From Arcobacter defluvii (GTDB lineage Bacteria > Campylobacterota > Campylobacteria > Campylobacterales > Arcobacteraceae): a DNA stretch of 64,000 nucleotides. The notes beneath the pieces were generated by a model that was not told where the DNA came from, searched no databases, and worked only from the letters and a program-made list of their open reading frames with translations. The stretch is from NCBI RefSeq assembly GCF_013201725.1, contig NZ_CP053835.1:310001-374000 (forward strand). Direction: 5' to 3'. Below, in pieces: positions 1 through 64,000 of the stretch (positions are counted from its first letter, which is position 1; each line of letters starts with the position of its first letter). The position numbers were made by a program, and so were the translations under genes.

Positions 1-1445
1 ATTCCAAATCTATCAATGATAGTTTTACTTGCTTCATTTTGTCCTATAACTTCAACTTCTTTACCTTCTTTTCGCAGTTTAATTACTGATTTGTCTAAAG
101 CATAAACAGCTGAAATATCCCAAAAGTGAGCTTTTGAAACATCAATGATAACTTTTTTAATATCTTCTTTGAAATCAATCATTTCATAAAACTTATCAGC
201 ACTATTAAAAAATACCTGCCCTACAAATTTATAAGTTTTTATTGTTTTATTTTCATTATAAAAAGTTTCATTGTACATAAAGTGTGAAATCTTATTTGCA
301 AAAAATAAAGAAGCAAGTAAAACTCCTGTGATTACTCCCATAGCAAGATTGTGTGTATAAACTGTAACAAAAACTGTTGATAACATTACAAGATTTGTTG
401 AAATTGGAAGTGTTTTTAACTTTTTTACTGAAGCCCAATTAAATGTACTAATAGATACCATTATCATAACAGCAACTAATGCAGCCATAGGAATAATAGA
501 AATTATATCACTTAAAAATACAACCATTATCAAAAGTAAAAAACCGGCAATAAAAGTAGATAATCTTCCTCGACCTCCTGATTTGAAGTTGATAATAGAT
601 TGTCCAATCATAGCACAACCTGCCATTCCACCAATACAACCTGTTGCTATATTTGCGATTCCTTGACCTCTGGCTTCTGTTTGTTTATTACTTTTAGTAT
701 CTGTTAAATCATCAATAATGGTTGCCGTCATAAATGACTCTAAAAGTCCAACGATTGCTAAAGCAAAAGAGTATGGGAAAATGATTTGTAAAGTTTCAAA
801 ATTTAGAGGAATTTCTGGAAATAAAAATATTGGTAAAGTGTTTGGTAATTCACCCATATCTCCAACATTTCTCACATCCCAACCAACAAAATATACAAAT
901 ATAGTAAGAACTACAATTGTTACAAGAGGAGAGGGTAAAAGTTTTCCAATTTTTGGAACATAAGGAAATAGATAAATAATACCAAGACCAACAGCAGTTA
1001 AAGCATAAACATGCCATGTTACATTAGTTAGTTCAGGTAATTGAGCCATAAAAATTAAGATTGCTAGCGCATTTACAAATCCAACAACAACAGCACGTGC
1101 AACAAAACTCATAAGTTTATGAATACCAATATATGATAAAAATATTTGAATTACACCAGTTAAAAGTGTAGCAGCTAGAAGATATTGTAATCCATGTTCT
1201 TTTACTAATGTCACCATCACAAGAGCCATAGCACCAGTAGCTGCACTAATCATCGCAGGTCGTCCTCCCACAAATGCAATAACAACTGCCATAGAAAATG
1301 AAGCATAAAGTCCAACTTTTGGGTCAACTCCTGCAATAATAGAAAAAGCAATTGCTTCAGGGATAAGTGCAAGTGCAACTACAAGACCTGATAAAAAATC
1401 AGCTCTAATATTTGAAAACCACTCTTTTTTCATGGTTTGGTACAT
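1..1445 (-). CDS. SulP family anion (sulfate/bicarbonate) transporter with STAS domain, partial
   Basis: The reading frame runs from an ATG at 1445 (AAGGA ribosome site five bases upstream) off the left edge, about 481 codons without a stop, so the extreme C-terminus is missing. The N-terminus has the SulP signature [20 protein letters not shown] followed by [12 protein letters not shown] and [15 protein letters not shown]. Many hydrophobic membrane helices follow. The last ~80 visible residues form a STAS domain ([21 protein letters not shown], then [19 protein letters not shown]). SulP proteins move sulfate, bicarbonate or other anions across the inner membrane; the substrate cannot be told from sequence. 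It diverges from merR, whose operator-like repeats lie in the shared upstream region. Confidence 0.93.
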
Positions 1446-1527
1446 ATAATTCCTTAATAATGATTATTTTTTATTTTGATAGATAATCAGATTTTATCTA
1501 ATAAGTGGTTAATAGTTGATAAATAAA

Positions 1528-1552
1528 AAGTAAAGAGTTAAACTCTTGACTT
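1528..1552. promoter_or_regulatory. MerR-type inverted repeat, box 1
   Basis: This is a 25-base inverted repeat of two 12-base arms, AAGTAAAGAGTT and AACTCTTGACTT, around one central A. The arms agree at 11 of 12 positions. It lies between the divergent sulP and merR genes and contains TTGACT (1546-1551), a plausible -35 element for merR; TATAAA at 1567-1572 is a possible -10. MerR regulators bind palindromes of this kind, so autoregulation is inferred from position. Confidence 0.55.
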
Positions 1553-1579
1553 TTTAAATTAATTTTTATAAACTTTCAA

Positions 1580-1604
1580 AAGTAAAGAGTTTAACTTTAT
1601 ACTT
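1580..1604. promoter_or_regulatory. MerR-type inverted repeat, box 2
   Basis: This second 25-base inverted repeat has the same left arm as box 1, AAGTAAAGAGTT. After a central T the right arm is AACTTTATACTT, 10 of 12 positions symmetric. It ends 13 bases before the merR ATG, overlapping the expected 5' untranslated region, and contains TATACT. The shared 12-base arm in boxes 1 and 2, 52 bases apart, argues for one protein binding both. Confidence 0.55.
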
Positions 1605-1617
1605 TAAAGGAAAAATT

Positions 1618-2256
1618 ATGAAAATAATAGAGAATAAAAACTATTATAAAATGTCAGAATTGGTTGATTTAACAGCTTTAAGTAATCATACGATTTCATT
1701 TTATGATAAAAAAGGTTTATTACCAAACACTTTAAGTACATCAAAAAATATGAAATATTATCCTGAAATCACAATAACAGTTTTAAATCTAATTAAATAC
1801 TTCAAAGATAACCTAAATTTTTCAATTGATTACATAAAAGAACTTTTTGATTATTACAAAATAAATTTTGATGACAGATCAGATTTAATTTTACAATCAA
1901 TTCAAATGTTAAGTAATGAGATTAAAAACCCAGTTTTAAAAAAAGATTTAATAAATCAAAATATAGAAGAAGCTATAAAACTTGATTTATTAGATGATAA
2001 AGAAGTATATTTTAAAACAGAAATAGAAGTTTTAAACACTTTCAATGAGTTAAGAAAATATGACATCTCAACGGAACTTATAAGTGAATATGTAAATACA
2101 AGTAAAAAACTTGCATTACTTGAAAAAGAGTTAACAAGTAAAGTTTTAGAAAAAAATGGATATTTACCTGAGGTTTTAGTTCTTGATATACTTAATTCAT
2201 TTAAACCTTATATTTTCAATCGACATACTATTATTGAATTTAAAAAGGCTAGATAA
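1618..2256 (+). CDS. MerR family transcriptional regulator
   Basis: The N-terminal ~75 residues match the MerR winged-helix layout: YKMSELVDLTALSNHTISFY (helix-turn-helix), then DKKGLLP and YYPEITITVLNLIKYFKDNL, with a second helical segment (FSIDYIKELFDYY). The 212-residue length leaves a helical C-terminal effector region of unknown ligand. There is no obvious metal-binding cysteine cluster, so a metal sensor is unlikely. The ATG follows AAAGG. Its stop overlaps the next start by one base, so it is translationally coupled to the lipid operon it probably controls. Confidence 0.82.
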   Translation: MKIIENKNYYKMSELVDLTALSNHTISFYDKKGLLPNTLSTSKNMKYYPEITITVLNLIKYFKDNLNFSIDYIKELFDYYKINFDDRSDLILQSIQMLSNEIKNPVLKKDLINQNIEEAIKLDLLDDKEVYFKTEIEVLNTFNELRKYDISTELISEYVNTSKKLALLEKELTSKVLEKNGYLPEVLVLDILNSFKPYIFNRHTIIEFKKAR

Positions 2257-2609
2257 TGAAAAAAGAGAAATATATATCAGCAATTTTTGCTTTTATTTTA
2301 TGGGGAACTTGGTCGTATTTTATAAATATAAAAGATGAAAATAGATTTGTTTCATCTTTTTTTCAAGGAATAGCTAGTTTTTTAATAACAATTTTTATGG
2401 TTCATTTAATAGTTTTTTTTAACAGATTATTTATAAATAGTTCAGCTTATGTTGTTGCAATATTAACTGTAATGATTACTTCAAGTATAGTTTTTATAGG
2501 ACATTTATTGATAAATACACAAAATATTTTTTATACTATTGCACCAACAGTTATAGTTTCCTTACTATTTTCTGTTTTTATGGCAAAAAAAGTATCAAAA
2601 GTAAATTAA
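2256..2609 (+). CDS. Small integral membrane protein of the lipid operon
   Basis: This 117-residue protein is almost wholly hydrophobic, with about four transmembrane helices: ~6-24, ~35-57, ~63-82 and ~90-110. No catalytic motif is visible. It starts on the last base of merR and precedes the CDP-alcohol phosphatidyltransferase gene by 12 bases. Context suggests a membrane partner or flippase-like helper in phospholipid synthesis, but family membership is not recognised and the function is unknown. Confidence 0.7.
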   Translation: MKKEKYISAIFAFILWGTWSYFINIKDENRFVSSFFQGIASFLITIFMVHLIVFFNRLFINSSAYVVAILTVMITSSIVFIGHLLINTQNIFYTIAPTVIVSLLFSVFMAKKVSKVN

Positions 2610-2621
2610 GAAAGGGAAAAT

Positions 2622-3272
2622 ATGGAAAATAATAACAGAAGACCACTAAAAGTTAGAGGAAGTGTTTGGAGTCAAAAGTTCGCAAGTTATTTAAGCAAAA
2701 AGGATATTACTCCAAATCAAATATCAATAGGTAGTATTGTAGCTTCTTTTATAGCTTCAATTTTTATATTGTCAATTTCAAATGATAATTTTTTTACTAT
2801 TTGGATTTCACCAATATTAGCTGCATTATTTATACAAATGAGGTTATTATGTAATTTATTTGATGGAATGGTTGCACTTGAAGGTGGTAAGAGTACAAAA
2901 TCAGGGGAGTTATTTAATGATATTCCAGATAGAGTTTCTGATAGTTTACTTTTTATAGCTTTAGGATATTCAATAGCAAATATTTCTTTTGGAATAGAAC
3001 TTGGATATTTAGCAGCACTTTTTGCAGCTTTAACAGCTTATGTAAGAGTTTTAGGAGCAAGTATGCAAGCTGGAAGTTGCTTTAAAGGACCAATGGCAAA
3101 ACAACATAGAATGGCTATTTTGACAACAGCTTTAATATTAACTCCATTTGAATTTTCATATTTAAATTCAGATTATATTTTAACTGTTACTTTATTTATC
3201 ATAACAATTGGTTCATTTTTAACAATAATCAATAGAACAAAAACTATTTACAACACTTTAGAAGGAAAATAA
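2622..3272 (+). CDS. CDP-alcohol phosphatidyltransferase family protein
   Basis: This membrane enzyme family transfers a phosphatidyl group from CDP-diacylglycerol to an alcohol. The family motif DG-x2-AR-x8-G-x3-D-x3-D is recognisable from D81: DGMVAL, then GELFNDIPDR. The usual Arg is Leu and the first Asp of the second pair is Asn, as in a divergent subfamily. The 216 residues give about six transmembrane helices. The N-terminus KKDITPNQISIGS is typical (TPN motif). It sits directly upstream of a CdsA-like gene with a one-base overlap, so substrate supply and transfer are encoded together. The head group is unknown. The arrangement resembles E. coli ynbA-ynbB. Confidence 0.85.
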   Translation: MENNNRRPLKVRGSVWSQKFASYLSKKDITPNQISIGSIVASFIASIFILSISNDNFFTIWISPILAALFIQMRLLCNLFDGMVALEGGKSTKSGELFNDIPDRVSDSLLFIALGYSIANISFGIELGYLAALFAALTAYVRVLGASMQAGSCFKGPMAKQHRMAILTTALILTPFEFSYLNSDYILTVTLFIITIGSFLTIINRTKTIYNTLEGK

Positions 3273-4204
3273 TGTTTGATATTGCACAAAATTCATTGTA
3301 TGCAATGGCTTTTACCATTGTTGTTTTAGTTATATCAACTTTGATATATCAATACAAAAAAGTTAAAAATCCAAATAAGGATTTTAATGAATTAGGATTA
3401 AGAATAAAATCTTGGTGGTGGATGATTGCTATTGTTTTTTTAGCATTAAGTATTAGTCTAAAATCTGCTTTAATATTTTTTGCTTTTTTATCATTTCTAG
3501 CTCTAAAAGAGTTTTTATCAATTGTTTCTGTTAGATATGTAGATAGAAGAGCAATCTTCTGGGCTTATTTATCTATTCCTTTGCAATATTATTGGATTAG
3601 TATTGGTTGGTATGGAATGTTTATAATTTTCATTCCTGTTTATCTGTTTTTATTTATACCTATAAGATTGGTTTTAATTGGAGAAACAAATGGTTTTATA
3701 AAATCAGCAAGTATAATCCAATGGGCAACAATGTTAACAGTTTTTAGTATAAGTCATATAGCTTATCTTATGGCATTGCCAGTTCATAATAGTTTAGCTG
3801 GAAATATCGGTCCAGTTTTATTTTTATTGATAATGACACAGTTTAATGATGTATCACAATATGTTTTTGGAAAATTATTTGGAAAACATAAGATTATTCC
3901 AAAAGTTAGTCCAAATAAAACATGGGAAGGATTTTTAGGAGGAGTTTTTAGTGTTACATTAATTTCTGGAATAATTGCACCTTATTTAACACCTTTAGAT
4001 ATGTATTATGGATTTATTGCAGGATTTATTATCTCTTGTATCGGATTTTTTGGAGATGTTGTAATCTCAAGTGTAAAAAGAGATATCGGAATAAAAGATA
4101 CAGGTACATTTATCCCTGGTCATGGTGGGATTTTAGATAGAATTGATAGTTTAATGTATACAGCACCAGCATTTTTCCATTTTTTATATTATGTGAGTTA
4201 TTAA
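3272..4204 (+). CDS. CdsA-type phosphatidate cytidylyltransferase
   Basis: This enzyme makes CDP-diacylglycerol from phosphatidate and CTP in the inner membrane. The CDS signature is intact: SSVKRDIGIKDTG (266-278) then PGHGGILDRIDS (282-293), including the conserved KR, KD, HGG and DRxD residues. SPNKTWEGFLGG precedes it. The 310-residue length and about eight transmembrane helices fit the family. The start overlaps the CDP-alcohol transferase stop. Because it is grouped with a divergent transferase and an Aas-like fusion, it is probably a second, dedicated CdsA and not the housekeeping copy, which would have to be found elsewhere in the genome. Confidence 0.92.
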   Translation: MFDIAQNSLYAMAFTIVVLVISTLIYQYKKVKNPNKDFNELGLRIKSWWWMIAIVFLALSISLKSALIFFAFLSFLALKEFLSIVSVRYVDRRAIFWAYLSIPLQYYWISIGWYGMFIIFIPVYLFLFIPIRLVLIGETNGFIKSASIIQWATMLTVFSISHIAYLMALPVHNSLAGNIGPVLFLLIMTQFNDVSQYVFGKLFGKHKIIPKVSPNKTWEGFLGGVFSVTLISGIIAPYLTPLDMYYGFIAGFIISCIGFFGDVVISSVKRDIGIKDTGTFIPGHGGILDRIDSLMYTAPAFFHFLYYVSY

Positions 4205-4205
4205 T

Positions 4206-4832
4206 ATGAAAAGAGTTATTAAAATTTTATTTTTTGCTTTTATAGTAAAACCTATTGTATTTGTTATTTTAGGATTAAATATTAGAGGAAGAGAAAATCT
4301 ACCTTTAAAGGGTGGAGCTGTTATTGCTCCTAATCATAATAGTCATTTAGATACTTTAGTAATTATGAGTCTATATCCTTTGTCTATGATAGATAAAATT
4401 CGTCCAGTTGCAGCAGCAGATTATTTTATGAGAAATAAATTTATATCTTGGATTTCAACTTATTGTATAGGAATAATTCCTTTAGATAGAACGGGTGCGA
4501 GTTCCCAAGAAGAGTTATTTAAAAAGCCACATGAAGCTTTAGATAATGGAGATATTTTAATATTATTTCCAGAAGGAAGTAGGGGAAAACCAGAACAAAT
4601 GACAAGATTAAAAAAAGGGTTATATTATTTATTAAAAGATAAAAAAGATATACCTATTACTCCTATAGCAATGCAAGGTTTAGGTAATTCTTTACCAAAA
4701 GGAGAAGCTTTATTTGTTCCTTTTAATTGTCAAGTATTTATAGGTGAGCAAATCAGTATTCCAGAAAATTCTCAAATATTAAATGAAAATTTAAAAGAAT
4801 TTTTTGAAACAAATTTAAATCAATTTAATTAA
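4206..4832 (+). CDS. 1-acyl-glycerol-3-phosphate acyltransferase (PlsC-like)
   Basis: This protein acylates lysophosphatidate to phosphatidate. It has the acyltransferase HX4D motif (APNHNSHLDT, about residues 40-49) and the FPEGSRG motif, as well as a single N-terminal hydrophobic segment (FFAFIVKPIVFVILGL) that anchors it to the membrane. The 208-residue length is normal. It begins one base after the CdsA-like stop and is followed 12 bases later by the LplT-Aas fusion, which carries a second acyltransferase domain. It therefore supplies the substrate for the adjacent cytidylyltransferase. Confidence 0.9.
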   Translation: MKRVIKILFFAFIVKPIVFVILGLNIRGRENLPLKGGAVIAPNHNSHLDTLVIMSLYPLSMIDKIRPVAAADYFMRNKFISWISTYCIGIIPLDRTGASSQEELFKKPHEALDNGDILILFPEGSRGKPEQMTRLKKGLYYLLKDKKDIPITPIAMQGLGNSLPKGEALFVPFNCQVFIGEQISIPENSQILNENLKEFFETNLNQFN

Positions 4833-4844
4833 ATAGGATAACTA

Positions 4845-7800
4845 ATGACAAAAATAAATAATCTTTTATCAATAAAAATTGCATTTTTATTTGTGGTTTT
4901 TTGTAATGCTGTCGTTGATGTTGCTCATAAAGTATTACTACAAAATATTGCTTTCAAAGTTTTTGATGGAACAACACAAGTAATTTGGATTTCAGTAATC
5001 AATGCAATGATTATAATCCCATTTTTACTTCTATTTACTCTAAGTGGATATTTATCTGATAAATATAATAAAAAAAATATTATGGTTTATGGGGCTTTAT
5101 CCTCTTTTTTATTATCAGTTTTGATGATAATTTCATATATGAGTGAAAATTTTTATTTTGCAATGTTCTCTTTAGTTTTATTGGCTGTTCAAAGTGCCAT
5201 TTATTCTCCAGCTAAATTTGGTCTTATTCTTGATATTTATGGTAAAAAAAATCTTTCACGTGGAAATGCTGCTTTACAAGCAATTTCAATAATTGCTATA
5301 TTATTTTCAATTGGTGTTGCATCTTTTGTTTTTGAAAATTTTTACAATGTAAATAATCTTCAAAATTTAACTTCAAAAGAAGAACTATTAACTGCAATTT
5401 TGCCATTGACTTACTATATATTACCAGTTGCTTTTTTAGAAATGGTTGTTTCATTTTTATTTTTAAGAAGAATAAATACAGTTTATGTAAAAGATGAAAA
5501 TTTGACTTTAGACAAAGATGAATTTTTTAAAGGTAAGTTATTAGTTAAAAATATAAGAACGATTTTTTCACATGATGTGATTTTTTTATCAGTTATAGGC
5601 TTATCTGTATTTTGGGGAGTTTCTCAAGCTACAATGGCTGTTTTCCCATCTTTTGTAAAACAATATTTAAATATTACAGATGTGTTTTTAATAAATGGAG
5701 TAATTGCAGCTTCTGGAATTGGAATAGCTATAGGTTCAGTATTATATTCAAGAATATCAAAACATTATATTGAAGTAGGAACTATTCCTTTAGCATCTTT
5801 TGGTATGGCTTTTTCTTTATATGTTTCAACAGTTGTTCAAACTCCATTTTTATTGGCAATTTCATTTTTGATGTTTGGAGTTTTTGGTGGAATGTTTGTT
5901 GTTCCATTAAATGCTTTAATTCAATTTAATGCAAAGAAAAAGGTTTTAGGAACAATATTAGCAGGAAATAATTGGTTTCATTCTTTATCTATGTTTTTAA
6001 TGCTTTGTATGACAACAATCGTATCTTATTTTGATTTAGATCCATTAAAAACTATATATTTAATATTACTAATAATTGTAATAGGAACAGCATATACAAT
6101 TTATAAATTACCTCAATCTTTGATTTTACTATTCTTAAAAAGTATTGTGGGATTAAAATATAAATTAGAAGTTGATGGAATAAAAAATATACCTTCATCA
6201 GGAGGAGTTTTACTTTTAGGAAATCATATTTCTTGGCTTGATTGGGCAATAATTTTAATGGCAGTTCCAAGAGAAGTTAAGTTTGTTATGGATAAAACAA
6301 TTTATAGCAAATGGTATATAACTTGGATACTAAAAATGTTTAAAGCAATTCCTATATCAAATGCTTCAAGTAAATCAACTATTCAACTTATTGCAAATGA
6401 GTTGGACAATGGTAGTGTTGTTGTACTTTTCCCTGAAGGAAGTATTACAAGAAACGGACATTTAGGGGAGTTTAAAAAAGGTTTTGAAAAAGCATTAGAG
6501 TTGACACAAACAGAGATAAAAGTTATTCCTTTTTATATTAGAGGACTTTGGGAATCTATGTTTAGTAGAGCTAATAAAAAGTTCAAAAAATCAAAGAAAA
6601 CTAATAGTGTTACGGTATCTTTTGCAAGAAGTATGACGAAAGAAAGAGCAAATATTGTTAGTGTAAAAAAAGAGGTTTTTGAATTATCTTCAAAATCTTG
6701 GAAAGAGCATATAAGAAATCTAAAACCTTTAAATGAAACTATATTTGATAGATTAAAAGAAGTTTCTTCAGAGATTGTTTTTGCTGATTCAACAGGTTTA
6801 GAGATGACAGGAAGTAAGTTTTTAACTGCATCAATACTTTTTAAAGATTTATTGAAAAAAGAGATAAAAGGTCAAAATATAGGTCTGTTAGTTCCCTCAA
6901 CTGCCAGCGGTGCATTTATAAATTACACAGTATTAATGATGGGAAAAACAGCAATAAATCTAAACTATACAAGTGAGATAAACTCTTTAAAATCTTCTAT
7001 TGAATTAGCAGAAATAAAAACAATAATAGCTTCAAAAAAATTTGTTGAAAAACTTGAATCAAAAGGTATAAATATAAAAGAGATTTTAGAATTGGTTGAG
7101 GTAATTTATTTAGAGGAATTAAAAACTAAGATTTCTAAAAATAAAGGCTTATTTACATATTTAAGTGTTAAATTTTTACCTGCTTGTATTTTAAAATCGA
7201 TACATTTAACAAAAACAAATAAAGATGACACGGTAATGATATTGTTCTCTTCTGGAAGTGAAGGAAAACCAAAAGGTGTAGAACTAAGTGGTGATAACAT
7301 TTTAGGAAATGCACAACAAATAGCAAATATTATAAATGTAAGTAATGAAGATACAATAGTAGGTTCTTTACCATTATTTCATGCTTTTGGAATAGTAGTT
7401 ACAACATATTTACCATTAATTGAAGGTATAAAATGTGTTGCTCATCCAGATCCAACAGATGGATTAGGAATTGCAAAATTAGTAAGTTCTTATAAAGCAA
7501 CAATAATGTGTGGAACTTCAACTTTCTTTAGATTATATGCAAAAAATCAAAAAATTCATCCTTTGATGTTTGAGAGTTTACGACTAGTTGTTGCAGGTGC
7601 TGAAAAATTACGAGAAGATGTAAAGTTTGAGTTCAAAAAAAGATTTGGAAAAGATATTCTTGAAGGTTTTGGTGCAACTGAAACTTCACCAGTTGCAAGT
7701 TGTAATCTTCCTGATGTTTTAGCTTCTGATTTTACTGTTCAAGTTGGGCAGAAAACAGGAACAGTTGGTATGGCAATTCCAGGAACAACAATTAAAATTG

Positions 7801-8327
7801 TAAATCCAGAAACATATAAAGAATTAGAACCAAATGAAGAAGGAATGATTTTAATCTCAGGTATTCAAGTAATGAAGGGATACTTAAAAAATGAAGAAAA
7901 AACAAAAGAAGTTTTAAAAACTATAAAAGGAAAAACTTATTATATAACTGGAGATAAGGGAAAAATTGATGAAGATGGTTTTTTAACTATAGTTGATAGA
8001 TATTCACGATTCGCTAAACTTGGAGGAGAAATGATAAGTCTTGGTGCAGTTGAAGAGAAAATATCAAAATTATTAGATTTAAAAGATGATAGTTTAGTAG
8101 ATTTTATTGTTACAAGTATTGAAGATGAAAAAAAAGGTGAAAAAATAGTATTGTTAATCTCCCATGTAAGTGAAGATTATATTTTAATATTAAAAGATAA
8201 AATATTAAAGAATTTTGAAAATAAATTAATGATTCCTACTGATATAAAAATTGTTGATGAGATACCAAAACTTGGTAGTGGGAAGAAAGATTTTAATGCT
8301 TGTAAGTTAAAAGCAAAAGAGTGGTGA
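4845..8327 (+). CDS. Three-domain fusion: MFS lysophospholipid transporter (LplT) - acyltransferase - acyl-ACP synthetase (Aas-like)
   Basis: The 1160 residues hold three parts. Residues ~1-425 are a twelve-helix MFS transporter (DKYNKKNIMVYG loop and later helices). Residues ~430-640 are a PlsC acyltransferase with HX4D at H461-D466 (NHISWLD) and FPEGSITRNG. Residues ~650-1160 are an AMP-forming acyl synthetase with the P-loop LFSSGSEGKPKGVEL (from about 800), GATETSP, and the C-terminal LGSGKKD lysine motif. In E. coli LplT (~397) and Aas (~719) are separate adjacent genes that flip and re-acylate lysophospholipids; the summed length matches. The fusion closes the auxiliary lipid operon and would import, ligate and re-acylate without diffusing intermediates. 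Confidence 0.92.
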   Translation: MTKINNLLSIKIAFLFVVFCNAVVDVAHKVLLQNIAFKVFDGTTQVIWISVINAMIIIPFLLLFTLSGYLSDKYNKKNIMVYGALSSFLLSVLMIISYMSENFYFAMFSLVLLAVQSAIYSPAKFGLILDIYGKKNLSRGNAALQAISIIAILFSIGVASFVFENFYNVNNLQNLTSKEELLTAILPLTYYILPVAFLEMVVSFLFLRRINTVYVKDENLTLDKDEFFKGKLLVKNIRTIFSHDVIFLSVIGLSVFWGVSQATMAVFPSFVKQYLNITDVFLINGVIAASGIGIAIGSVLYSRISKHYIEVGTIPLASFGMAFSLYVSTVVQTPFLLAISFLMFGVFGGMFVVPLNALIQFNAKKKVLGTILAGNNWFHSLSMFLMLCMTTIVSYFDLDPLKTIYLILLIIVIGTAYTIYKLPQSLILLFLKSIVGLKYKLEVDGIKNIPSSGGVLLLGNHISWLDWAIILMAVPREVKFVMDKTIYSKWYITWILKMFKAIPISNASSKSTIQLIANELDNGSVVVLFPEGSITRNGHLGEFKKGFEKALELTQTEIKVIPFYIRGLWESMFSRANKKFKKSKKTNSVTVSFARSMTKERANIVSVKKEVFELSSKSWKEHIRNLKPLNETIFDRLKEVSSEIVFADSTGLEMTGSKFLTASILFKDLLKKEIKGQNIGLLVPSTASGAFINYTVLMMGKTAINLNYTSEINSLKSSIELAEIKTIIASKKFVEKLESKGINIKEILELVEVIYLEELKTKISKNKGLFTYLSVKFLPACILKSIHLTKTNKDDTVMILFSSGSEGKPKGVELSGDNILGNAQQIANIINVSNEDTIVGSLPLFHAFGIVVTTYLPLIEGIKCVAHPDPTDGLGIAKLVSSYKATIMCGTSTFFRLYAKNQKIHPLMFESLRLVVAGAEKLREDVKFEFKKRFGKDILEGFGATETSPVASCNLPDVLASDFTVQVGQKTGTVGMAIPGTTIKIVNPETYKELEPNEEGMILISGIQVMKGYLKNEEKTKEVLKTIKGKTYYITGDKGKIDEDGFLTIVDRYSRFAKLGGEMISLGAVEEKISKLLDLKDDSLVDFIVTSIEDEKKGEKIVLLISHVSEDYILILKDKILKNFENKLMIPTDIKIVDEIPKLGSGKKDFNACKLKAKEW

Positions 8328-8345
8328 TTTTCAATTTCTAAAAAA

Positions 8346-8377
8346 GAGTCATTTGTGAGTCATTTGTTTGTTACAAT
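8346..8377 (+). promoter_or_regulatory. Tandem GAGTCATTTGT repeat and -10 of the cas6-like gene
   Basis: Two perfect, abutting copies of GAGTCATTTGT occupy 8346-8356 and 8357-8367. Four bases later comes TACAAT (8372-8377), a good -10 element. The repeats therefore cover the -35 zone, one helical turn apart, as expected for an activator binding as a tandem dimer. A related pair lies at 43787-43808 with the same 4-base gap to its -10. Confidence 0.6.
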
Positions 8378-8415
8378 TTTTTATTAACAGAAGAGATTGA
8401 AACAAAGAGTTTTAA

Positions 8416-9159
8416 ATGAAAATATTTGAACTAAAATGCGAAGCATACTTAAAAAATTTTATTGAATTAAAAGAGAGCTTTGATGTATTGTCAAAATATA
8501 TAAATTTTACGATATATCAAAGTAAAAGATTAGATCTTGAGAATAAAGATAAATCAATAAATAACTATTGTTTTAGTAATTTTTATCCAACAGAAAGTGA
8601 TAGAATTTATAAAAAAGACAAAATATATAAATTTGTAATTAGAAGTATTGATAGAGAATTGATTAATGAATTAGAGATTTTACTTTGTAAAAATACAAAT
8701 AATATCTTTCTTAAAGTTTTAAATGTACAAAAAAAAGTAATTGATCAATTTTTTATTCATGAATTATATAGTGCAACACCAGTTATCGTTTCTGATAAAA
8801 GAGATGAAAAGGGAAAACAACTTTTCTGGTCTTTACATTATAATGGAGATATATTGTCTTTACAAAAAAGACTTCATAATAATTTGGAAAAAAAATTAAA
8901 ACAGTTTTATCAAGAAGATGTGAGTGAATCAACAAGTTTTATTCAAGAGATTGAATTAAAAAATCAAAAACCTCAATCTATTTATTTTAAAACTACAAAA
9001 GATAAAAAAGAGAAGATTGTAAGATTAATTGGTAATAAATTAAGAATTGTACCAAATAAAGATGTAATATCTCAAAAATTAGCTTTTTTATCTTTAGCAG
9101 TTGGTTTAGGTGAAAAAAGTAGTTTAGGTGGTGGATTTTGTTTGAGTAGAGGAATTTAA
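8416..9159 (+). CDS. Cas6-like CRISPR RNA endoribonuclease (RAMP), solitary
   Basis: Cas6 cleaves CRISPR transcripts into guide RNAs. The C-terminus carries the RAMP glycine-rich loop, GLGEKSSLGGGF, matching G-h-G-x5-G-h-G, and the middle has YCFSNFYP and YKFVIRSID, typical of the first ferredoxin-like fold. The 247-residue length fits Cas6. No histidine occurs before about residue 114, so the catalytic His usually found near residues 30-50 is absent. There is no other cas gene or CRISPR array in the window. It has its own promoter and follows the lipid operon by 88 bases. It may process an array elsewhere or have been co-opted. Confidence 0.75.
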   Translation: MKIFELKCEAYLKNFIELKESFDVLSKYINFTIYQSKRLDLENKDKSINNYCFSNFYPTESDRIYKKDKIYKFVIRSIDRELINELEILLCKNTNNIFLKVLNVQKKVIDQFFIHELYSATPVIVSDKRDEKGKQLFWSLHYNGDILSLQKRLHNNLEKKLKQFYQEDVSESTSFIQEIELKNQKPQSIYFKTTKDKKEKIVRLIGNKLRIVPNKDVISQKLAFLSLAVGLGEKSSLGGGFCLSRGI

Positions 9160-9169
9160 TAAAACAGAA

Positions 9170-11710
9170 TTATTCTGTTTTATCGCCTTTACATATTAAA
9201 TCTATAATTTCATCTTGATTTGAACAGAAATTCCCATTTTTTTCAATTAAAATTAAATCTTTTGCATAACCTTTTAGAGTATGAAGTTTAGCACTTTCAA
9301 TTTCAACATTAAAATCATCAAAGATTTTAGCTATATATGCAAATAAACCTTTTTGGTCTTTTGCAACTATATGCATAGATGCTAGATAAATAGTATGATT
9401 ACAATCTATTTTTACATTTTCTTTTTTTATAATTGGAGTAATTAAATTTGTTGTTTTATTCATATCAAAAGAGTCTTTGATAATCTCTTCAATAAAATAA
9501 ATGTCTTCATTATCAACTTTTTCAGAAAAAGAGATCTCAAAAGCTTTTTTATTATCATAAAGTTTAAAAATATTCATCGATGCAATATTTAAAAACTCTA
9601 ATTTACCTAGTAAATATCCAAGATTAAGTGGAGATTTTCTGATAATTCTAATAGTAAGTTGTGCTTCATTTGTTATTTTATAAATATAGCTATCTACATC
9701 TTTTGCTTTTATTGCAATATCTAAAATATCTTCAGCTTTTAATCTTAAGAAGATTTGATTTGAAGCTATGTACATTATTTTCTTTTGTAAAATAGTTGGA
9801 AGTTCTTTATATCTTGGCAAATTTTTTATTGCATTTTGTTTTACGATTCTTCTTTTACTTTCATTTAAAAATTCTTCATCTTCAAATGCTGGTAATGATT
9901 GATAATATAACTGTTTTAATAAAGATGCTGTTGAACTATTGAAAATATTTTTCCCAACAGCTGAAATATCACAATAAGTAATTACGTACAACATTTTTAA
10001 TGCATCTTTTGTTTTAATCAATCCAGTAAAGTTTAAAATAGTTTTTTCAGAATATATATCTTCATGAGTTGCCATATAAGACATCATATTATGATATCTA
10101 ACTAATCTTGAACCTAATTTTATAAATTCATCATCAAAATCAAAAGATTTCATCATACTTTTAAATAATTTTTCTCCAACAATATGATGATCTTCTTTTC
10201 TTCCTTTTCCAATATCATGTAAGAAAGCAACCAATCTTACTATTATTTTTTGTTCATTTGTAAGTTCATCAAATATAGATTTAATAAAATCATTTTCTAT
10301 ATATTGAGCAAATTTTAGAGTTTTAATAGAATGAATATCAACAGGATGCGCATGATAACCGTCAAATTGTGGTAAATCAATCATCGTTTTTGTACTAGGT
10401 AGAACAGCTCTGAATAATCCAGCATTATAAATAAGTTTTATTATAGGATATAAATTTGTTTTACATAAAAGAGCTTTAACAGTTTTTTTTAACTCTTTTG
10501 TTTGAACCTTTGGAAGTTTCGCTTTACTTAAATAGTAAATATATGACCTATCAAATTTTTCTACATTTGCTGGTAATTCAATAAGTTCTTTAAGCATATA
10601 ATTTAAAGATTGAGATTTTGCACTAAATGAACAATAAAGTTCATTGTCAATTATATAAAGATTTTTTTTATATCTTTGAGTTTTTAGTTTTGCTATATTT
10701 GATGCTTCAAAAAAAGCAACTCTTGTAAATTTTTTTACCATTGTTGCTGTGAAACTATGAATTATATGTAAACAAGAGATGATTTTTGACATACAAAGTC
10801 TATCTTTTGTATATCTTGATGTATTTTTAAATCCGAGTTTAGAACTTAAATCAGGTAATATATCAAAAGTTACTTGGTCTAATTTTTTTCTAGCAATATT
10901 ATGTAAAGCATTTCTAACTTGAAAAATAAATTCTAAAGCTTGTCTATATTTTTTATATTCATCTTCTGTGAATTGAGTTCCAATTAAATCTTTTGTATTA
11001 GTAACTCCATATAAAATATTAGCCATCCAATACATCATATTTGCTTCTCTTATTCCACCATATCCATCTTTGATATTTGGTTCCATCTTTAGTGGATATT
11101 TTAGTAATCTTTGTTTATGTTCTTCAAGTTTGTCTAAAATGAACTCTTTTTGATTTGTTTTTCTAATGATTTTTAGAACATTTTCATAACTAAACCATAA
11201 AATCTTTGAACCATAAATCATCCTTGATTCTAAAATAGAACTTTTTATTGTTATATCTTCTTTTACTGCTTCTTTTATCTCTTTTAATTCATGAACTCTT
11301 GAACCGAGTTTTAATCCGCAATCCCAAGCTAAAGTTATAAATTCTTCCATAATATCTTTAAGATTATAGCCTTTGATATTTTCATATAAAATCATAATAT
11401 CAATATCAGAGTAAATACATAATTGTTCTCTTCCATAAGAACCAAGGGCAATTAAAGAAATTGGAATTGATGTACTCATTGGTTGATGAGAACCAAAGTT
11501 TTTTCTTAAGATATATTTGTATAAAAGGATTAAAAATTTATCTGTATGTTTTGTGTGTTTTATGAAAAAATCTTTTCCACCCGTTGTTTCAACTGTTGTA
11601 TCAATTGATTCTAAATAGTTTTTATAATATGTCTTAAAAACTTTTGAGATTTGAAAATCTGTAGCATTATTTGAAATTAACTCTTCAATTTGTAAATTAA
11701 GCTCTGTCAT
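9170..11710 (-). CDS. glnD: Bifunctional PII uridylyltransferase / uridylyl-removing enzyme
   Basis: GlnD senses glutamine and adds or removes UMP on Tyr51 of PII proteins. The nucleotidyltransferase motif LGSYGREQLCIYSDIDIMI lies near residues 85-105, the HD hydrolase motif HDIGKG starts at H498, and two C-terminal ACT-like regions follow (the last ASMHIVAKDQKGLFAYIAKI). The 846 residues are close to the usual 850-900. The start ATG overlaps the upstream regulator stop by four bases, so the two are co-translated. Both PII proteins in this window keep Tyr51, its target. Operon expression is probably under the palindrome at 12552-12568. Confidence 0.96.
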   Translation of the reverse strand: MTELNLQIEELISNNATDFQISKVFKTYYKNYLESIDTTVETTGGKDFFIKHTKHTDKFLILLYKYILRKNFGSHQPMSTSIPISLIALGSYGREQLCIYSDIDIMILYENIKGYNLKDIMEEFITLAWDCGLKLGSRVHELKEIKEAVKEDITIKSSILESRMIYGSKILWFSYENVLKIIRKTNQKEFILDKLEEHKQRLLKYPLKMEPNIKDGYGGIREANMMYWMANILYGVTNTKDLIGTQFTEDEYKKYRQALEFIFQVRNALHNIARKKLDQVTFDILPDLSSKLGFKNTSRYTKDRLCMSKIISCLHIIHSFTATMVKKFTRVAFFEASNIAKLKTQRYKKNLYIIDNELYCSFSAKSQSLNYMLKELIELPANVEKFDRSYIYYLSKAKLPKVQTKELKKTVKALLCKTNLYPIIKLIYNAGLFRAVLPSTKTMIDLPQFDGYHAHPVDIHSIKTLKFAQYIENDFIKSIFDELTNEQKIIVRLVAFLHDIGKGRKEDHHIVGEKLFKSMMKSFDFDDEFIKLGSRLVRYHNMMSYMATHEDIYSEKTILNFTGLIKTKDALKMLYVITYCDISAVGKNIFNSSTASLLKQLYYQSLPAFEDEEFLNESKRRIVKQNAIKNLPRYKELPTILQKKIMYIASNQIFLRLKAEDILDIAIKAKDVDSYIYKITNEAQLTIRIIRKSPLNLGYLLGKLEFLNIASMNIFKLYDNKKAFEISFSEKVDNEDIYFIEEIIKDSFDMNKTTNLITPIIKKENVKIDCNHTIYLASMHIVAKDQKGLFAYIAKIFDDFNVEIESAKLHTLKGYAKDLILIEKNGNFCSNQDEIIDLICKGDKTE

Positions 11711-12459
11711 AATAAATCTTTATAAATTTCCAATTTTTTTCTTAAAGTAATTCTATTTAATCCCAAGTGTTTTGCCACTTGAACTTGTGATTTATATTTT
11801 TTTGTTGCAGCTTTAAGTAAAGGAACTTCAAAAATATATGATAAATCTTTATAAGAATTTTCTCCGTATAGATTTTCACTTATATATTTTTCTAAAAACA
11901 TTAAAATCTCATGCTCACCAATTGTTTCAAAAAGATATGAAAAATAGATAGATTTTCTTAAACTATGAGTATTGTTTGAAATATTAATAATAAGTTTAGA
12001 TTGTGGAATTAAAGGCATATCTAAAATAGAACTTGCCTCTTGTGAGAATTTATTTACTAAAGCTTTTGTATCTTCTTCTCTTTTTGCTAAAATAGGAATT
12101 TCTAAGTTAATCGAAAAAATATCTTTTAATTTTTGATTTAAATTCTCAGTTGGCGATATAGCAATAATTCTAATTGCATTTTCTTCAATCCATTTTAAAA
12201 ATAAATCAATATTTGTAATTTCATTTATTTTATCTATAATTATTGCATCATTTTGCAAAGTTAAAACATCATCTGCAATATCTTTTTGTAAATTTTTTGC
12301 TTCATAAACTTCTGATTGGGGTAAAATATATTTAGCTAAAGATTTTTTTCCTACACCACTTTCTCCTAAGATTAAAGCATTTACTTCTACTGCTTGTAAA
12401 AGTTTTGCTGAATTTAAAATCTCTTTGGAAATACTATCTTTTGCTATATATTCTTGCAT
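11707..12459 (-). CDS. Truncated NtrC-like regulator: AAA domain without GAFTGA plus Fis HTH
   Basis: The protein begins directly with a sigma-54-activator-type ATPase region: Walker A GESGVGKKSLAK at about 33-44 and a Walker B-like DAIIIDKI. It ends in a clear Fis-family helix-turn-helix, SQVQVAKHLGLNRITLRKK (about 222-240). There is no receiver domain and no GAFTGA loop, and the 250 residues are far short of a normal activator (~450). It therefore probably binds DNA and acts through ordinary sigma-70 promoters. It is coupled to glnD by a four-base overlap. It is the natural candidate to bind the TGTATA-N5-TATACA sites. Its effector is unknown. Confidence 0.8.
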   Translation of the reverse strand: MQEYIAKDSISKEILNSAKLLQAVEVNALILGESGVGKKSLAKYILPQSEVYEAKNLQKDIADDVLTLQNDAIIIDKINEITNIDLFLKWIEENAIRIIAISPTENLNQKLKDIFSINLEIPILAKREEDTKALVNKFSQEASSILDMPLIPQSKLIINISNNTHSLRKSIYFSYLFETIGEHEILMFLEKYISENLYGENSYKDLSYIFEVPLLKAATKKYKSQVQVAKHLGLNRITLRKKLEIYKDLL

Positions 12460-12515
12460 ATTATATTACCTCTTTTAACTCTAAAAATTTGTAGATGATT
12501 TACCATTTATAAAAT

Positions 12516-12568
12516 ATTATACTGTATAAAAATGAAAAAAAAGTAAAAAAATGTATAAAAAATAAACA
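12516..12568 (-). promoter_or_regulatory. Promoter of the regulator-glnD operon with near-palindrome
   Basis: Reading leftward, TGTATA-AAAAA-TAAACA (12552-12568; one mismatch from TGTATA-N5-TATACA) has its centre 39 bases before a perfect TATAAT on the minus strand (12521 down to 12516). The start codon follows 57 bases later. The amt promoters have the same element 40 bases from their -10. A further TGTATA half-site occurs at 12523. Confidence 0.55.
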
Positions 12569-12654
12569 ATTGTAATGATAATTTAAACAAATTATTATTT
12601 AATAAAGAATATGTAATACTCTAAATAATATAATAATAAATAAAAAGGTTCTAT

Positions 12655-14412
12655 TTGAAGAAGAAAAGTAAATATATTTTAATAAATTTTTTTGTATTGA
12701 TTTTTCTTTGTTTTATTACAGCTTTTGGTGGAATAGAATTTATACTTAAAAAAGAAAAAGAACTCTTAGAAGAAAAATATAATAGTTTAACAATTAATAT
12801 AAAAGATAAAATTAATTCTTTAATTCTTTCAAAAAAGAATGCAACTTTAGCTATAACTCTTACTTTATCTGAAAATGAAAATATTAAAAAAATTATTCTA
12901 AATAAAAAAGAAACTAATTTTTATGATTTAAATAATTTAAGTAAAAAATTAAAAGATTATACAGATTTTAAAAATGTTTGGTTTCAAATTATCAATAAAG
13001 ATGGAATTTCTGTTTATAGAAGTTGGACAGAAAATAAGAATGATGAAATAAAATTATATAGATTAGATTTGCAAAAAATATTGGAAGAACCAAAAATAAA
13101 AAATACAATAAGTGTTGGAATTTATGATATGACATTTAAATCAATTGTTCCTATTTATAAAAATAACGATTTTATTGGAACATTAGAAGGAATAACACAT
13201 TTTAATTCTATAACAAAAGATTTAAAGGATATTGATAAAGTAGAACCAATAATTTTAGTTGATAAACTTTTTACAGAACAATTAAAACAAAATAGTTTTA
13301 GTAAAATATTTTTTAAAGATTATTATATTCCAAATGTTGATGTTTCAAAAGAATTACTAACTTATTTGGAAAATGAAGATATAAAAAAATTTTTGGAAAT
13401 AAATAATTATGTAATAAAAGATGGAAAAATAATTACAACTTTCAAAATTTATCAAGACGATATAAAATTAGCAGATATTTTAATATTTAAAGATTTGAAT
13501 TTAATTGATATATCAGAAATAACAAAATTTAAACAACATGCTTTTTTATATTTGATTTTATTTTTGATTCTTCTATGTTTGACAGTTTTGATTATAAGTT
13601 ATTATATTTATTCTAAAAGGCTAAAAGAGTTAAATGAATATTTACAACAAACAGTTAACAATGAAATAATAAAAAATGATGAAAAAAACAAACTTTTATT
13701 TCAACAAAATAAAATGGCAGCAATGGGTGAAATGATAGAAAATATTGCCCATCAATGGAGACAACCTCTTTCTATTATAACAACTTCTGCTTCTTCAATA
13801 AAGCTAAAAAAAGAGTATGGAATTTTAGAAGAAAAAGAGTGTGAAGAATCTCTTAATTATATAATTGATACAGCAAATTATTTATCAAATACAATAGATG
13901 ATTTCAGATATTATTTTTCACCTGAAAGAAGTGAGAATTTATTTAAAAGTAAAGATTTGATAGATAAAGCACTAAATATTGTAAAAATTTCATTTAATAC
14001 TAATGAAATAAAGATTATAAAAGAGATAGAAGATTGTGAAGTTTTAACTTTTGAAAATGAGTTATTACAAGTGATAATAAATATATTAAACAATGCAGAA
14101 GATGAATTAATAAAAAAAGATAAGAATTTTGAAAAATATATATTTATAAAATTATTTAAAGAAAAGAATAATTTGAAAATTTCTATAAAAGATAATGCAA
14201 ATGGAATAAATGAAGAGATAATAGATAGAATTTTTGAACCATATTTTACAACAAAACATAAAAGTAAAGGTACTGGAATAGGACTTTATATGTGTGAAGA
14301 AATAATCAAAAAGCATATGAAGGGGACTATTAGTGTTTCAAATGAAAGATATATTTATAATAACAAAGAGTATATTGGTGCAATGTTTGAAATAAATATT
14401 CCTCTATCATAA
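12655..14412 (+). CDS. Membrane sensor histidine kinase
   Basis: The gene starts at TTG behind AAAAAGG; TATAAT at 12629-12634 is the likely -10. The 585-residue protein has a transmembrane helix at ~8-28, an extracytoplasmic sensor of ~265 residues of Cache type, and a second helix at ~295-318. A short coiled coil leads to the kinase core, with H-box NIAHQWRQPLS (His366), N-box LNNAEDEL, G1 DNANGI and G2 GTGIGLYMCEEI. It lacks a receiver domain and no response regulator gene is adjacent. It is followed after 16 bases by the DUF815 ATPase. The signal sensed is unknown. Confidence 0.93.
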   Translation: MKKKSKYILINFFVLIFLCFITAFGGIEFILKKEKELLEEKYNSLTINIKDKINSLILSKKNATLAITLTLSENENIKKIILNKKETNFYDLNNLSKKLKDYTDFKNVWFQIINKDGISVYRSWTENKNDEIKLYRLDLQKILEEPKIKNTISVGIYDMTFKSIVPIYKNNDFIGTLEGITHFNSITKDLKDIDKVEPIILVDKLFTEQLKQNSFSKIFFKDYYIPNVDVSKELLTYLENEDIKKFLEINNYVIKDGKIITTFKIYQDDIKLADILIFKDLNLIDISEITKFKQHAFLYLILFLILLCLTVLIISYYIYSKRLKELNEYLQQTVNNEIIKNDEKNKLLFQQNKMAAMGEMIENIAHQWRQPLSIITTSASSIKLKKEYGILEEKECEESLNYIIDTANYLSNTIDDFRYYFSPERSENLFKSKDLIDKALNIVKISFNTNEIKIIKEIEDCEVLTFENELLQVIINILNNAEDELIKKDKNFEKYIFIKLFKEKNNLKISIKDNANGINEEIIDRIFEPYFTTKHKSKGTGIGLYMCEEIIKKHMKGTISVSNERYIYNNKEYIGAMFEINIPLS

Positions 14413-14428
14413 TTTAAAGGAGTTACAA

Positions 14429-15196
14429 ATGAAATGGAAAAAGAATTATGCAGCAATATATAGAGCTAAAAAAGAGTTATTAAAACCTGTAAAACATCTT
14501 GATAAAATAAAATTAGATGAGTTAGTGGGAATAGATACTCAAAAAGATGCAATTATTGAAAATACAAAAAGATTTCTAAAAGGATTGCCCTCAAATAATG
14601 TTTTACTTTGGGGAGCAAGAGGAACAGGAAAATCATCATTAATTAAAGCAATTTTAAACAAGTTTAAAAAAGATGGCTTACGACTTATTGAAATTGATAG
14701 AGATGATTTGGATGACTTGATTGAAATATCAGATTTGATAAGAGAAAAACCATATAAATTTATAATTTTTTGTGATGATTTATCTTTTGAAGAGGGCGAA
14801 AAAGGATATAAAGGTTTAAAAAGAATTTTAGAAGGTTCTATTGAAGCTCCAGCTTCAAACATAAAAATATATGCAACATCAAATAGAAGACATTTAATAA
14901 CAGAATATCAAAAAGATAATGAAGGTACAAAAATTGGAAATAATGGTGAAATTCATTATTCAGATAGTGTTGAAGAAAAAATTTCATTAAGTGATAGATT
15001 TGGATTATGGTTATCTTTTTATCATGGAACGCAAGATGATTATTTAAAAGTTGTAGATTTTTATTTTAAAGATTGTGAGATAGATAAAGAAGAACTATAT
15101 AAAGAAGCATTAAGATTTGCTCAATTAAGAGCAAGTAAAAGTGCAAGAACTGCAAAACAGTTTTATAACACTTATTTTAATAAAGAGATGAAATAA
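14429..15196 (+). CDS. DUF815-family AAA+ ATPase
   Basis: This 255-residue protein has a Walker A motif LLWGARGTGKSSLI (about 58-71), a Walker B-type FIIFCDDLSFE and a sensor-1 region IKIYATSNRRHL, then the C-terminal SDRFGLWLSF typical of DUF815. These are cytosolic AAA+ ATPases of unknown substrate. It lies 16 bases downstream of the histidine kinase with an AAAGGAG ribosome site and ends in a strong hairpin. Co-transcription with the kinase is likely but a shared function is not shown. Confidence 0.85.
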   Translation: MKWKKNYAAIYRAKKELLKPVKHLDKIKLDELVGIDTQKDAIIENTKRFLKGLPSNNVLLWGARGTGKSSLIKAILNKFKKDGLRLIEIDRDDLDDLIEISDLIREKPYKFIIFCDDLSFEEGEKGYKGLKRILEGSIEAPASNIKIYATSNRRHLITEYQKDNEGTKIGNNGEIHYSDSVEEKISLSDRFGLWLSFYHGTQDDYLKVVDFYFKDCEIDKEELYKEALRFAQLRASKSARTAKQFYNTYFNKEMK

Positions 15197-15204
15197 TTTT
15201 AAAG

Positions 15205-15240
15205 TTAAGAAATTTATTTAAAAATAAATTTCTTAATTTT
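15205..15240. terminator. Bidirectional hairpin terminator
   Basis: The arms 15205-15219 and 15222-15236 are perfectly complementary over 15 bases, very A/T-rich, with TTTT following on the plus strand. It lies between the convergent DUF815 ATPase and PDC-sensor genes and overlaps the stop codon of the latter. Confidence 0.7.
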
Positions 15241-16117
15241 GTGAATCAGAAGATTGTTTATATTTTTTTGATGAAAAATATATAAATACAGTTAAAGAGA
15301 TAAGAATTAAAGCAATTCCTGCAATTAAATAAAAAGCATTAATCATCTTATCATAATCATTAATCGCAATTTTAAATACGACAATTAAAGCTTCAATAGA
15401 TAAAGCAATAATAATCGTAGTTAAAAATTTTGTTAATAATTTTGTTTCAACTCTTGAATTTTTTGAATATGATTTAAAAAATACTTCTTGTTCTAAAATA
15501 GTTTTAGCTAAATCAAAAATAGCTATACTTAAAGTTAACGCAATTATAGGTTTAAATATCATTTCTAATGCAATATCATGTTTAGAAAAAATATAAAGAA
15601 TAAAATCGTATAAAGAAAATAAAATTGTTGCAAGAGCTAAAATCATCATTGAAAATCCTGCAAGTATATAGAAACCTTTAGTAACACTATGAAAAGGTTT
15701 ATTTAATTCAATTAGATTTAATTTTTGTAATAATACATCAATTTGAAAATCTAAAAAAAAGATTTCATCTCCTTCTTTTATTGTAACCGTTACACAAGTA
15801 CTTTTTGTTGCACTACTTATATATGGTTTTGAAAAAGCCATATTTGATTCTTTAAAATGTAATTTAGAAATTAGATGTGAACGGTCTTTATTTTTTGCAC
15901 TTTCATCGACTTTATATCGATAAAAATTATTTGAAGTTTGGATTTTTGTCTCTTTATCTATAATATAAACAAGTTCAAGAGAAGGAAATATTTTATAAAG
16001 TTGTTTAAAATCATTTTTTTTGTGGATTGATAGATTTCCAATATTTTTTAAACTCTCTTGCAAAAAATATTCTATATCTTCTTGATGTTGCGTATAAGTT
16101 TCAAAAAATTCTTTCAT
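15233..16117 (-). CDS. PDC-sensor domain membrane protein
   Basis: Residues ~1-145 resemble a PDC/Cache ligand-binding fold: FPSLELVYIIDKETKIQTS, RSHLISKLHF and AFSKPYISSATKSTCVTVTI. About four transmembrane helices follow (~150-175, ~188-205, ~228-248, ~257-280). No kinase, HAMP, GGDEF or methyl-accepting domain is present. No signal peptide or helix precedes the sensor, so as read it would face the cytoplasm, unlike usual Cache proteins. The 294-residue protein stands alone on the minus strand with its own promoter region. The function is unknown. Confidence 0.7.
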   Translation of the reverse strand: MKEFFETYTQHQEDIEYFLQESLKNIGNLSIHKKNDFKQLYKIFPSLELVYIIDKETKIQTSNNFYRYKVDESAKNKDRSHLISKLHFKESNMAFSKPYISSATKSTCVTVTIKEGDEIFFLDFQIDVLLQKLNLIELNKPFHSVTKGFYILAGFSMMILALATILFSLYDFILYIFSKHDIALEMIFKPIIALTLSIAIFDLAKTILEQEVFFKSYSKNSRVETKLLTKFLTTIIIALSIEALIVVFKIAINDYDKMINAFYLIAGIALILISLTVFIYFSSKKYKQSSDSQN

Positions 16118-16158
16118 AGTAATCCTGTATATTTTTTATTATATTATATAAAAGAATT

Positions 16159-16199
16159 TGATTAGTAAGTTAAAAACCATTGTATACTAACTAATCAGA
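16159..16199 (-). terminator. Hairpin downstream of the ankyrin gene
   Basis: TGATTAGT (16159-16166) pairs with ACTAATCA (about 16191-16198), with one mismatch and two further pairs inside and a loop of about 17 bases. It lies just after the ankyrin gene stop and is followed on the minus strand by a T-containing stretch. It is a plausible but not strong terminator. Confidence 0.4.
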
Positions 16200-16207
16200 T
16201 GTTGATT

Positions 16208-18127
16208 TTATTGTGTAATGTTAAATTCTTTTATCATATTATTTGCAAGTAAATTTAGATTTGCTTTATCTAACTCTTTTTCTACACCTTTTGATAAATC
16301 AATAATATTTTGGTGAAATTTTTCTAAAAATTTTAATATTTTAGGATCTTTTTTAGATGGATTATTAACAGATACACCTTCATCTAACATTTCAATAACT
16401 AAATCTTTTTTTCCCATAAAAGCTGCATAATTTATAGGTTTAACTCCAAATATATCAGGAATATCAACAATATCTTTATTATAGTGATGAATTAATTTGA
16501 AATATTTTGTAGTATTTTTTAAAATACAATTATTAATGATACTTCTTCCTTTTGAATCAGTGATAAAACAATCAGCTCGTAATTCTAATAATAATCTAAT
16601 TGTATATTCACATTTTTCAGTAACTGCAACATGTAAAGCTGTAAGACCTTCATTATTTTTTGCATTTATATCTACACCAGAATTAATAAGACTTTTTAAA
16701 GTGTTTAAATATAGTTTTTTATCTTTTATTTTACCTTGATAGTTATATTGCATTAGTTTAAATACAATGTTATTACCATCTTTATCTTTTTGATTTAGAT
16801 TAATATTTTTTATTCTTAGAATTTTAAACAATTTGAAGTTAAAATATAAGATAGATTGAAAGAAAATTGGTTCACTTTTTGAATTTAGTTTATTTAAATC
16901 TATTTTGCAATTTCTTAGAAGATTTTCTAAAACAGTTGGATATTCAGCATCTTCATTTAAAAGTATCTCATATTCAAAATCTAACTCTTTTCTATTTTGA
17001 ACATGTAAAATTATATCTATTAAGATTTCTATAATTGATTTGCCAAATTTATTTTCAAGTGTTGGATTAGCTCCTTTTTCCAAATAAAGTTTTATTAAAT
17101 CACTATTTCTTATACCATTTAATACTAAAATTGATAAAACTGTTTCTCCATCAATATTTTCATGATTTAAATTAACATTAGAATTTTCAAGAAATAAATT
17201 TATTAATTCTCTATCTTCACTTTTTGTCGCTAAAAAGAAAGCATTTTCTCCTTTATTGTCTAATGTTTCGACATTAACTCCTAAATTTATAAGTTCTTTA
17301 ATCATTTCAAAATGGCTAATTTTTTCATTTTCATCTTTTGCATTTAAAAAATAATTGATTGATTCCATTAATAAAGTAGTGTTTTGTGAACTTTTACTAT
17401 TTATATTACAACCCAATTCAACTGCTTTTTGAATAATACTAATGTTTTCTATACCTTTAGTAATGGCATAAAATAAGAAGTTTTTTCCATTTTTATCTAA
17501 TATTGTAGGATTTGCACCTAAATCTAATAATAATAAAGCAAGATTATTGTTTTTTAGAACTGTCTCTTTTTGTAAGATAGTATTTCCTTCTTCATTTATT
17601 TGATTAATATTTATTTCTTGTAAGGAAGCGACTTTTTTGATAATTTCTAAGTTTCCATTTGCTATCGCATCAAAAATCAAATTATTTCCGTGAATATCAC
17701 AATTTCCCAAATTTGTAGTTACTTCAATTAAAAAATTTACTATTCTATTGCTTGCACTAATTACAGCATCTTGTAATGCAGTTCTTCTATAAATATTTAA
17801 ATGATTTATGTTTGCATTATGTTCGATTAGAAGTTGCATAATAGCACTACTTTTTGAGTGAATAGCATAAAATATAGCTGTTTCTTTTTGATTATTTTCA
17901 ATTTCAGGACTTACTCCTTGATTTAATAACCATAGTACTGATTCATATAAATCTTTTTTACAACAATAATGTAAGATATGTTCATCTTTATAATAATATG
18001 AATTTAAATCAATATCTAATTGATTGTATATTTTAGTTATTTTTTCTAAATCTAATGAAGAGGATATTAACTCTTTTATAAATTCTTCTTCCGTAAATTT
18101 AGTCTTTTTAAGAAGTTTGCTAAACAT
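16208..18127 (-). CDS. Large ankyrin-repeat protein
   Basis: The 639 residues are built from roughly a dozen or more ankyrin repeats with helix pairs such as KETAIFYAIHSKSSAIMQLL, RRTALQDAVISASNRIVNFL and GLTALHVAVTEKCEYTIRLL. There is no signal peptide or transmembrane helix, so it is probably cytosolic. Ankyrin arrays bind other proteins; no partner is evident here. It is a single-gene unit between the PDC-sensor gene and the divergent amt. Its N-terminus (FSKLLKKTKFTEEEFIKELI) is non-repeat and helical. Confidence 0.88.
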   Translation of the reverse strand: MFSKLLKKTKFTEEEFIKELISSSLDLEKITKIYNQLDIDLNSYYYKDEHILHYCCKKDLYESVLWLLNQGVSPEIENNQKETAIFYAIHSKSSAIMQLLIEHNANINHLNIYRRTALQDAVISASNRIVNFLIEVTTNLGNCDIHGNNLIFDAIANGNLEIIKKVASLQEININQINEEGNTILQKETVLKNNNLALLLLDLGANPTILDKNGKNFLFYAITKGIENISIIQKAVELGCNINSKSSQNTTLLMESINYFLNAKDENEKISHFEMIKELINLGVNVETLDNKGENAFFLATKSEDRELINLFLENSNVNLNHENIDGETVLSILVLNGIRNSDLIKLYLEKGANPTLENKFGKSIIEILIDIILHVQNRKELDFEYEILLNEDAEYPTVLENLLRNCKIDLNKLNSKSEPIFFQSILYFNFKLFKILRIKNINLNQKDKDGNNIVFKLMQYNYQGKIKDKKLYLNTLKSLINSGVDINAKNNEGLTALHVAVTEKCEYTIRLLLELRADCFITDSKGRSIINNCILKNTTKYFKLIHHYNKDIVDIPDIFGVKPINYAAFMGKKDLVIEMLDEGVSVNNPSKKDPKILKFLEKFHQNIIDLSKGVEKELDKANLNLLANNMIKEFNITQ

Positions 18128-18227
18128 TATTTTTGCCCATTTTTTTATGATAATTTATTTGTGATTATATAATAAAAAATTTAAATTTTTTGTTTTATGT
18201 CAGAATAAAATTAGAAAACAACTATAT

Positions 18228-18281
18228 TGTATAAAAAATATACAAATATATATTTACATATTGTTTAGAAATTCCTATAAT
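18228..18281 (+). promoter_or_regulatory. amt-1 promoter with TGTATA-N5-TATACA palindrome
   Basis: The perfect palindrome TGTATA-AAAAA-TATACA is at 18228-18244, centre 18236. TATAAT at 18276-18281 is the -10, 40 bases from the centre, placing the site near -52. AAAGGAG and ATG follow at 18300 and 18311. The pattern mirrors the NtrC consensus TGCACC-N5-GGTGCA with A/T in place of G/C pairs. Confidence 0.65.
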
Positions 18282-18310
18282 TTGTTTAGATAAATTGACA
18301 AAGGAGTCTT

Positions 18311-19525
18311 ATGGAAAATTTTACTGATGTAAAATATATTTTAGATGGTTTTCTGTTTGTATTTGCAGGAATCCTTGTAATGTGGATGGCAGCAGGTTTT
18401 GCAATGCTAGAATCAGGTTTAACAAGAACTAAAAATACAGCAACAGTATTAACAAAAAATGTTGCTTTATTTGCTATTTCTTGTATCATGTTCTATTTTG
18501 TAGGATATAACTTTATGTATGGTGATGGAAGTGCATTTATTGGAAGTGGAGCAATGTTATCTGGAAAAACAAATGAAGAAATGGGTTATCCAGTAATGGC
18601 TGACTTCTTCTTCCAAGTTGTTTTCGTAGCAACAGCTGCATCAGTTATTTCAGGAACAATTGCTGAAAGAATGAAATTATGGCCATTCTTAATATTTACA
18701 GTGTTTTTATCTGGATTAATTTACCCAATTCAAGGTCACTGGACATGGGGAGGAAGTGAATTAGGTGGTTTAATTGCTGGATTCTCTGACTTTGCTGGAT
18801 CAACAATTGTTCACTCTGTTGGTGGATGGGCTGCATTAGCTGGTGTATTAATCTTAGGAGCTAGAAAAGGTAAATATACTAAAGATGGTCAAGTAAAACC
18901 AATGCCAGGTTCAAATTTACCATTGGCTACTTTAGGTACATTTATTTTATGGATGGGATGGTTTGGATTTAATGGTGGTTCTCAATTAGCTTTAGGTTCA
19001 AAAGAAGATATTGATGGTATTGCTTCAGTAGTTGCAAGTACAAATATGGCAGCTTGTGCTGGTGCTATAATGGCTGCAATTTTAACTCAACTAATTTATA
19101 AAAAAGTTGATTTAACTATGGTTTTAAATGGTGCATTAGCAGGGTTAGTTTCTTGTACTGCAGGTCCAGATTTAGGTATGAACATTGCCTTTATTGAAGG
19201 ATTAATTGGTGGTGCATTAGTTGTATTTGCTGTACCATTCTTTGATAAAATAAGAGTTGATGATCCAGTTGGAGCATTATCTGTTCACTTAGTTGCAGGT
19301 ATTTGGGGAACATTAGCTGTAGGTATTTTCAATCCTGAAGTTGCTTTATTAGCTCAAGTTAAAGGTATAGTTGTAATTGGAGCATTTGTATTCATATCAT
19401 CATTCATTGTATGGAAAATCTTAGATTTAATCATGGGATTAAGAGTTGATGAAGAAACAGAAGTTAATGGTCTTGACATTCATGAAACTGGATTAGAAGC
19501 TTATCCAGAATTTAAAAGAGCGTAA
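18311..19525 (+). CDS. amt: Ammonium transporter 1
   Basis: This Amt/Rh channel takes up ammonium across the inner membrane. The 404 residues hold about eleven transmembrane helices. The pore twin histidines are present: His168 in DFAGSTIVHSVGGW and His326 in SVHLVAGIWG. The signature DFFFQVVFVATAASVISGTI is intact. There is no cleavable leader. The PII gene starts ten bases after the stop, the classical amt-glnK pair in which PII blocks the channel when nitrogen is plentiful. Expression is probably induced through the palindrome at 18228. Confidence 0.96.
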   Translation: MENFTDVKYILDGFLFVFAGILVMWMAAGFAMLESGLTRTKNTATVLTKNVALFAISCIMFYFVGYNFMYGDGSAFIGSGAMLSGKTNEEMGYPVMADFFFQVVFVATAASVISGTIAERMKLWPFLIFTVFLSGLIYPIQGHWTWGGSELGGLIAGFSDFAGSTIVHSVGGWAALAGVLILGARKGKYTKDGQVKPMPGSNLPLATLGTFILWMGWFGFNGGSQLALGSKEDIDGIASVVASTNMAACAGAIMAAILTQLIYKKVDLTMVLNGALAGLVSCTAGPDLGMNIAFIEGLIGGALVVFAVPFFDKIRVDDPVGALSVHLVAGIWGTLAVGIFNPEVALLAQVKGIVVIGAFVFISSFIVWKILDLIMGLRVDEETEVNGLDIHETGLEAYPEFKRA

Positions 19526-19535
19526 TTAAGGATAA

Positions 19536-19877
<342 letters not shown>

Positions 19878-19889
19878 TTTTTCTACTTG

Positions 19890-19916
19890 TAGTAAGGAAA
19901 TAACCTTTCCTTACTA
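19890..19916 (+). terminator. Hairpin after glnK
   Basis: TAGTAAGGAAA and TTTCCTTACTA form an 11-base perfect stem with a five-base loop. No T-run follows on the plus strand, so termination may be partial. The second nitrogen palindrome starts four bases later. Confidence 0.5.
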
Positions 19917-19919
19917 TGT

Positions 19920-19973
19920 TGTATAAAATATATACATTAAGTTCTTAAAATATAAAATATATACTGTTATAAT
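19920..19973 (+). promoter_or_regulatory. amt-2 promoter with TGTATA-N5-TATACA palindrome
   Basis: The palindrome TGTATA-AAATA-TATACA is at 19920-19936, centre 19928. TATAAT is at 19968-19973, again 40 bases from the centre. A partial second copy sits between them at 19949-19965, sharing TATAAAATATATAC (14 bases). AAGGA and ATG follow at 19988 and 19998. Confidence 0.65.
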
Positions 19974-19997
19974 ATTCAAAAAAGAATAAGGAATATT

Positions 19998-21185
19998 ATG
20001 AGTATAGAATCATTATCTTACATAATTGATACTTTGTATGCAATCTTTGCAATGACGTTGATTATTTTTATGGTTCCCGGTTTTGCTATGTTAGAAGCAG
20101 GAATTGTAAGAACAAAAAATGTTACAGCAGTATTAACTATAAATACACTTATTTATGCAATAGCATCATTATCTTTTTTATTATTTGGTTATTCATTGGC
20201 TTTTGGTGATTTAGGAAGCGATACGATGAGTAAGTATGCAGCATTTTTATTTCAAATGGCTTTTGTAGGAAAAGTTATAAATATTATGAGTGGTGGAGTT
20301 AGTGAACGAGCAAAAATAATACCACTTGCGATATTTACAATAATTATGGCTGCAATTTTATATCCAATTGTTGTAAATGTAACTTGGGGAGCAAATTTTC
20401 TTGAAGGAACAATATTAGAATTATCAATGTATGATTTAGCTGGTTCAACTGTGATTCATAGTACAGGAGGTTGGGCATTATTAGCTGCAATATTAATTAT
20501 TGGTGCTAGAAAAGGAAGATACACTCCTGAAGGAGGAATTAGAGTAATTCCTGCTTCGAATATTCCTTTAGTAACATTAGGTGCATTTTTATTATGGATT
20601 GGTTGGTTTGGATTTAATGGTGGAAGTGTAGGCTCAATAGCATCAAAAGAAAATGCAGATTTAGTTGCATTGACAATAATGAATACAAATACAGCAGGAT
20701 TAAGTGGTGCAATAATAGTTGCGATAGTTATGCAAATAATTTATAAAAAACTTGATTTAACAATGATTTTAAATGGAGCATTAGGTGGTTTAGTTGCAAT
20801 TACAGCTGGTCCAGATTTATATGATATTTATACACCAATTTTAATTGGTTCAATAGGTGGAATTTTAGTTGTAGTTGCAGTTCCAATGTTTGATAGATTG
20901 AGAATTGATGATCCAGTTGGAGCATTATCTGTTCACTTAGTAAATGGAATTTGGGGTACATTAGCTGTTGGTATCTTTGCCTCAAATGGAAATGATATAA
21001 CACTGTTAGGACAATTAAAGGGAATTTTAATTGTTGCAATTTTTGCATTTGTTAGTTCATATATTGTTTTATTTTTAATTAATAAAATAATTCCACTACG
21101 TGCAGGAAATGATGATGAAATGCAAGGATTAGATGTTGGAGAATGTGGACTTGAAGCTTATCCTGAGTTTAAGCGAGCATTCTAA
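19998..21185 (+). CDS. Ammonium transporter 2
   Basis: This second Amt paralogue of 395 residues has about eleven helices and keeps the pore histidines His154 (DLAGSTVIHSTGGW) and His313 (SVHLVNGIWG). It differs from Amt 1 in the region before the third helix pair (NVTWGAN instead of HWTWGG) and lacks the extra N-terminal loop segment, so affinity or specificity may differ. It lies 120 bases downstream of the first pair with its own palindrome promoter and precedes a second PII gene, so the two amt-PII pairs look like an old duplication. Confidence 0.95.
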   Translation: MSIESLSYIIDTLYAIFAMTLIIFMVPGFAMLEAGIVRTKNVTAVLTINTLIYAIASLSFLLFGYSLAFGDLGSDTMSKYAAFLFQMAFVGKVINIMSGGVSERAKIIPLAIFTIIMAAILYPIVVNVTWGANFLEGTILELSMYDLAGSTVIHSTGGWALLAAILIIGARKGRYTPEGGIRVIPASNIPLVTLGAFLLWIGWFGFNGGSVGSIASKENADLVALTIMNTNTAGLSGAIIVAIVMQIIYKKLDLTMILNGALGGLVAITAGPDLYDIYTPILIGSIGGILVVVAVPMFDRLRIDDPVGALSVHLVNGIWGTLAVGIFASNGNDITLLGQLKGILIVAIFAFVSSYIVLFLINKIIPLRAGNDDEMQGLDVGECGLEAYPEFKRAF

Positions 21186-21217
21186 TATTAATTTAAAAAA
21201 ATTTTGTTAAAATATAA

Positions 21218-21576
<359 letters not shown>

Positions 21577-21577
<1 letters not shown>

Positions 21578-22605
21578 TGGCTGAATTGACATTTGAAATT
21601 AATGAACCATTAGATATGCATCTGCATTTAAGAGATGCAGATATGTTAAAACTTGTTGGTCCATTAACTTCTAAAACATTTAGTGGTGCACTAATTATGC
21701 CAAATTTAGTACCACCAATTACTACAAAAGAAGCATTATTATCATATAAACAAAGAATTAAAGAAGCTTGTAAAGATGATAAATTTGAACCATATGTAAC
21801 ACTGTTTTTTAAAAATGATTATTCATATGAATTTTTATCAGATGTAAAAAATGATATTATTGGAATTAAACTTTATCCTGCTGGAATTACTACTAATTCA
21901 GAAACAGGTGTTGCTTCAATGGATGTTGAAGTTTTAAGACCAGCTTTAGAATCTATGAGTAAGTTAGGTATTCCATTATGTATTCATGGTGAAACAAATG
22001 GATTTGTAATGGATAGAGAAAAAGAATTTATGCCAATTTATGAATCTATTGCAAAATCTTTTCCTGATTTAAAAATCATAATGGAACATATTACAACAAA
22101 AGATGCAATAGAATTATTGGATAAATACGACAATCTATTTGCAACAGTTACTCTTCATCATTTAATAATCACACTAGATGATGTTGCAGGAGGAATGTTA
22201 AATCCGCATCTATTCTGTAAACCAATTGCAAAAAGACCAGAAGATAGAAGTGCATTATTAAATGCAGCACTAAAAGCTCATCCAAAACTTATGTTTGGTA
22301 GTGATTCTGCTCCTCATCCAAAACATAAAAAAGAGTGTTGCGGCTGTGCAGCTGGTGTATTTACATCACCAATTGCATTACAGGTTTTGACTGAACTTTT
22401 TGAGAAACATAATGCACTTGACAAACTAAATGCTTTCGTATCATTAAATGCACAAAGAATTTATAATTTATCTTTAGAGAAAAAAACTATCAAATTAGTA
22501 AAAAAAGATTTTGTAGTTCCAGCAATTTATGAATATAAAAATGAAAATGTAGTTCCTATGTATGCTGGAGAAACAATTTCTTGGAGTATTGAAAGTATCA
22601 ATTAA
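21577..22605 (+). CDS. pyrC: Dihydroorotase
   Basis: This enzyme closes carbamoyl-aspartate to dihydroorotate, the third step of pyrimidine synthesis. The class II metal-binding motif DMHLHLRD is at 13-20, the carbamylated lysine candidate is K98 (GIKLYPAG), and later HGE, MEHI and GSDSAPHP ligands are present. The 342-residue length matches E. coli PyrC. It is translationally coupled to the preceding PII gene, linking pyrimidine and nitrogen control. A hairpin separates it from convergent fliM. Confidence 0.96.
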
Positions 22606-22633
22606 AAAAGGAAATAGTTAGATTAACTATTTC
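22605..22633. terminator. Convergent pyrC/fliM terminator
   Basis: GAAATAGTTA (22611-22620) and TAACTATTTC (22624-22633) form a ten-base perfect stem with a GAT loop. An A-run just to the left becomes a T-run on the minus strand. The stem includes the fliM stop codon. Confidence 0.65.
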
Positions 22634-23720
22634 TTTGATTTAAAAGTTTTCTAATATTTTCTGCAGTCTCTTTTGCTTTTATTTCTCTTTCTTCTCTCAT
22701 AGCTCTTAGATTTTCTAGAGTTTCTTGTTTTTCTTTATCTAAATTTGATTTAATTTGTATAGCTTTTCTATTATTTGATATTCCAGATATTGCAGAAAAT
22801 TTTTCTTTTTTATTTATGTAAATAGTAGCTGATGAAGAAGTTGCATTTTTATTGAAAACTATAACATCATTTTCTTTTAAATTTAAAATTTCTTGAGTTG
22901 TTAATTCAGTTTCTGCCATAATAGATTCGATTTTCATTCTAGCACCAGAGATTAAAGTTTTTATATCTCTTTTTCTACTTGATTTTCTATTTTTACCTTC
23001 ACTAAATATTTTTTCAACAATTTTATTTAAAAGAGGTTCAAAATATGAAATAGGGTAGCAAATAGAGAGAAAACCTGATTCTTCATCAATTGTTATTTCT
23101 AAAACAACAAGTAAAACAATTTCATGATCAGAAACTATTTGTATTGCATTTGCATTTGTATCTCTTGATTCTATTTTAAAATTCAGACTTGAAATATCAC
23201 TCCAAGTTTTATATAATATTTTAATAAACATTTTGTAGAAATGTTCAAGAATTTCAACTTCAATTTCTGTTAATTCTCTATCAATATTATCTGTTGTATT
23301 AACAGCACCTGAACCTAATAAATCAGCAATTATTTTATGTGAAATTGCAGGATTACATTCAACAACAATTCTTCCATCAAGTGGTTTTATAGAAAGAGTA
23401 TTTAAAGATGTTATTTGGGGAATTGATAAAATAAATTCTCCATATGTCATTTGTTCAATAGAATATAACTTTATATCAACAAGTTTTCTAAGCATAGAAG
23501 ATAAGTCATTAATAAAATCTCTTAGCATCTTATCATGCATAGTAGAAAAAGCTTTTAATTGGTCAACAGTAATTCTATTTGGTTTTTTAAAGTCATAAAT
23601 AGAGTAATTTTTTTCTTTTGATACAACTTTATCAAGAGGATTAGTACCATCAATATCCTCTCCTTGTTCAGCAATGTCTAAAAGAGCATCAATTTCATCT
23701 TGACTTAAAAATTCAGCCAT
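22623..23720 (-). CDS. fliM: Flagellar motor switch protein FliM
   Basis: FliM forms the C-ring and binds phospho-CheY. The N-terminal CheY-binding motif LSQDEIDALL (4-13) is intact, the middle CheC-like domain follows (ITVDQLKAFSTMHDKMLRDF; later GAVNTTDN), and the C-terminal FliN-like SpoA domain spans ~260-335. The tail ends in a charged coiled segment (TLENLRAMREEREIKAKETA). Its 365 residues are slightly long. The start follows the flgI stop by one base on the minus strand: flgI and fliM overlap in one transcript. Confidence 0.95.
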   Translation of the reverse strand: MAEFLSQDEIDALLDIAEQGEDIDGTNPLDKVVSKEKNYSIYDFKKPNRITVDQLKAFSTMHDKMLRDFINDLSSMLRKLVDIKLYSIEQMTYGEFILSIPQITSLNTLSIKPLDGRIVVECNPAISHKIIADLLGSGAVNTTDNIDRELTEIEVEILEHFYKMFIKILYKTWSDISSLNFKIESRDTNANAIQIVSDHEIVLLVVLEITIDEESGFLSICYPISYFEPLLNKIVEKIFSEGKNRKSSRKRDIKTLISGARMKIESIMAETELTTQEILNLKENDVIVFNKNATSSSATIYINKKEKFSAISGISNNRKAIQIKSNLDKEKQETLENLRAMREEREIKAKETAENIRKLLNQRNS

Positions 23721-23721
23721 A

Positions 23722-24777
23722 TTATCCTCTTACCTCAATATCTACATCAATTGCACCCATTTCTTTTATCATTTTTATCGTATCAATAATTTCTGTCATT
23801 GGTAATTTCATAACTTTCATAGAACGAACTAAATCAGATATTGTAGGTGTTCCTTTAGTATTTATCATTGCATTATCAATATTTATTATAGGTTTATCTG
23901 CAATTTTAACATTGTCTCCAATATCAACACCTGGATTCTTTTTTGAATCATTCCAATCATTATCATTTAAAGGTGATTTATCTATTCTAATTGTAAATTT
24001 ATCTCTTGCAATTGTAACAGGATCAATTGGAATATCTCCTCCTGTAATTATAGATTCTCTACTTAGGTCAATAATAACTTTCTTTTTAAATGTAGAATCT
24101 AATTCTATATTTTGGACAATAGATAAAAACTTAACCATAGAAATATTTTCTGGTTTCATAATTTCAATAGTTCTTGTATCAAGAGCTGTTGCTAATTTTT
24201 TATTAAATCTTTCATTTACTTTTGTTTCAATTAAATCAGCATTTCTTGCAGAATTTTTTAATAAACTCAATTGAATAGAATTTTCATCTTTTAAATTATA
24301 ATCAATCTCATTTTCAACTGTTGCCCCATCATAAATAAATCCAGTAGTTTTGTTATTTTCATTTGAAACAATCGTTCCTTGAGCTAATGCATAAACATTA
24401 CCATCTACACCTTTTAATTGTGTTATTAATAGTTCTCCATTATCTACAGATTTAGCATCACCAATAGTTGAAACTTTTACTTTTATTTTATCACCTTGTC
24501 TAGAAAATGGTGGTAAATCTGCTGTTACCATAACAGCAGCAATATTCTTTGAATTTATTGATCCAGCAGGAATTTTTATGTAAGAATTTCTAAGAAGATT
24601 TTGTAAAGATTGCATTGTAAATTTTGATTTATCACCAGTTCCAGGAAGTCCAACAATCAAACCATAACCAATTAATTGATTTTCACGTATTCCAATTACA
24701 TTTGAAATATCTTTGATAGTCTGCGAATACAAAGATGATAAAAATAGTGTAAGTATAAAAAAATATTTCAATATCAT
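23722..24777 (-). CDS. flgI: Flagellar P-ring protein FlgI
   Basis: FlgI forms the periplasmic P-ring around the rod. The N-terminus is a signal peptide (ILKYFFILTLFLSSLYSQ) with cleavage near residue 18. It is followed by the family signature IGIRENQLIGYGLIVGLPGT, and the C-terminus carries the conserved IKMIKEMGAIDVDIEV. The 351-residue length is standard. It is divergently transcribed from the acidic protein gene and lies directly upstream of fliM. Confidence 0.96.
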   Translation of the reverse strand: MILKYFFILTLFLSSLYSQTIKDISNVIGIRENQLIGYGLIVGLPGTGDKSKFTMQSLQNLLRNSYIKIPAGSINSKNIAAVMVTADLPPFSRQGDKIKVKVSTIGDAKSVDNGELLITQLKGVDGNVYALAQGTIVSNENNKTTGFIYDGATVENEIDYNLKDENSIQLSLLKNSARNADLIETKVNERFNKKLATALDTRTIEIMKPENISMVKFLSIVQNIELDSTFKKKVIIDLSRESIITGGDIPIDPVTIARDKFTIRIDKSPLNDNDWNDSKKNPGVDIGDNVKIADKPIINIDNAMINTKGTPTISDLVRSMKVMKLPMTEIIDTIKMIKEMGAIDVDIEVRG

Positions 24778-24868
24778 CCTCCATTATTAAGTAAGAAATA
24801 TTTTATCGAAAATTTAATAAAAAAAGGTATAATCTATCATAATAAAATCATCACATAGGGTTCTAGTA

Positions 24869-26059
24869 TTGAATATTTATATATATGGTAATCAAAGTTT
24901 TAAAAAAGAGATTCTTGAAACATTAGAACATTCAAATATTAAATTTAAACTCGATACAGATACTTCAATTAAAGAAATAAATAAATTATCTGAATTAAAA
25001 CAAACTATTAGAACTTATCCAAAAGAAATATATTTAATTGATGATGAAAAAATAATTAAAAAAAACTCATTAAATAAAAAATTAAAATTTTTTATACCAA
25101 AAGATGGGATAGAAGAAGAATTTTTACTTGATAATGGAATTGCTGATTTATCAATAGATTCTTTAAAAGAGATACCTAAATATATAATTAGAAAATATGA
25201 AGAACAAAAAGATTTAGAAGAAAATGATAAAAACGTATCTTTAGAAAATGAAGATGGAATAGAAGGGAAAAATAAAAGTATTGAACTTGATGAAGAATTA
25301 GCCCAACTTTTAGTCAAAGAACCAATTCCTGAAGAAAAAAATATTATAGAGTCAAAAGAAGAAAATTTAGATGATTTGTTTGATACAATGGGTTCAGGTG
25401 TAAATTTAGATGAATTAGAGAATTTAATTGGAAAAAATGAAGAAAATAATGTAAATATTTTTGATAATGAATCTGATAAAAATTTAGATTTTAATGATAA
25501 TTTTGGACTAAATAATATATCATTTGACTATGATGATAAAGATATTTTAAGTGAGCAAGAAGAACCTTTAAATGATGAAGATATACTTGCTAACTTATTA
25601 GATGAAAATATTGAAGATGAAGAAGATTCAATAGAAGAAGTATTTGAAGATGTTGATTTTTTAGAAGAAATTTTTGCTAAGAAAGATAAAGATGAAAATG
25701 AAAAAGCTGATGATTTTGAGAATTTTGTAGAAGAAAAAGATGAAGATCTTGATGATATAAATTTTTTTGAAGAGAAAAAAACAGAGTTAAAAGATATTGA
25801 ACCTTTAAAAGGAGAAAAAATGAGTGATGATGAATTTTTTGAGTTAGATTCATTGAATGAAAAAGATTTATTAGAAGCATTAAATTGTACAGATACAAAT
25901 GAGTCGAAGAGTGAAAAAATAGAATTTAAACAAGAAATTGTGAAAAATAATAGCGAAACTCTAAATATTAGTAGTTCAAATGTTGATGATCTTTCATTAT
26001 TAATTTCTAAATTATTAAATAACAAAACATTAGAAATAACAATAAAAATTAAAGATTAG
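24869..26059 (+). CDS. Highly acidic flagellar-cluster protein of unknown function
   Basis: TTG start (AGGG upstream). Residues ~1-110 look like a small alpha/beta fold (MNIYIYGNQSFKKEILETLE, YLIDDEKI, FFIPKDG, IADLSIDSLKEIPKYII) reminiscent of a receiver but without a phospho-acceptor proof. Residues ~115-370 are extremely rich in Glu, Asp and Asn, low-complexity and probably disordered, and the last ~25 form a hydrophobic helix and strand (VDDLSLLISKLLNNKTLEITIKIKD). It is the first gene of the plus-strand flagellar run, two bases before fliQ. I do not recognise the family; a scaffold or export-associated role is only a guess. Confidence 0.65.
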   Translation: MNIYIYGNQSFKKEILETLEHSNIKFKLDTDTSIKEINKLSELKQTIRTYPKEIYLIDDEKIIKKNSLNKKLKFFIPKDGIEEEFLLDNGIADLSIDSLKEIPKYIIRKYEEQKDLEENDKNVSLENEDGIEGKNKSIELDEELAQLLVKEPIPEEKNIIESKEENLDDLFDTMGSGVNLDELENLIGKNEENNVNIFDNESDKNLDFNDNFGLNNISFDYDDKDILSEQEEPLNDEDILANLLDENIEDEEDSIEEVFEDVDFLEEIFAKKDKDENEKADDFENFVEEKDEDLDDINFFEEKKTELKDIEPLKGEKMSDDEFFELDSLNEKDLLEALNCTDTNESKSEKIEFKQEIVKNNSETLNISSSNVDDLSLLISKLLNNKTLEITIKIKD

Positions 26060-26061
26060 GT

Positions 26062-26322
26062 ATGGATTTAATAGCTATTTCTGAAAATACTGTGAAAATA
26101 ATTTTGATTCTTGGTTTACCATCACTAATAGTTAGTATGATTATAGGACTTATAATATCTATTTTTCAGGCTGTAACACAAGTAAGTGATGCATCTTTAT
26201 CTTTTGTTCCTAAAATGATTTTTGTATCTGCTTTTATTTTAATTTCTCTTCCTTGGATTGGGGATCACATTGAAACATATACTAAAGATTTATGGAATCT
26301 AATTTTAGTATTTGGTAATTAA
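26062..26322 (+). CDS. fliQ: Flagellar export apparatus protein FliQ
   Basis: FliQ is part of the FliPQR export gate. This 86-residue protein has two transmembrane helices: IILILGLPSLIVSMIIGLII and KMIFVSAFILISLPWIGDHI. The family segment SIFQAVTQVSDASLSFVPK lies between them. It starts two bases after the acidic protein gene. FliP and FliR are not in the window. Confidence 0.94.
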   Translation: MDLIAISENTVKIILILGLPSLIVSMIIGLIISIFQAVTQVSDASLSFVPKMIFVSAFILISLPWIGDHIETYTKDLWNLILVFGN

Positions 26323-26323
26323 T

Positions 26324-26752
26324 TTGATTGAAAAATTATATAATTTAAAAAAAAATCAAACAGATCAAAAATTAATGCAAAAGGCATTAATTGAAACAAA
26401 AATAGAAAAAATAGATTTAGAAATATCTTTTACTCAAAACAAAATTGATACAGCAACAGTTGAAAAACATGGTGCTATATCAGATTTTATGATTTTAACA
26501 ATGCATAAAAACACAATGAAAATGTATATTCAAAATCTTAAAAATGAAAAGACAAGTTTAAATAAACAACTTGAGGTTCTTGTAAAAGAGATAATTGAAT
26601 TACAAAAAGAGGCTGAACAATTTAAATATATTTTAGATGAAGAAAAGAAAGAAGCATTTAAAAAGGTATTATTAGCCGAAGAGGAAGCATCTAGTGAATA
26701 TATGCAAAGTAAATATATAAAAGATAAAGGAGAAAATAAATTTGTTCAATAA
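26324..26752 (+). CDS. FliJ-like coiled-coil protein
   Basis: I take the TTG at 26324, just after the fliQ stop; an in-frame TTG at 26312 would overlap fliQ. The ~142 residues are one long amphipathic coiled coil (KIEKIDLEISFTQNKID ... LNKQLEVLVKEIIELQKEAE), rich in Lys and Glu. Size, structure and position between fliQ and a motE-like gene fit FliJ, the export chaperone that helps the FliI ATPase, but sequence identity in this family is always low. Confidence 0.6.
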   Translation: MIEKLYNLKKNQTDQKLMQKALIETKIEKIDLEISFTQNKIDTATVEKHGAISDFMILTMHKNTMKMYIQNLKNEKTSLNKQLEVLVKEIIELQKEAEQFKYILDEEKKEAFKKVLLAEEEASSEYMQSKYIKDKGENKFVQ

Positions 26753-27230
26753 AATATTAATAATAGTTTTTTTAGGACTTTATCTAAATGCTGAGGAAAC
26801 AAGTAGTTCTTTGACTAGACAGAAAATTGAGGTTATGGAATTAAAAAAAGAGTTAAATAATTTTTATAATGAAAAAGAAAAAGAGTATCAAGATAGAAAA
26901 AAAGAGTTAGAAAATATTCTTACTCAAATAGAAAAAGAGAAAAATGAAATAAAAAAATTACATGATGATAATCTTGAAATTTTGAAGGATATAAAAGGAG
27001 AAGTTGAAAGTAAAACTTCTAAAATATACAATGCAATGAAAGCAAAAAATGCTGCTGAAATTTTTAATCAAATGATCAGTGAAGGCAAAATTGATGATGT
27101 TTTTGATATAATTTTAAAATTAAAAGAGAATAATGTAACTCAAATAATGAAATTTTTAAGTGTACCAAATGCTTCTATACTTACTCAAAAACTTGAGAAT
27201 TACAATATAGAAAATGAGAAAAAGGATTAA
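26742..27230 (+). CDS. MotE-like periplasmic flagellar protein
   Basis: TTG start with AAGGAG upstream; it overlaps the previous gene by 11 bases. An N-terminal signal peptide or anchor (ILIIVFLGLYLNAEE) leads to a long coiled coil (~20-90) and then the MotE-type segment KIYNAMKAKNAAEIFNQMI (about 98-116), which resembles the MgtE N-terminal fold. MotE-like proteins assist stator assembly at the motor in Campylobacterota and relatives. The 162-residue length fits. It is followed directly by fliL, another stator-associated gene. Confidence 0.7.
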   Translation: MFNKILIIVFLGLYLNAEETSSSLTRQKIEVMELKKELNNFYNEKEKEYQDRKKELENILTQIEKEKNEIKKLHDDNLEILKDIKGEVESKTSKIYNAMKAKNAAEIFNQMISEGKIDDVFDIILKLKENNVTQIMKFLSVPNASILTQKLENYNIENEKKD

Positions 27231-27231
27231 T

Positions 27232-27762
27232 ATGGCAGAAGAAAATAATCAAGAAAAAAGTTCATCTGGAGGAGGAAAAGGATTAATTATTGTATTAATC
27301 GCTTTAGTTGTAATTTTATTAGTAGCTGTTGTAGGAGGAGGTTATTTTTTATATTCACAAGGTGTTTTAAGTGGTAATAATCAGACTACACAAGAAGAAG
27401 TTAAAGCTGAAGCTTCAGATAAAGGAGATTCTTTTAAAGCTGACATAAATGATTTGGTACTTAATTTAACTGATTCAAGAGGAAAAGAAAAATTAATGAA
27501 ATTGTCTTTTTCTATAAAAAGTACAGAACCAACAATTGCTGCAATTGTAGAAGAGTACAAAGCAGAGATAATTGATGTTGTAATTTCTCAAATAAGCGCA
27601 AGAAGTTCAGAAGAATTATTGACAGTGGGTGGAAAAAATTTATTAAAAGATGAATTGATTCAAGATATAAATAATGTAATAAATAATGTTACACAATCAA
27701 ATAGTAAAATAGCTCGGAATAGTGTTCAAACGATATTATTTACTACTTTTGTAATTAAATAA
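27232..27762 (+). CDS. fliL: Flagellar basal body-associated protein FliL
   Basis: The ATG at 27232 is chosen (AAAAAGGA five bases upstream). An ATG at 27214 would give six extra, non-conserved residues. The protein has a short Ser/Gly-rich cytoplasmic tail, one transmembrane helix (LIIVLIALVVILLVAVVGGG, ~20-40), and a periplasmic FliL domain (DLVLNLTDSRGKEKLMKLSF; later LLKDELIQDINNVI). About 176 residues. FliL forms rings around stator units. It overlaps the next gene by one base. Confidence 0.93.
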   Translation: MAEENNQEKSSSGGGKGLIIVLIALVVILLVAVVGGGYFLYSQGVLSGNNQTTQEEVKAEASDKGDSFKADINDLVLNLTDSRGKEKLMKLSFSIKSTEPTIAAIVEEYKAEIIDVVISQISARSSEELLTVGGKNLLKDELIQDINNVINNVTQSNSKIARNSVQTILFTTFVIK

Positions 27763-28193
27763 TGATAGTTGCAGTAAAAAGAAATCGAAAACAAAAATTT
27801 ATTAAACTAATATCATTAGTTGTATTAATCGCTATGTTTGGTGGCTATTACTATTATATGAATAAAACTTTTGAAGAAAAACAAAAACAAGAGTTACAAG
27901 AAAAACAAGCTTTAAAAATTGAAGAAGAAAAAAAAGAAAAAGCTAAAAAAAATTTGGAAAGAGCAATTCTTTCTGAAGTAGAAAAAGCTGTTGACTTAGT
28001 TGGTCAAGAACATATTAAACATGTAAAATTAATTGAAAACAAAGTTGTAATAGTTTGTGAGCCAGATACAAATTTAGATGCCTTGATTGTTAGATATGGA
28101 GTTATGGCTTTGATAAAAAGAACTTTGACTGAAGTAATTGTGGCTGTTGATATAAATTTTATTTTAAAAAGTAAATCAAATGAAAAAAAATAA
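27762..28193 (+). CDS. Membrane-anchored flagellar-cluster protein
   Basis: 143 residues: a basic N-terminus, one transmembrane helix (KLISLVVLIAMFGGYYYYM, ~15-33), a charged coiled coil (~38-75), then a compact alpha/beta region (KHVKLIENKVVIVCEPDT, ALIKRTLTEVIVAVDI). The topology suggests a periplasmic domain. It overlaps both fliL (1 base) and flgH (14 bases), so it is surely translated with the flagellar operon. The family is not recognised and the function is unknown. Confidence 0.65.
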   Translation: MIVAVKRNRKQKFIKLISLVVLIAMFGGYYYYMNKTFEEKQKQELQEKQALKIEEEKKEKAKKNLERAILSEVEKAVDLVGQEHIKHVKLIENKVVIVCEPDTNLDALIVRYGVMALIKRTLTEVIVAVDINFILKSKSNEKK

Positions 28194-28887
28194 TCTTCTA
28201 CTAATATTTTTTTTAGGTTTTTTTGTTGGATGTAGTACATCAGAACCGGAATTAGAATTTAAAAAACCCGAAATACAAATTCCTAAAAAAGCTCCTGAAG
28301 CAAGAAAAAATAAAGGTTCTTTATACTCAATGCAAGGAACATCTTTATTTGCTGACAAGAAAGATTTACAAGTTGGTGATATTATTCAAATTGTAATTAG
28401 CGAAGATCTAACTTCAAAAAGTAATAATAAAAGAGAACTGACAAATACTAGAGATAATAGTTTAGGTGGAGGCTTATTCTCTGCAACTGGTACAAATGCT
28501 TTAAGTGGCGTAGCAGGAAATGTAACAAAAAACTTAAATGCAAATCTTGGTGTTAATTTTGGAACAAATAGTTCAACTTCTGATAAAGGAAAAGTTAAAA
28601 CAGAATTAGATGAAACTTTTGATACAACAATCTCTGCAATTATTGAAGAAACTTATCAAAATGGTAACTATTATGTTAAGGGAAAAAAAGAGATGTTAAT
28701 TGAAGGTCAAAAACAAGAAATTGTTATAAGTGGTGTTATTAGACCTTATGATATAACATCAGATAATTCAATTAATTCATCACAAATCGCAAATCTAAAA
28801 CTTATGTATAATAAAGATGGTGTTGAATCAGATATTTTAGATACCCCTTGGGGATTAAAATTTGTAAGAGCAATTTGGCCATTTTAA
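28180..28887 (+). CDS. flgH: Flagellar L-ring lipoprotein FlgH
   Basis: FlgH forms the outer-membrane L-ring. The leader LLLIFFLGFFVGC ends at Cys18, a lipoprotein cleavage site. The family segments GSLYSMQGTSLFADKKDLQVGDIIQI and NGNYYVKGKKEMLIEGQKQE are present, and the protein ends in a typical aromatic W-x-F outer-membrane terminus. The 235 residues are standard. No TATA-like element separates it from the upstream operon. Confidence 0.95.
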   Translation: MKKNNLLLIFFLGFFVGCSTSEPELEFKKPEIQIPKKAPEARKNKGSLYSMQGTSLFADKKDLQVGDIIQIVISEDLTSKSNNKRELTNTRDNSLGGGLFSATGTNALSGVAGNVTKNLNANLGVNFGTNSSTSDKGKVKTELDETFDTTISAIIEETYQNGNYYVKGKKEMLIEGQKQEIVISGVIRPYDITSDNSINSSQIANLKLMYNKDGVESDILDTPWGLKFVRAIWPF

Positions 28888-28940
28888 TCTAATTTTAAGA
28901 AATGTAATGCGATAATTTTATAAATTATAAAGGAGTCACT

Positions 28941-30827
28941 ATGTTAAGTACATTGAACGTGTCATATACTGGGCTTAGTGCTGCAAAAACTGCAGTTGAG
29001 AATGTATCTAATAACATAGCTAATGAGAATACTCCTGGATATAAAAAAAGAGTGGTTGGACTTAGTGAAATAGGTCAAATAGATTCTTTATTTGCAGCTC
29101 GTGGTGTAAACGTTGATGGTGTTTATAGAGTAACATCCCAATATGTATATGATAAGCTTATGAGTGAAAATTCAAAGTCAAGTTATTATAGTAAGTTATC
29201 AAATATGCTTGGAAATGTAGAAGCAACATTTAAAGAGACAGAAGATAGTGGTTTTTCTGTTGATTTAAATAGATATTTTCAAGCAGTAGAAAATTTAAGA
29301 ACAAATCCAAATTCAGAAGTTTATCAAAGTGCATTAAAGAGTCAAGGTTCTATTTTAGTAGATTCTTTGCAAAATCTTTATTCGAGTGTTGAGAAACAAC
29401 AAGAATTTGAAAAAACAGAATTAAATGCAAATGTTGAAAAGATAAATTCTTTATTAAAAGAAATAGGCGATGTTAATGATAAAATACAAAAGTATGCAAC
29501 CGCGACAAATGATTTATTTGATAAAAGGGATCAATTAGAATTAGAGTTATCTAGTTATGTTGATATAAGTGTGAGTAGAGAAGACAACTTTTATGAACTA
29601 AAAATTGGTGATACAGTTGCAATTAGTAATAATACTATTGTAAGAACAATAAGTGTTTTAGAAAATGATACACCTCAAGTGGATAAATTTAATTATGTAA
29701 AATATAATAGTAATAATACATTTGAAGTTTATGATTCTTTAAAATATAATGAAGATTTTACATCAAAAAATCTTGATTTAAATGATGTTGTAACTTATAA
29801 ATTAAATAATGAATTTGAAGTTTCAGTTACTATTGGTGAATCAATCACAATGGATTGGAATGGAGATGGAAGTGAGACAACAGAAGTTGTATCAGAATCA
29901 AATCTTACAAGAGCAATGGTACATAAAATTAATTCTGATCCAGATTTAAAAAATTATGTTACTGCATATAATGGTGATTATTCAATTGATGACAATGGTA
30001 ATAAAATCATAAATAATAATCAAGATAATTTTTTAAGAATAGAATCAAATTTACCTGGAATATCAAATGAATTTGAAGCAAGAGTAAGTATAGAAAAAAG
30101 AGATAATAGTGATTCTACAATAGTTGATAGTAGAGAATCAGTTTATAAAAATGAGAGTGAGAGTAAAGAACCTAAATCAGAAGTTTCAATAGCAACTTAT
30201 GATAGAGAAATTACATTAAAAAATGGAATGGTAAAAGCTCAACTTGATAATTTATCTTCAACATCACCTAATAATAAATATCAAGTTTACCTTGATAAAT
30301 TAGATGAATTTGCTCAAACTTTAGCTGATATAACAGATAAATATATAAAATCAGGACCAAATGATTATATTTATGGAGAGGCTGCAAGTGATGAATCTTT
30401 AGGGATAATAAATTCTCTAGGATTATTTAGCGGAGCAAGTGTTAAAACATTGAAATTTAGTAAAAATGCAGTGAATGATTTAAAACAAGAAGAATTAGAT
30501 TATTTAGCAACTATACAATGGAAAAGTAACTTATCTTATGATGGAAAAGCTCAAAATATTACTTCTTCTAAAACTACATCTTTATTGGAGTTTTATAGAG
30601 ATTTAAGAGTAAGTATTTCCGCAGATAAAGAAAATACAAAATTTTTACAAGAAACACAAAATGATATAAAACAATCAGTACAAAGTTCTTATGATAAGCT
30701 TGTAAAAGTTGATAAAGATGAAGAAATGTTAGATTTAATGAAATTCCAAGCAGCATATACAGCAAATGCAAAAATTGTAACTGCAATAGATGAAATGTTA
30801 CAAACTTTACTTGGATTAAAAAGATAA
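28941..30827 (+). CDS. flgK: Flagellar hook-associated protein 1 FlgK
   Basis: FlgK forms the first hook-filament junction layer. The conserved N-terminal helix (LNVSYTGLSAAKTAVENVSN, then NTPGYKKR) and C-terminal helix (MLDLMKFQAAYTANAKIVTA) pack together in the hook. The variable middle of ~400 residues is Asn/Asp/Ser-rich and surface exposed. The 628-residue length is normal for the epsilon group. It has its own ribosome site AAAGGAG, preceded by a CGATAAT/TATAAA-like promoter region, and is followed 11 bases later by fliD. Confidence 0.94.
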   Translation: MLSTLNVSYTGLSAAKTAVENVSNNIANENTPGYKKRVVGLSEIGQIDSLFAARGVNVDGVYRVTSQYVYDKLMSENSKSSYYSKLSNMLGNVEATFKETEDSGFSVDLNRYFQAVENLRTNPNSEVYQSALKSQGSILVDSLQNLYSSVEKQQEFEKTELNANVEKINSLLKEIGDVNDKIQKYATATNDLFDKRDQLELELSSYVDISVSREDNFYELKIGDTVAISNNTIVRTISVLENDTPQVDKFNYVKYNSNNTFEVYDSLKYNEDFTSKNLDLNDVVTYKLNNEFEVSVTIGESITMDWNGDGSETTEVVSESNLTRAMVHKINSDPDLKNYVTAYNGDYSIDDNGNKIINNNQDNFLRIESNLPGISNEFEARVSIEKRDNSDSTIVDSRESVYKNESESKEPKSEVSIATYDREITLKNGMVKAQLDNLSSTSPNNKYQVYLDKLDEFAQTLADITDKYIKSGPNDYIYGEAASDESLGIINSLGLFSGASVKTLKFSKNAVNDLKQEELDYLATIQWKSNLSYDGKAQNITSSKTTSLLEFYRDLRVSISADKENTKFLQETQNDIKQSVQSSYDKLVKVDKDEEMLDLMKFQAAYTANAKIVTAIDEMLQTLLGLKR

Positions 30828-30838
30828 AAGGATAAATC

Positions 30839-32185
30839 ATGGCTAGTGGAATATTAGGATTAGGTTCAGGACAAGCAGCTTCTTTAAATAGTGATTTAAT
30901 TGAAAAATTAAAAACAGCAGAAAGAAAAGCTACTGTTGAACCATATGATACAAAAATAGAGAATATTACAAAAGAAAAAGAAGTTTTTTCAAGTATTGAA
31001 ACAAAAGTTTCTGAGTTACTAAATGCAATAAAACCTTTTGATTTATTTGTATCTGGTGGAGTAAGTGCATTTGAACAAAAATCGGCAACAACTTCTGGTG
31101 ATTCAGTTACTTTTGATGCTGCAGATGTTAAATCCTTAAAAAAAGGATTTACAAGTGTTGAAGTAACACAATTAGCTCAAAAAGATGTTTACCAATCAAA
31201 TAGTTTTAATTCAACAATAAAAGATGGAACTGTTGATCAAGGCGACTTAATAATTAATGGCGAAACATTTAATACAAATGGAAAAACTTATCAACAGTTA
31301 GCTGATGAAATAAGTACAAAATCTGGAATGAATGCTTCAATAGAGCAAGTAGGTACAGATTCTTTTAGATTAGTTATTAAAAGTGAAGATACTGGACTTG
31401 ACAATGCTTTATCTATTAGTGGTCAAGCAAGTCAAGCTTTAGGATATACAACAGATCAAATTACAGTTAATACCTCAAATCACATATTAGAAGCTAAAAA
31501 TATGATTGCAAAAGTTGATGGAGTTACATATGATGTTTCTTCAAATACAATAACTGTTGATGGATTAAAAATAACAGCTAATAAAGAAGGTACATCTTCA
31601 ATAAATATAGTAGAAGATAATACTCAAGTTGAGACACAAATGCAAAATTTCATTACAAAATACAATGAATTAGTAGCTTTAGTTGATGGAGAAGTATATA
31701 ATGCAGATTCTAAACTAGGAGATAAATCTTCAATAAGAGATATAATAGATCAAGTAAAAAGTAAATTATTTGATTCATATGGTTCTTCTAGCGATAAATC
31801 AGTATTTAACTATGGAATAGAACTTGATAGATATGGTTCTTTATCTTTAGATTCAACAAAATTTAATGATGCAGTTCAAAATGATATGACAGGATTAAAA
31901 GATTTATTTTTAGGAACAGCAGAAAAAAAAGGTTTAGGAACAGTATTAAAAGAAACTATTGATCAAATGACTTTTACTGGTGGAACTTTAGATTTGTATG
32001 CAAAATCAATGACAACAAGGGAAACAACTTTAAATACTGAAAAAAATAAAGCAGAAGAAGCTTTAAATGCAAAATATGAGCTTTTATCTTTACAATTTAG
32101 TTCATATGGAACAATAATTAATCAGATGGAGTCTTCATTTTCTGGATTAAAGATGTTGATACAACAGTCAACAGTAAGTAATTAG
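30839..32185 (+). CDS. fliD: Flagellar filament cap protein FliD
   Basis: FliD caps the filament and folds flagellin subunits into place. The N-terminal FliD domain has GLGSGQAASLNSDLIEKLKTAE, the middle a D2/D3-like region (TSGDSVTFDAADVKSL, QASQALGYTTDQI), and the C-terminal coiled segment TLNTEKNKAEEALNAKYELL; it ends QMESSFSGLKMLIQQSTV. At 448 residues it is shorter than Campylobacter FliD (~640), lacking most of the variable exposed domains. Secreted without a signal peptide. fliS follows after a hairpin. Confidence 0.93.
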   Translation: MASGILGLGSGQAASLNSDLIEKLKTAERKATVEPYDTKIENITKEKEVFSSIETKVSELLNAIKPFDLFVSGGVSAFEQKSATTSGDSVTFDAADVKSLKKGFTSVEVTQLAQKDVYQSNSFNSTIKDGTVDQGDLIINGETFNTNGKTYQQLADEISTKSGMNASIEQVGTDSFRLVIKSEDTGLDNALSISGQASQALGYTTDQITVNTSNHILEAKNMIAKVDGVTYDVSSNTITVDGLKITANKEGTSSINIVEDNTQVETQMQNFITKYNELVALVDGEVYNADSKLGDKSSIRDIIDQVKSKLFDSYGSSSDKSVFNYGIELDRYGSLSLDSTKFNDAVQNDMTGLKDLFLGTAEKKGLGTVLKETIDQMTFTGGTLDLYAKSMTTRETTLNTEKNKAEEALNAKYELLSLQFSSYGTIINQMESSFSGLKMLIQQSTVSN

Positions 32186-32190
32186 TATTA

Positions 32191-32229
32191 AAATAAGAAG
32201 TTGAAAATAGTTATTTTCTCTTCTTATTT
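32191..32229 (+). terminator. Compound hairpin between fliD and fliS
   Basis: AAATAAGAAG (32191-32200) pairs with CTTCTTATTT (32220-32229), and inside it GAAAATA pairs with TATTTTC. No T-run follows, so it may attenuate or protect the transcript instead of stopping it. fliS has a TATACT at about 32245 that could be its own -10. Confidence 0.45.
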
Positions 32230-32285
32230 AAGTAAATCTATTATATACTGATAAAAGAAAAATGATTAATTTGGAGTAATGATTA

Positions 32286-32642
32286 ATGGGAATAGAAGTA
32301 TACAATCAACAAAATGCAATATCTGATGATCCATATGTTTTAGTACTAAAACTTTATGAAGGGATTATTAAATATCTTTCTTTTGTAAAAAATGCAATGC
32401 AAGATGGTGATGTTGAGCAAAAATTTACTTATATAAACAAAACAATTGCAATTTTTGATGAATTAAGAAATGTGTTAGATTTTGATGGTGGAGAAGTTGC
32501 ATATTATTTAGATGGTTTATACTTATATCAAATTGAAACTCTATTTGCTGCTGGAATTGATGATAATATTAATTCAGTTAATCAAGTTATGAAAGTTACT
32601 CAAGGATTGATTGACGCATGGAAAGAAGAAACAGGTCTATAA
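32286..32642 (+). CDS. fliS: Flagellin export chaperone FliS
   Basis: FliS binds flagellin in the cytosol and prevents early assembly. The 118-residue helical protein begins YNQQNAISDDPYVLVLKLYE, the usual FliS N-terminus, with the conserved LYEGIIKYL helix and IFDELRNVLDFDGGEVAYYL. It sits just behind fliD, the common fliD-fliS-fliT order. GGAGT upstream serves as the ribosome site. Its stop lies inside the next gene. Confidence 0.94.
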   Translation: MGIEVYNQQNAISDDPYVLVLKLYEGIIKYLSFVKNAMQDGDVEQKFTYINKTIAIFDELRNVLDFDGGEVAYYLDGLYLYQIETLFAAGIDDNINSVNQVMKVTQGLIDAWKEETGL

Positions 32643-32887
32643 AAGCACTAAGTGAATTAACATATATTGATTCGCTTGATTCATTTGAAAAAGCAGATGC
32701 TTTAGTTAGATGGTACAAAGATTACTTAACTGATGATTCAATTGAAAACTTTGATTTAGAGTTAAGTGATTTAAAAAAACTTGAAGAACTTTTTTTTAAA
32801 AATATAAATTTCCTGAAAAAACATAAAGAAGATACTCGACAGGAATTAATAAAAATACAAAAAATGAAAAGATTTTTAAAAAATTAA
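32618..32887 (+). CDS. FliT-position small helical protein
   Basis: An 89-residue, charged, helix-rich protein (ALVRWYKDYL, LSDLKKLEELFFKNINFLKK, TRQELIKIQKMKRFL). The ATG overlaps the end of fliS by 25 bases; no later start codon is available in this frame, and AAGGA lies 11 bases upstream. FliT, the FliD chaperone, is usually found here and is a small helical protein, so this is a FliT-like candidate by position and type only. It also overlaps the end of convergent tilS by 12 bases. Confidence 0.6.
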   Translation: MERRNRSIKALSELTYIDSLDSFEKADALVRWYKDYLTDDSIENFDLELSDLKKLEELFFKNINFLKKHKEDTRQELIKIQKMKRFLKN

Positions 32888-33856
32888 TTCATTTAAATTT
32901 ATATTAGAAGTACAAATATAACTTCTAATATTTTTAGGTATATTATTTACTCTACACAATTCTTTAAATTTTTTATCCATGCTTTTTTCAATTTTTGGTG
33001 CTATCCAGATAAACTTTTCAGTAATAGAAATATTTATTTTGTGAGAAATAGTTATCTCTTTTTGCTTAAGTATTTCTTCTCTTTGTGCAAAACTTAATAA
33101 AATTCCTCTTTTTTTCAAACTATTATCTATGATTCTAATATTTAAATTATCGCTATTTTGATTATAAAAGATTTCTAGTTCATGTATTTTTTTTATAGGA
33201 TTTAAGTTGATATTTAAAGAATTTAAATCATTTTGTAAATATACAAAAGAATTTTTTATTCCATTTTTAAATTCGTTTAAAAGTTTATCAGAAAAATTAT
33301 GTCGAAAATAGTTTCTTTTATATTTTTCATCAAAATTAGATTTATCAATAAAATATTTTATATTTTCTAGTTTCAAAAAGTTTTCTAACTCATCTTTTGT
33401 AATTTCTAATAAAGGTTTATAGACTTTGTAGTTTTCTTTTTCTTCAAATTCATTAAATCCAATTAGTTCAATTAATCCTGCACCTTTTGTAAATTGCATC
33501 AAAAACCACTCTAATTTATCATTTAATTGATGAGCTGTGATTAAAGTAACATAAGAATTTTGAGTTATAATCTCATCAAAAAAAGAGTATCTTATATCTC
33601 TTGCAGTTTTTTCAAAGTTTGAAGTTGCTTCTAATTTTACTTCTTTTATAAAGATTTTTTTATTGTATTTTAAAGCTAACTCTTTTGCATAAGAGACTTC
33701 ATCTTTTGATTGAACTCTTACATTATAATTAACAATTGCAATATCAAAAGGAATATTTTGTTTTAAAAGTAAAAAAAATAGTGCAGTAGAGTCAACACCA
33801 GCAGAAAATGCTAGAAGATTTTTTGACTCTTTTACAGCACTAAAATCTAAATTCAT
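32876..33856 (-). CDS. tilS: tRNA(Ile)-lysidine synthase
   Basis: TilS attaches lysine to C34 of the CAU anticodon so the tRNA reads AUA. That is vital in an AT-rich genome. The PP-loop is LLAFSAGVDSTALFF (11-25) with Ala for the usual second Gly of SGGxDS. LITAHQLNDKLEWFLMQF and the later KYKRNYFRHNF segment are family-specific. The 326-residue length is that of the short epsilon-type enzymes lacking much of the C-terminal domain. It follows rimO on the same transcript, two bases after its stop. Confidence 0.93.
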   Translation of the reverse strand: MNLDFSAVKESKNLLAFSAGVDSTALFFLLLKQNIPFDIAIVNYNVRVQSKDEVSYAKELALKYNKKIFIKEVKLEATSNFEKTARDIRYSFFDEIITQNSYVTLITAHQLNDKLEWFLMQFTKGAGLIELIGFNEFEEKENYKVYKPLLEITKDELENFLKLENIKYFIDKSNFDEKYKRNYFRHNFSDKLLNEFKNGIKNSFVYLQNDLNSLNINLNPIKKIHELEIFYNQNSDNLNIRIIDNSLKKRGILLSFAQREEILKQKEITISHKINISITEKFIWIAPKIEKSMDKKFKELCRVNNIPKNIRSYICTSNINLNELIF

Positions 33857-33858
33857 AA

Positions 33859-35199
33859 CTATTTAATTACAGTTGCAAGTAATTTATCACCAACAAGTTC
33901 TGTAACTTTTACAGTGTAAATTTGTCCAAATTTGATTTGTTCACCCTCAGCTAATTCATTATCATTGATATAAATTTCCCCATCAATATTTGGTGCCCAA
34001 ATAGTTTTTCTAGCACTTAATAGATACTCATGTTCATCACTTTCTCCATCAATATAAACTTCAAAAATTTTTCCAACTTCATTTTCAAGTGATTCTTGTG
34101 TAGTTTGCGAGATGATTTCTCCTAAAACTTCAGCTCTTTCATCAATCAGTTCTTGTTCAACTTTATCATTTCTTGTTGCTGCTGTTGTTCCTTCTTCATC
34201 AGAGTATGAGAATACATTTGCTCTATCAAATTTAAAGTTTTCTACATAATTACAAAGTGTTTCGAAATCTTCTTGCGTTTCTCCTGGATGTCCAGCAATA
34301 AATGTTGTTCTTACAAAAGAGTTTTGTTTTGATTTCATATGATTCATTAATTCATTTAATTGCTCAACACCTTTTCCTCTTTTCATGATTTTTAACATTG
34401 AAGGAGTTATATGTTGTAAAGGCATATCAAAATAATTTACAAATACTTTTGAATCAGCAATTTTGTCAATTAAACTTAATGTTGTAGTTGATGGATAAAG
34501 ATATAAAATTCTTGCTGTTTTGATACCTTCTATTTTTTCAACTTCTTCTATTAGAAGTTCAAGACCATTTTTCGTGTCTAGGTCTCTTAAAAATGATGAA
34601 GAATCTTGAGATACAAAAGAAAAATCAACATATCCTTTTGCTACAAGTGATTTTACTTCTTTTACAAGTGATTCTAAAGTTCTTGAGTGAAGTTTTCCTT
34701 TAAATGAAGGAATTGCACAAAATGAACAGGCTTGATTGCATCCTTCACTTAATTTTACATAAGCATGATATGAAGAACCTGTTATTACTCTTTCATTGTT
34801 TTCGCTTGCTAGAAATACTTCTGTTGTAAAATTACTTCTTTTTTCATTTACTAGTTCATCGATTTTGTCATAATCACCAACTCCCGTAAAAACATCAATT
34901 TCTGGAAGTTCTTTTTGCAATTCTTCTTTATATCTTTCACTTAAACATCCAGCCATTACTAGAACAGATTCTTTTTTTCTGTCATCATGTAGATTTAAAA
35001 TTGTATTAATACTTTCTTGTTTTGCACTGTCAATAAATCCACAAGTATTTACTATAATAACATCTGCATTTTGTGCATCATCTGTTAGTTGATATTCATT
35101 TAATCGTCCAAGCATAACTTCACTATCTACTAAGTTCTTAGTACAACCAAGACTTACCATATGCAAAGTTTTTTTAGGTTTTTGTATTGAAAATTTCAT
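33859..35199 (-). CDS. rimO: Ribosomal protein S12 methylthiotransferase
   Basis: This radical SAM enzyme methylthiolates Asp of ribosomal protein S12. The N-terminal MTTase domain starts HMVSLGCTKNLVDSEVMLGR, with cluster cysteines also in IVNTCGFID and VMAGCLSER. The SAM cluster is GCNQACSFC in the middle, and a C-terminal TRAM domain ends KFGQIYTVKVTELVGDKLLA. The sequence SLGCTKNLVDSE separates RimO from MiaB, which is also in this window. 446 residues is standard. Confidence 0.95.
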   Translation of the reverse strand: MKFSIQKPKKTLHMVSLGCTKNLVDSEVMLGRLNEYQLTDDAQNADVIIVNTCGFIDSAKQESINTILNLHDDRKKESVLVMAGCLSERYKEELQKELPEIDVFTGVGDYDKIDELVNEKRSNFTTEVFLASENNERVITGSSYHAYVKLSEGCNQACSFCAIPSFKGKLHSRTLESLVKEVKSLVAKGYVDFSFVSQDSSSFLRDLDTKNGLELLIEEVEKIEGIKTARILYLYPSTTTLSLIDKIADSKVFVNYFDMPLQHITPSMLKIMKRGKGVEQLNELMNHMKSKQNSFVRTTFIAGHPGETQEDFETLCNYVENFKFDRANVFSYSDEEGTTAATRNDKVEQELIDERAEVLGEIISQTTQESLENEVGKIFEVYIDGESDEHEYLLSARKTIWAPNIDGEIYINDNELAEGEQIKFGQIYTVKVTELVGDKLLATVIK

Positions 35200-35250
35200 A
35201 TATATTATTATTTACCTTAAATTTTTTTGTGATTTTAACATAATCTTTTT

Positions 35251-36069
35251 TTAAAGCCAAATATTATCAAGTAATCTAGTATTTCCAAATCTAGCAACTA
35301 CCAAGATAATTGTATTTTTAGGTTCAATAATCTCAATTTCATTAAATTCTCTATCAACTATTGCTACATACTCAATATCCAATGTTTGCATAACTTCATA
35401 AATTTTATCTTTTACAACTTTAACACTTCTTTCACCTTTTGAAATAACTGAACCTGCCATATAAAGTGATTTTGAAATTAAAAGTGCATCTTGTCTTTGT
35501 GTTGGATTTAGATAAATATTTCTTGAACTAAGTGCTAAGCCATCTTCTTCTCTTACAATATCACATGGAACAATATTTATTGGTAAAAAGAAATTTCTTA
35601 CCATTTGTTGAATAAGTGTTAGTTGTTGCGCATCTTTTTTCCCAAAGTAAGCATTTGTTGGTTGTGTTAAATTAAATAGTTTTAAAACAACTTGTAATAC
35701 TCCATCAAAATGTCCTGGACGTGTTTTACCTTCTAAAATATAACTTTTATTTGGAGCTTTTACTAAAACTTCTTCTTTTGTATACATAGTTGAGATTTCA
35801 GGCATAAAAACATAATCAACTTTACACATTTGACAAATCTTTTTATCTGCTTCATCTTTTCGTGGATATGCATCTAAATCTTCACCCGGTAAGAATTGAG
35901 TTGGATTTACAAATATAGATACAATAAGAACATCATTTTCATTTCTTGCTTGTTTGATAAGTGAAATATGTCCATTATGTAAAGCTCCCATTGTTGGAAC
36001 AAAACCAACACTACTAGTTAAATTTTTTCTAACTTCTTGCAATTCTTCAATAGTTTTTAAAACTTGCAA
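35251..36069 (-). CDS. panC: Pantothenate synthetase
   Basis: PanC joins pantoate and beta-alanine with ATP to make pantothenate for coenzyme A. The nucleotide motif VGFVPTMGALHNGHISLI (22-39, HIGH-type HNGH) is intact; FVNPTQFLPGEDLDAYPR, YFGKKDAQQ and the KMSKS-like LALSSRN follow. The 272-residue length is typical. It lies 20 bases behind the ABC permease gene, which is unrelated in function. Confidence 0.96.
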   Translation of the reverse strand: MQVLKTIEELQEVRKNLTSSVGFVPTMGALHNGHISLIKQARNENDVLIVSIFVNPTQFLPGEDLDAYPRKDEADKKICQMCKVDYVFMPEISTMYTKEEVLVKAPNKSYILEGKTRPGHFDGVLQVVLKLFNLTQPTNAYFGKKDAQQLTLIQQMVRNFFLPINIVPCDIVREEDGLALSSRNIYLNPTQRQDALLISKSLYMAGSVISKGERSVKVVKDKIYEVMQTLDIEYVAIVDREFNEIEIIEPKNTIILVVARFGNTRLLDNIWL

Positions 36070-36088
36070 TATTTATCCTTTAATAAAT

Positions 36089-37048
36089 TTATTTTTCTTC
36101 ATAATTTGGGTTTAGTTTTAGTAAAACTAAATCAGCAATCATATTACCAATTAGTGTCAAAAAGGCTCCAATTATTAAAATCCCCATAATTACAGGATAG
36201 TCATGACTTAATGCACTTTGATAAAAAAGTAATCCCATCCCATCTATTGAAAATATAGTTTCAAGTATTACAGAACCTCCAATTATTCCAGGAAGTGAAA
36301 GCCCAAGTAAAGTTATAACAGGTGGATATAAATTGGGCAAAATATAAAATCTAAGTATTTGTTTTTGAGTTAAACCACGTGATTTTGCAAAAAAGATATA
36401 ATCAGATTTAAGTATCTCGATGGTTAAACCTCTTATATATAAAATTAAACTACCAATTCCCCCAAAAACAATAATAAAAATTGGAAGTATTAGATGCCAA
36501 GCAAAATCTAAGTAGTAATTAAAACTCCCGTCATTAGGAACACTATGTAATCCTGCTATTGGAAAAATCTCAAAATTTATAGCAAAAACTAAAACTAAAA
36601 TAAGTGCCAAATAAAATGAAGGCATTGAAAAACTTAGAAGTGATAATTGACCTGTAAATTTATCAAAAAAAGAGTTTTTATTTAAAGCTGATTTTATACC
36701 AAAATATAGTGAAATTATAAAAATTAGTACCATTGAAACAATATTTATAGTTAAAGTAATAGGAATTCTACTTAATATCTCATTTTTTACCATTTCTCCA
36801 CTTGAAAAAGAGATTCCAAAGTCAAGTTGTAAAATAGAAATAATCCAAGAAAAGAATTGGACATATAAAGGTTTATCAAGTCCGTAAATTGCTTTTAATT
36901 GTTCAATTGATTCAGGTGTGATATTTGGATTTAGTTCTCCACTTGCAAAAAAAGAGTTTGGTGCAGCATTTATTGCAATAAAAGATATTAGACTGATTAT
37001 AAATAGCATAATTACTAAATAGAAAAATTTTCGGATAAACAGTTTCAT
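36089..37048 (-). CDS. ABC transporter permease, DppB/OppB family
   Basis: The protein has an N-terminal helix with RKFFYLVIMLFIISLISF, the conserved loop YGLDKPLYVQFFSWI, and about six transmembrane helices. The EAA-like cytoplasmic loop contains FFAKSRGLTQKQILRFYILPN. The 319-residue length fits peptide or nickel permeases. The partner permease, ATPases and binding protein are not in the window, so the substrate (peptide, nickel, microcin C type) is unknown. It precedes panC on the same strand. Confidence 0.9.
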   Translation of the reverse strand: MKLFIRKFFYLVIMLFIISLISFIAINAAPNSFFASGELNPNITPESIEQLKAIYGLDKPLYVQFFSWIISILQLDFGISFSSGEMVKNEILSRIPITLTINIVSMVLIFIISLYFGIKSALNKNSFFDKFTGQLSLLSFSMPSFYLALILVLVFAINFEIFPIAGLHSVPNDGSFNYYLDFAWHLILPIFIIVFGGIGSLILYIRGLTIEILKSDYIFFAKSRGLTQKQILRFYILPNLYPPVITLLGLSLPGIIGGSVILETIFSIDGMGLLFYQSALSHDYPVIMGILIIGAFLTLIGNMIADLVLLKLNPNYEEK

Positions 37049-37119
37049 ATTGTTTATAAAATTCCTTTTATATTCATAAAATTATGAGAAAAAGAATAAT
37101 ATCCAAATTAAAGTAAGAG

Positions 37120-37872
37120 TTATTCATAAATATTACTTTTAAGTTTATTTAATTCATCTTTTTTATTTTTTAAAAGTTTTTTACACTCTTTTTTAGAACA
37201 TTTTTTAATTTTTGATTTCTTTAAATAACCAATTTGATTTCTAATATCTTGAATTTCTCCAAAATTATTTTGAACTTTTTTACATATTTTTATTTTATTT
37301 TTTTCATTACTTATATGACAATTTTCTAAAAACTCTAAGGAATATCTTGATTTTTTAAAATGTATTCTGATTTTATGGAGTTTTTTATTACTATATTTTG
37401 CATCTATTTTTTTTGCTAAATCTATACTTTCTTCAAAATGATTATGTGTTATTTTTATTAATTCTTGGTTTGAATAAGAATATTTTATTTTAGAAATTTT
37501 ATTTTTGATTCTTTTTAATTTTTTTAAATATTTTTTTGTTGATTTTTTATTCCAATATTTTTTTAAATATTTTTTTCTTTCAAGAATTATTTTTTTATGA
37601 AGATTTGGATATTTGTCTTTTGAAAGTGTTTTGATAAAAATATCAAATTCTCGTAAAGAGTTGGTTTTTAGAAATATTTTTTTTAATTTTAAATTTATAG
37701 ATTTTTTATCTTTAAAAAAAAGATTTAATAAAGAACGAATTTTTCTAATATTAAGACGAAAATTATGTAAATCTTCAATATTTTGTTCTTTTTTATCTAA
37801 TTTTTTGAGTAATTTAATACTATTTTTTATAGTTAATAAAAGATAATTGTTTAAAATAGATAATTGTTTCAT
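37120..37872 (-). CDS. CHAD domain protein
   Basis: The 250 residues form one CHAD domain: DLHNFRLNIRKIRSLLNLF near the N-terminus and HKIRIHFKKSRYSLEFLENC in the second half, both with the conserved His-x3-Arg/Lys pattern. It is very lysine-rich throughout. CHAD domains bind inorganic polyphosphate through basic surfaces; many sit next to polyphosphate genes, but none is near here. No thiamine-triphosphatase (CYTH) domain is fused. Its own promoter region lies at 37873-38042. Low-GC, poly-A composition is stronger than in its neighbours. Confidence 0.85.
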   Translation of the reverse strand: MKQLSILNNYLLLTIKNSIKLLKKLDKKEQNIEDLHNFRLNIRKIRSLLNLFFKDKKSINLKLKKIFLKTNSLREFDIFIKTLSKDKYPNLHKKIILERKKYLKKYWNKKSTKKYLKKLKRIKNKISKIKYSYSNQELIKITHNHFEESIDLAKKIDAKYSNKKLHKIRIHFKKSRYSLEFLENCHISNEKNKIKICKKVQNNFGEIQDIRNQIGYLKKSKIKKCSKKECKKLLKNKKDELNKLKSNIYE

Positions 37873-38042
37873 TATGTTGGTTTACCTTTGACATAATCAT
37901 ATGCTTTTAATTGTGTAATACCTAAAAATTTTCCCGATAATTAATTTTACTCTTATTAAGTTTATTTGGACTTATAAAAGCTAAATAAATATGAGATATA
38001 ATATTAATTTGAAAGTTTTAATAATTTAAATATAGGTTTAAA

Positions 38043-38393
38043 ATGATAGGAATAGATGTTACATCTTTAGATAGAATAAAAAAAATGTATGAAAGATTTG
38101 GAATAAAAGCATATAAAAAGTTTTTAAATCCCAATGAAATTGAACTAATTAAAAGAATAGAAACAGCAGCTGGATTTTGGGCAGCAAAAGAAGCAGCTAG
38201 TAAAGCTTTAGGAACAGGAATTGGTGCTAATTGTTCTTTTCATGATATAAAAATAAAAAAAGATAAATTTGGAGCACCTAAAATAAAGTATAAAAAAGAG
38301 ATTAGAAAAAAATTTGGTATAAAAAAATCTCATTTATCAATAACACATGATGCAGGTTTTGCAATAGCTGTTGTTGTAAATGTTTTAAAATAA
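38043..38393 (+). CDS. acpS: Holo-[acyl carrier protein] synthase
   Basis: AcpS transfers phosphopantetheine from coenzyme A to acyl carrier protein. The 116 residues include MIGIDVTSLDRIKKMYERFG (metal-binding Asp5) and FWAAKEAASKALGTGIG with the second metal ligand Glu. LSITHDAGFAIAVVV closes the fold. It ends exactly where convergent ruvX ends, with no intergenic base. The AGG ribosome site is eight bases upstream. Confidence 0.95.
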   Translation: MIGIDVTSLDRIKKMYERFGIKAYKKFLNPNEIELIKRIETAAGFWAAKEAASKALGTGIGANCSFHDIKIKKDKFGAPKIKYKKEIRKKFGIKKSHLSITHDAGFAIAVVVNVLK

Positions 38394-38774
38394 TTACTTT
38401 TTAGCTAAATAACGTTCAAGTATTATTTTAGCTGCGAGAGAATCAACTCTTCCATCTCTTTTATATTTTATTTCACCTTTAATTAACTCTTCAGCTTCAA
38501 TTGAACTCATATTTTCTTCTTGGAATTCATAAGGAATTTGAAGCTTTAAAAGAGAAACAAAGTGTTTTATTCTTTTTTGCATATCTTCGCTTGCACTTGG
38601 AAATCCAACTATTAGTTTTTCAATTTCCCACTCTTTTAAAAAAGAGTTTACATCATGTGCAGCTTGGTCTCTATTTTTTCTCAAAATGGCAGTTTGAGGA
38701 GTTACGATATTTGAAGTTAAACAAATAGCAACTCCTATTCTTTTTAGTCCTACATCAATTGAAGCTAATTTCAA
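38394..38774 (-). CDS. ruvX: Holliday junction resolvase-like protein RuvX (YqgF)
   Basis: RuvX/YqgF is an RNase H-fold nuclease linked to 16S rRNA 5' maturation and possibly to Holliday junctions. The 126 residues begin LASIDVGLKRIGVAI (active-site Asp6), contain IVGFP and end with the DGRVDSLAAKIILERYL motif with catalytic Asp. Its ATG overlaps the stop of the upstream MTHFR-like gene by four bases. Confidence 0.94.
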   Translation of the reverse strand: MKLASIDVGLKRIGVAICLTSNIVTPQTAILRKNRDQAAHDVNSFLKEWEIEKLIVGFPSASEDMQKRIKHFVSLLKLQIPYEFQEENMSSIEAEELIKGEIKYKRDGRVDSLAAKIILERYLAKK

Positions 38775-39682
38775 GAGATAATCTCATTTGCAACATCAAA
38801 TCTATTTGCTGTCATTAGATGGATTTTTGGATGAAGTTTATTTAAATCTCTGAATAAATCTTGACTTAATTGCATTCCAACTTTGTACTCTTCCTCTTCT
38901 GAAATATTATGTGCAGTTTCAAGGGCATCAATCCAAAATTGTGGTACATGAATACCTGGAACTTGTGCTGATAAAAATAGAGCTGTCCTAAGTTTTGTTA
39001 CTGGAAAAACTCCAAAAATAAGTTGAGCTTTTTTCTTGTCTCCTTCAACTCCTTCTTTTGCTATATTAAATGATTCTAAAAGTTTTTTAGCATTTTCAAT
39101 ATCAAAAACAGGTTGAGAAATAATTCCAACAGCACCATTTTGGATTTTTAAATTCATTTTTTTCTCTAAAGTTGAAAAATTTTTTGCATAAGAGTTTGTA
39201 ACAGCAAAAGGAAAAATTTGTTTAGGTTCTATTTTAAAAGGATGACCTGACATATCCATTCCATAATTAAATGATTTAATAATTTTTAAAAGCATTAAAG
39301 AGTTTGCTTCAAAAACTCCTTTTGCATGAGGTTGGTCACTCATTTTTGCAGGATCACCAGTAAGTGCTAAAATAGCTCTCACATCAAAATCATTTGCTCC
39401 CATTAAATCTGATTGTAATGCAATTTTGTTTCTATCTCTCATACTCATAGTTGCAATTACAGGTTTATTAAATTCTGTTTGTAATTTTAATGAGGCAAAT
39501 AAAGCATTGTATTTTAATTTGGCAAGAGGATTATCTGTACACGAAAAACCATCAACTCTATCTTGTAATTTAAATTTTTTAATTCTTTCAATAATATTAT
39601 GCATAGAAGGTTCATGTTGAGGTGTTGTTTCAAGTGTTAAAAATCTATCTTCTTGAAGTTTTTGTATAAGTGTTTCAAACAT
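38771..39682 (-). CDS. Methylenetetrahydrofolate reductase-family protein
   Basis: This 303-residue TIM-barrel flavoprotein family reduces methylene-THF to methyl-THF. Visible family features are FLTLETTPQHEP at the N-terminus, FSCTDNP, IATMSMRDRNKIALQSDL and ILALTGDPAKMSD, with KMNLKIQNGAVGIISQPVFD in the later barrel. It differs from the E. coli-type start (SFEFFPPK), so it may be a divergent MetF or a related C1 enzyme; a true metF elsewhere cannot be excluded. It is coupled to ruvX by a four-base overlap. Confidence 0.85.
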   Translation of the reverse strand: MFETLIQKLQEDRFLTLETTPQHEPSMHNIIERIKKFKLQDRVDGFSCTDNPLAKLKYNALFASLKLQTEFNKPVIATMSMRDRNKIALQSDLMGANDFDVRAILALTGDPAKMSDQPHAKGVFEANSLMLLKIIKSFNYGMDMSGHPFKIEPKQIFPFAVTNSYAKNFSTLEKKMNLKIQNGAVGIISQPVFDIENAKKLLESFNIAKEGVEGDKKKAQLIFGVFPVTKLRTALFLSAQVPGIHVPQFWIDALETAHNISEEEEYKVGMQLSQDLFRDLNKLHPKIHLMTANRFDVANEIIS

Positions 39683-39762
39683 TTAAAAATATGTTCCTTT
39701 TAGATATTTAGTTAAATTTAGCTAATATTATACCTTTTAAAGACTAAAACTAGGGAAAATTG

Positions 39763-40386
39763 ATGAAATTAGCTGTTTTTGATTTTGATTCAACTTTAAT
39801 GGATGGGGAAACTATTGATTTTTTAGCAGTTGAATTAGGAATAGGTGAGCAAGTAAAAAAGATTACAGAAGAAGCAATGAGTGGAAGACTTGATTTTTTT
39901 GAATCTTTAACAACAAGAGTTGCTTTATTAAAAGGAATGGATTATAAAAAAGTTGTAGATATTTGTGCAAATCTTCCTTTAATGCCAGGCTCATATGAAC
40001 TTGTACCAGAACTTCAAAAAATGGGATACAAAGTAGTGTGTTTTTCTGGTGGATTTAGACTTGGTACATCTCCAGCACGTGAAAAATTAGGTTTAGATGC
40101 AGATTTTTCAAATGTTTTACACGAAAAAAATGGCATTTTGACTGGACTTGTTGGTGGAGATATGATGTTTGGTTATTCAAAAGGTGATATGTTACAAAGA
40201 ATCCAATCTTTAATGGGAATAACAAGAGCTGAAACTTTAGTTTGTGGTGATGGTGCAAATGATTTAAGTATGTTTGCACATGCGGATACAAGAGTTGCTT
40301 TTTGTGCAAGAGAGATACTTAAAAAAGAAGCAAATGTTATTGTAGATACAAAAGATTTAACAAAAATTCTAGATTATATAAAATAG
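39763..40386 (+). CDS. serB: Phosphoserine phosphatase
   Basis: SerB makes serine from phosphoserine. ATG at 39763 is chosen (AGGG six bases upstream); a TTG three bases earlier is the alternative. The HAD motif I is VFDFDSTLMDGETIDFL with catalytic Asp in the first ten residues, motif II CFSGGFRLG and motif III GDGANDLSMF. The 207-residue length is that of SerB without the N-terminal ACT extension of E. coli. Confidence 0.94.
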   Translation: MKLAVFDFDSTLMDGETIDFLAVELGIGEQVKKITEEAMSGRLDFFESLTTRVALLKGMDYKKVVDICANLPLMPGSYELVPELQKMGYKVVCFSGGFRLGTSPAREKLGLDADFSNVLHEKNGILTGLVGGDMMFGYSKGDMLQRIQSLMGITRAETLVCGDGANDLSMFAHADTRVAFCAREILKKEANVIVDTKDLTKILDYIK

Positions 40387-40410
40387 GTTTTATTCTTACA
40401 AGGAGAAAAG

Positions 40411-41403
40411 ATGAGTTTAAAAGAAGATATTAATTACTCTTTATGGTGTGATTTTATTGAAAGAGATTTTTTAGAAAATAGATTTAAAGAGATTATTAAA
40501 AAAGGGATTATTCAAGGTGCTACTTCAAATCCAGCTATTTTTGAATCATCAATCACAAACTCTGTTGCATACAAACAACAACTTGATATGTTACAAGCAA
40601 ATAATGCAAAAACAATTTATGAAGAGCTTGCTTTAACTGATATTAAAAGAGCAGCTTTTTTACTTGATGAATTACACAAAAAAGATGCAGATGATGGATT
40701 TATTTCTATAGAAGTTGACCCACTTTTATGTGATGATGCTGCTGGTACTATTGAAGAAGGAGTAAGATTATATACTTCAATTAATGCAGATAATGTAATG
40801 ATAAAAGTTCCTGCAACAGAAGCTGGATATATAGCAATGAGGGAATTAACTTCAAGAGGAATAAATGTAAATGCAACATTGATTTTTTCACCTGAACAAG
40901 CAATTAAATGTGCACAAGCTTTAGATGAAGGAATAAAAGATTCAAATAAAGATATAAAAGCTGTTATTTCAGTATTTGTTTCAAGATTTGACAGAATGAT
41001 GGATGCTGATTTGATTTTAAAAGGTTTACAAGCTTCGAAATTAGGGATTATCAATGCAACAAAATGTTACTATGAAGTAAATAAATTTGGAAACTCAAAT
41101 ATTAGAACATTATTTGCAAGTACAGGTGTAAAAGGGAATGAATTAAGTCCTAGTTATTATATTGATAATTTAATTTATCCAAACTCAGTAAATACAGCAC
41201 CACTAGCAACAATAGAAGATTGGTTAACTGATGGTTCAAAAGAACCAACACCAATTATGAGTGAAGTTGATTGTGATAAATATTTTGAACTTTTAAAATC
41301 AAAAGGAATCAAAATGCAATCAATTTATGATAAGCTATTAAATGATGGTTTAGAAGCATTTAAAGTTTCATTTAGAGATTTGCTTTCAAAATTAATAAAT
41401 TAA
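40411..41403 (+). CDS. tal: Transaldolase
   Basis: This pentose-phosphate enzyme moves dihydroxyacetone units between sugar phosphates. The TIM-barrel signature GATSNPAIFESSI (about 36-48) and the Schiff-base lysine region ADNVMIKVPATEAGY (about 128-142) are clear, as is NVNATLIFSPEQA. The 330-residue length fits the class 2 enzymes of Campylobacterota. It lies 24 bases after serB with AAGGAG before its ATG and ends in a hairpin. Confidence 0.95.
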   Translation: MSLKEDINYSLWCDFIERDFLENRFKEIIKKGIIQGATSNPAIFESSITNSVAYKQQLDMLQANNAKTIYEELALTDIKRAAFLLDELHKKDADDGFISIEVDPLLCDDAAGTIEEGVRLYTSINADNVMIKVPATEAGYIAMRELTSRGINVNATLIFSPEQAIKCAQALDEGIKDSNKDIKAVISVFVSRFDRMMDADLILKGLQASKLGIINATKCYYEVNKFGNSNIRTLFASTGVKGNELSPSYYIDNLIYPNSVNTAPLATIEDWLTDGSKEPTPIMSEVDCDKYFELLKSKGIKMQSIYDKLLNDGLEAFKVSFRDLLSKLIN

Positions 41404-41418
41404 AAAATTGTTTAAGAA

Positions 41419-41445
41419 ATTATTGGATAAAATTTTTCCAATAAT
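41419..41445 (+). terminator. Hairpin between tal and aroG-type gene
   Basis: ATTATTGGA and TCCAATAAT form a nine-base perfect stem with a nine-base loop. It is followed by A-rich sequence, so termination is possible but not typical on the plus strand. Confidence 0.4.
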
Positions 41446-41470
41446 AAAATATAATAAAAAGGTAGAATAA

Positions 41471-42832
41471 ATGAATATTTGGACTCCAAATAGCTGGAGA
41501 GATTTTCCTATAAAACAGCAACCAACATATAATGATTTAGAAAAACTTGCAAAAGTAGAATCAGAACTTGCATCTTATCCTCCTTTAATTTTTGCAGGAG
41601 AAGCACTGAATTTAAAAAAACAATTAGCTGATGTTGTAAATGGTAAAGCTTTTTTACTTCAAGGTGGAGATTGTGCAGAATCATTTACATCATTTAATGC
41701 TGCAAATATAAAAGATTTATTTAAAGTAATGATGCAAATGGCAGTTGTTTTAACTTTTTCTGGTGGTTGTCCAGTTGTAAAAGTAGGACGAGTTGCAGGT
41801 CAATTTGCAAAACCAAGAAGTGCTGATTTTGAAGAAATAGAAGGGGTAAGCTTACCTTCATATAGAGGTGATATTGTAAATGATATTGCATTTACTGAAA
41901 AAGCAAGAAATCCAAGAGCTAAAAAATTATTAAAAGCATATAATCAAAGTGCAGCAACAATGAACCTTTTAAGAGCATTTTCAAGAGGTGGAATGGCTGA
42001 TTTAAATCAAGTTCATATATGGAATTTAGATTTTGTAAAAGATAATTATTTAGGTGCAAAGTATGAAGAACTTGCAAATAAAATTAGTGAAAGTTTAACA
42101 TTTATGAAAGCTTGTGGAATTACAAGTGAAAATACACCTCAATTAAATCAAACAACACTATTTACTTCACATGAAGCACTATTGTTAAATTATGAGCAAG
42201 CACTAACTAGAAAAGATTCAATCACTGGTGATTGGTTTAACTGTGCTGCTCATATGTTATGGATTGGTGATAGAACAAGAGATTTAAAAGATGCTCATAT
42301 TGAATATTTTAGAGGAATTAAAAATCCAATCGGATGTAAAGTAGGTCCTTCTATGAAAGAGGATGAATTAATTCAATTAATTGATACTTTAAATCCTACT
42401 AATGAAGCTGGAAGATTAAATCTTATTGTTAGAATGGGTGCAAATAAAGTTGGTGATTTCTTCCCAAAACTTTTACAAAGAGTAAAAGCAGAAGGTAAAA
42501 ATGTATTATGGTCAAGTGATCCAATGCATGGAAATACAATAAAAGCTGACAATGGATATAAAACTAGAGATTTTGAAGCAATTTTAAGTGAAGTAAAACA
42601 ATTTTTTCAAATCCATAAAGCAGAAGGTACTTATGCAGGTGGAATTCATCTTGAAATGACAGGACAAAATGTAACGGAATGTACAGGAAGTGCATCTTCT
42701 GCTGTAACTCAAGAGAGTCTATCAAGTAGATATCATACTCAATGTGACCCAAGATTAAATGCTGATCAGGCTTTAGAGTTATCATTTATGATTGCTGATA
42801 CTTTAAAAGAAGCAAGAAAAGATTTAGCGTAA
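41471..42832 (+). CDS. Class II DAHP synthase (3-deoxy-7-phosphoheptulonate synthase)
   Basis: This first enzyme of the shikimate pathway condenses phosphoenolpyruvate with erythrose-4-phosphate. The plant-type class II features are present: [16 protein letters not shown] with metal-binding Cys, [34 protein letters not shown] and SDPMHGNT. The 453-residue length is typical. It has its own AAAAGG site and is followed by a strong terminator. Its substrate erythrose-4-phosphate is a product of the transaldolase encoded just upstream. Confidence 0.95.
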
Positions 42833-42855
42833 TTGTATAAATTATTGAAATAATC

Positions 42856-42888
42856 AAAAGGAGAGAGTTTTTACTTTCTCCTTTTTTT
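42856..42888 (+). terminator. Rho-independent terminator after the DAHP synthase gene
   Basis: AAAAGGAGA (42856-42864) pairs with TCTCCTTTT (42877-42885), followed by further T residues, about 24 bases after the stop. It also provides no coding signal on the minus strand. Confidence 0.75.
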
Positions 42889-42911
42889 ATGAATTTAAAT
42901 AGGTGTTAATA

Positions 42912-43751
42912 ATGAAAAATCTCATAGTAAGAGTTACTTTAGTTGTATTTCTTTTTGTAATAAATGTTTTTCCAAAAGATATTAATAATATTACTAATTC
43001 ACATTGGGAAACTTTACATCTTTACCATGGGGAAAATCAAAAAGCAGGTCCTTTTGCATTTGATGATAATTATGTAGAGTTTGAATTTGGTGGAAGATAT
43101 GAATGGTTAGATTTATATGGATATATAGATTTTATAGATGCTTTAAACAGTTCAACAAGTGATAAGCATGGACAAAATAACTTCTTTGCAGATATTGAAC
43201 CAAGGATTTCAATAGACTATTTAACAAATACTGATTTATCTTATGGTGCTTTACAAGAGTTATTTATCGCTTTTGATATCTATTATGCAGATGAGCCAAA
43301 TGGAGATGGATTAAAGATAGTTTGGATGGGATTAGGAAGTGATATAGATATTCCATGGCTTGGAATTAGTGGTGTGAATTTTTATACTAGATATGTAGAA
43401 GAAAATTATGGTGCAAGTAATGAAAATAGTTTTGATGGATATGTTGCTCATATAAATTGGTTTAAACCTTTATATAATTTTACGGATTCAAGATTTTTAT
43501 CTTTTCAAGGTTATTTAGATTATGAGTTTGGAAGTGATTTAGATAATAACAGTTTTGAAAGACAATATAGAACAAGTGATTCATTACAATCTTATTTAGG
43601 ACTTTGGGTACATGATAAAAAATGGACTATTGGATATGGACTAAAAGTTTATAAAAATATGACTCAATGGAAAGATGGTGAAGTTTTAAATGGTAAAGAG
43701 ACAAAAACTTCTGGATATGCTCACTATTTTAATATAGGATATAAATTTTAA
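42912..43751 (+). CDS. Tsx-like outer membrane channel
   Basis: The ATG at 42912 is used; a GTG at 42903 is the alternative. A signal peptide (LIVRVTLVVFLFVINVFPK) is followed by a barrel-type protein rich in aromatic strands: NSHWETLHLYHGENQK and FGGRYEWLDLYGYIDF, as in Tsx nucleoside channels, and it ends YFNIGYKF with the C-terminal Phe. About 279 residues. Tsx proteins pass nucleosides through the outer membrane. No nucleoside gene is near, so the substrate is inferred only from the family. Confidence 0.85.
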   Translation: MKNLIVRVTLVVFLFVINVFPKDINNITNSHWETLHLYHGENQKAGPFAFDDNYVEFEFGGRYEWLDLYGYIDFIDALNSSTSDKHGQNNFFADIEPRISIDYLTNTDLSYGALQELFIAFDIYYADEPNGDGLKIVWMGLGSDIDIPWLGISGVNFYTRYVEENYGASNENSFDGYVAHINWFKPLYNFTDSRFLSFQGYLDYEFGSDLDNNSFERQYRTSDSLQSYLGLWVHDKKWTIGYGLKVYKNMTQWKDGEVLNGKETKTSGYAHYFNIGYKF

Positions 43752-43786
43752 TTAATTTCATAAAAATTATTTTAAAATAAAAAAAT

Positions 43787-43818
43787 GAGTCATTTATGAG
43801 TAATTCTTTGTGTATTAT
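43787..43818 (+). promoter_or_regulatory. GAGTCATTTAT/GAGTAATTCTT tandem repeat and -10
   Basis: GAGTCATTTAT (43787-43797) is followed directly by GAGTAATTCTT (43798-43808). Four bases later comes TATTAT (43813-43818), the -10 of the 143-residue membrane protein gene (ATG 43848, AAGGAG upstream). The repeat length and the gap to -10 equal those at 8346-8377 before the cas6-like gene. Confidence 0.6.
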
Positions 43819-43847
43819 TTTTCTTCATTAATACGCAAGGAGAAAAT

Positions 43848-44279
43848 ATGGCAGCAGTAGGAGCTGGATTATTTGTTTTTTTATTTATTTTTCTAGTTTG
43901 GTTAGGATTTTTATTAAGCCTTAATAAATTAGTCAATGTAATGAGAGTTGATGGTTTACCTCAAACTTTTATAAGTAAAATTTGGGTTTGGAGTCAAGTG
44001 ATTCCTTTTTGGGGCTTTATTGCTTTAATTGTATTTAATATTAAAGCAGACACTGCATCAAGAGCATTGGAATCAGAATTTAAATTACCTTTTAAAGAAA
44101 TAAAATATCCTGCAACAATTGGTTGGATAGTTATTTTAGGTTTACTTTATACATGGATTCCTATTTTAGGAGCACTAGTATTATTAGTTTGTATGATTTT
44201 ATTTTGGATTAAAGTTTCTTCAACTTCAAAACAAATAGAAGATTTAAAATTAAACACAAAGACTACAATTGAGTCTTGA
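43848..44279 (+). CDS. Small membrane protein, three to four helices
   Basis: This 143-residue protein has helices at ~4-25, ~47-65, ~90-107 and ~108-125, with a basic loop (LNKLVNVMRVDG) and a charged tail (TSKQIEDLKLN). No enzymatic motif is visible and the family is not recognised. It is a single-gene unit with the tandem-repeat promoter at 43787, shared with the cas6-like gene, and a hairpin after it. Confidence 0.7.
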   Translation: MAAVGAGLFVFLFIFLVWLGFLLSLNKLVNVMRVDGLPQTFISKIWVWSQVIPFWGFIALIVFNIKADTASRALESEFKLPFKEIKYPATIGWIVILGLLYTWIPILGALVLLVCMILFWIKVSSTSKQIEDLKLNTKTTIES

Positions 44280-44282
44280 TAG

Positions 44283-44308
44283 ATAGAAAGTAGGTTACTA
44301 CTTTCTAT
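44283..44308. terminator. Convergent hairpin
   Basis: ATAGAAAGTAG (44283-44293) and CTACTTTCTAT (44298-44308) form an 11-base perfect stem with GTTA loop between two convergent genes. It overlaps the stop codon of the ArsC/Spx-like gene. Confidence 0.6.
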
Positions 44309-44646
44309 AAAAAAGTTTTTTTATAAAGCTCTTCATCCCAAGCTACAACTAATTTATCATCAAATTCAATAACTGGTCTTTTAAAAAGTAATGGTTCTTT
44401 ACAAAGCCATTCATATTTTCCATTATCATCAAGATTTAACTCTTTTAGATTTAATGTTTTATATTTTGTACCTTTGTTATTAAAAAGAACATTTATATCA
44501 GCTTTTGTAGTCCAAATCTTTATTTTATCTGCACTTGGAGTCTCTTTTTTGAAATCAAAAAATTCAACTTCGATATTATTGTCTTTGAAAAATTTTAAAG
44601 CATTTCTTACACTTCCACAAGTTTTTATACCGTAAACTGTAATCAT
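44305..44646 (-). CDS. ArsC/Spx-family thioredoxin-fold protein
   Basis: The 113 residues carry the ArsC-family start MITVYGIKTCGSVRNALKFF with Cys11, and the C-terminal LFKRPVIEF with the conserved Arg-Pro. The second Cys of a CxxC is Val, so a thiol-redox Spx role is unlikely and a YffB-like function is possible. No arsenic genes are near. It follows gatC by nine bases on the minus strand. Confidence 0.85.
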   Translation of the reverse strand: MITVYGIKTCGSVRNALKFFKDNNIEVEFFDFKKETPSADKIKIWTTKADINVLFNNKGTKYKTLNLKELNLDDNGKYEWLCKEPLLFKRPVIEFDDKLVVAWDEELYKKTFL

Positions 44647-44655
44647 AAAATTGTC

Positions 44656-44946
44656 CTATTCAATGATTTTTGGAACTATAAAGTATCCATCTTCAGATTT
44701 TGGAGCATTTTTTAAAATTTGATTTGATAATTCTAAATTTTGAACTGAAACATCTTCTCTTAAAGGTGTTCCACCTTCAATTGTAGTAAATGTAGCTTCG
44801 ATATGACTTACATCTATATCATTTAAATTTTCAACGAAGTTAATAATATCAGCCAATTCTGATTTTAATTTTTCTTTTTTCGAATCATCAACCTCTAAAC
44901 TTGATAATTTTTCTAATTTTGCAATTAATTTATCATCAACAGTCAT
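44656..44946 (-). CDS. gatC: Asp-tRNA(Asn)/Glu-tRNA(Gln) amidotransferase subunit C
   Basis: GatC stabilises the GatCAB complex that makes Gln-tRNA and Asn-tRNA by transamidation. The 96 residues begin DDKLIAKLEKLSSLEV, contain IINFVENLNDIDV and the typical GGTPLREDV. GatA and GatB are not in the window. It is located between tgt and the ArsC-like gene. Confidence 0.93.
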   Translation of the reverse strand: MTVDDKLIAKLEKLSSLEVDDSKKEKLKSELADIINFVENLNDIDVSHIEATFTTIEGGTPLREDVSVQNLELSNQILKNAPKSEDGYFIVPKIIE

Positions 44947-44990
44947 AAGTATCCTTATTTTTAATATATTTTATTTTATCAAAAAAGAGT

Positions 44991-46139
<1,149 letters not shown>

Positions 46140-46237
46140 TTATAATTGTACCTAAACTAAGATTTATATCTTGTGATAGTAAAATATAAAGCTAAAAATT
46201 AGCTATAAATAAAAATCTACTATTAATTTTTTTAGGA

Positions 46238-46250
46238 TATAATTTTAGTC
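46238..46250 (+). promoter_or_regulatory. -10 element immediately before the TrkA-like gene
   Basis: TATAAT at 46238-46243 ends seven bases before the ATG at 46251, so transcription would begin at or one base before the start codon. AGGA lies 13 bases upstream, too far for a good ribosome site. This fits a leaderless mRNA. Confidence 0.5.
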
Positions 46251-47678
46251 ATGAAAAAAATATTAATTATATTAGATGGTATTGTTGCAAAAAAATTAAT
46301 GCAAAGAATTATTGAAGCTAATACAGGTGACAATAGTTATGATGTAATATATATGAGTGATGTAATTTTACCAGTACAAAAGCCTTCTAACTTTACATTT
46401 TATAAGTTTGATCCAACTTCAAAATCAAAACTTTCAATGGTTTTAGATAAAAATATTCATACAGAAGTTTTAATTGCACTTAACTCTAAAGATGAGACTT
46501 TAAATGTAATTAAAAATATTAGAGAACACACAAAAAATCTTCAAATGACAGTTTTGGATTATTGGGGAATAAAAGTAAATGATTCTTTAGTAAATATTTA
46601 TAGAGGAATTGAAGTTTTAGCAAATGGAATGGTTGAAAAACTCCCAAATGTTCCTGTACTAGCGCAAAATATTGGATTAAAACAAGGTGAAATTATGGAG
46701 ATAAGAATTCCATTTGGAAGTTCTTATGCTTATAGATATATTGGTTCAATTGAGCAAAAAGAGTGGAGAATTTTTGGGCTTTACAGAAATCAAAAGATGA
46801 TAAATATAAAACCTTCTTTAGTTTTAAAACCAAATGATGTAATTTTAGTTATTGGAAAACCTGATGTTTTAATGCAAGTTTATAATGTAATTGGAAAAAC
46901 TCAAGGGCAATTTCCTATGCCATTTGGAAGTAATATTTATCTATATTTAGATTTATATCTTGAAGATGAAAATAGTGTAAAAAAAGCTATTGATGAAGCA
47001 AAATATTTAAATCAAAAATTGAAAAATAATTTATTAATAGTTAGAGTTACAAGACCTACAACAGTTGAAATTATGGATTTAATTAAAAATGAGTTAAGAC
47101 ATTTTCCTACTATTATTTTACAAATTGATTATGCAAATAAAGGTTTTTCAAAAATTGTAAAAGAAGATTATAGAAAATATAATATTGGTATGATTATGTT
47201 GACACATGAAATGTTCAAAGATAAAGAGAGAACAAAAAGTGTTATGGAACTTAAAATTCCAGTATTTAAATTTGGAAAAGAAAAGTTAAAATCTGTAAAA
47301 AGAACAGTAATTATATTAAATGATACAAATTCTTATGAGCAAATTTCACCAATAGTATTTGATATCTCAAGTCAATTAAAAATAAAAACAAAAATATTTG
47401 ATTTAGACCCAATTGGTGAAAAAGAAGGAAAATCTAATCTTTTAGATCATTTTGAAAACTTAGCAAAAATATTTAATGAAAAATTAGAAATAGTAACAAG
47501 TGGTGAAAATCCAATCAGAGAGTTAAAAAAACAAAGAAATATGCTACAAATCTTACCTTTAAAACAAGATATGTTTAAAAAAAGATTTTCATTTAAATTT
47601 TTCTATACAAATAGTGATTTTATTGCATTTGATATGAATAAATTTAATCAATTACTAATCCCAATATCTGAAGAATAA
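46251..47678 (+). CDS. COG3400-type TrkA-like protein
   Basis: The 475-residue cytosolic protein starts with a Rossmann-like segment (MKKILIILDGIVAKKLMQRI) and has an RCK_C-like region at ~135-215 (LKQGEIMEIRIPFGSSYAYR, PSLVLKPNDVILVIGKPD). Two further alpha/beta segments follow, including VKRTVIILNDT. It resembles TrkA gating subunits of K+ transporters, but no TrkH or Ktr gene is near. The family is known in epsilonproteobacteria with poorly defined function. It is 19 bases upstream of the aminotransferase gene. Confidence 0.75.
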   Translation: MKKILIILDGIVAKKLMQRIIEANTGDNSYDVIYMSDVILPVQKPSNFTFYKFDPTSKSKLSMVLDKNIHTEVLIALNSKDETLNVIKNIREHTKNLQMTVLDYWGIKVNDSLVNIYRGIEVLANGMVEKLPNVPVLAQNIGLKQGEIMEIRIPFGSSYAYRYIGSIEQKEWRIFGLYRNQKMINIKPSLVLKPNDVILVIGKPDVLMQVYNVIGKTQGQFPMPFGSNIYLYLDLYLEDENSVKKAIDEAKYLNQKLKNNLLIVRVTRPTTVEIMDLIKNELRHFPTIILQIDYANKGFSKIVKEDYRKYNIGMIMLTHEMFKDKERTKSVMELKIPVFKFGKEKLKSVKRTVIILNDTNSYEQISPIVFDISSQLKIKTKIFDLDPIGEKEGKSNLLDHFENLAKIFNEKLEIVTSGENPIRELKKQRNMLQILPLKQDMFKKRFSFKFFYTNSDFIAFDMNKFNQLLIPISEE

Positions 47679-47697
47679 AAATAAGGAAATAAAATTT

Positions 47698-48828
47698 ATG
47701 AATTTTGAAAAATATCCATTTGAAAAATTGAATGAGTTATTAAAAGATGTGGTTCCAAATGATAAATTTGAACTATCAGCTTTGACAATAGGTGAACCAA
47801 AATTTGAAACACCACAATTCATCCAAGATAAATTAAAAGAAACAACACCTCTTTTGAGAAAATATCCCTCAACAGTAGGTGAAGTATTTTTAAGAGAATC
47901 TATGATTAATTTTGTAAAAAATAGATTCAATGTATCTTTAGAAATAAATCAAATTGTTCCAACTTTTGGAACAAGAGAAGTTTTATTTAACTTCCCTCAA
48001 TTTGCTTTATTTGATAAAAAAAATCCAGTAATTGCTTTTACAAATCCTTTTTATCAAATCTATGAAGGTGCAGCAATTGCTAGTCGTGCCGAGGTTATTC
48101 ATATAAATTTAACAAAAGAGAATAATTTTAAAGCAATGCTTAGTGATGAAGAGTTAAAAAAATGTGATTTAGTAGTTCTAAATTTCCCAAATAATCCAAC
48201 ATCAGCTTCAATGGATATTGATGAGTTAGGAATTTGGGTTAAAAAAGCATTAGAATTTGATTTTATACTTATAAATGATGAATGTTATAGTGAAATATAT
48301 TTTGAAGAAGAGACAAAACCAGCTTCACTTTTAGAAGCTAGTATAAAAGTTGGAAATACTGAATTTAAAAATGTATTAGTAATGAACTCAATTTCAAAAA
48401 GAAGTAGTGCACCAGGACTTAGAAGTGGATTTATAGCAGGTGATGCAACTATTTTAAAAGATTATTTACAATATAGAACTTATGTTGGTTGTGCTTCTCC
48501 TGTTCCACTTCAAGAAGCAGCGGCTGTTGCTTGGAATGATCAGAATCATGTGGCTGAATTTAGAAAAATCTATAAAAAGAATTTTGAAATTGCAAAAGAG
48601 ATTTTAGGAACAGATATCCCAAAAGCAACTTTTTATATTTGGTTAGAAGTAAAAGATGAACTTGAATTTACAAAAAATTTATATAAAGAAAAAAATATCA
48701 AAGTACTACCTGGAAGTTTTTTAGGAAGAAATGGTTTAGGTAAAGGTTATGTAAGAATAGCACTTGTTGAAAATGAAGAAAAAACAAGAGAAACTTTAAA
48801 AAGATTAAAGGATTTTATAGATGGATAA
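47698..48828 (+). CDS. Class I/II aminotransferase, probable succinyldiaminopimelate transaminase
   Basis: This PLP enzyme of fold type I has the Schiff-base lysine K234 in MNSISKRSSAPGLRSGF, and NFPNNPTSASM and ECYSEIYFEEE for cofactor binding. The 376 residues and the neighbouring murC fit DapC, which makes diaminopimelate for lysine and peptidoglycan; exact specificity cannot be fixed from motifs. The stop overlaps the next gene by eight bases. Confidence 0.85.
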   Translation: MNFEKYPFEKLNELLKDVVPNDKFELSALTIGEPKFETPQFIQDKLKETTPLLRKYPSTVGEVFLRESMINFVKNRFNVSLEINQIVPTFGTREVLFNFPQFALFDKKNPVIAFTNPFYQIYEGAAIASRAEVIHINLTKENNFKAMLSDEELKKCDLVVLNFPNNPTSASMDIDELGIWVKKALEFDFILINDECYSEIYFEEETKPASLLEASIKVGNTEFKNVLVMNSISKRSSAPGLRSGFIAGDATILKDYLQYRTYVGCASPVPLQEAAAVAWNDQNHVAEFRKIYKKNFEIAKEILGTDIPKATFYIWLEVKDELEFTKNLYKEKNIKVLPGSFLGRNGLGKGYVRIALVENEEKTRETLKRLKDFIDG

Positions 48829-49402
48829 AGAAGCTTTATTTCAAGCAAGAACAAATCCAGATTTTTTAAAATATTTAGAAGAGACAAGAGTTAATTCTAT
48901 GAAAGCTGAAGATATAGGATTGATGTATGAAACTTTAGATTCTATGTTAGTTTTAGGACTTGATGAAGAAGATATAAACAAACTTTATGAACAGATTTTA
49001 AAAACATCTTTTTCAAATGTTGAAAAGATTTTACAAAATCATGAAAAACTAAAACTTGAAGCTGATAATCTTTTATATGTTCGAGCTTTATATGAACATG
49101 CTATTGAAAAATGGTCAAATGGAAATTTTAAAGGTGCAAAAGAATTGATTTTTGTAATTGCAAATATCATTGAAGATGAGGTTTTAGAAAAAGCTTTAAA
49201 TGTATTGATTGTTTTTTTAGCTTCAAATATAGAACTTGATGATTTTTATGATACAAGAGTTGATTTAGAAGCTGATATTGATGATGAAAAATATGGATAT
49301 TTTATTATAAAATTTAAGTTTGATAATCAAGAATTTTTAAATGAGAATAGAAATGTTTTAGAAAAAGAGTATGAAAATTTAAAATATTTATTAGGAAATT
49401 AA
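48821..49402 (+). CDS. Hypothetical helical protein upstream of murC
   Basis: 193 residues, mostly helical and acidic: KYLEETRVNSMKAEDIGLMY, NLLYVRALYEHAIEKWSNGN resembling a TPR helix pair, and a C-terminal strand region KYGYFIIKFKFDNQEF. No signal peptide or membrane segment. It overlaps the aminotransferase by eight bases and ends directly at murC, so it is made with cell-wall precursor enzymes. The family is not recognised and the function is unknown. Confidence 0.65.
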   Translation: MDKEALFQARTNPDFLKYLEETRVNSMKAEDIGLMYETLDSMLVLGLDEEDINKLYEQILKTSFSNVEKILQNHEKLKLEADNLLYVRALYEHAIEKWSNGNFKGAKELIFVIANIIEDEVLEKALNVLIVFLASNIELDDFYDTRVDLEADIDDEKYGYFIIKFKFDNQEFLNENRNVLEKEYENLKYLLGN

Positions 49403-50710
49403 TTGAAAGTACATTTTATAGGAATCGGTGGGATAGGGCTTTCTGCCTTAGCTAGATTTTTAAATTTTGATGGTCATGAAGTATCTGGTTCAGATATGAA
49501 AAGCTCACCAATTACAAGAGCTTTAGAAGAAGAGGGAATAAAAGTATTTTGTCCCCAAGATGCAACTAATATAAAAGATGATGTAGATTTAGTTATCTAT
49601 TCAGCAGCTGTTACAGATGAGAATCCTGAATTAATTGAGGCAAGACTTAAACAAATAAGAACTCTTTCACGTAAAGAAGCATTACCTATTATTTTAGGTG
49701 ATAAGAAAAATTATTGTGTTGCCGGAGCTCATGGAAAATCAACAACAACAGCAATGTTAGCTTCAATTTTAAATAGTACAGCTCTAATTGGTGCAATTTC
49801 AAAAGATTTTGGTTCAAATTTTAGATATGTAAATGATTTAGTCGCTTTTGAAGCAGATGAATCTGATGCCTCTTTTTTACTTTCAAGCCCTTATTGTGCA
49901 ATAGTTACAAATGCAGAACCTGAACATATGGAATATTATCACTATGATTATGATAAGTTTTATGAGTCTTATGAAAAATTTTTAAGTCTTGCAAAAAAAA
50001 GAGTTGTAAATGGTGAAGATAAAGATGTTCAAAAACTAAAAATAGAAGATGCAACTTACCTTTATCCATCAAAAGATATTAAAAATCTTTGTTATACACT
50101 AAAAGATAATCAACCTTGCACTAAATTTGATTTAAAAGATTTAGGAACTTTTGAAGTTTGGGGATTTGGTTTCCATATGGCTACAAATGCCTCTTTAGCA
50201 ATACTTGCAGCTTTAAATGAGCTAGATGTTGAAACAATTAGAAAAAATCTTTTAAACTATAAAGGGATTAAAAAAAGATTTGATATTGTTCAATCAAATG
50301 AAAAATTTGTGGTAATTGATGATTATGCACATCATCCAACTGAGATTGAAGCAACTATGAAATCAATAGAGTTATATGATAATCTTACAAATTTAAATAA
50401 AAGAATAGTTCTTTGGCAACCACATAAATACTCTAGAACAAGTGATAATCTTGAAGGTTTTAAAAAATGTTTTAGAAGATGTGATGAACTTGTAATTCTT
50501 CCTTTATGGACAATTCCTGGTGAGAAAAAAATAGATATAGATTTTGAAAAAGAGTTCGCCTCTTATAATCCAATTTTTGCAGATAAAATAATAGCAACTA
50601 ATGGAAAAATTGAACTAATAAAAGATGAAAAAATTATCAAAAGTTATGATGAGGGAATCTTCCTTGGTGTCGGAGCTGGAGATATAACTTACCAATTAAG
50701 ATATAAATAA
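49403..50710 (+). CDS. murC: UDP-N-acetylmuramate-L-alanine ligase
   Basis: MurC adds L-alanine to UDP-MurNAc. TTG start, with TAGGA eight bases upstream. The N-terminal Rossmann motif HFIGIGGIGLSALARFL, ATP loop CVAGAHGKSTTTAM (about 106-119) and DDYAHHPTEI are intact, with HKYSRT later. At 435 residues it is shorter than E. coli MurC (491) but normal for epsilon bacteria. It lies directly behind the hypothetical helical gene. Confidence 0.95.
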   Translation: MKVHFIGIGGIGLSALARFLNFDGHEVSGSDMKSSPITRALEEEGIKVFCPQDATNIKDDVDLVIYSAAVTDENPELIEARLKQIRTLSRKEALPIILGDKKNYCVAGAHGKSTTTAMLASILNSTALIGAISKDFGSNFRYVNDLVAFEADESDASFLLSSPYCAIVTNAEPEHMEYYHYDYDKFYESYEKFLSLAKKRVVNGEDKDVQKLKIEDATYLYPSKDIKNLCYTLKDNQPCTKFDLKDLGTFEVWGFGFHMATNASLAILAALNELDVETIRKNLLNYKGIKKRFDIVQSNEKFVVIDDYAHHPTEIEATMKSIELYDNLTNLNKRIVLWQPHKYSRTSDNLEGFKKCFRRCDELVILPLWTIPGEKKIDIDFEKEFASYNPIFADKIIATNGKIELIKDEKIIKSYDEGIFLGVGAGDITYQLRYK

Positions 50711-50764
50711 ATTTAACAATAACTAAAGATTTCTTTACTAAAATATACTCATAAAGGAAAATTT

Positions 50765-51946
50765 ATGAAAACATTAGTAGGGAAATTTTTAGAGAATGAA
50801 TCATCTTCTGGAATAATCTTAATATTTGTTACAATAATAGCTTTAATTTTTAGTAATAGCTTTTTATCCCCTTTTTATACAGAATTTTTACATACAAAAA
50901 TTGAATTAAAAGTTGGAACAATTCTTGAAATATCTAAACCTTTAATACTTTGGGTAAACGATGGACTAATGGCGATTTTCTTTTTAATGATAGGTTTAGA
51001 AATAAAAAGAGAATTAATTTTAGGACATTTATCAAGTTTTTCAAATATAACTTTACCTTTAATTGGTGCACTAGGAGGAATGATAGCTCCTGCATTAATC
51101 TTTTTTATTTTAAATATAAATGATAATTTTGCACTTCGTGGTTGGGCAATACCAACAGCAACTGATATAGCTTTTGCTTTAGGAATTTTATCACTTCTTG
51201 GAAAAAGAGTTCCAACTTCACTTAAAATCTTTTTAATGGCATTAGCAATATTTGATGATTTAGGTGCAATATTAATAATTGCATTTTTTTATACTGCAGA
51301 ATTATCTTTAAGTTCTTTAATTCTAGCAACAATATGTATATTAATACTTTTTATATTTAATCGCTTGAAAATATCATATCTAAGTCTTTATATGTTAGTT
51401 GGATTTATTTTATGGATTTGTGTTCTAAAAACAGGAGTTCATGCAACTTTAACAGGAATAATTTTAGCTTTTACAATACCTCTTAGTTTAATTAATGAAA
51501 AAAGAAAACATATTTCTCCTGTGAGGACTTTAGAACATTATATTCATAGTTGGGTTGCTTTTTTTATTTTACCTCTATTTGCATTTGTAAATGCTGGAAT
51601 AGATTTAAGAAATATTTCCTTAGCGCAGATTGATAATAATGTATTTTTAGGGATATTTTTTGGGCTATTTATTGGTAAACAAATAGGAGTATTTTTATTT
51701 GTTTTTATATCTGTAAAATTAAAATTTACAAAATTACCAACTGGTGTGAATTGGATTCAGTTTTATGGAGTTACAATTCTAACAGGAGTTGGATTTACAA
51801 TGAGTTTATTTATAAATTCATTAGCATATGAAGATTCAAATATATTTTTTTATACAGATAAATTAGCAATTTTACTAGCTTCATTAATATCAGCAGTAAT
51901 TGGATATTTTATTTTATTAAAAGTTTCTAACAAAAAAAGTATTTAA
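50765..51946 (+). CDS. nhaA: Na+/H+ antiporter NhaA
   Basis: NhaA expels sodium in exchange for protons across the inner membrane. The active-site aspartates D164-D165 are in ALAIFDDLGAILII, and the ATDIAFALGILSLLG segment holds the third acidic residue. Twelve helices; 393 residues, standard length. It has its own TATACT -10 and AAAGGA site 54 bases after murC and is convergent with dprA. Confidence 0.95.
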   Translation: MKTLVGKFLENESSSGIILIFVTIIALIFSNSFLSPFYTEFLHTKIELKVGTILEISKPLILWVNDGLMAIFFLMIGLEIKRELILGHLSSFSNITLPLIGALGGMIAPALIFFILNINDNFALRGWAIPTATDIAFALGILSLLGKRVPTSLKIFLMALAIFDDLGAILIIAFFYTAELSLSSLILATICILILFIFNRLKISYLSLYMLVGFILWICVLKTGVHATLTGIILAFTIPLSLINEKRKHISPVRTLEHYIHSWVAFFILPLFAFVNAGIDLRNISLAQIDNNVFLGIFFGLFIGKQIGVFLFVFISVKLKFTKLPTGVNWIQFYGVTILTGVGFTMSLFINSLAYEDSNIFFYTDKLAILLASLISAVIGYFILLKVSNKKSI

Positions 51947-51973
51947 GTGAAAGTTTAATTAGAAAAGAATATA

Positions 51974-52747
51974 TCAGTTTAAATAAACTCTTCCATTTTT
52001 TATACTGATTTTTCCCTCTAATTCATATTCAAATATTTTGCTTGAGAATTTTTCTATTGTACTTTCATAAGTGGGATTATTTCTACAAAAAAGTAAAACT
52101 TCATCTTCTATAATTTTTGTTTTCTTAAAAGTGATTTTTTCAATAAATTCATCAATATCATATATTACTTTTATTAGATTCTTTTTTACAAGTTCTTGGG
52201 TTCCTAGACTTTCATTTAATCTATGAGGTAATGTATAAATTTCTTTTTTCATCTTTAATGCAAACTCAACAGAACTTAAACTACCAGAGTTTTTATCAGC
52301 TTCTGTCACAATCAAAATATCTCCAAGTGCTACTACAAGCTCATTTCTCAATATAAAAGTATAATTTTTAGCTTTTTCTTTCTCTTTATAAGTTGAAAGG
52401 ATTAATCCATTATTTTCAATATCTTGAATTAGATTTTTATTTATACTTGGATATCTTATATCTAAGCCATTTGCAACAACAGCAATTGTATTATTCGATT
52501 TTGCACCTTGGTGTGCGATAGCATCAACTCCCATTGCAGCACCACTTACAATACAAATATTGTTTGAAGATAGTTTAGATGATAATTTATATGTAAATTC
52601 TTTTGTATAAGAAGAAGGTCTACGGGTTCCTATTATCGCAATTTTTTTTCTTTTTAAAAGATCCAAGTTCCCTATATAAAAGATTTCATTGGGATATTTT
52701 TTCATTGAAGATAACTCTTCAATTTTAAAGTTTATTTGTTTAATCAT
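51974..52747 (-). CDS. dprA: DNA processing protein DprA
   Basis: DprA loads RecA on incoming single-stranded DNA in natural transformation. The Rossmann-like core has IAIIGTRRPSSYTKEFTYKL, CIVSGAAMGVDAIAHQGA and IVTEADKNSGSL. At 257 residues it is the short epsilon form without the SAM-like N-terminal domain; the C-terminus (NNPTYESTIEKFSSKIFEYE) resembles the winged DprA tail. It follows the deacetylase gene. Confidence 0.94.
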   Translation of the reverse strand: MIKQINFKIEELSSMKKYPNEIFYIGNLDLLKRKKIAIIGTRRPSSYTKEFTYKLSSKLSSNNICIVSGAAMGVDAIAHQGAKSNNTIAVVANGLDIRYPSINKNLIQDIENNGLILSTYKEKEKAKNYTFILRNELVVALGDILIVTEADKNSGSLSSVEFALKMKKEIYTLPHRLNESLGTQELVKKNLIKVIYDIDEFIEKITFKKTKIIEDEVLLFCRNNPTYESTIEKFSSKIFEYELEGKISIKNGRVYLN

Positions 52748-52754
52748 ATAAATC

Positions 52755-52784
52755 CAGTTATAATAAATAAAATTATTATAACTG
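52755..52784. repeat. 12-base inverted repeat between deacetylase and dprA
   Basis: CAGTTATAATAA (52755-52766) and TTATTATAACTG (52773-52784) are perfect complements around six bases. A T-run follows on the plus strand only, where no gene ends, so a terminator role for the minus-strand pair is uncertain; it could attenuate dprA. Confidence 0.45.
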
Positions 52785-52789
52785 ATTTT

Positions 52790-53986
52790 TTACAAATAAG
52801 GAAGTTTATTTACAAGTATTGGTTCAACATCTTTAAGTAGATGTTTTGAATCTTTTAAAACTTTTAGTGTTATATCGTGAGGATGACCAATTGCTATGGC
52901 ATAACCTTGTTTTTTAGCTATTTCAATTGCTTTTTTTAATTGATTTTGAATAGCAGTAAAATTTCTATCATTATCGATGAAAGTATTTCTTACAATATAT
53001 GCCATTTCATACTTTTTTGCATATTTTTTTGCCACAGATTTTGCACTAGTTCTACTATCAACAAAAATAAAATTATATTTTTTTAAAGCACGAAATAATT
53101 TATCCATTGCTTCTTCATTTTCAGTAAAAACAGAACCTGTGTGATTATTTGTATATATAGCATTTGGGTACCAAGCTCTTAATTGTTTTACTCTATTTTC
53201 AATAACTTCATAAGAATCTGTTATTTTTAAAGTATTTATTTCTTCCCCTTTAAATGCACTTGATGCTTGCATAGGAAAATGTATCATATAAAATTTTAGA
53301 TTTTGTGCAATTTTTGCAGATTCTTTATGAGATGGAGTCGGAGGTAAAAAAGCCATAGTTATAGGATAACCTATATTTTGTATTTTTTCTTTTTGTGTAT
53401 TTGTACTAACATCATCAATAATAATTACTAATTTGGGTTTATCACTTTTATTAAAGATATAAGTATCTTTTTTTGTGATTATAGCTTTATCATCAACTTT
53501 ACTTGTTTGTTTTTCATTTTCCTTTTTTGTTTCTTTTATTTTTTCTTCTTTTTGTTTCTCTTTTCTCTTATCTTCTTTTAATTCTTCAATTCTTTTTACA
53601 ATTTTTTCATTTATTTGTTGTTCATCTTCAAGAGTTTTTTCTAAAAAATCTTTTTCTAAGGCTTGTGTATACTCTTCAAATTTATCATAGGAGTCATCTT
53701 TTGGGATAACTTCATCAAAATATTGTTCAGGTTTTTTTGTTTCAAATAGTTTTAATTCATCAAAAGTTTTATTTTTTTTTGTTTCATTTTTTGTTTCTAA
53801 AATATTATCAGTTTTTTCTAAAGTATTATCTTTTTTATTAGACATTAAAAAATAGCTGCTAATTGAAGCTAATGAAGTAAATAAGAATATGAAAATAAAG
53901 ATTTTAACTAATCTTTTTTGAGAAATTTTATTTGTACGCTTGCTTTTTGATTTTGTCTTTTTTGGGTTCATTAATGATAGTTTCAA
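52790..53986 (-). CDS. Divergent polysaccharide deacetylase (YibQ-type)
   Basis: 398 residues: a basic N-terminus (PKKTKSKSKRTNK), one transmembrane helix (IFIFIFLFTSLASISSYFLM, ~30-49), a Lys/Glu-rich linker (~50-190), and a periplasmic catalytic domain from ~193. That domain has PKLVIIIDDVSTN, AFLPPTPSHKE, MIHFPMQ, NHTGSVFT and AIAIGHPH, matching the divergent polysaccharide deacetylase family. Substrate unknown; probably cell envelope. It is 32 bases downstream of ilvC. Confidence 0.88.
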   Translation of the reverse strand: MKLSLMNPKKTKSKSKRTNKISQKRLVKIFIFIFLFTSLASISSYFLMSNKKDNTLEKTDNILETKNETKKNKTFDELKLFETKKPEQYFDEVIPKDDSYDKFEEYTQALEKDFLEKTLEDEQQINEKIVKRIEELKEDKRKEKQKEEKIKETKKENEKQTSKVDDKAIITKKDTYIFNKSDKPKLVIIIDDVSTNTQKEKIQNIGYPITMAFLPPTPSHKESAKIAQNLKFYMIHFPMQASSAFKGEEINTLKITDSYEVIENRVKQLRAWYPNAIYTNNHTGSVFTENEEAMDKLFRALKKYNFIFVDSRTSAKSVAKKYAKKYEMAYIVRNTFIDNDRNFTAIQNQLKKAIEIAKKQGYAIAIGHPHDITLKVLKDSKHLLKDVEPILVNKLPYL

Positions 53987-53988
53987 TT

Positions 53989-54008
53989 AAGGAAGAAAAA
54001 TCTTCCCT
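53989..54008 (-). terminator. Hairpin after ilvC
   Basis: GGAAGA (53991-53996) pairs with TCTTCC (54001-54006), extended by one or two weaker pairs, just beyond the ilvC stop. It is short with no clear T-run, so only partial termination before the deacetylase gene is likely. Confidence 0.4.
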
Positions 54009-54018
54009 AATGTAATTT

Positions 54019-55056
<1,038 letters not shown>

Positions 55057-55175
55057 TTAAAAAATTTTTTGCAGATTATACAAAAAACTATCTAAATATT
55101 AGATAACTTGAAAATTAAAGGCAAGTGTAGAGATAGTTTAGATACTATTATGTGATTATTTAAAAAGGATTTATT

Positions 55176-57026
55176 TTGCTAAGAGAACTATTTATAAAAA
55201 TTCAAACAGAATGTAAAAATTATTCGAATGATGAATTAAATGAAATAGAAAAATTTTTAAAAGATGAAATCATAATAAAAAATCAAAATGGCAATTTTGA
55301 GTTAAATTCTAAATATAAAATTGCAATTGTAAATATCGGAAAAAATTTTGTAATTTTAGAAGATTTAGTAAGTGAATTAAAAAATATAAAAATTGAATTA
55401 GAAGATTTAAATGGCGCTTATAATGGTGATTTGGTATTAGCAAAAAGAGTTTTTAACCCAAGAAGTAAAACTAAAGCAAAAATTGTAAAAATACTTGAAA
55501 GTAAAAAAGCTGAACTTTTAGTTTATGTAAAAGATAAAGCTTTTTATACATTAAAAGAAAATATTAGACTTGATAATAAAAATGCTTTAAAATATAAAGA
55601 ATTAGATGTTTTAATTGTTGATAATAAATCATTTGATTTGATTAAAAATGTTGGAAATTTAAATGATTCAAAAATAGATGAATTTATCTCTTTATATTTA
55701 TATGAAGAACTTTATAGATTAGAAAAACATTTAGATGTAAAAGCTTTAATGGATGATAAAAAACAAAGAGTTGATTTAAGAGATTTAGCATTTTGTACGA
55801 TTGACCCAAATAGTGCAAAAGACCACGATGATGCAATTTATTTTGATAAAAATGAAAATATTTTATATGTAGCGATTGCAGATGTTTCATATTTTGTAAA
55901 AGAGGGTAGTGAACTTGATATTTTAGCATTTAAAAAATCTACTTCTATTTATCTTCCTACAAAAGTTTTACCAATGCTTCCTCCAATTTTGAGTGAAGAG
56001 ATGTGTTCATTAAAAGAAGGAGTTGATAGATACTCTTATGTTTTTAAAATGTATTTAGATTTAGAAAATTTTAGTGTGAAAAAAGCTGAGCTTTTTGAAG
56101 CAGTTATAAATTCCCACAAAAATTTCTCTTATGGAAGAATTGATAGGGTTATTGAAGGACATCTTGACCAATATTCAAAAGTTGAAAAAGAGATATTTGA
56201 CTATTTAATTCCTTTATATGAAATTAGTAAAAAATTTAGAAAAAGAAGATTATTAAAAGGTTATGATTTTAGAACAACTGAAAATAGATTAAAGTTAAGA
56301 AATGATGAACTTGAATCTATTGATGTTGAAACATCAACAGCATCTCATCAGTTAGTTGAAGAGTGTATGTTAATGGCAAATATAGAAGCAAGTAAAAAAG
56401 TAAATACAGTTGGAATATATAGGATTCATGAAGAACCACCTTTTAAAGCAATTTCAAAACTTGTAGATGATGTAAATATTTTGGGAGTTAATGTAAAACT
56501 TCAAAGTGATGTTCATGAAACAATAACACACATTCAAGAAAAAGCAAAAAATTCAATGATGAGTGCAGAAATTGATGAACTAATTATCCAAGCTCAAACA
56601 CAAGCTAAATATAGTTCAAAAAATCTAGGACATTTTGGTTTAGGATTCTCTTTTTATTCTCATTTTACATCACCAATTAGAAGATATTCAGATTTAGTCT
56701 TACATAGAATTTTAAAGACAAAACAAACTCCAAAAAATATAGATGATATTTGTGAACATATCTCTTTAAATGAAAGAAAAGTTGATCAACTTGTTTGGGA
56801 TTTTGAAGATAGAAAATATGCAAGATGGGCAGCTTCTCATTTAGGTGAAGAACTAAAAGTAAAAGTTGTTGATACAGAAAAAGCAAAAGCTGTTTGTTAT
56901 GAAAAAATTATTGGAATGAAAGTAATTTTAGAAAATTATAGAGGACAGAAATTATTTTCAAAAATGAGAGTGAAAATAAAATCTGCCGATATTGCTACAA
57001 AAGTTATAGTTGTAACTATAATGTAG
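55176..57026 (+). CDS. rnr: RNase R/RNB-family 3'-5' exoribonuclease
   Basis: TTG start, with AAAAGG upstream. N-terminal cold-shock-like segments (~45-110) lead to the RNB core with catalytic aspartates in CTIDPNSAKDHDDA (D210, D216, D218, D219). YSHFTSPIRRYSDLVLHRIL is the RNB signature later. The C-terminus ends soon after at 616 residues with only a short S1-like tail, as in Helicobacter RNase R. It degrades structured RNA. The 3' end overlaps convergent fliW by 11 bases. Confidence 0.93.
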   Translation: MLRELFIKIQTECKNYSNDELNEIEKFLKDEIIIKNQNGNFELNSKYKIAIVNIGKNFVILEDLVSELKNIKIELEDLNGAYNGDLVLAKRVFNPRSKTKAKIVKILESKKAELLVYVKDKAFYTLKENIRLDNKNALKYKELDVLIVDNKSFDLIKNVGNLNDSKIDEFISLYLYEELYRLEKHLDVKALMDDKKQRVDLRDLAFCTIDPNSAKDHDDAIYFDKNENILYVAIADVSYFVKEGSELDILAFKKSTSIYLPTKVLPMLPPILSEEMCSLKEGVDRYSYVFKMYLDLENFSVKKAELFEAVINSHKNFSYGRIDRVIEGHLDQYSKVEKEIFDYLIPLYEISKKFRKRRLLKGYDFRTTENRLKLRNDELESIDVETSTASHQLVEECMLMANIEASKKVNTVGIYRIHEEPPFKAISKLVDDVNILGVNVKLQSDVHETITHIQEKAKNSMMSAEIDELIIQAQTQAKYSSKNLGHFGLGFSFYSHFTSPIRRYSDLVLHRILKTKQTPKNIDDICEHISLNERKVDQLVWDFEDRKYARWAASHLGEELKVKVVDTEKAKAVCYEKIIGMKVILENYRGQKLFSKMRVKIKSADIATKVIVVTIM

Positions 57027-57390
57027 CACACTTATCAATAGAAGCTAAATATGGTTCTACTTTTTCAGTAGTTACATATTGACCAATAAGTTTCTCTTTT
57101 TCATTTATAAATATAGGAGAAACAAGATTTATAATTGAGTGTTCTATAGGATTCTGAGAAACAACAGCAAAATAAGTTGAAAAATCTTCTTTAGATTTAA
57201 TTTTTAATTTTTCTAAAACATTTGAATCAATTTGAAAATCAAATGAAACTTTTGTCAAAACATTGATATTTACAACTGTTATTTTTGTATTTTCATCAAA
57301 AACTAAAAAAGAGAAAAATTCATCAATTTTTTCAATTGATAAACTGTCGAAACTTTCAAAACCTAATATTGGAAGTACAATCTTATACAT
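57016..57390 (-). CDS. fliW: Flagellar assembly factor FliW
   Basis: FliW binds CsrA and releases it from flagellin mRNA, tying flagellin export to translation. The 124 residues match the family: VLPILGFESFDSLSIEKID near the N-terminus, TKVSFDFQIDSNVLEKLKIK in the middle, and SIINLVSPIFINEKEKLIGQ near the end. It stands alone, far from the flagellar cluster; no csrA is in the window. Overlaps rnr by 11 bases at its 3' end. Confidence 0.92.
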   Translation of the reverse strand: MYKIVLPILGFESFDSLSIEKIDEFFSFLVFDENTKITVVNINVLTKVSFDFQIDSNVLEKLKIKSKEDFSTYFAVVSQNPIEHSIINLVSPIFINEKEKLIGQYVTTEKVEPYLASIDKCATL

Positions 57391-57456
57391 GGCTTAACCC
57401 CTTTTAATATGAATAAATAAATTGTATTAAAAGTAAACTTAGGTTATTATTTTATT

Positions 57457-58437
57457 ATGTATAAAAACGAATTTGATAACTATTTAAAACAAAATAAAAA
57501 ATTTAAAGCTTATATGTTTTATGGACAATCTATCTTTTTAATTGAACAGTATTCTTTAGTAATTGCTCAAATGTTTGGTGAAAGTGATGAAATTGAAAAA
57601 CTATATTTTGATGATTATAATTTTAAATATGCAAAAGATAAATTATTACAATCATCACTTTTTTCTTCAAACAATATTTTATTAATAAAAGTTGAAAAAA
57701 AAATACCTAAAAAAGAAGTTGATGCACTAATTGAAGCTTGTAATGTAAATCCTGATAGTACACTTATATTTGCATGTATGGGTGATGGAGATTTTAAAAC
57801 AATGGAAAATAGTTTTTCTTTAAAAACAAATTCTGTTGCTGTTAGATTTTTTCAGCCAACAGATTTGGAAGCAACAAAATTTTTAGAATATGAAGCAAAA
57901 ATGCTTCAAATGCAATATGAAGTGAGTGCTTTAAATCATCTTTATTTTATGCATAAAAATGATTTAGCATTATGTGTTAATGATTTAAAAAAGTTAGCTA
58001 TCTTAAACCAATTAATAACAATAAATGTTGTTGATAATAATTGCTTTGGAATAGGTACAGTTAATTTTGAAGATTTTTTATATGATTTAATAAATGGTAA
58101 AGATATTAGTGATGATTTAACTTTGATTTTAGAAGAGGGAATGAATGAGATATTTTTATTAAATCAAGTTACTTCTTTTGTTCAACAATTATTTATGATT
58201 AGCTCATATGCGAGAACAATGGGACAACCAAACCCAAAAGAAATTTTAGGATTTGTTCCACCAAAAAATATTTGGGAAAAAAAATCAAAATTAGCAATAA
58301 ATATAAAACCTGAAACTTTTCAAAATATTTTAGAATATTTATTAGATATAGAACTTGATTTTAAATCTTCAAAAATTGATAATCAAAGTTTATATCTTCA
58401 GTCTGCTCTAAGAAAGTTTACAGTTTTATTTAGATAA
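57457..58437 (+). CDS. holA: DNA polymerase III subunit delta
   Basis: The delta subunit opens the sliding clamp. The 326 residues show the family layout: KAYMFYGQSIFLIEQYS near the N-terminus (a clamp-loader fold without Walker A), then LLQSSLFSSNNILLIKVEKK and NDLALCVNDLKKLAIL in the helical lid, with a C-terminal collar domain. No strong ribosome site precedes the ATG. It is followed by rpsF with its leader. Confidence 0.9.
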   Translation: MYKNEFDNYLKQNKKFKAYMFYGQSIFLIEQYSLVIAQMFGESDEIEKLYFDDYNFKYAKDKLLQSSLFSSNNILLIKVEKKIPKKEVDALIEACNVNPDSTLIFACMGDGDFKTMENSFSLKTNSVAVRFFQPTDLEATKFLEYEAKMLQMQYEVSALNHLYFMHKNDLALCVNDLKKLAILNQLITINVVDNNCFGIGTVNFEDFLYDLINGKDISDDLTLILEEGMNEIFLLNQVTSFVQQLFMISSYARTMGQPNPKEILGFVPPKNIWEKKSKLAINIKPETFQNILEYLLDIELDFKSSKIDNQSLYLQSALRKFTVLFR

Positions 58438-58466
58438 AATCACAAACTTTACAAAAAAGAAATCCT

Positions 58467-58499
58467 TGCTGATATTAGGAAATGTAAAGAATACCGGCA
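58467..58499 (+). promoter_or_regulatory. rpsF leader: candidate S6:S18-binding hairpin
   Basis: TGCTG (58467-58471) pairs with CGGCA (58495-58499), then after an A/C internal loop TATT pairs with AATA (58490-58493), with a 13-base loop. The strand carries CCGGCA with an unpaired C next to CG, the CCG feature known in rpsF leaders bound by the S6-S18 pair. Both S6 and S18 are encoded directly downstream. Confidence 0.5.
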
Positions 58500-58518
58500 C
58501 AATCTATAAGGAGAATTA

Positions 58519-58875
58519 ATGTCAAAAATCAAACATTATGAAACAATGTTTATCTTAAAACCTACATTAACTGAAGAAGAAACTGTAGCACAAATTGATG
58601 GACTTAAAGCAATCATCGAAAAAAATGGTGGAGAAATTGCAGCTGTTGAAAACGTAGGAATTAGAGAATTAGCTTACGAAATCGAAAAATGTAAAAGAGG
58701 TTACTACTATGTAGTTTACTTCAGAGGTAACCCAGCTGGAATTGCTGAAATCGAAAGAAATTATAGAATCAACGAAAATGTTATCAGATTTATTTTCATT
58801 AAATATGAAAGCAAAAAAGAAGTTGTTTCTTGGACAAAAATGAGTGATGAGGCTGCTAAAAAAGCTGCTAAATAA
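58519..58875 (+). CDS. rpsF: 30S ribosomal protein S6
   Basis: S6 binds S18 on the 30S platform. The 118 residues begin [16 protein letters not shown] and include [19 protein letters not shown] and [19 protein letters not shown] precedes the ATG. First gene of rpsF-ssb-rpsR; codon use is more G/C-rich than neighbours, fitting high expression. Confidence 0.97.
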
Positions 58876-58894
58876 ATATAATTAGGAACCTTAC

Positions 58895-59398
58895 ATGTAT
58901 AATAAAGTAATAATGGTAGGAAATTTAACAAGAGATATTGAATTAAGATATTTGCCTTCAGGTTCTGCTATTGCAAAATCTGCAATTGCAACATCTTATA
59001 AATACAAATCTTCAACTGGAGAACAAAAAGATGAAGTTTGTTTTTTAGATTTTAATATCTTTGGAAGATCTGCAGAAGTTGCTAACCAATACTTAAAAAA
59101 AGGTTCTAAAGTATTATTAGAAGGAAGACTTGTTTTTGAACAATGGACAGCTCAAGATGGATCAACAAGAAGTAGACACTCTTTAAGAGTTGATACTATG
59201 AAAATGTTAGATACAAAAGGTGATTCAGGAAATACTGAAAACCAAGGTTATAATCCTCAGGGATACACTCAACCAGCACCAATTCAATATGACGAGCCAA
59301 CTTCTCATGACAGTTATGGTGGTATGAATCAATCAAAACCAAAGATTGAACAAAGAATACCTGAAATTGATATAGACGAAGACGAAATACCGTTTTAG
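58895..59398 (+). CDS. ssb: Single-stranded DNA-binding protein
   Basis: The 167-residue protein has an N-terminal OB fold ([20 protein letters not shown], then [19 protein letters not shown]) and a flexible Pro/Gln/Gly-rich linker (~115-155), and ends in the acidic tip DIDEDEIPF that recruits partners. Located between rpsF and rpsR in the standard operon. Confidence 0.96.
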
Positions 59399-59412
59399 AA
59401 AAGGAAAATCAA

Positions 59413-59679
59413 ATGGCTGAAAGAAGAAAATACGGAAAAAAATATTGTAAATATACTGAAATGAAAGTTGATTTCATCGATTATAAAAATACAGATTTAT
59501 TAAAATTATCTATGAGTGAAAGAGGTAAAATTATGCCTAGAAGACTTACAGGTAACTCTAAAAATGCACAAGAAATGGTAGAAAAAGCAATCAAAAGAGC
59601 TAGACATATGGCATTAGTTCCTTATATTGTTGATACTAAAAATATCACTGATTCTGCATATGCAAGATCATTCTACTAA
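59413..59679 (+). CDS. rpsR: 30S ribosomal protein S18
   Basis: The 88 residues include [20 protein letters not shown], the S18 signature region [18 protein letters not shown] and the [11 protein letters not shown] tail. It pairs with S6. The operon ends at the strong terminator 20 bases downstream. Confidence 0.97.
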
Positions 59680-59696
59680 GAATTATTTTTAGTAAA

Positions 59697-59735
59697 TAAA
59701 AAGGGAAGAAGTTGAACTTCTTCCCTTTTTTTATT
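59697..59735. terminator. Strong bidirectional terminator rpsR/cysS
   Basis: GGGAAGAAGT and ACTTCTTCCC form a ten-base stem with loop TGA, flanked by an A-run on the left and a T-run on the right. It can stop both rpsR (plus) and cysS (minus). Confidence 0.9.
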
Positions 59736-59754
59736 TTTTTAATAAAAATAAAAT

Positions 59755-61158
59755 TTATAGTTTTTCCCAAACTGTTCCATTAGCAGTATCCATAAGTGAA
59801 ATATCAAGTTTTGATAATTCATCTCTAATTTTATCTGCAGTTTGAAAATCTTTACTGATTTTTGCTTCATTTCTTTTATTAATTAAATCTTCAATTTTTT
59901 CTTTTGTCGATTTATCAATTCCAAATTGGAAATAAGAATAAGCGTCATTTCCTCCAACTCCAAGAATTTCTTCAATAAATAAAATATTTGAAATTAACTC
60001 TTTTTTTAGATTTTTATCTTTTGGATTTGCATCTAATTTATCATTTGAAGTATTAATCATCTCATCAATAATTGATAAAGCAATTGAAGTATTCATATCA
60101 TCATTTAAAGCATTTAAAATAGCTTCTTTAAATGTTTTATTAACCATTGAACCTTCTAATCCATAAACTCTTTTTTTAAGTCTGTAAAGTTTATCAAGTC
60201 TTTTTTTTGATGAGATTAAATCTTCTTCATTGAAATTAAAATTTGCTCTATAATGTGTTGACATAAGATAGAATCTTACAACTTCTCCACTATAAGATTT
60301 TAAAACATCTTTTAAAAAAAATGAGTTTCCCAATGATTTACTCATTTTTTCTCCATTTATATTTACAAAACCGTTATGCATCCAATATTTTGCTAATTGT
60401 TGATTTGATGAACATCTTGTTTGCGCAGCTTCATTTTCATGATGTGGAAAAAGTAAATCTGCACCTCCACCATGGATGTCAATTTGATAAGGAGTATTTT
60501 TATAAGCTAAATGTTTTTCAATCATCGCAGAACATTCTATATGCCACCCTGGTCTTCCTTTTCCAAAAGGAGCATCAAAACTTACGTCATTTGCTTTTTC
60601 AAATTTCCATAAAGCAAAATCAGCACTATTTCTTTTTTCTTTATTTTCTTCAACTCTTGCAATTGAATTTTCATCATTAGTTTTATGTGAAAGTGTTCCA
60701 TAAAGTGAATCTTTTGAAGTATCAAAATATACACTATCAGATGTTTTATATGCAATGTCTTTTGAAATAAGGTTTGAAATCATATCTTTCATAACATCAA
60801 GATTTTCAGTAGCTTTAGGTTCTATAGAATTATCTAAGATATTTAAAGCCTTCATATCAGCTTTATAAGCTGTTATATATTGTTTTGTAATATCTTCAAG
60901 TGTTCTATTTGAATCATACATTTTTTTTATGATTTTATCATCAATATCAGTGAAGTTTTTAGTCATAATTACTTCATAGCCATTTATTTTTAAAACTCTA
61001 TGCAGTAAATCAAAAGATATTGCACTTCTTGCATGACCTAAATGAGAATCATCATAAACAGTTGGTCCACAAATATAAATTTTTGCTACATTTGGAAAAA
61101 TAGAGTTAAACTCTAATTTTTCCTTTTTAACTGAATCATAGATAAATATTTTATTCAT
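59755..61158 (-). CDS. cysS: Cysteinyl-tRNA synthetase
   Basis: CysRS charges tRNA(Cys). The HIGH motif is SHLGHARSAISFD, KMSKS at residues 271-275, and the zinc ligands include Cys in YICGPTVYD, IECSAMIEK and the HHENE segment. The 467-residue length is normal. It follows nusA by four bases on the minus strand, and the two are probably one transcript. Confidence 0.96.
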   Translation of the reverse strand: MNKIFIYDSVKKEKLEFNSIFPNVAKIYICGPTVYDDSHLGHARSAISFDLLHRVLKINGYEVIMTKNFTDIDDKIIKKMYDSNRTLEDITKQYITAYKADMKALNILDNSIEPKATENLDVMKDMISNLISKDIAYKTSDSVYFDTSKDSLYGTLSHKTNDENSIARVEENKEKRNSADFALWKFEKANDVSFDAPFGKGRPGWHIECSAMIEKHLAYKNTPYQIDIHGGGADLLFPHHENEAAQTRCSSNQQLAKYWMHNGFVNINGEKMSKSLGNSFFLKDVLKSYSGEVVRFYLMSTHYRANFNFNEEDLISSKKRLDKLYRLKKRVYGLEGSMVNKTFKEAILNALNDDMNTSIALSIIDEMINTSNDKLDANPKDKNLKKELISNILFIEEILGVGGNDAYSYFQFGIDKSTKEKIEDLINKRNEAKISKDFQTADKIRDELSKLDISLMDTANGTVWEKL

Positions 61159-61162
61159 TTTT

Positions 61163-62341
61163 TTACTTAAATAGAGCTTCTAAAGATGCAGTATCAGTTG
61201 TTTTTTCTTCATTAGATGAAGTTGCTTCATTATTTGATGAATTTGAATTTATTGAAGCAATTTCAACTAATTCAATATCATATTTTGTAAGCATTGAAGC
61301 AAGTCTAATATTTAAACCAGCTTTTCCTATTGCTTTTGATTTTTGATCACTTGGAATTGTAACAATAGCTTTTCCTTTTTCTCCATTGATTGGAGCTTTT
61401 TCAATTTTAACGCTATTTACCATTGCAGGAGATAATGCTCTTGAAATGAACATTTCAGGGATTGTTGAATATTCAACACAATCAATATTTTCTCCATGAA
61501 GTTGCTTTGAAACAGAACTAATTCTTACACCTTTTACTCCAACTACTGCACCTATTGGGTCAATTTGTGGTTCGATTGTAGAAAGTGCTATTTTAGATCT
61601 AGTTCCTGGAATTCTTGCACTTGCTTCAATGATAACTTTTTTATCTTTTAATTCCGGAACTTCTAAAGTTAAAAGATTTTCTAAAAATTTAGGAGAAGTT
61701 CTTGAAATATCAATTAATAATCCATTTGTTTTATCAATATTAACACCTTTTACAACGGCTTTTAATACATCACCAACTTTAAAAGTTTCACCTTTAATTC
61801 TACTTTTTCGTTGTAGGATACCTTTTACTTCACCTATTTCAATAAATGTATTATCTGATTTATCAACTCTTGTAACAGTTCCTGAAACTGTTTTTCCTAT
61901 TTTTTCTTTATATTTATTAACAATATTTTCTTCAATAAATCTTTGAAGTCTAAATTCAAAATTACTATGTAAAATAGTGGCTGCATTTCTTCCCATATTT
62001 TCAAATTCTAAATCATAATTCATAAAATCACCGATTTCTAAATCTGGGTCGATTTCTTTTGCTTCTTCTAAAGTGATGAAATTTTCATAGTTTACAGGTA
62101 AACCTTGTTTATTAATTGCATTTGCAAGTAATCTTTCATCATCTTCATCCACAACTTCAATTTTTTGAAATAATTCAAGTCTCTTGTTTGCTCTATCAAT
62201 ATTTGCATCAAAAACTAAAGTAGCATCTACCATTTTTTGTGCAGTTTTAATTAAAGCTTCTTTTAGTGCATTTTCAACATCATCAATTTTGAGACCTTTC
62301 TCATATGCGATTGAATCTAAAATATCTATTATTTTATCCAT
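61163..62341 (-). CDS. nusA: Transcription termination/antitermination protein NusA
   Basis: NusA binds RNA polymerase and nascent RNA. The N-terminal polymerase-binding domain (~1-130) is followed by an S1 domain (VSGTVTRVDKSDNTFIEIGE) and two KH domains (GAVVGVKGVRISSVSKQLHG; SKAIGKAGLNIRLASML). At 392 residues it lacks the C-terminal AR repeats of E. coli NusA, as usual in the epsilon group. The tail is Ser/Asn/Glu-rich. An inverted repeat lies in its leader. Confidence 0.95.
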   Translation of the reverse strand: MDKIIDILDSIAYEKGLKIDDVENALKEALIKTAQKMVDATLVFDANIDRANKRLELFQKIEVVDEDDERLLANAINKQGLPVNYENFITLEEAKEIDPDLEIGDFMNYDLEFENMGRNAATILHSNFEFRLQRFIEENIVNKYKEKIGKTVSGTVTRVDKSDNTFIEIGEVKGILQRKSRIKGETFKVGDVLKAVVKGVNIDKTNGLLIDISRTSPKFLENLLTLEVPELKDKKVIIEASARIPGTRSKIALSTIEPQIDPIGAVVGVKGVRISSVSKQLHGENIDCVEYSTIPEMFISRALSPAMVNSVKIEKAPINGEKGKAIVTIPSDQKSKAIGKAGLNIRLASMLTKYDIELVEIASINSNSSNNEATSSNEEKTTDTASLEALFK

Positions 62342-62362
62342 TAAATAACCTCTTGTTTGTTG

Positions 62363-62393
62363 ACATTGAAATGATTAGGATGATTTTCAATGT
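62363..62393 (-). promoter_or_regulatory. 9-base inverted repeat in the nusA leader
   Basis: ACATTGAAA (62363-62371) and TTTCAATGT (62385-62393) are perfect complements around 13 bases. The repeat ends 22 bases before the nusA ATG. TATACT elements just upstream on the minus strand would place it at or just downstream of the transcript start, so it may be an operator or an mRNA hairpin. Confidence 0.5.
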
Positions 62394-62492
62394 AGTATAG
62401 ATGTATAGTATATCTAAAATAGCCTTTTATAGAAATTAAAGTAATTTTGAGCTAAAATGTACAATTAATAAACAAAGAAAAAGGCTTAATAA

Positions 62493-62735
62493 ATGGAATT
62501 ATTATTTGCAAGAAATGAGTTAAATGAAAAACCAAAAAAAGTGCAATTAGATAAAATAAAAGAAGAGTTGAACAAAGATGGACAAAAAATATTTTATTTT
62601 GATAGAGATAACTCACATAAAGATATGATGGCATTAGTAGATGCTTTAGAAGCTGATGGAAATAACGTGTATTTTAGAGAAGTAAAATATGGTTTAGCGG
62701 ATGATGAATATATGTATGAGGTTCATGCACTTTAA
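62493..62735 (+). CDS. HP0268-like small protein
   Basis: The 80-residue protein begins MELLFARNELNEKPKKVQL and includes KIFYFDRDNSHKDMMALVDA and DDEYMYEVHAL, resembling Helicobacter pylori HP0268, an 80-residue Smr-like nuclease also located next to miaB. A role in nucleic acid processing is inferred from that family. AAAAGG precedes the ATG. It is 24 bases upstream of miaB. Confidence 0.8.
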   Translation: MELLFARNELNEKPKKVQLDKIKEELNKDGQKIFYFDRDNSHKDMMALVDALEADGNNVYFREVKYGLADDEYMYEVHAL

Positions 62736-62759
62736 TCTATTAATAGTGTTATAAAAATT

Positions 62760-64000
62760 ATGAGTTCAAACAAAAAATTATTTATACAAACTCTAGGGTG
62801 TCAAATGAATGACACTGATAGTCAACATATTCAAGCTGAACTAGAGAAACACAAAGGTTATATACCAACACAAAATATTGAAGATGCTGATTTAATTATT
62901 ATAAATACTTGTTCAGTTAGAGAAAAACCTGTTCAAAAACTTTTTTCAGAAATAGGTCAATTTAATAAAAAGAAAAAAGATGGTGCAAAAATTGGTGTTT
63001 GTGGATGTACAGCATCACATTTAGGGCATGATATTATAAAAAGAGCACCTTATGTAGATTTTGTTGTTGGGGCAAGAAATATATCAAAAATAAAAGATGT
63101 AGTTGATGTAAAAGGTGCAGTTGAAGTAGCAATTGACAATGATGAATCAACTTATGAATTTTCAACAGCTAAAACAAATAAATACAGAGCAAGTGTAAAT
63201 ATTTCTATTGGTTGTGATAAAAAATGTACTTATTGCATTGTTCCTAGTACTCGTGGTGAAGAAATTTCTATTCCACCTGAAATGATTGTTGAGCAGGTGC
63301 GAAAATCAGTTGAACTAGGTGCAGTTGAAGTTATGCTTCTTGGACAAAATGTTAACTCTTATGGTAGAAGATTTAGTGATAAAAGAGAAAAATATACATT
63401 TACAAAACTTTTACAAGATATTTCTAAAGTTGAGGGATTAAAAAGAATTAGATTTACTTCTCCTCATCCTTTGCATATGGATGATGATTTTATTGAAGAA
63501 TTTGCAAGAAATGAGAAAATTTCAAAGTGTATTCATATGCCTTTACAAAGCGGTTCAACTGAAGTTTTAAAAGCTATGAAAAGAGGATATACAAAAGAGT
63601 GGTTTTTAAATAGAGCAGCAAAAATGAGAGAATTAATTCCTAATTTAAGAATTACAACAGATATAATTGTTGCATTTCCAGGAGAAAGACAAGAAGATTT
63701 TGAAGATACATTAGATGTTGTAAATCAAGTTAAATTTGATCAAATTTTTAACTTTAAATATTCTCCAAGACCCGGAACAGAAGCATTAAATTTGGCTGAT
63801 AAAGAGATTCCAGATGAAATTGGAAGCGCAAGATTAATTGAATTAATTGAACTTCATAAAAGACATCTTGAAGACACAATGCCTACTTATGTTGGAAAAA
63901 CTTTAAATGTATTGGTTGAGAGTTTAAAACCAAATGGTGAAGTTTGTGGATTTACAGATAGTTATTTACAAGTGTTTACAAAAGGTAGTGATGAATTACT
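62760..64000 (+). CDS. miaB: tRNA-2-methylthio-N6-dimethylallyladenosine synthase, partial
   Basis: MiaB methylthiolates A37 of tRNAs reading UNN codons. The ATG at 62760 opens a frame that continues off the right edge (413 codons visible of ~440). The N-terminal MTTase cysteine motif is IQTLGCQMNDTDSQHI, with IINTCSVREKPVQKLF and GVCGCTASH. The radical SAM cluster is GCDKKCTYCIVPSTRGEE. The C-terminal TRAM domain is only partly inside the window. Confidence 0.95.
   Translation, partial: MSSNKKLFIQTLGCQMNDTDSQHIQAELEKHKGYIPTQNIEDADLIIINTCSVREKPVQKLFSEIGQFNKKKKDGAKIGVCGCTASHLGHDIIKRAPYVDFVVGARNISKIKDVVDVKGAVEVAIDNDESTYEFSTAKTNKYRASVNISIGCDKKCTYCIVPSTRGEEISIPPEMIVEQVRKSVELGAVEVMLLGQNVNSYGRRFSDKREKYTFTKLLQDISKVEGLKRIRFTSPHPLHMDDDFIEEFARNEKISKCIHMPLQSGSTEVLKAMKRGYTKEWFLNRAAKMRELIPNLRITTDIIVAFPGERQEDFEDTLDVVNQVKFDQIFNFKYSPRPGTEALNLADKEIPDEIGSARLIELIELHKRHLEDTMPTYVGKTLNVLVESLKPNGEVCGFTDSYLQVFTKGSDEL

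What the first reader, a model, noticed from the sequence alone, without database searches (positions are those of the whole stretch)
43787..43818. The same tandem operator appears 35 kb away before a membrane protein gene
GAGTCATTTAT followed by GAGTAATTCTT ends four bases before TATTAT. Repeat period and gap to -10 equal those at the cas6-like gene. No other copy was seen in the window. Two unrelated genes sharing this layout suggests a common activator, possibly an OmpR-type response regulator, and a small stress or envelope regulon that includes the orphan Cas6-like protein.
Basis: partly seen in the sequence, partly recalled or inferred. Interest (0 to 1): 0.75.

Follow-up and report, generated by a model that had tools for sequence, protein, structure and literature searches.

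The report
Shared switch for anti-phage defence genes
A short repeated DNA sequence just upstream of this membrane-protein gene is one of dozens of near-identical switches that, in a group of Arcobacter species, sit in front of unrelated anti-phage and cell-surface genes, which suggests that one still unidentified activator turns on much of the cell's immunity together.

Summary
GAGTCATTTAT-GAGTAATTCTT-N4-TATTAT lies at 43787-43818, the same layout lies before the cas6-like gene at 8346-8377, and the window has no third copy. The same composite element, aAAAAAGAGTCATTTgtGAGTCATTTgtttgnTAtAAT, occurs 59 times in 12 of 31 genomes of the genus; the reversed-pattern control has no hit in any genome and 19 sibling genomes have none. 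A strict form was absent from 30 genomes outside the genus. The downstream genes are unrelated to each other but strikingly often anti-phage: a type III-A CRISPR operon on the Arcobacter cloacae plasmid pACLO, Lamassu plus a DRT reverse transcriptase, a DISARM-like cluster, type I and type IV restriction enzymes, a SEFIR protein, NERD-helicase, OLD-like ATPase, SbcCD and the orphan Cas6. Surface genes also recur (TraT-like lipoprotein, Wzz polysaccharide operon). Best reading: a class-II, sigma-70-dependent activator, probably an OmpR/PhoB-type response regulator, runs a clade-specific immunity-and-surface regulon that includes the 143-aa membrane protein. The regulator was not identified, and no expression data exist here.

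The parts
43780..43785 (+). A-tract directly upstream of the first half-site
   Evidence: A at positions -5 to -3 is 98-100% conserved in 56 aligned sites although it was not part of the first search patterns
43787..43797 (+). first 11-bp repeat unit, GAGTCATTTAT
43798..43808 (+). second 11-bp repeat unit, GAGTAATTCTT (degenerate copy)
43813..43818 (+). -10 hexamer TATTAT (sigma-70 type), 4 bp after the second unit
   Evidence: the gap is the same in 51 of 56 sites
43837..43842 (+). ribosome-binding site AAGGAG
   Evidence: read
43848..44279 (+). target gene: 143-aa membrane protein with no Pfam, NCBIfam or PADLOC family
   Evidence: the only relative found is 46% identical, in G027, without the operator
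8340..8345 (+). A-tract at the cas6-like promoter
8346..8367 (+). tandem operator GAGTCATTTGT x2 (perfect repeat)
8372..8377 (+). -10 hexamer TACAAT
8416..9159 (+). orphan Cas6-like endoribonuclease gene (Cas6b)
   Evidence: Pfam PF01881, PADLOC Cas6b E 4e-65

Best explanation
The element is the operator-promoter of a clade-specific regulon. Shown by sequence: a composite of an A-tract, two 11-bp direct repeats with core GAGTC and an extended sigma-70 -10 at fixed spacing, placed 5' of many unrelated genes in 12 species of one genus. Inferred: because the repeats replace the -35 region and abut the -10, a tandem dimer of an activator (most likely an OmpR/PhoB-type response regulator) binds the repeats on one face of the DNA and contacts sigma-70 RNA polymerase, so the targets are silent or weak until the activator is switched on. 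Inferred from the targets: the regulon raises immunity to foreign DNA (restriction, CRISPR, Lamassu, DISARM-like, SEFIR, nucleases) together with surface changes (TraT-like lipoprotein, polysaccharide chain length, small membrane proteins). The 143-aa membrane protein would be one effector of that response. Newly acquired systems, including one on a plasmid, join the regulon by carrying or gaining the operator.
For: 59 hits in 12 of 31 genus genomes with 0 reversed-control hits in all 31. Consensus of 56 sites with conserved bases outside the searched motif. Operator kept at the cas6-like gene in G000, G010, G014, G018 and G020, and as GAGTCTTT in G017. Kept at SbcD in five species including the own genome, at the TraT-like lipoprotein in four and at the Wzz operon in five. 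Defence targets. First genes downstream hit PADLOC at E<=1e-20 in 7 of 34 distinct families versus about 5 of 111 neighbouring genes, Fisher p=0.007. In Arcobacter caeni and two related MAGs, SbcD follows the preceding gene with no operator, so it was gained or lost as a unit. Literature: known OmpR/PhoB-family sites are direct repeats, 7 bp + 4 bp spacer for PhoP (PMC4832192); the Pho box is two 11-nt direct repeats (PMC4415409).
Against: No expression or binding data. No regulator gene follows the motif exactly. Response regulator B is in all 12 motif-bearing genomes but is a core gene with the same recognition helix in motif-free G002, G007 and G013; D is in all 12 plus three motif-free genomes that seem to belong to the same clade; C is in no motif-free genome but only in 10 of the 12. 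The site at 43787 is one of the weaker copies (3 mismatches to the consensus pattern), and its gene has no relative with the operator. The defence enrichment test is modest, and many targets are lipoproteins or proteins of unknown function.
Confidence: 0.68

Rival explanations
1. It is just a strong form of the ordinary Campylobacterota sigma-70 promoter, which has no -35 box and shows a roughly 10-11-bp periodic T-rich signal upstream of the -10; no dedicated activator is needed.
For: The -10 and the ATTTG repeats fit the gnTAnaAT box and the periodic signal reported for C. jejuni sigma-70 promoters (PMC3847290).
Against: The GAGTC cores are nearly invariant. Nineteen sibling genomes have no hit while others have up to 11, and 30 genomes outside the genus have none with the strict pattern. 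Targets are mostly accessory genes, not housekeeping genes.
Confidence: 0.13
2. The activator is not a response regulator but another class: a WYL-domain DNA-damage or defence regulator of the DriD/PafBC/BrxR kind.
For: A 308-aa HTH-WYL-WCX protein is itself a target in G010, G018 and G020 and, with a weaker operator, in G026, and it precedes defence genes. WYL activators of DNA-damage genes are known.
Against: No WYL relative is detected in G014 or G028, which carry the operator; the close orthologue is missing from G000, G004, G011, G017 and G029; orthologues in G002, G022 and G030 lack the operator.
Confidence: 0.1
3. The element is the promoter of an alternative (ECF) sigma factor; Arcobacter butzleri has seven ECF sigma/anti-sigma pairs.
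For: The genus has ECF sigma factors (PMC3445524).
Against: The -10 is a canonical extended TATAAT at sigma-70 position and the upstream element is a tandem repeat rather than one -35 box. ECF -10 boxes normally differ from TATAAT (own knowledge).
Confidence: 0.05
4. A mobile promoter cassette is scattered among accessory genes by copying, with no common regulation.
For: Operator present in one species and absent in another in front of the same gene; plasmid and viral-contig copies.
Against: Strong conservation is confined to the A-tract, the repeats and the -10. The conserved bases are those expected of a binding site, and copies differ mainly at spacer positions.
Confidence: 0.04

Closest known systems
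Pho box of PhoB/PhoP (OmpR/PhoB-family response regulators)
   Same: Two 11-bp direct repeats upstream of the -10 of a sigma-70 promoter, in place of a -35 box; E. coli core CTGTCAT shares GTCAT with GAGTCAT
   Different: The core is GAGTC; the gap from the second unit to the -10 is about 2 bp shorter than in E. coli phoA (from memory, a lead only); there is an A-tract upstream; targets are defence and surface genes, not phosphate genes; the cognate regulator is unknown
Gac/Rsm immune regulon of Pseudomonas (PMC11888443)
   Same: One regulatory system coordinates many unrelated defence genes against phages and bacteria
   Different: Gac/Rsm acts post-transcriptionally through small RNAs; here the shared feature is a promoter operator, in Campylobacterota
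PceP (OmpR family) binding sites in Sulfurospirillum (PMC7755780)
   Same: Same phylum; OmpR-type regulator on direct repeats overlapping the -35 region of sigma-70 promoters
   Different: Repeat CTATW with a 17-bp gap, one organohalide gene region
BrxR/CapW and other WYL defence regulators (PMC9122601)
   Same: Transcriptional control of anti-phage systems
   Different: Local regulators that co-localise with a defence system; here one motif is dispersed over many systems and the genome

Membership tests
OmpR/PhoB-type response-regulator operator | tandem (head-to-tail) direct repeats | tested here: met
   56 aligned sites
OmpR/PhoB-type response-regulator operator | 11-bp period (about 7 conserved + 4 spacer) | tested here: met
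   compare PMC4415409 and PMC4832192
OmpR/PhoB-type response-regulator operator | fixed class-II position just upstream of a sigma-70 -10 | tested here: met
   gap 7 from GAGTCATT to the -10 in 51 of 56 sites, 8 in 5
OmpR/PhoB-type response-regulator operator | a cognate response regulator that co-occurs with the motif | tested here: inconclusive
   B and D in 12/12 motif genomes but also 2-3 motif-free ones; C in 10/12 and 0/19; clade structure confounds this
OmpR/PhoB-type response-regulator operator | phosphorylation-dependent binding by the regulator | not testable with these tools
   needs EMSA or footprinting
ordinary Campylobacterota sigma-70 promoter | gnTAnaAT -10 with periodic T-rich upstream signal | tested here: met
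   against PMC3847290
ordinary Campylobacterota sigma-70 promoter | present throughout the genus at most genes | tested here: not met
   0 hits in 19 of 31 sibling genomes
WYL-regulator operator | WYL protein present wherever the motif is | tested here: not met
   no WYL relative in G014 or G028
LexA/SOS box | inverted-repeat operator | tested here: not met
   direct repeat in all sites
coordinated anti-phage defence regulon | targets enriched for defence genes | tested here: met
   7/34 versus 5/111, p=0.007; operon-level examples
coordinated anti-phage defence regulon | targets change expression together | not testable with these tools
   no transcriptome available

The most novel reading that the evidence does not exclude
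A single dedicated activator in these Arcobacter species is a master switch for immunity: it senses infection or envelope disturbance and turns on chromosomal, prophage-borne and plasmid-borne defence systems together with surface-exclusion genes, and mobile defence systems carry the operator so that they plug into the host's switch on arrival.
Probability: 0.35. Interest if true: 0.87.

Novelty: new variant of a known kind. Interest (0 to 1): 0.74.

Why it matters
How bacteria coordinate their many defence systems is largely open. A short, easily recognised operator shared by CRISPR, Lamassu, DISARM-like, restriction and surface genes makes that question directly testable in a cultivable organism (Arcobacter cloacae LMG 26153 carries it on its chromosome and on plasmid pACLO). 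It also gives a sequence-only way to find new defence genes: genes of unknown function behind the operator, such as the 143-aa membrane protein here, become candidates.

Tried and rejected
WYL protein as the common activator (it carries the operator itself in some species): rejected because it is absent from motif-bearing genomes. Response regulator L254: absent from motif-rich G018. Response regulator B (PhoB-like): in all motif genomes, but a core gene with the same recognition helix in motif-free species, so not decisive. A recognition-helix change explaining the GAGTCTTT variant of G017: none found in B, C or D; the variant looks like degeneracy rather than a switch of specificity. Single-sequence structure prediction of the membrane protein gave an all-helical model of low confidence (pLDDT 70, pTM 0.36), so no fold search was made. 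No relatives of the membrane protein in plasmids or viral contigs. Three of the four IMG/VR pattern hits (L382-L384) lack the A-tract, and L384 is GC-rich: treated as chance.

Full report
Observation. GAGTCATTTAT and GAGTAATTCTT (43787-43808) are followed by four bases and TATTAT; the cas6-like gene has GAGTCATTTGT twice, four bases and TACAAT (8346-8377). Nothing else in the window matches even with two mismatches. A Markov model gives 0.0004 expected copies in the window and 0.017 in the genome.

Genome and genus. The window is 310001-374000 of a 3.02-Mb chromosome of the Arcobacter/Aliarcobacter group. Related records are named Aliarcobacter sp. and Arcobacter caeni, and sibling genome G018 is matched to Arcobacter cloacae through its 189,043-bp plasmid pACLO. 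The strict composite pattern was found in 10 of 31 genus genomes and in none of 30 genomes from other genera. A longer pattern with up to 3 mismatches gave 59 hits in 12 of 31 genus genomes, no hit with the reversed pattern in any, and none in the other 19. This sharp on/off pattern among genomes of one genus argues against chance and against a plain housekeeping promoter.

Anatomy. Aligning 56 distinct sites gives aAAAAAGAGTCATTTgtGAGTCATTTgtttgnTAtAAT. The A-tract, the base pattern after each core and the extended -10 were not part of the initial search, yet they are conserved. The gap from the second GAGTCATT to the -10 is 7 bp in 51 sites and 8 bp in 5. Start codons usually lie about 60-70 bp after the operator start, so the element is the promoter itself. 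The copy at 43787 is one of the weaker ones (GAGTAATT in the second unit, TATTAT as -10), but it keeps the A-tract and the spacing.

Conservation. Upstream of the cas6-like gene the operator is kept in G000, G010, G014, G018 and G020, and as GAGTCTTT..GAGTCTTT in G017. It is kept upstream of SbcD in G000, G004, G011, G014 and G029, of a TraT-like lipoprotein in G000, G010, G017 and G029, of a Wzz polysaccharide operon in G000, G010, G014, G017 and G029, and of PAS proteins in G004, G010 and G011. In A. caeni and two MAGs the SbcD gene directly follows the upstream gene without an operator, showing gain or loss as a unit. The 143-aa protein behind 43787 has only one distant relative in the genomes searched (46%, G027), without operator, so this particular site cannot be tested by conservation.

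Targets. Genes or operons behind the operator include a NERD-helicase followed by csx20, cas6 and csm genes, a type III-A CRISPR operon on pACLO; LmuABC (Lamassu) followed by RT and PRTase of DRT class III in G017; a WYL gene followed by DrmD- and DrmMI/IIG-like genes in G026, so a DISARM-like cluster; WYL plus a PDDEXK nuclease (PDC-S26) in G010, with the same gene order in G020 and the same WYL target in G018; type I restriction subunits in G010 and G028, a type IV restriction enzyme in G010, a bSEFIR protein in G026, an OLD-like ATPase in G000, a Mrr nuclease in G029 and a DUF2779/Cas4-like protein with an AAA partner in G010; and a SLATT effector on an AT-rich IMG/VR contig. The other large group is lipoproteins and small membrane proteins. 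Counting only first genes, 7 of 34 distinct families hit PADLOC at E<=1e-20 against about 5 of 111 neighbouring genes (Fisher p=0.007). This is a modest test, since the control list was truncated and neighbours are more often core genes, but the operon-level examples are hard to explain otherwise.

Mechanism. A tandem 11-bp direct repeat in place of a -35 box, abutting a sigma-70 -10, is the architecture of class-II activation by OmpR/PhoB-family response regulators. PMC4832192 states that all known sites of this family are direct repeats and that PhoP needs 7-bp motifs with a 4-bp spacer; PMC4415409 describes the Pho box as two 11-nt direct repeats with core CTGTCAT. The fit in geometry is good, so 'works like a Pho box' is well supported, while membership is unproven because no regulator was tied to it.

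Search for the regulator. The own genome has 41 PF00486 matches. A multiplexed query with DNA-binding domains of 28 response regulators from G020, then of four candidates across the genus, left B and D (in all 12 motif genomes and in 2-3 motif-free ones) and C (in 10 of 12 and in no motif-free genome). B is core to the genus with an essentially unchanged recognition helix in motif-free species. All are confounded by clade membership. The WYL protein is excluded as the universal activator by its absence from G014 and G028. The regulator therefore remains open, and might not be a response regulator.

The claim of a common activator with the cas6-like gene is supported. The envelope-stress reading is partial: surface genes recur, but immunity to foreign DNA is the more distinctive theme. 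The window's Cas6 is a second copy: the genome has a complete-looking type I-B CRISPR locus with its own cas6 (53% identical) and an array of at least 18 repeats at 1938-1948 kb, and that cas6 lacks the operator.

Limits. No expression, binding or phenotype data; the inference of regulation rests on sequence conservation and gene content. Some PADLOC matches are to generic helicases and ATPases.

Noticed in passing
G000:1938001-1948000 (L375): The own genome carries a complete-looking type I-B CRISPR-Cas locus with at least 18 repeats; the cas6-like gene of the window is a separate, chromosomally conserved orphan next to glnD.
   Followed up: partly
L419 (NZ_CP053834.1 61659-78402), A. cloacae plasmid pACLO: Type I-B and type III-A CRISPR operons are divergent on one plasmid; only the type III-A/NERD side has the tandem operator.
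   Followed up: partly
L413 (G017:2032001-2048000): Defence island with two operator copies of a variant form (GAGTCACAAAAGAGGCATTTG), a WYL gene, Lamassu and DRT class III genes.
   Followed up: partly
L381:10884-11563: An AT-rich IMG/VR contig carries the operator in front of a SLATT effector gene, so a prophage or its host flank uses the same switch.
   Followed up: partly
L377 (G030:C1:50001-64000): One operator lies inside an F-type transfer (TraC-like) gene cluster, so a conjugative element may also carry it.
   Followed up: no
L360:1747-2394 and orthologues: OmpR-like protein D whose receiver domain looks degenerate, found in all motif-bearing genomes and three motif-free ones.
   Followed up: partly
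L064 and L074: A small secreted protein gene followed by a membrane GGDEF-EAL gene sits behind the operator in two species, linking the regulon to c-di-GMP.
   Followed up: no
window 42903-43751: A Tsx-family channel gene ends 36 bp upstream of the operator; it seems to belong to another transcription unit.
   Followed up: no
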